From Bacillota bacterium (lineage in GTDB: Bacteria; Bacillota; Limnochordia; Darwinibacteriales; DTU012), in the NCBI GenBank assembly GCA_012837335.1, contig DURM01000065.1, positions 1 to 36,860 on the forward strand: a stretch of 36,860 bases of DNA. Reading direction: 5' to 3'. Each line of letters starts with the position of its first letter. Position 1 is the stretch's first letter. The notes below the pieces were generated by a model. The model saw nothing but the letters and a program-made list of their open reading frames with translations, had not been told where the DNA came from and made no database searches. This document shows, one piece after another, positions 1 through 36,860 of the stretch. A program made the position numbers and the translations under genes.

Positions 1-370
1 CTTTCTGGAAGAAGGCCGCGGTGAGCTGAGAGCTGGCTTATCACCAGCTTTTGCGGTTCCGATTGAAAGACCGCTTGAGGAAAAAGTAGAATTTGTCTTG
101 GTTTTTAACATTTTCCCCTACTACTTGTTTAAGCTCGAACAGGCGGATGGACTGTACCAACTGACCCTGGAGGGGGTAAAAGAAAACCTGATTGTCTATG
201 AGGCAGATCATTTGATAATCAAAGATATGGAGAGCAGGGAGATAGGTTTAGATGCGGCCATTCTGCTCCAATCCGATCTAAACCCTCACTATTTAGCAGT
301 AACCCCTGCTGATCTTACACGCTCTTCTTATTCAATAGTCACAATGACTTTAGCGAAAGCTTCAGAGTAA
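1..370 (+). CDS. C-terminal part of an unrecognised protein (5' end outside window)
   Basis: An open frame enters from the left edge (first full codon at position 2) and ends at TAA 368-370, giving about 122 C-terminal residues. The readable part is rich in beta-type alternation (for example KVEFVLVFNIFPYYLFKLE) and has no motif I can assign. The first in-frame start-like codon in the window is a TTG at 98, but coding continues upstream of it without a break, so that is not the gene start. A strong terminator follows directly. No function is proposed; nearby arabinose genes on the same strand begin only after a divergent gene, so context says little. Confidence 0.6.
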   Translation, partial: FLEEGRGELRAGLSPAFAVPIERPLEEKVEFVLVFNIFPYYLFKLEQADGLYQLTLEGVKENLIVYEADHLIIKDMESREIGLDAAILLQSDLNPHYLAVTPADLTRSSYSIVTMTLAKASE

Positions 371-375
371 AGGAA

Positions 376-414
376 ACCGCCGGCTGAGTTAGCCTCAACC
401 GGCGGTATTTTTGT
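376..414 (+). terminator. Intrinsic terminator after the partial first gene
   Basis: ACCGCCGG at 376-383 pairs with CCGGCGGT at 399-406, with TGAG/CTCA adding to the stem, followed by ATTTTTG. It sits between two convergent genes. The minus-strand T run is weaker, so it mainly serves the plus strand. Confidence 0.8.
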
Positions 415-415
415 T

Positions 416-2329
416 CTAGCGGCAGCGCACCCAAACCAGCATTTCACCTGGGTCGCGGTTTGCCCAAGCGTAGTAGGGAATAAAGGTGAGCTTAACCGGC
501 TGTGTCTCAAGGGATGCATTAACTCGATACAGGGTGTCGTCCCAGTTGGCAAGCTCACGTACGCCTTCGGCTGAGATGATCGCGATGCCATTGAGGAGAT
601 TCGGATCAAACGATACATCGAACTTTGTGTTTGCATTCAAGATGAGGTTGTGAAGGTCAGCTCCGTTATCTACTTCTTCGAGGCAGTAAACCAATGGCCC
701 CCGCATTACCGCTTTTTTGCCGCTGTTAGCTCTTACCTTTGGATTAGCTGTAATCAGCACTGTTTCCATGGGAAAGTCGAGGTCTACAGTATCGCCATCA
801 ACCCAGACGCGGGTGATTTTCGCGTAGCCTTTGTCGCTGATGGTGTTCAAGTTCACCGCTTCGCCGTTAACCGCAATCTTAGGAGCGCTGCACCAGCCGG
901 GAATCCGCAGGGCAAGGGTAAACTGCTCAGGTTTTGCCACCCTGAGAGTTAATTTAACCTTTCCATTCCAGGGCAGTTCGCTGTTTTGGGTGATCAATAT
1001 GATCTGGTCTCCTAGTTCTATTTCTGCTGTTCCCCCGATATAGAGATTAGTATAGATTTCCCTCTCGTTTGTTTTGGTGTAGATATAACTGCCTAAGCTG
1101 GCTAAAAGCCTGGCGATATTCGGTGGACAGCAGGCGCAGCCGAACCAGGGCTGGCGCGTGACTTTAACATGACGCTGATCAGCTCTGTTGTGGCATGCTT
1201 CCGGCCAAACTTCGAGGGGATTGACGTAGAAAAATCTTCTGCCGTCTAAGGATATGCCTGATAAAGCGCTGTTATAAAGGGCGAGTTCCATCACATCGGC
1301 GAACTCGCTGTTCTGGATCAGTTTGAGCATGCGCTGAGCCCAAAAAATTAAGCCGATAGCAGCGCAGGTTTCACTGTAAGCACGATCGTTGGGAAGATCG
1401 TAGTCGAAGCTGAAGGATTCGCCGTGTGCTGATGCGCCGATACCACCGGTAATGTACATGCGGCGGCGCACCACATTCTGCCAGACCTCGAAGCAGGTTT
1501 CAATAAGCTCCTGATCTCTAGTGTAATAGGCGATATCAGCGACAGCCGTGTATAGATACACAGCCCTGACAGCATGTCCTTCAGCAGTAGTCTGCTTTCT
1601 TACCGGAAGGTGAGCCTGCCAGTAGCGGTAATCACCTGCCGGCTTTTCGTCCCGCTGCTCCGATTCAAAATCAAAGAAGTGAGGCTGCCTGCCTCTTTCC
1701 TCAATAAAGAACTTGCTTAACTGCAGATACCGCTCATCATCAGTAACTTGATAGAGTTTAACCAGTGCCAGTTCAATTTCTTCATGGCCCGGATAGCCGG
1801 GAATCTGCTCTGGATTAGAACCAAACACTTCTAGGAGATAATCAACAAATTTGCGGGCGGTATCCAAAACTTGAGTGTTTCCTACCGCTTGGTAATATGC
1901 AGCAGCAGCTTCAAAAAAGTGTCCGGCGCAGTAAAGCTCATGCCAGTCCCTCAGATTGGTCCAGCGCGCTTCTGGTTTGGCAATCGTAAAATAGCTGTTG
2001 ATGTAGCCGTCAGGATGCTGAGCTTTGGCAATAATCTCCACAACAATATCGGCCAGCTGTTCGAGCTCAGAGTCAGGATGGGTCATTAGGCTGTAGGCAA
2101 CTGCTTCCAGCCATTTGTAAACATCGCTGTCCTGAAAAATAAAGCCGTGGAACTCTCCGGTTTCGCTGCCGCCGGCGATCTGGAGATTCTTGATAGCATG
2201 ACTCTTGGGAGCATCGGGAATCTGGTCATTCATCGCTCGCCATTGGTAGGGAATAACTTCGTTTGTAATCAGTTCCTGATAGCGGGACCAAAATCCATCT
2301 TTGATTCTTACCTGCTTCGGCTCAATCAT
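416..2329 (-). CDS. GH127 beta-L-arabinofuranosidase (DUF1680 family), cytoplasmic
   Basis: 637 residues from the chosen ATG at 2329, which has GGAAAGGAG 8 bases upstream; the frame continues 14 codons further without a better site. Residues known from the family prototype HypBA1 (Glu322, Glu338, Cys340, Cys417, Cys418) find counterparts: Glu304 in AHGESF, Glu320 and Cys322 in SETCA, and Cys400-Cys401 in GCACCPPN. A catalytic cysteine on zinc is therefore expected, removing terminal beta-L-arabinofuranose from oligosaccharides. There is no signal peptide, so it would act on imported oligosaccharides and release L-arabinose for AraA-AraB-AraD encoded nearby. It is divergent from the PHP gene. 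Confidence in the family is high; the exact substrate linkage is inferred. Confidence 0.9.
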   Translation of the reverse strand: MIEPKQVRIKDGFWSRYQELITNEVIPYQWRAMNDQIPDAPKSHAIKNLQIAGGSETGEFHGFIFQDSDVYKWLEAVAYSLMTHPDSELEQLADIVVEIIAKAQHPDGYINSYFTIAKPEARWTNLRDWHELYCAGHFFEAAAAYYQAVGNTQVLDTARKFVDYLLEVFGSNPEQIPGYPGHEEIELALVKLYQVTDDERYLQLSKFFIEERGRQPHFFDFESEQRDEKPAGDYRYWQAHLPVRKQTTAEGHAVRAVYLYTAVADIAYYTRDQELIETCFEVWQNVVRRRMYITGGIGASAHGESFSFDYDLPNDRAYSETCAAIGLIFWAQRMLKLIQNSEFADVMELALYNSALSGISLDGRRFFYVNPLEVWPEACHNRADQRHVKVTRQPWFGCACCPPNIARLLASLGSYIYTKTNEREIYTNLYIGGTAEIELGDQIILITQNSELPWNGKVKLTLRVAKPEQFTLALRIPGWCSAPKIAVNGEAVNLNTISDKGYAKITRVWVDGDTVDLDFPMETVLITANPKVRANSGKKAVMRGPLVYCLEEVDNGADLHNLILNANTKFDVSFDPNLLNGIAIISAEGVRELANWDDTLYRVNASLETQPVKLTFIPYYAWANRDPGEMLVWVRCR

Positions 2330-2380
2330 GGCAGCCACTCCTTTCCGGCATTTGATTTTTCCCACAACCAAGATAATTAA

Positions 2381-2389
2381 TGTTATACT
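2381..2389 (+). promoter_or_regulatory. Extended -10 promoter for the PHP gene
   Basis: TGT-TATACT at 2381-2389 matches an extended -10 element. No good -35 hexamer lies 16-18 bases upstream. It lies in the short divergent gap between the GH127 and PHP genes, 44 bases before the PHP start codon. Confidence 0.45.
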
Positions 2390-2432
2390 TGTACCGATTA
2401 TTTATTTTTACAGCAAGGAGCATTGGAACCTG

Positions 2433-3134
2433 ATGAAACTATATAAATATAAATATGATCTTCATGTTCACACCAGCAATGTCAGTCCCTGCGCCCATGT
2501 TCCTGCGCATGAGATTGTCCATCTCTACAAGCAGGCGGGTTATCAGGGGATTGTGATCACTGATCACTATTACGACCATTATTTTGAAACTCTGCCCGAA
2601 TCCACCTGGGCTGATAAGATCAAGCGGTATATGGAAGGATATCGGATTGCCCGGGATGAGGGGCAGAAGCTTGATCTAGATGTTTTATTTGGAATTGAGC
2701 TTAAAATGGCTGGCACCCAAAATGATTACCTAATCTACGGTGTTACCGAGGATTTCCTAGTTGAATATCCCGAGCTTTATAAGCTGAGTTTAGCTGCTCT
2801 CCATTCACTTACAAAAGCCAATGGCATGCTGCTTTATGTGGCCCATCCGTTTCGCAGCTATATGCAGCCGGTTGATCCGCGCTTGCTCGATGGAGCGGAA
2901 GTCTTTAACGGCAATCCCCGCCACAAGTCCCAGAATCATCTGGCTCTGGCTTTCGCCGAGGAGCATGGACTATTGAAAATCTCTGGTTCCGATTTCCATC
3001 AGCGGGTCGACCTGGGAATCGGTGGGGTAGCGCTGAAAGAGCGGGTCACAGATATTCACGATTTAGTCCCCATTCTTAGAGCTGAGGACTTAGGACTGAT
3101 TACTAATCCACTGCCTAAGCTATCGTTTGGGTGA
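2433..3134 (+). CDS. PHP-domain metal-dependent phosphoesterase
   Basis: 233 residues. The start ATG at 2433 has AAGGAG at 2415-2420; the open frame extends upstream to 2301 but those codons overlap the promoter and the divergent gene. PHP motifs are all present: DLHVHTS near the N terminus, TDHYYDH, GIELKM, AHPF and GSDFHQ, which supply the histidine, aspartate and glutamate ligands for a two- or three-metal site. Such proteins hydrolyse small phosphoesters (histidinol phosphate, nucleotide 3',5' bisphosphates, cyclic phosphates), and sequence alone does not decide which. It lies 135 bases ahead of araB on the same strand, so cotranscription is possible. No polymerase domain is attached. Confidence 0.85.
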   Translation: MKLYKYKYDLHVHTSNVSPCAHVPAHEIVHLYKQAGYQGIVITDHYYDHYFETLPESTWADKIKRYMEGYRIARDEGQKLDLDVLFGIELKMAGTQNDYLIYGVTEDFLVEYPELYKLSLAALHSLTKANGMLLYVAHPFRSYMQPVDPRLLDGAEVFNGNPRHKSQNHLALAFAEEHGLLKISGSDFHQRVDLGIGGVALKERVTDIHDLVPILRAEDLGLITNPLPKLSFG

Positions 3135-3230
3135 TCAGTACAGCCGCTTTTGATTTATCATTCGCTTTTGCGGGAGTAAAACCTGCCCCGTATTCCGGTT
3201 ATTCGGCAGGAAACAGAGCGGTATTTGCTG

Positions 3231-3249
3231 AAATGTAAACATAACATTT
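3231..3249. promoter_or_regulatory. Inverted repeat upstream of araB, possible operator
   Basis: AAATGT at 3231-3236 and ACATTT at 3244-3249 form a perfect inverted repeat with a 7-base spacer, ending 7 bases before the araB ribosome site. This is a usual operator position. The half sites resemble those of GntR/LacI-type sugar regulators only loosely, and no regulator gene is in the window. Confidence 0.35.
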
Positions 3250-3269
3250 TATGGTAAGGAGCGGAAAGA

Positions 3270-4931
3270 ATGGACAAATATGTAATTGGTGTCGATTTTG
3301 GAACGGACTCGGTCCGCGCTTTAGTTGTGAATACACGCACAGGCAGGGAAGAGGCATCAGCCGTTTCGTATTACAAACGGTGGGCACAGGGCTTATACTG
3401 TGATCCTGCCAGCAATCAATTTCGGCAGCATCCCCTGGATTATGTTGAGAGCCTCCAGGAGTGCATTACTGAGTCATTAGCGCAGCTGCCGCAAGAGGTG
3501 GCAGAGCAGGTTGTAGGCATTGGAATTGATACAACCGGTTCCACTCCCTGCGCCGTTGATCATACCGGTACACCTCTGGCTCTGCTTCCGGAGTTCAGCG
3601 AGAATCCAAACGCCATGTTTATTCTCTGGAAGGATCATACCGCTGTACAGGAAGCAGCGGAGATCAATGATTACGCATGGAACCATTCTCCGATTGACTA
3701 CACCAAATATGTCGGTGGTATTTACTCCTCAGAATGGTTCTGGTCCAAGATTCTCCACATCTACCGCCAAGATGCTGAGGTGAGGGAAGCAGCGTATACC
3801 TGGGTGGAGCACTGTGATTGGATGCCGGCTCTCCTTTCCGGAGTTAAGTCTGCCGATGAGATCAAGCGCAGCCGCTGCGCAGCCGGGCATAAGGCGATGT
3901 GGCATGAAGAGTGGGGTGGACTGCCCAAAGAAGAGTTCTTTACAGCCATTGATCCGATCATGGCTGGCGTAACCAAGAACATGTACCGGGACACCTATCC
4001 CGCTGATGAGCTGGCCGGAGTTTTATGCGACGAATGGGCAGAGAAACTTGGCCTTAAACCGGGCATCGCTATTGCCGTAGGCGCGTTTGACGCCCATATG
4101 GGAGCTGTCGGTGGTGGCGTAACTGACAAAGCGTTGGTTAAAATTATGGGAACCTCTACCTGCGATATCATGGTTGCCCCTTATGATGTAATGCAGAATA
4201 AGCTGGTGCGGGGAATCTGCGGACAGGTTGACGGTTCCGTTATTCCGGGCATGGTTGGACTGGAAGCAGGCCAATCTGCGTTCGGAGATGTTTTTGCTTG
4301 GTTTAGGGAAGTTTTGCTCTGGCCTTTACTGGATATTCAAGAAAGCGGTTTGATTTCTGATAAGCTGGTGGACCAGATTTTCGAAAAAATTCTGCCGCGG
4401 CTCACTAAAGCTGCTGAGGCACTGTCAATTGAAGATACCCAAGTTGTTGCCCTCGATTGGCTGAACGGCCGACGCACACCAGATGCGGATCAGGCTTTGA
4501 AAGGCGCCCTGGTTGGTTTAAGCCTGGGAACTGATGCGCCGCGTATCTTTAGGGCACTGGTTGAAGCGACAGCCTTTGGTTCAAAAGCTGTTATTGATCG
4601 GTTTATTGAGGAAGGTGTAGAAATTGACCAGGTTATTGCTTTAGGCGGTATTGCCAAGAAGAATCCTTTTGTCATGCAGGTTACAGCCGATGTATTTAAT
4701 ATGCCGATCAAAGTAACTGAATCGGATCAAACCTGCGCGTTGGGAGCAGCCATGTTCGCAGCTGTTGCGGCAGGTGTATATCCGAATGTGCAGGAAGCCC
4801 AAAAGCACATGGGAACCGTATTCAGCGAAACTTATACTCCGCGGGCTGATCAGGCGGCCAAATACCAAGAAAAGTACCGCAGATACCTGGAAGTCGGTGG
4901 TCTGCTTGAAGATACCTTAAGAAAACTATAA
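3270..4931 (+). CDS. araB: Ribulokinase
   Basis: 553 residues, the usual AraB length. It phosphorylates L-ribulose with ATP to L-ribulose 5-phosphate, the second step of L-arabinose use, in the cytoplasm. The N terminus carries the FGGY-kinase phosphate loop ([14 protein letters not shown]), and the C-terminal half has the family's nucleotide-binding region ([16 protein letters not shown]) and a [14 protein letters not shown] stretch typical of ribulokinases. AAGGAG at 3256-3261 lies 8 bases before the ATG. araD follows with only 13 bases between stop and start, so the two are one transcript. araA is not adjacent; it lies 6.5 kb downstream. Confidence 0.96.
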
Positions 4932-4944
4932 GGATGTGTTGGGA

Positions 4945-5634
4945 ATGCTGACTAAACTACGTCAGGATGTTTTGGAAGCGAACTTAGAGCTTAACCGCAA
5001 GGGATTAGTGGTTTATACCTGGGGAAATGTAAGTGGGATCGACCGTGAGCGGGGGTTAGTTGTGATTAAGCCTAGCGGTGTGCCGTATGACGAGATGACA
5101 GCAGATCAGCTCGTGGTAGTCAATCTCGATGGTGAAGTTGTTGAAGGAAGTCTGCGTCCTTCATCAGATCTGCCCACTCATTTAGAGCTGTACCGCAATT
5201 TCCCGAATATTGGAGGAGTTGCCCACACCCATTCCACGTATGCAACCGGGTGGGCTCAGACAGGCATGGATCTGCCGTGTTTAGGCACTACTCACGCGGA
5301 CCATTTCTACGGCGCTGTGCCCTGCACCCGGCCTTTGAATCAGGCGGAAGTGGCGGTTGATTATGAGTTAAATACCGGCAAGGTGATTGTGGAGACATTT
5401 GCAGATCTTGACCCTGATGCGGTTCCGGCGGTGCTGGTGAGCCAGCACGGACCCTTTACCTGGGGTAAGGACGCTATGGACGCGGTAGTTAACAGTGTGG
5501 TCTTAGAGGAATGCGCCAAAATGGCAGGCATTACTTTCAGCGTTAACCGGGAAGCACAGGCAATTCCCCAGTATCTCCTTGATAAGCATTATCTGCGCAA
5601 GCATGGCAAGGACGCCTATTACGGTCAAAACTAA
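4945..5634 (+). CDS. araD: L-ribulose-5-phosphate 4-epimerase
   Basis: 229 residues from ATG 4945 (AAGGA 10 bases upstream). An in-frame GTG at 4936 is possible, but starting at 4945 gives [16 protein letters not shown], which lines up with the E. coli AraD N terminus (MLEDLKRQVLEANLAL). The class II aldolase fold motifs are present: [31 protein letters not shown] and HADHFYGA with the zinc histidines, SQHGPFTWG, and the C-terminal DKHYLRKHG. It converts L-ribulose 5-phosphate to D-xylulose 5-phosphate, which enters the pentose phosphate pathway. Second gene of the araB-araD transcript. Confidence 0.96.
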
Positions 5635-5646
5635 AATAGCGTAAGA

Positions 5647-5678
5647 AAAAGCAGCATCAGCGTTTTGATGCTGCTTTT
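5647..5678. terminator. Bidirectional terminator between araD and bioY
   Basis: A 13-bp perfect stem (5647-5659 with 5666-5678, core GCAGCATCA/TGATGCTGC) has a 6-base loop and runs of A on the left and T on the right, so it can stop both convergent transcripts. The bioY stop codon (5657-5659) lies inside the left arm. Confidence 0.85.
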
Positions 5679-6202
5679 ACAATGCCTGTTTTGATAAGAC
5701 GCTCAACTACATAAGCGGAAACCAGCAGTTTAAATACATCTACCAGAACAAAAGGTGCTACGCCCGCGCCGAGCGCTTGCCCGAAGCTGTAATCAAGGAC
5801 AAGCATTAAGCCGATCACTCCGGCGGCATAAATCAGCATCAGGCCGAAGATGAGCGCTAAAAATATGGCTCTAAAACTGCGGAAGCGAAAGCGGCAGCTC
5901 AGCCATCCAATCAGAAAAGCGGCCAGGACAAAGCCCCATAAAAATCCTGCTGTTGGTCCCCACAGCATGCCAATACCACCCTGCTGACCAGAAAACACCG
6001 GCAGACCCACTGCGCCTAAGAGCAGGTAGAGGAGCTGACTGACAGCGCCATCCCGCGGACCCAATATGAATCCGGCCGTGAGCGTAAAGGGAATCTGGAG
6101 TGTTATCGGCACAACCAGTGGAGGAATAGGGACAGTGATCAGGGCTCCGAGGGCTGTTAAACAGGCAAATAGTCCGATGTAGGTTAAGCGTTTGATGTTC
6201 AT
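5657..6202 (-). CDS. bioY: Biotin ECF transporter S component BioY
   Basis: 181 residues, normal BioY length. About six hydrophobic segments cover most of the chain. The conserved BioY signatures are visible: the N-terminal TVPIPPLVVPITLQ segment, then AGFILGPRDGAVSQLLYLLLGAVGLPVFSG, and GPTAGFLWGF. BioY captures biotin at the membrane and works alone or with an ECF energising module, which is not encoded here. It is 16 bases downstream of birA on the same strand, forming a biotin uptake and attachment operon. Its stop codon is in the terminator stem shared with araD. Confidence 0.95.
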   Translation of the reverse strand: MNIKRLTYIGLFACLTALGALITVPIPPLVVPITLQIPFTLTAGFILGPRDGAVSQLLYLLLGAVGLPVFSGQQGGIGMLWGPTAGFLWGFVLAAFLIGWLSCRFRFRSFRAIFLALIFGLMLIYAAGVIGLMLVLDYSFGQALGAGVAPFVLVDVFKLLVSAYVVERLIKTGIVKAASKR

Positions 6203-6218
6203 TTAGATTTACCTCTCT

Positions 6219-6989
6219 TTAGATACTTTGACTGCGGATAGAGACATCTGCTGCTAATAGGGTACGGATAGTGCCATCGCTTTTTTTCACAATCAATGCA
6301 CCGGTCTCATCGATATCCACTGCCTTAGCATGGTACGTGGCTTTTTCTTCAGTGATGATTATTTCTTGCCCCAGCATCCTGGTATAACAGCGTACCAGCT
6401 TCAGAAATTCGTGATGCTTTCCCTGGGCAAACCGAACATAGTGCTGGTTGAAATGATTTAAAAACTGCCGCAGCAGCACCTGGTTCTCTATGGTAAGATT
6501 CGTAAAATCTGATAAAAACCCTGCTCGGACTCGAATTGATTCCGGCAGCGGCTCTGCAGGCGGATTGGTGTTAACTCCAATTCCAACAATGATATAGTTG
6601 GACCCTCCCGGATTGATTGATCCCTCTGTAAGAATCCCGGCGATTTTCCTGCCGGCTATAATCACATCGTTAGGCCATTTCAGCTCTGCGGCAGCCCGAT
6701 AGTGCTGTCTCAGTGTTTCCACTGCCGCCACTCCCGCTAACAGCGTGGTTTTCGCCATTTCGGTAAAGGGCAGGTTGGGTCTGAGCAGGATGGAGAAGTA
6801 CAGGCCTCCTGTTTGGGAGTACCATTCCCGACCCCGCCGACCTCTGCCCTGGGTTTGGCGTTTGGCTGTGATGACCAGGCCTTCTGAGGCACCCTGCCGG
6901 GCATACTCTTTAGCTAAGTCATTGGTGGATGCAGTTTCATCAACAGTGATAATTCTGTATTGCAGTGGAGAGTTTTCGATGGCAATCAC
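6219..6989 (-). CDS. birA: Biotin--[acetyl-CoA-carboxylase] ligase, single-function type
   Basis: 256 residues with start GTG at 6989. It joins biotin to the lysine of biotin carboxyl carrier domains through biotinyl-AMP. Motifs: DETASTNDLAKE near the N terminus, the nucleotide loop GRGRRGREW, KWPNDVII, the GIGVN strand, and a C-terminal SH3-like domain (residues about 205-256). The chain begins directly with the catalytic domain, so the N-terminal winged helix of E. coli and B. subtilis BirA is missing and it should not act as a DNA-binding repressor. A near-consensus sigma-A promoter lies just upstream. It heads the birA-bioY operon. Confidence 0.94.
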   Translation of the reverse strand: MIAIENSPLQYRIITVDETASTNDLAKEYARQGASEGLVITAKRQTQGRGRRGREWYSQTGGLYFSILLRPNLPFTEMAKTTLLAGVAAVETLRQHYRAAAELKWPNDVIIAGRKIAGILTEGSINPGGSNYIIVGIGVNTNPPAEPLPESIRVRAGFLSDFTNLTIENQVLLRQFLNHFNQHYVRFAQGKHHEFLKLVRCYTRMLGQEIIITEEKATYHAKAVDIDETGALIVKKSDGTIRTLLAADVSIRSQSI

Positions 6990-7007
6990 TTCCCTTTCTT
7001 CTTCCTG

Positions 7008-7036
7008 ATCATAGGAAAGGAAATAAAAAATGTCAA
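7008..7036 (-). promoter_or_regulatory. Sigma-A promoter for birA-bioY
   Basis: On the minus strand TTGACA (7036-7031), a 17-base spacer and TATGAT (7013-7008) make a near-perfect vegetative promoter. The expected transcript start is near 7001, giving a leader of only about 12 bases before GTG 6989. An inverted repeat TAAAAT-N7-ATTTTA (7043-7061) lies just upstream of the -35. Confidence 0.75.
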
Positions 7037-7146
7037 GAATTGTAAAATGGCAGGAATTTTAGGTTCAGAAAGCCGAATATATAACAGGATTGTCACAGCA
7101 GATGAAAACGAACTGCGGGTTTTTAATAAAGAAAGGAGTTCGGCGG

Positions 7147-9102
7147 TTGGAGCGTGTCTTTTACGATGATTATGCTGATCTGCGGGTAGGGGTATTACCC
7201 CATGATTATTCCGCATTAGGTGAATATCACTGGCCGGATGTAAGCGGGGAAACAGGAAAATGGACTGCAACTACGGTGCATCACTCCTGGCGGGGCAATC
7301 CTTCTTGGCTTGTTACTACTGAGGATGGACACAAGGTTTTGGAGATTGGTGCCATCCGCCAGCGGGCGCTGCCGATGCTGATTGCTGGCGGTGAGTGGGA
7401 TGACTTTGTTTTAAACACAACATTTCGCCCCATTACAACGCGGGGCGAGTACGGCATCGTCTTCCGCTATGAGACCAGCCGGCACTATTATGCCCTTTGG
7501 TATCAAACCGGGACCTTGAAGCTGATTGCCCGGTCTGATGATGAAATCAGCGCTCTAGCAGAGATTCCGGTTGCTCTCGATAGTGACCGCTATTACAATG
7601 TCAGGCTTACTGTTTCAGGGATAAAAATGGAAGCGGCTGTCGATGGATACCGCTTATGCGCTGAGGATGATACATATAAGCGAGGCAGAATTGGTTTTGC
7701 TGGAACGCACCCGGTGCGGTTCGGTCCAGTGGAAGTGCTGATGGAAGCAGAAAAAATAAAAGTGTGGCAGCAGGAGAAGCTGGCACGGAGAGAGCGGGAG
7801 GAAACCAAGCGGCGGCTCTATCCCCAGCCGAAGCTGTGGAAAGTGATTGAAACACCGGGGTTTGGCGCCGGCAAAAGCATCCGTTTTGGTGATTTAAATA
7901 ATGACGGCAGAAAAGAAATTATTCTTGCCCAGAACATCAGGCGGATGCGGGGAGATAATTTCAGCGAAATCAGCTGTTTAACTGCCATTGATTTAGACGG
8001 CAATGTGCTGTGGCAGATTGGGGAGCCCAATCCTGAAAATGCTCTGGTATCCAATGATCTGCCGCTGCAGATTCACGATCTGGATGGGGATGGCAGGCAG
8101 GAAGTGATTTTCTGCAAAGATTTCCGCATATATGTCCTTGACGGTGAAACCGGTCAGGTTAAGTATTCCGCGCCGACACCTACAGCTCCACCCCACACCG
8201 GGCCGAAAATGCCCGAAGACCAGTACGACCGGATTGTCGGCGATTCACTTTATTTCTGCGATCTGACTGGGCAGGGAACTGATCGAGACCTGATAATCAA
8301 GGATCGCTACAACAATATCTGGGCTTACACCTGGGATTTGAAGCCTCTCTGGCATTACCGGGGCAACTGTGGCCATTATCCCATGGCTGTGGATATTGAC
8401 AATGACGGAAAAGATGAGATTTTAATCGGCTATGCGCTTTTGGATCACGATGGCACTGTGCTTTGGTCCTTAGATATCGGTGATCATGCTGATGGGGTGG
8501 CAATTGGCAAGTTCAATCAAGGTGATGAGTGGCAGTTCATTATCGCAGCCAGCGATGAAGGTATGTATTGGGTAAATCAAGCTGGAGAAGTGCTTCGGCA
8601 TCAAAATGTAGGACACAGCCAGACTGCTACTATTGCCCGGTTTATTCCTGATAGCCCAGAACTGCAGGTAGCGACAGTTACCTTTTGGGGCAATCCGGGA
8701 ATAATCATCTTTTTTGATGCTGACGGCAATATCCTGCGGCGCAGGGAACTGATCGCGCCTCGGGGAACTGCTCTGTCTCCTGTGAATTGGGACGGATTAG
8801 GAACAGAACTGCTTCTGATCTCCGGTCATCCCCATGAGGGAGGCATGATCGATTACGATTTCGATCGCGTTGTCCAGTTACCAGATGATGGCCATCCCTA
8901 TCTCTGCTATGAGCCGGTTGATTTAACGGGCGATGCCAGGGATGAAATATTAGTCTGGGACCAAAATTCGATCTGGATCTACACCCAAGATCAGCCGGGA
9001 CCAGCTCCGGTTTATAATCCCAAGCGGCAGCCTGATTACAACATGTCTAATTATCGAGCGCAGCTTTCCCTGCCGCAGCATCTGCAGGAAAGCAGTGACT
9101 AA
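7147..9102 (+). CDS. LamG-like domain plus FG-GAP/VCBS beta-propeller protein, PL11-like, no signal peptide
   Basis: 651 residues from TTG 7147, chosen because AAAGGAG at 7132-7138 is 8 bases upstream; the frame is open to 7090 without a better site. Residues about 1-205 look like a concanavalin/LamG-type beta sandwich. After a charged helix (about 208-235) comes a propeller with calcium-loop repeats: DLNNDGRKE, DLDGDGRQE, DIDNDGKDE and DLTGDARDE. The stretch DGKDEILIGYALLDHDG recalls the eight-bladed propeller of PL11 rhamnogalacturonan lyases, but I could not confirm lyase residues. No export signal is visible, which is odd for a calcium-loop carbohydrate protein. It is followed by an RND exporter and araA on the same strand, suggesting a role in plant cell-wall sugar use. 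Function is not established. Confidence 0.7.
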   Translation: MERVFYDDYADLRVGVLPHDYSALGEYHWPDVSGETGKWTATTVHHSWRGNPSWLVTTEDGHKVLEIGAIRQRALPMLIAGGEWDDFVLNTTFRPITTRGEYGIVFRYETSRHYYALWYQTGTLKLIARSDDEISALAEIPVALDSDRYYNVRLTVSGIKMEAAVDGYRLCAEDDTYKRGRIGFAGTHPVRFGPVEVLMEAEKIKVWQQEKLARREREETKRRLYPQPKLWKVIETPGFGAGKSIRFGDLNNDGRKEIILAQNIRRMRGDNFSEISCLTAIDLDGNVLWQIGEPNPENALVSNDLPLQIHDLDGDGRQEVIFCKDFRIYVLDGETGQVKYSAPTPTAPPHTGPKMPEDQYDRIVGDSLYFCDLTGQGTDRDLIIKDRYNNIWAYTWDLKPLWHYRGNCGHYPMAVDIDNDGKDEILIGYALLDHDGTVLWSLDIGDHADGVAIGKFNQGDEWQFIIAASDEGMYWVNQAGEVLRHQNVGHSQTATIARFIPDSPELQVATVTFWGNPGIIIFFDADGNILRRRELIAPRGTALSPVNWDGLGTELLLISGHPHEGGMIDYDFDRVVQLPDDGHPYLCYEPVDLTGDARDEILVWDQNSIWIYTQDQPGPAPVYNPKRQPDYNMSNYRAQLSLPQHLQESSD

Positions 9103-9148
9103 CCATGGAATTATATCACTGGGAGAAGGGAATTAAAGGAAGTTGAAG

Positions 9149-11422
9149 ATGATACAGTGGTTCAAATCTATATTTGAGAAAACTCTACCGCGATTTGCAG
9201 TTAAATATCCCTGGCTTGTGTTGATAGTTTTTGTCTTGGTCACCGGCTTTTTTGGCTACCAGCTGACGAACATTTATGTCGATACTGATGTAACCAAACT
9301 CACTACCGGAAGTGAGGAGGAAACGCGGGCAATTGAAACCGCCGCCCGTGATTTCACTGTCGGCGATCCTCTGTATTTGATTCTGAAAGGAGACATGAAC
9401 GATCCCCAAGTTCTCCAGAAAGCAAATAACTTGATTTCTGAAATCAGAGGACACAAGGATGTCTTTGAAGTTATCAGTCCATTTGACACATCCTATTTCG
9501 GACTAGCCGGCTTTATGGTGCAGAGCATACCCGTTGCGCCGCAGGTTCCAGCAACTGAAGCAGAAGTCAAGGCGTTTCGCCAGCGGCTGGCTCAAAGTCC
9601 TAACGGCAAGCGGATGATCAGCGCAGACAGCGAAGCCATGCTGATCGAACTCTACATTTATGGAAGCTATTCCAGCCGGGGCAAGCGGGCTGTAAAAGAA
9701 CTCGAAAAACTCCTAACCACTGAGTGGGGTTCGGATCAGTTTAATATGACGGGTACCAGCTACATAACCCACGCGATGGATCAAAGCATCAGGCGGGACG
9801 CCTTTGTGTTATTTCCCATTGCAGCTTTGATTGTGGTGATAGTCTTAATCCTAAGCTTCCGCAGCTGGCTGGGCTTTTTGATCCCCGGTGCTACAGTATT
9901 AGTCTCCATGGTGATCACGATGGGACTGATGGCTTGGTTGGATTTTCCGATCACCCTTGTCAGTGTGATTATGCCGGTAATTCTAATCGTAATCGGATCA
10001 GCTGACGGAATTCATATTCTGCACAAATATCAGGAGGAGTTGGGGCGGAATTCAGCGTCTAAAAATGAGATTGTCGCTCGTGTAATGGAGAAAATGGTGC
10101 CTCCCTGCACTATGACATCGGTAACCACAGCGGTGGGATTGATTTCACTGCGCACTTCAACGGTGATACCGGTTAAGGATTTTGGTACATTCTCCGGTAT
10201 TGGTGTTATGGTTGCTTATGTGTTTACACTGCTGGGAATACCGGCCCTTTTGGCTGTGTTTCCTGAGCCGAAGCGCTTGAGCAGAGAGGCAAAACAGGAA
10301 ACTTACTGGGATACAATTTTCCTCGCTAAACTAGCCAGATGGGTGATGCGGCACAGTAAGACAGTGGCAGTAATCGGTACAGCAGTTTTTGTTATAATGG
10401 CGTTGGGACTGCCGCGGATAACTGTTGAAGCCAATATTGCCCGCTACTTCCGGAAATCCAGCGATGCAGCGGAAGGTATTCGAGTCTATGAGCAGTATTT
10501 TGGCGGCTCCCAGCAGGTCTTGATTGTGGTGGATACTCACCAAGCCCAAGGTGCTTTGAATCCGCAGTTTTTGCCTACAATTGATGAATTAGAGCAGTAT
10601 GCGCAGACGGTGCCGCTGGTGACTCATACCTGGTCCATGGCATCGCTGGCCAGAGACTTAAGTCCCGATGGACAGCTGCAGCCGAATTTGGTTCCCTTAG
10701 CCTATCAGCAGCTGCCTAGAACCCTAACCAGTGTGTTTGTAAGCCGCAATCAGCAGCAGAAAGCAATGATCTACGCTTGGCTGCGCAGCAGCGATACAAC
10801 TCAGCTGGCCAATAACTTAATCTCCTTGGAAACGGGATTAAAGGAGCGGCTCCCGGAAGGGTATACGGTCACCGTCTCGGGACTTCCAAAGATTATTCAG
10901 CACCATATGCAGCGCTTTTCCGAAAGTCAAGTATCCAGTGTTCTTTGGTCAACTTTAGCTGTTTTGGCGCTGTTGATAATCTTTACGCGTTCGTTTTTAG
11001 AAGGATGCATCTCCGTGATCCCACTGATCTTTACCATAGTCATTAATTTTGGTGTTATGGGTTGGCTTGGACTGCCGTTGGATGCGGCTACAGTATTAAT
11101 CGGCAGTATTGCCATCGGAATGGGAATCGACTATTCGATTCACTACATCAGTCGGGTCAACAGCGAGGTTAAGGCAGGAAAAAATCTGATGGATGCCTGC
11201 GAAATAGCCATCAGCACCGCGGGTCATGCCATTATGATCAATGCTGCTACCCTGATTGCCGGATTTTTGATGCTCTGCTTTTCTACTTTTTCCATTCTTA
11301 TGGTGTTTGGCGTGCTGATGGCCTTGGCCATGGGTATCAGCTGCATTGCAACAGTAACGGTTTTGCCCGTTATGCTGCAGATATTAAGAAATAAATTCTC
11401 AAGGAGGGTTCACAGTGCTTGA
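9149..11422 (+). CDS. RND/MMPL-family transporter (HAE3-like)
   Basis: 757 residues from ATG 9149 with AAAGGA 8 bases upstream; a TTG at 9143 is too close to that site. The layout is two repeats, each with one membrane segment, a large extracytoplasmic loop and a five-helix block. Segment 1 is near residues 20-42, the first block is about 215-360, segment 7 about 400-425, and the second block about 610-745. Signatures include IVIGSADGIHILHKYQEE in repeat 1 and the matching IGMGIDYSIHYISRV in repeat 2. It probably exports a hydrophobic compound using the proton gradient; the substrate is unknown. The 3' end overlaps araA by 8 bases, an unexpected coupling to sugar metabolism. Confidence 0.88.
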   Translation: MIQWFKSIFEKTLPRFAVKYPWLVLIVFVLVTGFFGYQLTNIYVDTDVTKLTTGSEEETRAIETAARDFTVGDPLYLILKGDMNDPQVLQKANNLISEIRGHKDVFEVISPFDTSYFGLAGFMVQSIPVAPQVPATEAEVKAFRQRLAQSPNGKRMISADSEAMLIELYIYGSYSSRGKRAVKELEKLLTTEWGSDQFNMTGTSYITHAMDQSIRRDAFVLFPIAALIVVIVLILSFRSWLGFLIPGATVLVSMVITMGLMAWLDFPITLVSVIMPVILIVIGSADGIHILHKYQEELGRNSASKNEIVARVMEKMVPPCTMTSVTTAVGLISLRTSTVIPVKDFGTFSGIGVMVAYVFTLLGIPALLAVFPEPKRLSREAKQETYWDTIFLAKLARWVMRHSKTVAVIGTAVFVIMALGLPRITVEANIARYFRKSSDAAEGIRVYEQYFGGSQQVLIVVDTHQAQGALNPQFLPTIDELEQYAQTVPLVTHTWSMASLARDLSPDGQLQPNLVPLAYQQLPRTLTSVFVSRNQQQKAMIYAWLRSSDTTQLANNLISLETGLKERLPEGYTVTVSGLPKIIQHHMQRFSESQVSSVLWSTLAVLALLIIFTRSFLEGCISVIPLIFTIVINFGVMGWLGLPLDAATVLIGSIAIGMGIDYSIHYISRVNSEVKAGKNLMDACEIAISTAGHAIMINAATLIAGFLMLCFSTFSILMVFGVLMALAMGISCIATVTVLPVMLQILRNKFSRRVHSA

Positions 11423-12902
11423 TTTAAAACAGTATGAAGTGTGGTTTGTCACAGGAAGTCAGCATCTTTATGGGGACGACACTTTAAAGCAGGTTGACGA
11501 GCATTCACAGCAGATCGTAAACGCGCTCAACGCGTCCGGAAAGCTTCCAGTTAGAGTTGTCTTTAAACCGGTGCTGACTAATCAGGAAGCAATTACCAGA
11601 CTTTGCTTGGAAGCCAATATTGCGGAAAACTGCATCGGTCTAATTACATGGATGCACACCTTTTCGCCGGCGAAGATGTGGATTAACGGTCTCAAGCGAC
11701 TGCAGAAGCCGCTCGTGCATCTGCACACCCAGTTTAACCGGGACATTCCCTGGCAGGAAATTGATATGGACTTTATGAACCTCAACCAATCTGCCCATGG
11801 AGATAGGGAATTCGGGTTTATTGTTACCCGGTTAGGCATTGACCGCAAAGTCATTGTTGGCCACTGGCAGGATCCGGAAGTTGAACAGGATCTGGCAGAT
11901 TGGATGCGGGCTGCCTTGGGCTGGCACGAGATGCAGAATGTTAAAATTGCCAGATTTGGCGACAATATGCGGGAAGTGGCAGTTACCGAAGGTAATAAAG
12001 TCGGTTCTCAAGTAGAGTTCGGCTTTGCTGTAGATGGGTACGGCCTTGGTGATCTGCTTGCAGTGCTCAACCAGGTAACAGATGCCGAAGTTGAGGAACT
12101 GCTTGCTGTTTATGATCAGGAGTATCAGCTGATGGACAGCTTAAAACCTGGCGGTGAATACCGTGGTGCCCTGGCTGAACAAGCGAAATACGAACTGGCC
12201 ATTGAGAGATTCCTCAAGCAGGGCGGCTATACCGGATTTACAACTACTTTTGAAAATCTTCATGGATTAGAACAGCTGCCTGGATTGGCTGTCCAGCGCT
12301 TGATGAAAAAAGGATACGGTTTTGGAGCAGAGGGAGATTGGAAAACTGCAGCGCTGCTGAGAGTCATGAAAGTAATGGCAACCGGCTTAGAAGGCGGCAC
12401 CTCCTTCATGGAAGACTATACCTATCACTTGGAACCCGGCAATATGCGGATTTTAGGTGCTCATATGCTGGAAGTCTGCGAAACGATGGCAGCTGATCAA
12501 CCTACACTGGAAGTCCATCCGCTTTCCATCGGAGGTAAAAACGACCCGGTTCGCTCTCTCTTTACGGCACCTCCTGGACCGGCAGTTGCTGTGACTTTAG
12601 TAGATTTGGGACACCGCTACCGCATGATCGTCAATAAGGTAGAAGTTGTGGAATCGGAAGAGCTGCCAAAGCTGCCAGTGGCGCGGGCGCTGTGGATTCC
12701 AAAGCCAGATCTGAAAACAGCGGCAGCTGCTTGGATCCTGGCAGGAGGAGCGCATCATACCAGCTTCAGTCAGGCTCTGACTGTACAGCAGATGGTTGAT
12801 TTTGCAGAGATAGCCGGAGTTGAGTGCATGGTTATCGATGAATCTACCGATTTGAACCAGTTCAAGAAGGAACTGCGCTGGAACCAAGCTTATTACGGAT
12901 AA
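11415..12902 (+). CDS. araA: L-arabinose isomerase
   Basis: 495 residues, the standard length. It interconverts L-arabinose and L-ribulose using Mn2+. Motifs include the N-terminal YEVWFVTGSQHLYG, TWMHTFSPAKMWI, the metal-site glutamates in FTTTFENLHG and FMEDYTYHLEPG, GYGFGAEGDWKTAALL, and the C-terminal histidines in GGAHHTSFS. The start is GTG 11415 with AAGGAGG at 11401-11407. It overlaps the last codons of the RND gene (GTGCTTGA shared), so translation is likely coupled. It is the last gene of its operon and ends at a strong terminator. Its partners araB and araD lie upstream on a separate transcript. Confidence 0.97.
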   Translation: MLDLKQYEVWFVTGSQHLYGDDTLKQVDEHSQQIVNALNASGKLPVRVVFKPVLTNQEAITRLCLEANIAENCIGLITWMHTFSPAKMWINGLKRLQKPLVHLHTQFNRDIPWQEIDMDFMNLNQSAHGDREFGFIVTRLGIDRKVIVGHWQDPEVEQDLADWMRAALGWHEMQNVKIARFGDNMREVAVTEGNKVGSQVEFGFAVDGYGLGDLLAVLNQVTDAEVEELLAVYDQEYQLMDSLKPGGEYRGALAEQAKYELAIERFLKQGGYTGFTTTFENLHGLEQLPGLAVQRLMKKGYGFGAEGDWKTAALLRVMKVMATGLEGGTSFMEDYTYHLEPGNMRILGAHMLEVCETMAADQPTLEVHPLSIGGKNDPVRSLFTAPPGPAVAVTLVDLGHRYRMIVNKVEVVESEELPKLPVARALWIPKPDLKTAAAAWILAGGAHHTSFSQALTVQQMVDFAEIAGVECMVIDESTDLNQFKKELRWNQAYYG

Positions 12903-12910
12903 ATTTACCT

Positions 12911-12950
12911 GCAAAATAACCCCTTAAGTCGAGGGGTTATTTTGCTTTTG
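12911..12950 (+). terminator. Intrinsic terminator after araA
   Basis: GCAAAATAACCCC at 12911-12923 pairs with GGGGTTATTTTGC at 12933-12945, a 13-bp perfect stem with a 9-base loop, followed by TTTTG. Confidence 0.9.
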
Positions 12951-12966
12951 CAGGAAATGTTTGGTT

Positions 12967-12994
12967 TTAAGGAGAAATTGTTAAGGAGAGATTG
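12967..12994 (+). repeat. Tandem duplicated ribosome-site segment
   Basis: TTAAGGAGAAATTG (12967-12980) is followed at once by TTAAGGAGAGATTG (12981-12994), 13 of 14 bases identical. Each unit carries an AAGGAG core. The second is 6 bases before the ATG of the FIST gene. Confidence 0.75.
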
Positions 12995-14113
12995 ATGCAG
13001 GGGGGGTTAGGTGTGCAGATAAGAATTGGAATCAGTCAAGAACACAAGGAAAAAGCAGCTGTTGCCCAAGCTTTAGCGGAGAGCAGATCCGAATCCCGAC
13101 TCCCCGATTTAACGATCCTATTTTATGCCGGCGATTACGATCTGCGGGCTGTTTGGGAAGCCTGCAGTGATATTTTAAATCACTCACCTTTTATTGGCGG
13201 CCAGGTTGGCGCGATCTTTACTATGGACCGGATATTCCGGCAGGGTGTCGCTGCCTTAAGCGTGTATGGTGTTAAGGCGCAAACCAGAATTACGCCGGTG
13301 GATATCACTAGAGCTTACCGGGAAGGTCAAGAATTAGGTGCGTCGTTTGTCGAAGACAGCGTCCAGGAGGGAGCAGTGTTGATGCTGCCCCATGTGCACA
13401 ACTACAAATTATCCGCTTTGATTAGAGGCATCTATTCGAATCTTGGACCCAGCTTCCAGTATTTTGGCGCCGGAACGGTCAGCCAGTTTACTGAAGCCGG
13501 ATACACGGACGAAGGAGTTGCTCTGGCCTTGGTTGAAGAAGCTTATTTTACCCAAGGTGTGGGGCATGGCTGGATGCCTTTAGGCGAACCGATGCTGATC
13601 ACCAGAGCTGAGCGGAACAGGATCTATGAGCTGGATGGCCAGCCGGCTGTGCAGCGCTACTGCGCTGTTGTGCGGGAGATGCTCGATCAGGAGATTGATA
13701 TTACCGGACATAAGTTTCAGCTGGGCATTCCCTGCGGAAGCGGGGATTATGTAGTCCGTGACATTATTGAAGTGGAGGATCAGGCTTTGGTCTGCGTAAC
13801 GGAGATCCCGCCGAAATCAATGGTGAGCTTGATGACTACCAGCATTCCAGCTCTGCCGGCAGTGGCCAAGAGAATCACTGAAGAAACCTTAGACCAGCAT
13901 CCTGAGCCTAAATTCGCGATTATGTTCGACTGCGTAAGCCGAGAGCGGCTGCAGAAGGATTCGTTTATTCTGGAGACTCAAAATATCTACCGCGTACTTG
14001 GAGATTTACCGGCGCTGGGAGTATTAACATTTGGGGAAATCAGCAGCAGTTTTGGAATCCCGCTCTACCACAACAAAGCCCTGTCAGTCACTATCGGAGG
14101 TGAGGGCAGATGA
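12995..14113 (+). CDS. FIST-domain sensory protein (FIST N and FIST C)
   Basis: 372 residues from ATG 12995, with AAGGAG 6 bases upstream; a TTG at 12992 or a GTG at 13013 could also start it. The N-terminal two thirds match the FIST pattern (DLTILFYAGDYD, then HSPFIGGQVGAIFT, then GASFVEDS), and the rest resembles FIST_C (IPCGSGDYVVRDI, ALPAVAKRITEETL, GDLPALGVLTFGEI). FIST domains are thought to bind small ligands such as amino acids and are usually linked to signalling outputs. Here the output is on a separate chain: the stop overlaps the next ATG (ATGA), so the FIST protein and the PAS-GGDEF-HD-GYP protein are probably made together and may form a sensor-effector pair. Confidence 0.88.
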   Translation: MQGGLGVQIRIGISQEHKEKAAVAQALAESRSESRLPDLTILFYAGDYDLRAVWEACSDILNHSPFIGGQVGAIFTMDRIFRQGVAALSVYGVKAQTRITPVDITRAYREGQELGASFVEDSVQEGAVLMLPHVHNYKLSALIRGIYSNLGPSFQYFGAGTVSQFTEAGYTDEGVALALVEEAYFTQGVGHGWMPLGEPMLITRAERNRIYELDGQPAVQRYCAVVREMLDQEIDITGHKFQLGIPCGSGDYVVRDIIEVEDQALVCVTEIPPKSMVSLMTTSIPALPAVAKRITEETLDQHPEPKFAIMFDCVSRERLQKDSFILETQNIYRVLGDLPALGVLTFGEISSSFGIPLYHNKALSVTIGGEGR

Positions 14114-15909
14114 TACCGCAGGCATATGAACTCCTTTTAATCATGGATATTGCTGCTTTTGACAGCGATCTTCCCAGCGAGGAGCTTTTTCAGCAGGTGA
14201 TTGAAAAAGCAAGCCGCCTGCTTGGGGTGCAGAAACTGATTCTGAGCTTAAACGACCCGATTCTGCAGAACTGCAGCGGTTTTTGGGGATTTATGAAGCA
14301 TGAGGATCCCATGGCTGCCACGGCAGAACCTGGGCCGAACAGCTATCTTCATCAGTTTACTAATTCTAGTTCGTATTTATACATGGAAGAGGCTGGGCCT
14401 TTATCGGTGCAGAAACAGCGTTTATACACTATCTTTGCCCGCAGTCTGGAGGACGCCCTTACCCGCAAAAAGATTAAAGAATCGCTGCGGCAGTCCGAAA
14501 AGAAATACCGGGACATTTTGGCAAACATGCAGGAAGGGTATTATGAGATTGATCTTAAGGGCCGCATTGTGTTCTGCAATCAGTCGCTGTACGATTTGTT
14601 AGGCTATGAAGTTGGAGAACTGGCAGGTGTGAATATGCTGACAATCTGCGTTGAACGGCGCAAAGTTTTTCAAATATTCCGCGCTGTTTGGGAGCAGAGG
14701 TCTGCAAAGCGGGTTAATACGATTAAACTCAGGCGTAAAGACGGGTCATTATGCTATGGCGAAGTATCTATCCGCCTGACCAGAAACAGCAGCGGTGAGG
14801 TTGCTGGATTCAGCGGCCTGATCCGGGATATTACGGAGCGGATTCACTACCAAAAGCGGCTGGAGTTTCTCAGCATGCACGATGTGCTGACCGGACTTTA
14901 CAACCGCCGGCACTTTGAAGATTTGATTGTGAAGTATCAGGAATCGACAGATTACCCTATTACAGTGATTGCCGCGGATTTAGATGGATTGAAGATCATT
15001 AATGACAGCATGGGCCATCCCTGCGGTGATATGGTGCTGAGAGCCTTTGCTAAGATCCTTCGGGACGGTGTAAAAGGCAGGGGGGCAGCGGCCCGTCTCG
15101 GCGGTGATGAATTCGGAGTAATAATTCCCAGGTGCAGCAGCAAGCAGGCAGAGATTTTTATGGAGAAGGTTCGCCGCGCAGTTGATGACTACAATCAGGA
15201 GAATCCGACGCTGCCTTTAAGCATTTCCATGGGCAGCGCCACAACGGAAGATGATTCTGTTTCTCTGACGGAACTCTACCGCATTGCCGATGATCGGATG
15301 CTCCACGATAAGCTGTATCGCAGTGTAAGCATGAAATCTGAGATTGTAAATATTCTCATGGCTGCGCTGGCGGAAAGAGATTATGTCACACACGGCCATG
15401 CCGCGCGCATGGAGGTGATCTGCGAGGCGATTGCTAAAAAACTTCAGCTTTCCGAAGCGCAGATCGCTGACCTTGCTCTTTTAGTCAAAGTGCACGATTT
15501 AGGCAAGGTGGGCATTCCCGATAGTATCCTGACAAAACCCGGGAAATTATCCGATGCGGACTGGAAAATAATGAGGCAGCATCCAGAAAAAGGCTATCGG
15601 ATTGCAACTTCCTCGCCGCATTTAGCCGGAATATCTCGCTTAATTCTCTGCCACCATGAGCGGTGGGATGGCAGTGGTTATCCGCTGGGATTGGCGGGGG
15701 AGGAGATTCCCATTGAGTGTCGAATTTTAGCTATTGCTGATGCATACGATGCTATGACGAGTTTTCGTCCTTATCGAGAGCAGATTACCCATGAAGAAGC
15801 GATCGGAGAAATTATTGATAACGCCGGCAGTCAATTTGATCCGCATTTGGTTGAAATTGCTGTTCCTATTCTCAATGAACTTCACAGTGGAGTAAAGCTG
15901 TTTAAGTAA
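14110..15909 (+). CDS. PAS-GGDEF-HD-GYP cyclic-di-GMP protein
   Basis: 599 residues. Order: an N-terminal segment of unclear fold (1-120), PAS (about 130-245; QEGYYEIDLKGRIVFCNQSL), GGDEF (about 255-405; intact GGDEF at 331-335), and HD-GYP (about 420-590; HDLGKVGIPD at 462-471 and HHERWDGSGYP at 515-525). Both the cyclase loop and the phosphodiesterase metal and GYP motifs are intact, so it may both make and degrade c-di-GMP. No RxxD inhibitory site is seen at the usual spacing before GGDEF. No membrane segment is visible, so it should be cytosolic. It overlaps the FIST gene by 4 bases, which points to FIST input as well as PAS input. Confidence 0.93.
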   Translation: MIPQAYELLLIMDIAAFDSDLPSEELFQQVIEKASRLLGVQKLILSLNDPILQNCSGFWGFMKHEDPMAATAEPGPNSYLHQFTNSSSYLYMEEAGPLSVQKQRLYTIFARSLEDALTRKKIKESLRQSEKKYRDILANMQEGYYEIDLKGRIVFCNQSLYDLLGYEVGELAGVNMLTICVERRKVFQIFRAVWEQRSAKRVNTIKLRRKDGSLCYGEVSIRLTRNSSGEVAGFSGLIRDITERIHYQKRLEFLSMHDVLTGLYNRRHFEDLIVKYQESTDYPITVIAADLDGLKIINDSMGHPCGDMVLRAFAKILRDGVKGRGAAARLGGDEFGVIIPRCSSKQAEIFMEKVRRAVDDYNQENPTLPLSISMGSATTEDDSVSLTELYRIADDRMLHDKLYRSVSMKSEIVNILMAALAERDYVTHGHAARMEVICEAIAKKLQLSEAQIADLALLVKVHDLGKVGIPDSILTKPGKLSDADWKIMRQHPEKGYRIATSSPHLAGISRLILCHHERWDGSGYPLGLAGEEIPIECRILAIADAYDAMTSFRPYREQITHEEAIGEIIDNAGSQFDPHLVEIAVPILNELHSGVKLFK

Positions 15910-15964
15910 TTTACGGACATAATGTACAAACAAGTCGCGACTATTGTTAGCGGGAGGGATCTTG

Positions 15965-16747
15965 GTGCATCTCGCTAAACGCAGGATTTCAGCAGCAATT
16001 TTAGTAATCTGTTTACTCACTGTGGGATTAGTACTGACTGCAGAAAAAACTCAAGCTGAGTACCGTGTTAATCCATACTGGTACCGCATTATTGGCGGAA
16101 GACCAAATTGGGATGTAATTGTACTTGATCGCGTGCGCGAAAAGGACAGTCCCTATTACTGCAGCAGATTATCTATTCCGGTGATTCACGGCATAAAAGA
16201 CCAGGAGCTGTATGATCAGCTCAACACCATGTTTTACGAGGGAATAGTTCATTTTGACCATGAGATTGAAACCAATACTTACAAGTATCTGGAGGAGCTG
16301 GACGGCCCACCGGAACAGCTGCCCAAGTACACTACCGAAGTGAATTACAAGGTAAATTATAACTCGGGCGGAATTCTCAGCTTGACTGTCAGCTTCAGCC
16401 ACTATTTGGATCGGCACAATAAGTCAGGATTCATGGAAACGGTCAATGTGGATTTGACCACCGGCAGGATTATCGAGTTTACAGACTTGTTCGCAACTGA
16501 AGAGGAGCGAGGTGTTCTGCTAAAAGCAATTAACAGCCAAATCAAACAAAATCCATCGGCTTATTTTGTCAGCGAGATCGAAGCAGGAGATTTGAGCAGC
16601 ATTCAATCCTTTTATATCACAGAAAATCACATCATTGTCTACTTTGATTTAAATGCGATCGGACCGTATACAACTGGCATTCCTGAGTTTTGGTTAGAAT
16701 TAAGCGCAGCGGTCAACGAACTGCGGCAGCACTACGAGGGCAGATGA
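15965..16747 (+). CDS. Exported DUF4163/DUF3298-like protein
   Basis: 260 residues from GTG 15965, with GGGAGG 7 bases upstream; TTG 15962 is a close alternative. The N terminus is a clear signal peptide (basic HLAKRR, hydrophobic core, likely cleavage after TQA, residue about 30). The mature part resembles the DUF4163-DUF3298 arrangement of RsiV-like and PdaC-type proteins: an N-terminal strand-rich half, then VNVDLTTGRIIEFTDLF and a C-terminal IIVYFDLNAIGPYTTGIPEFWL. In that family the C-terminal domain can bind lysozyme or sit beside peptidoglycan enzymes. No sigma-binding segment or membrane anchor is present, so it is not a complete anti-sigma factor. It lies 55 bases after the signalling gene. 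Confidence 0.75.
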   Translation: MHLAKRRISAAILVICLLTVGLVLTAEKTQAEYRVNPYWYRIIGGRPNWDVIVLDRVREKDSPYYCSRLSIPVIHGIKDQELYDQLNTMFYEGIVHFDHEIETNTYKYLEELDGPPEQLPKYTTEVNYKVNYNSGGILSLTVSFSHYLDRHNKSGFMETVNVDLTTGRIIEFTDLFATEEERGVLLKAINSQIKQNPSAYFVSEIEAGDLSSIQSFYITENHIIVYFDLNAIGPYTTGIPEFWLELSAAVNELRQHYEGR

Positions 16748-16775
16748 ATATAAGTGACGATGTTAGAAATTTAAT

Positions 16776-16804
16776 TTGACAAGAGTCCTCTATTATGGTA
16801 TTAT
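16776..16804 (+). promoter_or_regulatory. Sigma-A promoter for the 132-aa gene
   Basis: TTGACA (16776-16781), 17-base spacer, TATTAT (16799-16804). The expected transcript start near 16811 rules out any start codon at 16795 and leaves a leader of about 70 bases before ATG 16882. Confidence 0.75.
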
Positions 16805-16881
16805 TTATAAACAACCAGCTAGAACAGGGAATCTCGATAAACATTGGGAGGTGTACCGCTGCGTCAGAGAGGAGAAAACCT

Positions 16882-17280
16882 ATGAAAAGACATCTGATCA
16901 GTGAGTGGTCTGTTGGAGAGCATTCGGGTCAATTGGCGATTGTTGGACACTCGGAGGGAGACCTGCAGATCGCATTGGAAGTTGCCAATCAGTCCGGTCA
17001 GGGAACAATTCTGTTTTTGTGGGATGAAAGCGATGTATTGGTGCAGGGGGTAACTGAAGTCCTTATTACCAAGCATGGCGAGCTGAAGGATGAGCTGATC
17101 ATTGGGATCGCGATTTCGCGCATGGGCAGTATCGTTTTTGGCTGGAGTCCTTTTGAAGACAATGACTGTGCGCTGATGTTCAGTCAGGGTGAAGAGAAGA
17201 TTTTGATAGCAGAAACGCACGCAGTGGAGTTCTTTAGATGGTTGCGCAGAAGCTTGCAGTTAATAGGAAGAATTGTATAG
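16882..17280 (+). CDS. Unrecognised small protein, 132 aa
   Basis: 132 residues from ATG 16882, with GAGAGGAG 7 bases upstream. The open frame reaches 16795, but that lies inside the promoter. The chain has no signal peptide or membrane segment. It alternates strand-like stretches (GQLAIVGH, TILFLWDES, LIIGIAISRMGSIVFGW) with acidic patches and ends in a basic helix (FFRWLRRSLQLIGRIV). I do not recognise the family. Its own strong promoter, and the terminator after it, suggest a single-gene unit. Confidence 0.7.
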   Translation: MKRHLISEWSVGEHSGQLAIVGHSEGDLQIALEVANQSGQGTILFLWDESDVLVQGVTEVLITKHGELKDELIIGIAISRMGSIVFGWSPFEDNDCALMFSQGEEKILIAETHAVEFFRWLRRSLQLIGRIV

Positions 17281-17307
17281 TTAACATAAGCTGCAGGAGG
17301 AAAATTG

Positions 17308-17355
17308 ATGCTTGAATTTTGGGATATAGACCTTGTTCTCTCACAGGAAAGCTGA
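17308..17355 (+). CDS. Possible 15-codon leader peptide
   Basis: ATG 17308 has a full AGGAGG at 17296-17301 (6-base spacer) and encodes MLEFWDIDLVLSQES before TGA 17353-17355. Codons for DLV form the left arm of the terminator at 17328-17370, so ribosomes on this frame would hinder the hairpin. It could control read-through into gpsA, or be a remnant of a lost gene. There is no run of one amino acid as in classical attenuators. Confidence 0.3.
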   Translation: MLEFWDIDLVLSQES

Positions 17356-17376
17356 TGGGAAACAAGGTCTTTTTTG
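17328..17376 (+). terminator. Terminator with long loop between the 132-aa gene and gpsA
   Basis: AGACCTTGTT at 17328-17337 pairs exactly with AACAAGGTCT at 17361-17370, followed by TTTTTG. The loop is 23 bases, longer than usual, and contains the end of the small frame. Confidence 0.65.
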
Positions 17377-17385
17377 TGTTATAAT
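17377..17385 (+). promoter_or_regulatory. Extended -10 promoter for gpsA
   Basis: TGT-TATAAT at 17377-17385 is a consensus extended -10, placed directly after the terminator T run. No good -35 is seen, as is common for extended -10 promoters. It gives a leader of about 55 bases. Confidence 0.55.
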
Positions 17386-17446
17386 TAGATGGTAATTATG
17401 GACATCATAGATAAATGCTGATTACCGATGAGAAAGGAGCAGTTAT

Positions 17447-18406
17447 ATGAAAGTAACAGTATTGGGGGCAGGACGCTGGGGAGCATTTCTCGCCTGGTAT
17501 CTCAACCGCCTCGGACATGAAGTGCTGGTTTGGGGCAGGGCAGCATCGGCGAATTTTACCAAGCTGATGGAAACCCGCACCAACGAGTACCTCACTCTTC
17601 CCGCTTCTGTTCAAATGACCACAGATCTAGAAGGAGCAGTCGATTTTGGCAGTGTCATCGTCATCAGCATTGCATCACAAAACTTAAGGCAGTTAGCCCA
17701 AAGCATTAATCAATTTGATGTTTCGGATAAAACTTTTGTACTGTGCATGAAGGGCTTGGAAGAAGACAGCGGCAAGCGCTTAACCCAGATCATCAAAGAA
17801 GAGATCACCCAGCCCTGCCAGATAGCGATTTGGGTGGGTCCTGGGCATGTTCAGGATTACATCAACGGCATCCCGAACTGCATGGTAATCGGCTCGGATA
17901 ATATCAATACCACTAAATATCTGGTGCAGGAGTTTGGCAGCGAGCTGATCCGCTTCTACTACGGCCAGGATTTAATCGGCAATGAGGTCGGCGCTGCGGC
18001 TAAGAATGTAATCGGAATTGCAGCTGGTATGATAGATGGGCTGAACTACAGCAGCCTCAAAGGCGCTTTAATGGCCCGGGGAGCCCGGGAAATTTCCAGA
18101 TTGGTGAGAGCTATGGGCGGTAATGAGCTTACTGTATACGGCTTAAGCCACCTAGGTGATTACTCAGCGACATTATACTCACCATACAGTCACAACCGGG
18201 CTTTTGGGGAAGCTTTTGTGCAGGGTAAGTCTTTCGATAAGCTGGCAGAAGGTGTGTCTACGGTTAAAGCTTTGATGGTGCTTGCCGAGAAGTATGAGAT
18301 AGAACTTCCGATTTGCGAAAGCATCGATACAATTGTCAACAAAAAGAAAGATGCCGAGGAAGTCCTGCTTGATCTTTATCTGCGGCCGATCAAGTTTGAA
18401 TTCTAA
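17447..18406 (+). CDS. gpsA: NAD(P)-dependent glycerol-3-phosphate dehydrogenase, GpsA-like
   Basis: 319 residues; AAAGGAG lies upstream of ATG 17447. It would reduce dihydroxyacetone phosphate to sn-glycerol 3-phosphate for phospholipid synthesis. The N terminus has the dinucleotide motif GAGRWG, then a KGLEEDS segment, GPGHVQDY (usually GPSxAxE), and the catalytic block GNEVGAAAKNVIGIAAGMIDGL with its lysine. The later conserved block is divergent: GLSHLGDYSATLYSPYSHNR stands where the family mostly has GLAGLGDL and a TC. The core catalytic lysine and aspartate remain, so I keep the GpsA call, but it may be a paralogue with an altered substrate. Single-gene context. Confidence 0.8.
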   Translation: MKVTVLGAGRWGAFLAWYLNRLGHEVLVWGRAASANFTKLMETRTNEYLTLPASVQMTTDLEGAVDFGSVIVISIASQNLRQLAQSINQFDVSDKTFVLCMKGLEEDSGKRLTQIIKEEITQPCQIAIWVGPGHVQDYINGIPNCMVIGSDNINTTKYLVQEFGSELIRFYYGQDLIGNEVGAAAKNVIGIAAGMIDGLNYSSLKGALMARGAREISRLVRAMGGNELTVYGLSHLGDYSATLYSPYSHNRAFGEAFVQGKSFDKLAEGVSTVKALMVLAEKYEIELPICESIDTIVNKKKDAEEVLLDLYLRPIKFEF

Positions 18407-18478
18407 ATTGCAAAAATGGCTGTAAACGATAGCTATTATCGATAAGGTAGAGTTATTTGCCTAAAACCACTCACCAAG

Positions 18479-18525
18479 GTAAATCTGGCTGTTTGTATAT
18501 TTCTAAGTAATTTACTAAGATTTAC
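18479..18525 (+). promoter_or_regulatory. Promoter and inverted repeats upstream of the flavodiiron gene
   Basis: TTGTAT (18493-18498), 17 bases, TAAGAT (18516-18521) is a fair sigma-A promoter. It lies within an inverted repeat GTAAATCT (18479-18486) / AGATTTAC (18518-18525) and covers a second palindrome AGTAA-T-TTACT. A repressor sensing oxygen or NO would be a natural user of such sites; no regulator is identified. Confidence 0.4.
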
Positions 18526-18549
18526 TTAAAATGGTAAAGGAGTGGGGCT

Positions 18550-19749
18550 ATGCAGGTAACCAAAGATATTACTTGGGTAGGAGTGCTAGATCCTGATTTA
18601 GAAGTTTTTGATGTTGTGATACCAACCGAATGGGGCACAACCTACAATTCATATTTAATCAAAGCAGAAAAGCCCTGTTTAATTGATACTGTCAAAGTAA
18701 ATTTTACTGATGAGTTTCTCCACAAAGTAGAGCAGGAGATTGATTTAAACGAGATAGAATATTTAGTGGTCAACCACACCGAACCGGATCACTCCGGTGC
18801 GGTAGGAGCGCTTTTAGAAAAGGCTCCCCACATCAAAGTCTACGGCACAAGGCCGGCAGTTCAGTTTCTGCAGGAGCAGATCAAGCGGGATTTTGAAGCA
18901 GTAATTGTAAAGCACAACGATACTTTAGACTTAGGCAATAAGACGCTTCGCTTTATCATGGCGCCGTTTCTGCACTGGCCCGATACCATGTTCAGCTACC
19001 TTGAAGAGGACGAGATTCTCTTTACCTGCGATGGGTTCGGCAGCCACTACTGTGATCCCGAGGGCAGAATGTTTGTAAGCGAAATCGGGGACATTACGCC
19101 GCACATCAAATACTATTATGAAGCAATTATGAGTCCGTTTAAACCGAAGATTCTTGAGGCAGTGGAGAAGGTCAGACCTTTAGCCATCAAAATGATTGCC
19201 ACTGGCCACGGACCCATTCTCGACCGGGATTTCTGGCATGCAGTCGATCTCTATCAAGAATGGAGCGGTACTGGCGTTAAGGCTGATCCCAAGATCGTGA
19301 TCGGATATGCCAGTGCTTACGGACACACGAAAATGATGGCCGATCTGATAGCCGAGGGTGTGAGAAGCGCAGGGCAGGAGCCGGTGTTGATTGACTTTGC
19401 CAATGATTCGGAGCATGTGATTAAGGCAGCGCTGCAGGATTTCGACGGCTTGGTTGTCGGTTCGCCTACCATCAACGCCGATGCGGTTGAGCCGGTGTGG
19501 CGGGCTTTAAGCCATGTCAGTGCCATTACTTCCAAGGGCAAGCTCGCAGCAGTTTTCGGCAATTACGGCTGGAGCGGCGAGGCAGTTGACTTATTGGAAA
19601 ACCGCTTGGAACGGATGCGTTTGGCAGTTGTTCAGCCGGGACTGAAAGTTCGGTTCGGTTTATCGGAAGAAAACCGGGAGCAGTGCCGCGAATTCGGAAG
19701 AACCTTTGCGAGAGCTTTCATTAAGGAGGCTCAGCCTCAGCGGTCATAA
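18550..19749 (+). CDS. A-type flavodiiron protein (oxygen/NO reductase)
   Basis: 399 residues, typical of the minimal two-domain form. Residues 1-250 are a beta-lactamase-fold diiron domain with ligands in HTEPDH, FLHWPDTMF, CDGFGSH and the late ATGHGP histidine. Residues about 255-399 are a flavodoxin domain with the FMN loop YASAYGHT, SPTINADAVEP and FGNYGWSG. It reduces O2 to water and/or NO to N2O, taking electrons from rubredoxin or similar, which protects anaerobes. No rubredoxin or flavin reductase domain is fused. The 3' end overlaps the convergent malQ gene by 13 bases. O2 versus NO preference cannot be read from sequence. Confidence 0.94.
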   Translation: MQVTKDITWVGVLDPDLEVFDVVIPTEWGTTYNSYLIKAEKPCLIDTVKVNFTDEFLHKVEQEIDLNEIEYLVVNHTEPDHSGAVGALLEKAPHIKVYGTRPAVQFLQEQIKRDFEAVIVKHNDTLDLGNKTLRFIMAPFLHWPDTMFSYLEEDEILFTCDGFGSHYCDPEGRMFVSEIGDITPHIKYYYEAIMSPFKPKILEAVEKVRPLAIKMIATGHGPILDRDFWHAVDLYQEWSGTGVKADPKIVIGYASAYGHTKMMADLIAEGVRSAGQEPVLIDFANDSEHVIKAALQDFDGLVVGSPTINADAVEPVWRALSHVSAITSKGKLAAVFGNYGWSGEAVDLLENRLERMRLAVVQPGLKVRFGLSEENREQCREFGRTFARAFIKEAQPQRS

Positions 19750-21197
19750 AGCTCGGTGAGATCCTTTAACCGCAGCCCAATTTCTTCAGTTAAATGATGA
19801 GCGCTTAAGCGCCAGCGCCAGTTGCCCGCGACTGTACCGGGAACATTCATGCGGGCGGAGCTGTCCAGGGCTAAAATGTCCTGGAGCGGGGTGATGGCCA
19901 GATTCGCCGGGGAAGCGAGAGCCGCTCTGATCAAATCCCAGGCAATATCGGTGCCATCGCAGTTGAGGTAGCGGCAGACATAATCCTTAACTTTTGGATT
20001 GGACTTCTGATACCAGCCAAGCGTAGTATCGTTATCGTGGGTGCCGGTGTAGACAGCGCAGTTTTCGGTATGGGCATGAGGACTGTGGATGTTTGGCTTG
20101 AGGGCTTCGAAAGCAAACTGGAGCACGCGCATACCTGGCAGTTTCCACTTGTCTCTGAGTTCAATGACAGCGTCATCAATAAAACCGAGATCTTCAGCGA
20201 TAAAAGGCAGAGTGCCGAGCTCAGTTTTTACAGCAGCAAAAAAATCTGAGCCCGGACCGGGCATCCACCTGCCGTTTATCGCTGTTTTTTCTCCGTACGG
20301 AATCTGCCAGTAAGCGGCTAAACCGCGGAAATGATCAACGCGGACTAAGTCTACCAGCTGCAAAAGCACCTCAATCCGCTTGAGCCACCAGTCGAACCTT
20401 TCTTCATAATGGGCATCCCAATTGTAAACCGGATTGCCCCACAGCTGACCGGTCCTGCTGAAATAGTCTGGCGGTACTCCTGCAACAAATTCCGGCAGAC
20501 CCCGCTTGTCCAATAAAAACAGCTCCGGTTTTGCCCAAACATCGGCGCTGTCATGGGCTACAAAAAGAGGCAGATCGCCGATGATGCTGATTCCCTTTTT
20601 GTGGGCGTAATCCTTCAGTTTCTCCCACTGGCGGAAAAAGAGATACTGGCCAAAGATCTGCTGCTCAGTTTCTAAGGCCAGCTTCTCCCGCCAGTGGACA
20701 AGAGTCGACTCCTTCCTCATGGCAAGCTCTTCCGACCATTCAATCCAGCTTACTCGCTTAAAATGGTGTTTTAACGCCATAAATAGCGCGAAGTCATCGA
20801 GCCAAAACTGATTGCTGCGGCAGAAGCGTTCGTACTCCGCTTGCAGATCAGCCGATGATCGTTTCTGGAAACGCGCAAATGCCTGCTTGATCAGGATGTA
20901 TTTAGCTTCAGGTGAATCAAACTGGATGCTATCCAGGTCAGATTCTAAAATAAGCTCTTCCTTAAGCAGCAGGTCAGGACTGATTAGATGGAGATTGCCT
21001 GCAAAGGCAGAGTAGGGGGCATAGGGAGATCCGAAAAAATCGGTGGGACCGAGGGGAAGAATCTGCCACAGCTTCTGTCCTGAAGCGTGAAGAAAATCAA
21101 TAAAATCATAGGCTTCTCTGCCCAAATCACCGATGCCATACTCATTAGGCAGCGAAGTGATATGAAGGAGGATTCCGCTTTTTCGGGATGCCGGCAT
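19737..21197 (-). CDS. malQ: 4-alpha-glucanotransferase (amylomaltase, GH77)
   Basis: 486 residues from ATG 21197, with AGAGGG just upstream; a GTG nine codons earlier is inside the purine-rich ribosome-site region and less likely. It transfers alpha-1,4-glucan segments between maltodextrins, releasing glucose. GH77 motifs are complete: GILLHITSLPNEYGIGDLG at the N terminus, the nucleophile in VRVDHFRG, the acid/base in FIAEDLG, and the third acid in YTGTHDNDTTLGW. It stands alone on the minus strand. Its last 13 bases overlap the end of the flavodiiron gene, and no terminator lies between them. Confidence 0.96.
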   Translation of the reverse strand: MPASRKSGILLHITSLPNEYGIGDLGREAYDFIDFLHASGQKLWQILPLGPTDFFGSPYAPYSAFAGNLHLISPDLLLKEELILESDLDSIQFDSPEAKYILIKQAFARFQKRSSADLQAEYERFCRSNQFWLDDFALFMALKHHFKRVSWIEWSEELAMRKESTLVHWREKLALETEQQIFGQYLFFRQWEKLKDYAHKKGISIIGDLPLFVAHDSADVWAKPELFLLDKRGLPEFVAGVPPDYFSRTGQLWGNPVYNWDAHYEERFDWWLKRIEVLLQLVDLVRVDHFRGLAAYWQIPYGEKTAINGRWMPGPGSDFFAAVKTELGTLPFIAEDLGFIDDAVIELRDKWKLPGMRVLQFAFEALKPNIHSPHAHTENCAVYTGTHDNDTTLGWYQKSNPKVKDYVCRYLNCDGTDIAWDLIRAALASPANLAITPLQDILALDSSARMNVPGTVAGNWRWRLSAHHLTEEIGLRLKDLTELYDR

Positions 21198-21265
21198 ATT
21201 GACCCTCTTTTCCTCTTTTCCCACTAGTATGGCCCATTTTCACCGAATTTATCTGGAAGGAAACG

Positions 21266-21304
21266 AGAAAAAAAGAACTGGCCGGGTCACATGGACCTGG
21301 CCAG
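21266..21304 (-). terminator. Intrinsic terminator overlapping the end of the GGDEF-EAL gene
   Basis: On the minus strand CTGGCC and GGCCAG enclose an A/C mismatch, GGTC/GACC and a short loop, followed by TTCTTTTTTTC. The last four sense codons and the stop (21287-21289) lie inside the stem-loop. Confidence 0.8.
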
Positions 21305-22990
21305 CAGTTTTTCTAACTCATAGTTGGGGAGGGGTGGGCTGAAATAGTAGCCCTGGACTTCTCGCAGACTGTATTGGCCTAAGAACTGCAGCTGTTCGTG
21401 GGTTTCCACGCCTTCGGCAATTAAGTTCAGCCGCATCATGCGGGCCATGCTGATAATCGTCTGGACAATCACCCGATCCCGGGTATTATAAGATATTTCT
21501 TGGATAAAGCCTTTATCAATTTTTAAAGTATCAATGGATATCTGCCGCAGGTGGCTGAGGGGAGAGTATCCGGTACCAAAATCGTCGATAGCGATTTTAA
21601 TTCCCCGCGCTCTGAGCATTTGAATTTTGTTCATTACCGCCTCAACGTTAAGCAGTTGGCTTTCGGTAATCTCCAGTTCTAAATAGCCCGGATCCAGTCC
21701 GGTTTCTTCGAGGATAGCGAGCACTTGGTCGCAGAAATTGCTCTGGTTGAACTGGGAAACAGAAATATTCACCGATAGGCGGCTTAAGGTGCAGCCTTGA
21801 TCGAGCCAAACGCGGAACTGCTGGCAGGCTGCGGTTAAAATCCATTCTCCCAAAGGAACAATCATGCCCGTCTTTTCAGCAAGGGGAATAAACTCCAGCG
21901 GTGGAACCATCCCCAGCTCAGGGTGATTCCATCTCACCAAGGCTTCAACGCCGACAATGCGGCATAGTTCTAAATCGATCTGCGGTTGATAGTGCAGTAA
22001 AAACTGGGATTGAGCGAACGCGTCTTTCAGGGCAGCCTCCAGTTCGATGCGGCGCATTGACTGAAAACCAAGCGAAGGTGAGTAATACTCATGTGAGCCG
22101 CGTCCTCGCTGTTTAGCCTGGTATAGCGCAATTCCGGCGCAGCGGATTGCCGCGTCCGCATTTGGTTCCACATCTGCTAAGAGGCAGATGCCGGCGCTTG
22201 CGGTAATGGTTAGGCGCTGATTGCTTACCTCAATCGGCGCAGCAATTTGATGGAGCAGTGTTTGGCAGAACTGCTCTAAATCATTTCGGGTGTTGCGTTT
22301 TACTACAATTACAAACTCATCGCCGGCCAGGCGGGCCAAAAAGTCGCTGGGTTTAAGCTGACTGCCCATTCGATCAGTCAATTGGCAGAGCAGGTGATCG
22401 CCTAGATCCCGTCCCAGGGAATCATTAATCACTTTGAAGCGATCTAAATCAAGGGCAAATACAGCAGGTACACCGTCATATACTCCTTTACTGATCAGCT
22501 GCTGGAGGTGCTGATATAAAAGAATTCGGTTTGGCAGTTTGGTAAGCGGGTCATAAAACTTAATCTCCTCAGGTGACTTCTCAGTCTTAAGCTCACCGCT
22601 TACATCGCGAATGATTCCGTGGATTCCCACAACCTTTTTATTGATGAAAATCGGAATCGCCGTCATCTCTGCCGCCAATTTTCTGCCGTCTTTGTGGAGA
22701 AAACCGACATGAAAGCGTTTCACACATCCCTGCTTAACCGCAGTCAAGACAGTCGCAAAATTCTCTTGACTGGAAGAGATAATAAGTTCGGTCAAGGGCG
22801 TGTTCAGCAGTTCCTCGCGGTTAAATCCGCTGAACGTCACCAGCGCAGCGTTAACTTCCACCAAGGCGGTATCTATTGCACAGCAGAACATTCCGTCCGG
22901 ATTATTGTGAAAGAAGGACGAGTAGCGCGGCTCATATGTGTTCAGCAATGTCATTAAATATTGGTTTTCTGAACCGTGGGACGATGGCAA
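21287..22990 (-). CDS. PAS-GGDEF-EAL cyclic-di-GMP phosphodiesterase
   Basis: 567 residues from TTG 22990, with GAAGGGG 8 bases upstream; the next ATG (22954) has no ribosome site. Order: PAS (about 20-130; NPDGMFCCAID, RKLAAEMTAIPI), GGDEF (about 145-300; variant AGDEF at 222-226), EAL (about 315-560). The EAL domain keeps the key acidic set: EALVRW at 349-354, NIS, ELEITES, IDDFGTGYS at 468-476, LKIDK and IAEGVET. It should hydrolyse c-di-GMP; the AGDEF domain may be weakly active or act as a GTP sensor. No membrane segment. It is divergent from the methionine operon and probably a single-gene unit. Confidence 0.93.
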   Translation of the reverse strand: MPSSHGSENQYLMTLLNTYEPRYSSFFHNNPDGMFCCAIDTALVEVNAALVTFSGFNREELLNTPLTELIISSSQENFATVLTAVKQGCVKRFHVGFLHKDGRKLAAEMTAIPIFINKKVVGIHGIIRDVSGELKTEKSPEEIKFYDPLTKLPNRILLYQHLQQLISKGVYDGVPAVFALDLDRFKVINDSLGRDLGDHLLCQLTDRMGSQLKPSDFLARLAGDEFVIVVKRNTRNDLEQFCQTLLHQIAAPIEVSNQRLTITASAGICLLADVEPNADAAIRCAGIALYQAKQRGRGSHEYYSPSLGFQSMRRIELEAALKDAFAQSQFLLHYQPQIDLELCRIVGVEALVRWNHPELGMVPPLEFIPLAEKTGMIVPLGEWILTAACQQFRVWLDQGCTLSRLSVNISVSQFNQSNFCDQVLAILEETGLDPGYLELEITESQLLNVEAVMNKIQMLRARGIKIAIDDFGTGYSPLSHLRQISIDTLKIDKGFIQEISYNTRDRVIVQTIISMARMMRLNLIAEGVETHEQLQFLGQYSLREVQGYYFSPPLPNYELEKLLARSM

Positions 22991-23137
22991 ATTTATAACC
23001 CCTTCGCGTTAAAGTCAAGCCTTTCTTAATTTCTTCCATATTAAGTGAGATTATCCTGCTAAACTGTCCACTAAATTTTTACAAAAATGACTTTAGACAG
23101 GCACGAAAGCAGATTTGAGATTTAACAAAAATTAAAC

Positions 23138-23166
23138 TTGCTTCAGGATTTTGTTTGTGCTAATAT
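23138..23166 (+). promoter_or_regulatory. Promoter of the methionine operon
   Basis: TTGCTT (23138-23143), 17-base spacer, TAATAT (23161-23166) with an extended TGC just before the -10. It begins transcription shortly before the SAM-I riboswitch. The rest of the 404-base gap 22991-23394 holds this promoter, the riboswitch and an A+T-rich divergent segment in which I see no gene. Confidence 0.65.
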
Positions 23167-23193
23167 TTGGTTTAAATAATCTAAAACAGAAAA

Positions 23194-24681
<1,488 letters not shown>

Positions 24682-24704
24682 GCTGAGGGAAGGAGGAATG
24701 GGGC

Positions 24705-25616
24705 ATGCCGGTGAAAATACCTAATGACCTGCCTGCAAAAGAGGTTCTCGCCCGCGAGAATATCTTTGTGATGGACGAGAGCAGGGCGCTCAGCCAGGAT
24801 ATCCGCCCTTTACGCATAGCGATTTTAAATCTAATGCCGACCAAGGTAGAAACAGAAATCCAGCTTTTGCGCCTAATTGGTAATACGCCTCTGCAGGTTG
24901 AGGTGGTTTTAGTGCATCCGGAGACTTATCAAGCGAAAAACACCTCCGCTGATTATCTGGACCGGTTCTATCAGACATTCACCGCGATTAAGACCCAGCG
25001 GTTTGATGGATTAATTATAACCGGAGCTCCCGTGGAACAGCTGGAATTTGAAGAAGTAGCCTACTGGGAAGAATTGACTCAAATCATGGAGTGGTCCAAA
25101 ACGCATGTAACATCAGTGCTCCATATCTGCTGGGGAGCCCAGGCAGGCCTTTATTACCATTATCGGGTACCTAAATATCAGCTGCCGGTAAAACAGTTTG
25201 GTGTTTTCAGCCATTACGCATTATCTAAAGGTATTCCCCTGCTGAGAGGTTTTGACGATCGCTTTTACATACCCCATTCGCGCCATACAGAAATTAAGCG
25301 CGAAGATATAGAAAAGGTCGAGGACTTAGTGCTCTTGGCTGAATCGGAGGATGCGGGTGTGTGCATTGTGGCAAGCAGGGACAGGAGCCAGATTTTTGTT
25401 ACTGGTCACGCCGAATATGATCCGGATACACTGCAGCGAGAATACAAGCGGGATCTCAGCAGGGGACTGGAGATTGAGGTGCCGAAAAATTACTATCCTC
25501 ACAATGATCCCCAACAGCAGCCGCTGGTATTGTGGCGTAGCCATGCTAATTTGCTGTTTGCTAATTGGCTTAACTATTATGTATATCAGGTGACGCCTTA
25601 TGATTTATACGCATAG
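24705..25616 (+). CDS. metA: Homoserine O-acetyltransferase (MetA family, Glu111 type)
   Basis: 303 residues, normal for MetA. Catalytic residues appear at their usual numbers: Cys142 in HICWGAQA, His235 and Glu237 in VTGHAEYD. Residue 111, which sets acyl-CoA choice in this family, is Glu (GAPVEQLEF) rather than the Gly of the E. coli succinyltransferase, so acetyl-CoA is the expected donor. This fits the O-acetylhomoserine sulfhydrylase just upstream. Databases may still label it homoserine O-succinyltransferase by family. Start ATG 24705 has GGAGGAATGGGG upstream. The following gene begins within 20 bases of its stop. Confidence 0.95.
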
Positions 25617-25632
25617 AAAGGAACAAAACCAG

Positions 25633-26493
25633 ATGGATGTTAACCAGCTGCTGGGCAGTAAAACAGTGATTTTTGACGGAGCTATGGGTACGATGCTGCA
25701 GGAAAAAGGCTTAGAACCGGGGACTCTGCCGGAACTTATGAATCTCAAGGCCCCAGATGTAGTTTTAGCAATCCACCAAGGCTATAGATCCGCCGGTGCT
25801 CAGATAATCACTGCCAATACTTTTGGCGCACATGAGCTGCGGTTAAAAGATACTGGTTTTACGGTGGAGGAAGTGATTGATGCCGGCGTTTCTCTGGCCA
25901 AGGAGGCGGCTGGCAGCGAGGCTTTGGTCGCTTTGGATATCGGCCCATTAGGTGTGCTGTTAGAGCCATACGGCACTTTAAAGTTTGCAGATGCCTACCA
26001 GTATTTAAAACGCCAGGCTGAGCAGGGACAAAAAAGCGGCGCTGATATAATTCTCATTGAAACCATGGCTGATTTGGAAGAGGTGAAGGCCGCTGTTCTG
26101 GCTGCAAGAGAAAATACTGATCTACCGGTATTCTGCACTATGAGCTTTGAGGCCCACCACAGGACATTCATGGGCTGCACTGTCGAATCGATGGTGAGGG
26201 TTTTAGAGGAGCTGGGCGCTGCTGCCGTTGGAGCAAACTGCTCTTTAGGACCACAGGAGCTGGAACCGGTAGTAGATTCGCTGTTGGAGCTGACTGATCT
26301 GCCAGTAATCGTCCAGCCGAATGCGGGACTGCCAAAAATGGAGCAGGGGAAAGCTGTTTATGAGCTTACATGTGAGGAGTTTGCCGCTTACGGACTCCGC
26401 TTTGCAGAAAAGGGTGTAAAGATTCTTGGCGGCTGCTGCGGAACTAGTTATCAGCACATTAAAGCGCTTGCTGAACAAATCAGAGGTGGTTGA
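25633..26493 (+). CDS. Homocysteine S-methyltransferase domain protein (MetH N-terminal-like)
   Basis: 286 residues from ATG 25633 (AAAGGA 10 bases upstream); an in-frame ATG at 25600 lies inside metA without a ribosome site. It is a single Hcy-binding (beta/alpha)8 domain: FDGAMGTMLQ at the N terminus, ANTFGAH, GANCSLGP with the first zinc cysteine, and GGCCGTS with the other two. It should methylate homocysteine to methionine. Unlike full MetH it has no folate, cobalamin or reactivation domain, so the methyl donor must come from a separate corrinoid protein or from S-methylmethionine or betaine. Last gene of the riboswitch-controlled operon, followed by a terminator. Confidence 0.9.
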   Translation: MDVNQLLGSKTVIFDGAMGTMLQEKGLEPGTLPELMNLKAPDVVLAIHQGYRSAGAQIITANTFGAHELRLKDTGFTVEEVIDAGVSLAKEAAGSEALVALDIGPLGVLLEPYGTLKFADAYQYLKRQAEQGQKSGADIILIETMADLEEVKAAVLAARENTDLPVFCTMSFEAHHRTFMGCTVESMVRVLEELGAAAVGANCSLGPQELEPVVDSLLELTDLPVIVQPNAGLPKMEQGKAVYELTCEEFAAYGLRFAEKGVKILGGCCGTSYQHIKALAEQIRGG

Positions 26494-26502
26494 GACTTAG
26501 GA

Positions 26503-26532
26503 AACGTGCCTGATTATTGGGCACGTTTTTTG
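26503..26532 (+). terminator. Terminator of the methionine operon
   Basis: AACGTGCC (26503-26510) pairs with GGCACGTT (26520-26527), 9-base loop, followed by TTTTTG. Confidence 0.85.
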
Positions 26533-26556
26533 TGTGGAAAGAATTGTGAGGTATTA

Positions 26557-26585
26557 TTGTTTTTCATATTTAATTATGGTAGAAT
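26557..26585 (+). promoter_or_regulatory. Promoter of the pyruvate:ferredoxin oxidoreductase gene
   Basis: TTGTTT (26557-26562), 17-base spacer, TAGAAT (26580-26585), with an extended TGG directly before the -10. The expected start near 26592 leaves a leader of about 160 bases. Confidence 0.65.
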
Positions 26586-26591
26586 ACTTGC

Positions 26592-30267
<3,676 letters not shown>

Positions 30268-30281
30268 TACCGTTTAGATTG

Positions 30282-30325
30282 AACCCTATCGGCTGCTCAT
30301 CTTGAGCAGTTGATAGGGTTTTTTA
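30282..30325 (+). terminator. Terminator after the pyruvate:ferredoxin oxidoreductase gene
   Basis: AACCCTATC (30282-30290) pairs with GATAGGGTT (30312-30320), with an inner CTGCTC/GAGCAG stem, followed by TTTT. Strong two-part hairpin. Confidence 0.9.
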
Positions 30326-30439
30326 TGTGCAGATATAGCAGGACTTTTTAAATTTTACAGCGAATTATCTGCGGTGAGATTAAATTCAGAAAAATAAAAG
30401 AAGAGAATAAAATGATTTTAAAATAGGGGCTGTGATGTA

Positions 30440-31744
30440 ATGAGCATTCTTAAGCTGCCTTATTTCAGCTTTCTCTGGACAGACCAAACCCAAATGGACA
30501 CATGGAAAAACAATTACCCACCTTCTAGTTCCTTTATTAAAGACTTAGGTCTGCGGGAAATAATCGAAAACTTAAGATTAGAGCGGGAATCCAGATGGAT
30601 CGTGGAAGAACTGCTGTATAAACCTTGTACCACTGAAGCAGTGATCGAATATCGGTTGGATATCATGGACGATCTGCTTACAAGCGATGGTTTATTTCAG
30701 TTGTTTCAGAAAATCACTCTGCAGATTGAACAAATCAAGGCTTTTGAGGCAGAATCTGAAGCAGATGCGGTCCACCGCTCAGCTCTATTTTTGCAGAAGT
30801 CGATTATCTACACTGAGGTGATCACTTCTTTATGGGGCGGTTTAGAAAACCATCGCAATGAAATACAATCTCAAGGCTTACAAAAGCTGTCACAGCTGAT
30901 TTCTCAAATTGTAGATTCCAGCGTGTTTCAAAGCATGGCTGCTGAGCTTAAGCAGTTGACAACTCAAGCTGACGCGATCCGCTCAGTTGATCTGGTTTAT
31001 CACTTTGAGAAAATAACTGAATTGGCCGTTGATTGCGCTCCAGGTGAGCATAAAGCATCACTGACTGGGAGACTAATTCAAGCAAGCGAGCGAATTTCAT
31101 TTTTAGCTGCCTATGAAGACTGCGATATAAGCCAGGGAAACAGTTTTTCTCCATTAGAAGGGTGTCTTTTGGAGGAGACTCAAAAGATATATCCGGAGTA
31201 CTTTCAAGCCCTTGAGCACTTTTATGATAAATATCAAGGTTATCCCATGGAACATCTGTTGCCCTTCAGTTCAGAGTTGAGATTTTTCACAGTAATGATT
31301 TCGCTGATTAAAAACATGCAGCAGTACGGATTTGAGTTTTGTAAACCGAAGGTAAGGGCAAAACCAGATAAGCAGATGCAGCTGGAGCAGGTGTACGACT
31401 TAAGCCTGGCGGTGCGGTTAGTTAATGACGACCGCGGCGCTGACCACATAGTGAAAAACGATCATTATTCTGACCAATTTGGAAGGATCTTCATCCTAAC
31501 CGGTCCAAACCAAGGTGGCAAAACAACATTCCTCAGATCGATTGGAATTGCCCAAGTGCTGTTTCAAGCAGGCTGTTTTGTGCCGGCAAGGACCGCTTCC
31601 CTCAGTCCAGTCGATTATTTGTTCACCCATTTTCAAGAAAAAGAAGTGCTGGGCGTCAAAAAGGGAAGACTGGGCGAGGAAGCCGCGCGAATTGCTGAGA
31701 TTTTTAGTAAAGCTACCGAATCCAGCCTGATCCTGCTTAATTAA
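30440..31744 (+). CDS. Truncated MutS-like ATPase, module A (probable pseudogene half)
   Basis: 434 residues. The N-terminal 270 or so form a helical core and lever like MutS-family proteins, and the ATPase follows with Walker A GPNQGGKTTFLRS. The chain stops at TAA 31742-31744 exactly where the Walker B glutamate should be: it reads SLILLN, stop, TFSSA, while module B downstream reads SFLLMNESFSSTN. A single G-to-T change of GAA gives TAA. The catalytic glutamate, the FVTH loop and the dimer region are absent, so this product should not be an active ATPase. The frame continues open past the stop into module B. No mismatch-binding domain is present, so it is not true MutS or MutL-linked repair. 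Confidence 0.7.
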   Translation: MSILKLPYFSFLWTDQTQMDTWKNNYPPSSSFIKDLGLREIIENLRLERESRWIVEELLYKPCTTEAVIEYRLDIMDDLLTSDGLFQLFQKITLQIEQIKAFEAESEADAVHRSALFLQKSIIYTEVITSLWGGLENHRNEIQSQGLQKLSQLISQIVDSSVFQSMAAELKQLTTQADAIRSVDLVYHFEKITELAVDCAPGEHKASLTGRLIQASERISFLAAYEDCDISQGNSFSPLEGCLLEETQKIYPEYFQALEHFYDKYQGYPMEHLLPFSSELRFFTVMISLIKNMQQYGFEFCKPKVRAKPDKQMQLEQVYDLSLAVRLVNDDRGADHIVKNDHYSDQFGRIFILTGPNQGGKTTFLRSIGIAQVLFQAGCFVPARTASLSPVDYLFTHFQEKEVLGVKKGRLGEEAARIAEIFSKATESSLILLN

Positions 31745-32758
31745 ACTTTCTCCAGTGCCAGAAGATTTGGCGGCTTATTAAGACGCAGGCAGGAACAAGC
31801 AAGTTGGAAAGCGATCAATGACCCTAAATTTTTCGGTCAAAGAAGCGTGATAGAGCTTGCCGAAAAAACTCTGCTCCATCTAGGGGGAGTTGTTTCCAGC
31901 ATTACTTCCGCCTTAATGCGGTTCTTCACAAACTTAGAAACTGAAATGCTGTTTTATCAAGGGGCAGTGGAGCTGATTCAAACCCTTGAGAAATTAGGTC
32001 TGCCGATGTGCCGGCCGCAGTTTGTCTCATGTGAAAGCAAACAGTTTGCAGCTTCGGGCATCTATGATCTGAGTTTTGCTCTCCATCTGGCAGCCCGAGC
32101 AGGGTATTCTTCAGATGTAATTGTCAAAAATGATGTGCAGATGAACAGCAAGCAGGGCCAGATTTTTATAGTCACAGGGCCTAACCAAGGTGGCAAAACC
32201 ACTTATCTGCGGGCGATCGGGATCACGCAGCTGCTTGCTCAGGCAGGCATGCTAGTTCCTGCAGAGAGTGCTGTGATCAGTCCTGTTGATTGGATTTATA
32301 CGCACTTTTCCAGCGCAGAGAAGGCAGGCACTGACAGGGGCAGGTTGGAAGAGGAAATGGTTCTTCTTGAACAGATCATGAAGGAAATCTCTGGTGATAG
32401 TTTCCTGTTGATGAATGAATCGTTCTCTTCCACCAACTCCCATGAAGGTACAATCATAGCAGAAGAGATTCTTAAAGCTTTAAGCTTGATTGGGACAAGG
32501 GTTATCTTTGTAACCCATTTATACGAGCTCGCTAAAAAGATCGATGTAATTAATGCAAGTACCAATGGAATTACCAAATTGGTCAGCTTGGTGGCTGGGA
32601 TCAAACAGCCCGCAAACAACGAAGATGGTAAGACCCAAGGTATTGAGCGTACCTATCTTGTTACACCAGGAGAGCCGCTGCCCACTGGTTTTGCCAGTGA
32701 TATCGCTTACCAGTACGGGATCAGTTACGAGGAGCTGATCCGAAGCTCAAGCTGTTGA
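31745..32758 (+). pseudogene. MutS-like ATPase, module B, lacking its N-terminal half
   Basis: Same frame as module A and open from the TAA to TGA 32756-32758. The best internal start is GTG 31847 (303 residues), but no ribosome site precedes it. Codons 31745-31846 encode TFSSA and then a basic stretch (RRFGGLLRRRQEQASW) that no longer follows module A's ATPase. From about 31905 a lever segment leads to a complete ATPase: Walker A GPNQGGKTTYLRA, Walker B FLLMNESFSSTN, and FVTHLYELA. The core domain is missing. The likely origin is two adjacent paralogous genes joined by a deletion that removed the end of A and the beginning of B, plus the nonsense change. If expressed, B alone would be an ATPase domain fragment. 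Confidence 0.65.
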
Positions 32759-32830
32759 ACCAAATAGAGGGATCTATTGCGGACAAGTGCGGTATAATAG
32801 CTTAGTAAGTATTAATCAGGAGGAATCGCA

Positions 32831-33787
32831 ATGAAAATCGTATTACTAGAACCATTAGGAATTTCAGAAAAGAAGCTTTCAGCGCTTGTCCGTCCTTTCT
32901 TGGATGCAGGCCATGCTTTTGTTGCTATGCCGGAGAGCAGTGAAAAAGCTGATTGGCTCCGTGAAGCCAAAGATGCGGATGTCGTGGTTATCGGCAATAA
33001 ACCTCTGCCGGGTGAGTTTATTTCCCAATGCGAAAAGCTCAAATTCATTTCGGTGGCGTTTACCGGATTTGATCACATCGATATTGAGCAGTGCCGCAAA
33101 CAGGGGATCGCAGTCTCCAATGCATCAGGTTATGCAAATACAGCTGTCGCGGAAACGACAATCGGACTGATGATCAGCACTATGCGCCGCTTCAAAGAAA
33201 CTGAAGAACGCTGCCGCACCGGCGGTACTAAGGATGGATTGGTAGGTCCACTGCTGGCGGGAAAAACCGTGGGGGTAATCGGCACAGGTGCAATCGGTTC
33301 AGCAGTAATCAAACTGCTTAATGCCTTTGGCTGCCGTGTGCTGGGTTATTCACCTTCAGAGAAGTCCCCGGAGGAGGTTCGGAGAGTCGGCTATGAAAAG
33401 GTGTCACTGGAACAGCTCCTGGCTGAATCCGATGTGGTGACACTGCACTGCCCGCTTAATGACTCCACCCGCGGCATGATTGGAGCCAACGAGCTGGCAA
33501 GTATGAAGGATGGAGCTTACTTATTCAATTTGGCAAGGGGTCCGGTAGTGGACAGCCAAGCCTTGGCTGTCGCTTTAAACAGCGGCAAATTAGCCGGCGC
33601 AGGAGTTGACGTTTATGAAATCGAGCCTCCACTGCCAGTGGATCATCCGCTGCTCAAGGCTAAAAACATAGTAACACTGCCGCATATTGCCTGGTATTCT
33701 CACCAGTCACTAGAACTGCGGGCAGAGATTGCTTTTGATAATGTCCGGGAGTGGATGGCAGGCTGTCAGCAGAATAAAGTTATTTAA
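32831..33787 (+). CDS. D-isomer-specific 2-hydroxyacid dehydrogenase
   Basis: 318 residues; CAGGAGGAATCGCA lies before ATG 32831. It should interconvert a 2-oxoacid and its D-2-hydroxyacid using NAD(P)H. The family frame is complete: N-terminal substrate domain with FTGFDHID, the dinucleotide motif GVIGTGAIGSAV, HCPLNDSTRGMI, the catalytic arginine in NLARGPVVD, the glutamate in DVYEIEPPLP, and the histidine in LPHIAWYS. Glycerate, lactate and 2-hydroxyisocaproate enzymes share this pattern and I cannot choose between them. A TATAAT at 32793-32798 lacks a good -35. It is flanked by the MutS-like remnants and a terminator, so it is probably a single-gene unit. Confidence 0.9.
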   Translation: MKIVLLEPLGISEKKLSALVRPFLDAGHAFVAMPESSEKADWLREAKDADVVVIGNKPLPGEFISQCEKLKFISVAFTGFDHIDIEQCRKQGIAVSNASGYANTAVAETTIGLMISTMRRFKETEERCRTGGTKDGLVGPLLAGKTVGVIGTGAIGSAVIKLLNAFGCRVLGYSPSEKSPEEVRRVGYEKVSLEQLLAESDVVTLHCPLNDSTRGMIGANELASMKDGAYLFNLARGPVVDSQALAVALNSGKLAGAGVDVYEIEPPLPVDHPLLKAKNIVTLPHIAWYSHQSLELRAEIAFDNVREWMAGCQQNKVI

Positions 33788-33803
33788 CAGTTAAAAAACC
33801 TTG

Positions 33804-33829
33804 AGTCCAGAGATTTCTGGACTTTTTTA
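33804..33829 (+). terminator. Terminator after the 2-hydroxyacid dehydrogenase gene
   Basis: AGTCCAGA (33804-33811) pairs with TCTGGACT (33816-33823), 4-base loop, followed by TTTTT. Confidence 0.85.
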
Positions 33830-33842
33830 TGGAAATTTTTCC

Positions 33843-33877
33843 TTGACCTGAAAGAAAGCTGCACCTTAGATCGTCTA
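33843..33877 (+). promoter_or_regulatory. Overlapping sigma-A and ECF-type promoter candidates of the sigma-HEAT gene
   Basis: TTGACC (33843-33848), N17, TTAGAT is a sigma-A candidate. TGAAAG (33849-33854), N17, CGTCTA (33872-33877) resembles promoters read by ECF sigma factors (TGAAAC and CGTC types), which would allow self-activation. AGGAGG at 33891-33896 follows. Confidence 0.45.
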
Positions 33878-33903
33878 ATAAGTGAAAGAAAGGAGGATCC
33901 GCC

Positions 33904-35889
33904 ATGGTAGATGACACACACCTGGTACTGCGAGCACTGAAAGGAGAGCGGGACAAGTACGGTGAACTGGTTGAAAAATACCAAAAACCCCTGCTTGGAT
34001 TAGCTTTCTCTTATGTGCAGAATTATCAGAATGCGCAGGATATCGTGCAGGATGCTTTGATTGTAGGGTACCGGCAGCTGGCCAGCTTGCGTCAGCCCCA
34101 TAGATTTGACGCTTGGATCCGCCAAATTACCATCAATATCTCTAAGTCGCATCTGCGCAAGCAGAGGAGAAATCAGCAGCAGAGCGACTGCTCTCTGTTA
34201 ATGCTCTCAGCTGATGGAGATTTGTCGGCTGTGCCAGAAGCAAATGTAGAGACAAAGCACAGACAGAACCTGATCCGAAAAGCTTTAGCCGGACTCAACC
34301 CTAAGCACCGAGAAGTTATCGTCCTGCATCACATCCTGAACTACTCTGCCGCTGAAATTGCTGCCATCCTAGGTGTAACAGCAAATACTGTTTATGTGCG
34401 TCTCAGCCGTGGACGGAAGGCTCTCCAAAGGGAGTTGATCAATGTGTTTGAAGACGATCTGCATATGTTAGGATGCGAAGCCCATCTATATCTGCAGCGA
34501 CTAACCGAAGAGATTAAGAAGAAACTTGCGGCTGAAAACCCGCGGGAGCAGAGGGAGGCAGCAGGGCAGTTACGGTTGACAGCAGCTAGGGCGAATCATT
34601 CCCGCTTGCTTGCTGATCTTGCTGCTGATAACAGCAAGATTCGGCTGGAAGCAGCGGAGATTATCGGTCAAACTGAGGAAAAGCGGCTGATACCACCATT
34701 GCTGGAGCGGTTATCCTTAGAAAGTGAGCCCAACATCCAGATTAGGATAATCCAGAGCTTAGTCGAGTTGGAGGCAGTTGAGGCTGTACCGGTGCTGGAA
34801 GAGCTGCAGCGGCAGACCATCCATATGGATGTCCACAAGCAGTGCGGCAAAGCGGTGCGCTGCTTGGCTGATGTAAAGGACAGCAAACCGAGAGCAGTTC
34901 CCATAACTACTGCCGATTTAAGAGATGCTGGGCTGGATCAAATTATGATTCAAATGCTGGAGGAAACCGCTGATCCAGTAACCATGATTTCTCTGCTGGA
35001 TGGATTAGGTAGATTAGGAACTGCGAAACCATTAAAAAAAGTCTGCGATCTTTTATTGAAGGTACCCTATCCGCAAGTAAGGCGGCAGGCTGCCATCACC
35101 CTGGGGCAGATTGGAACCAGCAGTGCTTTCATTATGGAAAGTCTGCTTAAGGCAGTCTTGGACCAGGATTGGACAGTAGTTGACGCAGCGGTAAAAACTT
35201 TGGCAGACTTGACTCCGAAGGAGCAAACGGATGTGGTAATCCACGCTCTCCTAGATGTTTTTTGGGACTCGCTGTCTAAGCCTTTTCCTGTGCGCTTCAC
35301 TTTAGCAGCTGCAGTTGCAAAACTCGCTGACAGAGAATTAAAATGGGCAGATGAGCTGCTTCCCAGAGTTATTCAGGAACTAGAAAACTATCCGGCTAAA
35401 GCTGAGTATCAAAAGTTTCACGCAAGCAGGGTTCTCTGCGGCTTAGTGGCGGACTTAATTCCACCTGGTTTTAACGACTTAAATGAAAAGATATTAAACC
35501 TGTTAAATACCAACAAGTTTGTCACCATCCCGCCGCTGCTTTTAGCTTTAGGCTACAGTAAGGACGCTGAATGTATCGCCACTATCAGCACTTACTTGTC
35601 CTATGAAGCACCTGACAGGCGGTATGAGGAGTATGGCAAGCAGGTGAGAGAATCGGCAGTTAGAGCCTTGATGAATATTGGGGAGGCTGGTTGGCCGAGA
35701 TTACGGGAAGCTTTGATGGATTCCGGCACAAGCGATCATGCCAAACTGAGCATCTTAGATGTGTGGCAGAAAGAGTTAAGTTTGCAGCAGATTGCTGAAT
35801 TACAAGGGCTGGATGTAAGGGGCAATGCCCGTTTCTTGAATAAATGGCAGCTGTTGCTGCGCAAGGCTGAAATAAGCTCGATACCATAG
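33904..35889 (+). CDS. ECF-type sigma factor fused to a HEAT-repeat domain
   Basis: 661 residues from ATG 33904 (AGGAGG, 7-base spacer), over three times a normal ECF sigma factor. Residues about 8-90 are sigma region 2 (YQNAQDIVQDALIVGYRQLASL, then RFDAWIRQITINISKSHLRK), and about 120-178 are sigma region 4 (LNPKHREVIVLHHILNYSAAEIAAILGVTANTVYVRLSRGRKAL). From about 205 to 640 runs a chain of helical pairs of HEAT/PBS-lyase type (NSKIRLEAAEIIG, NIQIRIIQSLVELEAVEAVPVLEEL, YPQVRRQAAITLGQIG, QVRESAVRALMNIGEAGWPRL). No anti-sigma gene is adjacent. The repeat domain may hold the sigma part in check or bind a partner; this is inference. The stop codon is inside the following terminator. Confidence 0.88.
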   Translation: MVDDTHLVLRALKGERDKYGELVEKYQKPLLGLAFSYVQNYQNAQDIVQDALIVGYRQLASLRQPHRFDAWIRQITINISKSHLRKQRRNQQQSDCSLLMLSADGDLSAVPEANVETKHRQNLIRKALAGLNPKHREVIVLHHILNYSAAEIAAILGVTANTVYVRLSRGRKALQRELINVFEDDLHMLGCEAHLYLQRLTEEIKKKLAAENPREQREAAGQLRLTAARANHSRLLADLAADNSKIRLEAAEIIGQTEEKRLIPPLLERLSLESEPNIQIRIIQSLVELEAVEAVPVLEELQRQTIHMDVHKQCGKAVRCLADVKDSKPRAVPITTADLRDAGLDQIMIQMLEETADPVTMISLLDGLGRLGTAKPLKKVCDLLLKVPYPQVRRQAAITLGQIGTSSAFIMESLLKAVLDQDWTVVDAAVKTLADLTPKEQTDVVIHALLDVFWDSLSKPFPVRFTLAAAVAKLADRELKWADELLPRVIQELENYPAKAEYQKFHASRVLCGLVADLIPPGFNDLNEKILNLLNTNKFVTIPPLLLALGYSKDAECIATISTYLSYEAPDRRYEEYGKQVRESAVRALMNIGEAGWPRLREALMDSGTSDHAKLSILDVWQKELSLQQIAELQGLDVRGNARFLNKWQLLLRKAEISSIP

Positions 35890-35915
35890 ACACCTGATTT
35901 GGGTGTCTATTTTTT
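35886..35915 (+). terminator. Terminator overlapping the stop codon of the sigma-HEAT gene
   Basis: ATAGACACC (35886-35894) pairs with GGTGTCTAT (35902-35910), followed by TTTTT. The stop TAG (35887-35889) is inside the left arm. Confidence 0.85.
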
Positions 35916-36058
35916 CATTGTTATCACTAAGTAGGAATAAAACAAATGAAATAATTTGAAAAGAGCAGGAAATAATAAATTAAAAACAAAATAAAAAATA
36001 AAGGTAATTAATAGGAATAGCAAGTGGACCTAGACCTAGTTTCTAAAGCTGAGACAAG
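35916..36058. other. A+T-rich intergenic stretch without a gene
   Basis: From about 35930 to 36020 the plus strand is almost only A, T and G with many A runs, unlike the rest of the window. I see no coding frame, repeat family or known RNA in it. Confidence 0.6.
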
Positions 36059-36059
36059 G

Positions 36060-36087
36060 TGGAAAATCATTTGAAGAAATGCGTCTA
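36060..36087 (+). promoter_or_regulatory. ECF-type promoter candidate before the exported-protein gene
   Basis: TGGAAA (36060-36065), N16, CGTCTA (36082-36087) has the same CGTCTA element as the region before the sigma-HEAT gene. It lies inside an inverted repeat (GGTG and ATCATT at 36058-36071 with AATGAT and CACC at 36094-36105). A sigma-A alternative is TTGAAG (36072-36077), N18, TGATAT. Confidence 0.35.
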
Positions 36088-36160
36088 GAAAGCAATGATA
36101 TCACCTATAGCGCGCGGAACTAGAGCGGCATGACCAAGCGATTATTGAAAGGGGATTAAT

Positions 36161-36860
36161 ATGGCTTATAAGAAAGCTACAATGATTATGCTTTTGGTAG
36201 TATGTACTATTCTCATTGTAGGCAGCATTTCTGCAGCTAATTCGATCAATGATCGGTTGGTTACAGACTTTACCGAAGCAATGCAGCATGCAGCCGTATA
36301 TCGCGAATTAGTTCTGTCGGAAACAGGAGAACCAGTTGAACTTGTGCTGACCGTTTACGAGGAGCCTGTTGTAATCGATTATTTCTATAACTCAATGGAC
36401 GAGGTTGATTTTTCATTACCTGAAGGTGTGTCCTTATCAAACTCATCAGCTTTTACGCTGGAATGGTCAGATGCAACCTGGGATATCCAAACGCCGCCTC
36501 ATTTAGAAGAGTGGTCAGCAGAAGGACTTTTAAGATTTAAACTGTGGTGCGAATCTCGCCTAGCAGAATATGTGGTAGGCAAGATAGAATTAACGTATGA
36601 TCAAACAGATTATGTTATGTTCAAGATTTTTCGCGAGTTTGAGTCTTACGGAATCTATTTTGTCAACATATTAGCTAAAACCGGCGATCGATGGAAGCTG
36701 GTAACCCCAGGTTATAACACACTAATAGGTTATTTAGGTGGATTGTTTACAAATTTAAAGGTGCCCGTATTTGCAGCAATGCTTACGCGAAGTTATCGTA
36801 CACCTGTAATTGAGGTTCAACAATTTTACCACGAATCCATAAAATCAGGGGTTTTTGAGC
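36161..36860 (+). CDS. Exported protein of unknown family (3' end outside window)
   Basis: An open frame of 233 codons from ATG 36161 runs off the right edge without a stop. AAAGGGG at 36148-36154 is 6 bases upstream. The N terminus is a signal peptide: MAYKKATM, a hydrophobic core (IMLLVVCTILIVGSI) and a likely cut after SAA. The mature part is acidic and strand-rich (EPVELVLTVYEEPVVIDYFYN, FTLEWSDATWDI, GKIELTYDQTDYVMFKIF) with a later WKLVTPGYNTLIGYLGGLF segment. I do not recognise the family. It lies next to the sigma-HEAT gene and has an upstream element like that gene's, so it may be its target. Confidence 0.7.
   Translation, partial: MAYKKATMIMLLVVCTILIVGSISAANSINDRLVTDFTEAMQHAAVYRELVLSETGEPVELVLTVYEEPVVIDYFYNSMDEVDFSLPEGVSLSNSSAFTLEWSDATWDIQTPPHLEEWSAEGLLRFKLWCESRLAEYVVGKIELTYDQTDYVMFKIFREFESYGIYFVNILAKTGDRWKLVTPGYNTLIGYLGGLFTNLKVPVFAAMLTRSYRTPVIEVQQFYHESIKSGVFE

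Follow-up and report, generated by a model that had tools for sequence, protein, structure and literature searches.

The window analysed here is the whole stretch of 36,860 nucleotides, and near its end lies a forward-strand gene for a fusion of an ECF sigma factor with a HEAT solenoid (33904..35889, 661 aa), which was recognized by its open reading frame, its domain matches and an ortholog. The frame opens with an ATG preceded by a ribosome binding site, AAGGAGG (33890..33896, +), and runs through 661 codons uninterrupted by stops. Upstream lies a D-2-hydroxyacid dehydrogenase gene, separated from the fusion gene by its own terminator (33803..33829, +), and a further intrinsic terminator stands at the end of the fusion gene (35886..35915, +). 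With terminators on both sides, the gene reads as monocistronic. Farther upstream, two MutS-like ORFs lie in one frame (30440-31744 and 31847-32758); the first ends directly past a LILLN motif and the second is without its N-terminal part, and the pair looks like what is left of two tandem MutS-like genes after truncation or collapse. Downstream, an ORF whose N-terminus holds a membrane or signal segment is cut by the contig end (36161-36860), and no Pfam or NCBIfam family exceeded its cut-off on it.

The N-terminal part of the protein has the make-up of an ECF (group IV) sigma factor, with sigma2 and sigma4 only, a linker of about 18-30 residues (<50) and no sigma3 or sigma1.1. Sigma region 2 spans residues 4-93 (33913..34182, +), as delimited by Pfam PF04542 (Sigma70_r2 at residues 22-89, E 3e-13) and by the helices of the structural model, and sigma region 4 spans residues ~111-180 (34234..34443, +), as delimited by PF08281 (Sigma70_r4_2 at residues 123-174, E 7e-17), the model and conservation. 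Both Pfam matches lie above the gathering score. The NCBIfam model TIGR02937 for sigma70-ECF also matches over its cut-off (E 4.5e-29), PDB sequence matches at residues ~3-190 are to SigW, AlgU and sigma-E, and the ECF-invariant positions D46, Q49 and W71 are all retained. Judged from these sequence features, sigma2 and sigma4 are intact. The gene is single-copy in its own genome (2.4 Mb, 98% complete), where four other sigma matches are dissimilar to it.

A long helix, residues 160-209 (34381..34530, +), connects the end of sigma4 to the solenoid and contains a block conserved with the ortholog, FxDDLHxLGCEAHLYL. The N-terminal part of the solenoid, residues 213-324 (34540..34875, +), is defined by model helices and by a HEAT_2 match on the corresponding ortholog segment (E 2e-4). 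It is followed by a loop of low model confidence between the solenoid halves, residues 325-335 (34876..34908, +), which sits within the conserved stretch PRxxPITxADLRDAGLDQIM (residues 329-348), and by the C-terminal part, residues 336-658 (34909..35877, +), which is defined by Pfam HEAT_2/HEAT and the model. On the fusion protein, HEAT_2 matches in three stretches (E 8e-20; 71.3 bits vs a gathering score of 27.7), HEAT_PBS and HEAT also exceed their gathering scores, and PDB sequence matches at residues ~350-480 are to alphaRep/HEAT chains. The extension thus has the hallmarks of HEAT repeats, with tandem helical hairpins over the Pfam gathering score and an all-helical solenoid in the model. 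Collectively, the Pfam, NCBIfam and PDB matches and the AlphaFold2 model bear out the initial annotation, which had read the locus as complete sigma regions 2 and 4 followed by a HEAT solenoid in one 661-residue chain.

The AlphaFold2 model of the fusion was built from a 41-row alignment and reached a mean pLDDT of 82; a model from 2 sequences was too weak (pLDDT 62.6) and was set aside. Sigma2 and sigma4 are modelled confidently, and are followed by an all-helical solenoid of about 26 helices (residues 213-658), with a single unbroken helix, residues 160-209, as the bridge. At a pTM of 0.42 the placement of the sigma part relative to the solenoid, and with it the packing on region 2 or 4 that was asked about earlier, is not reliably predicted. 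In Foldseek searches the sigma part of the model matched SigW and RpoE structures, the best being SigW bound to RsiW, with TM scores of 0.85 by target for anti-sigma-bound SigW (5wur) and 0.73 for NepR-bound RpoE (5uxx), vs about 0.4 only for promoter-bound ECFs. The remainder of the model matched alphaRep and other HEAT/ARM solenoids, and further neighbours were karyopherins, the PP2A scaffold and beta-catenin.

An ortholog, P0002, was found in another genus of the family (record SKHL01000073.1, locus L025, 2023-3762) and is about 51% identical to the fusion over residues 2-585, as far as its contig end, the sigma part reaching 58% identity and the solenoid 49%. The junction, residues 161-200, is the best-conserved stretch (80-90% identity). 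Because P0002 crosses the junction without a break and these residues are conserved best, a frameshift or assembly join near residue 185, which had been named as grounds for discarding the fusion, is ruled out. Within this stretch, the helix that follows the HTH turn (residues 161-180) shows 90% identity vs 52% overall, which would fit a maintained promoter specificity. In a third genus (G008), a deletion scar lies behind a MutS-like gene (L033, 750-935), with a dehydrogenase piece reading GFDHVDIEQ, then ~40 C-terminal fusion codons (33 aligned residues, 64% identical to the fusion), and then the same terminator as in the window. This scar indicates that the gene order of the window is old in the family and that the fusion gene was lost there by deletion. 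The fusion is present in 2 of the 9 genomes of the family and deleted in a third, and no copy was detected in four other genomes of its own genus; its absence is less certain in G001, where the contig stops right after the dehydrogenase gene. The fusion is real and inherited.

Upstream of the gene, 26 nt before the ATG, lies an ECF-type promoter candidate, TGAAAG-N17-CGTCTA (33849..33877, +), and the same element precedes P0002, 31 nt before its ATG (L025, 1963-1991). All 12 bases of the bipartite element agree between the two upstream regions, which are otherwise unlike. Among dinucleotide shuffles, 350 of 237,270 produced a 6+6 element matching at 12/12 bases no more than 6 nt from the same position (p ~0.0015), and 751 of 59,886 did so when the position was left free. 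The candidate is the sole exact match of the element in its own genome (2.4 Mb), and of three exact matches in the ortholog genome the P0002 site alone stands before a same-strand gene start. No sigma-70-type promoter candidate was found upstream of the fusion gene. In this predicted element, which is based on two sequences, the -10 has CGT, and the -35 has AAG in place of the AAC usual for ECF motifs. Among ECFs, CGT is a classical signature at -10 and autoregulation a common trait (PMC8103513). The fusion sigma factor seems to control its own gene, and positive autoregulation would fit the two-sequence promoter candidate. Allowing one mismatch or looser spacing gave no convincing second target and hence no wider regulon. 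Elsewhere in the same genome, a weak reverse-strand site, GAAA-N18-CGTCTA (L130, G000:C23:81527-81554), overlaps the start of a SpoIIGA-like gene and faces, at a distance of 187 nt, a sigG-like gene; this may be chance.

The fusion is rare. No second ECF-HEAT fusion was found in 73 genomes of the class or in 398 genomes sampled across the phylum, which were searched with the solenoid as query and with a two-ortholog profile. In the phylum sample, the profile matches listed besides the query covered the sigma part alone, in frames of about 180-285 aa, except for a long ORF in G173, which proved to hold an ordinary ECF of 203 aa and, behind it, a ZAS anti-sigma encoded separately; the HEAT matches in G316 and G180 were plain HEAT proteins without sigma. 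Viral contigs gave no match, phages and plasmids showed the sigma part only among the matches listed, and the solenoid alone as query found no plasmid match. These results agree with the earlier opinion that a HEAT solenoid of such size is unusual on an ECF factor, and the counter-possibility, a large and already described ECF group, was seen neither in the 398-genome sample nor in the literature searched. The portions of that literature that deal with HEAT repeats together with ECF or sigma factors describe no ECF-HEAT protein. Set against the phylum sample and the searched literature, the fusion is probably an undescribed ECF subgroup. In a tree of 41 sigma domains, the two fusion proteins pair (100/99) on a long branch, and their sister group (97/89) consists of short ECFs with a ZAS anti-sigma as the next gene.

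A co-transcribed anti-sigma factor is a classical ECF trait that is no longer required. An ORF with a ZAS motif occurs within the fetched flanks of 25 of the 29 ordinary ECF relatives. At the fusion locus, no HxxxCxxC ZAS motif was found in any frame of at least 60 aa (window 29000-36860, ~1 kb downstream of the gene included), nor in such frames of L025 and L033, in keeping with the observation in the initial annotation that no anti-sigma gene adjoins the fusion. The terminator-flanked gene, with no ZAS ORF nearby and 1 kb downstream covered, is in this respect not a classical ECF unit. A more distant anti-sigma or partner gene may exist, as P0002 is truncated where its contig stops and only 1 kb of the window lies beyond the fusion gene. 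In place of the dehydrogenase gene seen here, the neighbours of P0002 are a divergent predicted regulator and an ABC transporter gene, and no partner gene is conserved across the two ortholog loci; the fusion recurs in one further genus, with different neighbours. A degenerate ZAS domain after sigma4 had been suspected from the CEAHLYL motif, with a weak first match (prob 4.5%), and was rejected when 27 ZAS sequences, compared by hmmsearch and hhalign with shuffles, gave nothing on residues 178-262.

The reading we prefer, to which we give an even chance, is that the protein is a functional, autoregulated and self-contained ECF factor with its regulator in cis, gated by a built-in, protein-docking HEAT solenoid. 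The domain make-up, the continuity across two genera, the shared promoter-like site and the lack of an adjacent anti-sigma gene are observed; autoregulation, partner binding and conformational gating are what we infer. Sigma2 and sigma4 would direct RNA polymerase to TGAAAG-N17-CGTCTA promoters, foremost that of the gene itself, while the solenoid would stand in for the ZAS anti-sigma found beside most ordinary relatives. As a docking platform it might be engaged or released by a protein partner (a small ligand being less likely), and such an event could move the solenoid against the long helix that ties it to sigma4, uncovering or covering the surfaces by which sigma contacts polymerase and DNA. 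By analogy with ECF42, ECF57 and ECF41 (PMC8999054), the solenoid may plausibly be a sensor or inhibitor, as initially surmised. The broader claim, that this is an undescribed ECF group in which a HEAT solenoid of ~450 residues replaced the anti-sigma factor as the partner-operated gate of a mainly self-controlling sigma factor, is put forward tentatively, with the balance somewhat against it.

Other readings of the extension were weighed. The solenoid could be an autoinhibitory anti-sigma module that wraps sigma2/sigma4 until a signal or proteolysis frees them, as proposed for ECF41 or IutY, whose extensions inhibit. The separate ZAS anti-sigma factors of the relatives would suit this idea, as would the closeness of the modelled sigma part to anti-sigma-bound rather than promoter-bound structures, but that SigW-like compact form may be what AlphaFold2 yields for any isolated ECF and was not counted as evidence. 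Moreover, the pTM is only 0.42, no solenoid-sigma contacts were readable from the model, and the segment after sigma4 is no degenerate ZAS domain. We regard autoinhibition as an unlikely but serious contender. It is rather improbable that the solenoid is non-regulatory and serves as a localization or co-activator arm that tethers the holoenzyme to nucleic acid, a DNA-bound protein or another complex: scaffolding is common for HEAT/ARM solenoids, including those among its Foldseek neighbours, and the long rigid helix leaving sigma4 would hold the solenoid out from the -35 region, but neither a conserved partner gene nor a DNA-binding motif was found. Finally, a chance joining of two genes, one for an ECF factor and one for a HEAT protein, or a decaying gene without distinct function, would fit the very patchy distribution and the truncated look of the upstream MutS-like ORFs but is very improbable, as two genera at 51% identity conserve both domains and the junction with the frame open, and the site upstream of the gene is conserved too.

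Compared to known ECF systems, the fusion shares some features with each and differs in its extension. First, SigW-type factors resemble it in the sigma domain (26-27% identity to SigW, 5wuq/5wur, with high structural similarity) and in an ECF-like promoter, a candidate in the fusion, with CGT at -10; however, they measure about 190 aa and have their ZAS anti-sigma as a separate, co-encoded protein, whereas the fusion carries its HEAT solenoid in cis and has no anti-sigma gene beside it. Second, other long ECFs of the class also carry C-terminal regions of 250-450 residues in related genomes, but these vary in kind (winged-helix-like, zinc-finger, BFN domain, unnamed), and Pfam found no HEAT repeats in those that were scanned. 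Large extensions are therefore not unusual in the lineage, where ECFs of 430-640 aa have other C-terminal regions; the extension habit is not unique, and the HEAT solenoid is found in one gene family alone. For example, ECF frames of 459-615 aa (L109, L111, L112, L114 and L115) share a conserved C-terminal region of ~300 residues, in which Pfam names no family (L109 and L114 scanned) and whose end is acetyltransferase-like by eye. In a 637-aa ECF (L013, 1120-3033) the fused part comprises a bifunctional nuclease (BFN) domain plus another C-terminal region, and ECFs at L118-L121 have a fused ZAS-like segment and a C-terminal domain of ~200 residues, with a zf-HC2 match under its cut-off in L118.

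Third, according to sections of a published account (PMC8999054), at least 26 ECF groups have regulatory extensions, which are little studied; the C-terminal extensions of ECF41 and IutY are inhibitory, ECF42 cannot do without its TPR extension for activity, and ECF57 carries WD40 extensions. The SnoaL-like C-terminal domain of ECF41 is absent from the fusion by Pfam. ECF42 likewise joins sigma2/sigma4 to a C-terminal all-helical repeat solenoid without an anti-sigma, and its extension is thought to act by protein interaction (sections of PMC8999054); however, it has about 200 residues of TPR and a YCII-domain neighbour, whereas the fusion has about 450 residues of HEAT, no TPR family by Pfam and no YCII in the neighbouring window genes that were scanned. 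ECF57, as described in the same sections, also combines an ECF factor with a protein-interaction repeat domain in a single chain, but its repeats are WD40 beta-propeller repeats and those of the fusion are HEAT helices, with no WD40 match by Pfam and an all-alpha model. Mechanistically, the fusion would be most like ECF42/ECF57, with a different and larger extension. The TPR and WD40 extensions give precedent that repeat domains can regulate sigma, and a HEAT solenoid, far larger than its sigma, would add a new building block to the ECF extensions. As a compact system of one gene with a predicted promoter of its own, it would allow in vitro tests of how a repeat extension switches a sigma factor on or off.
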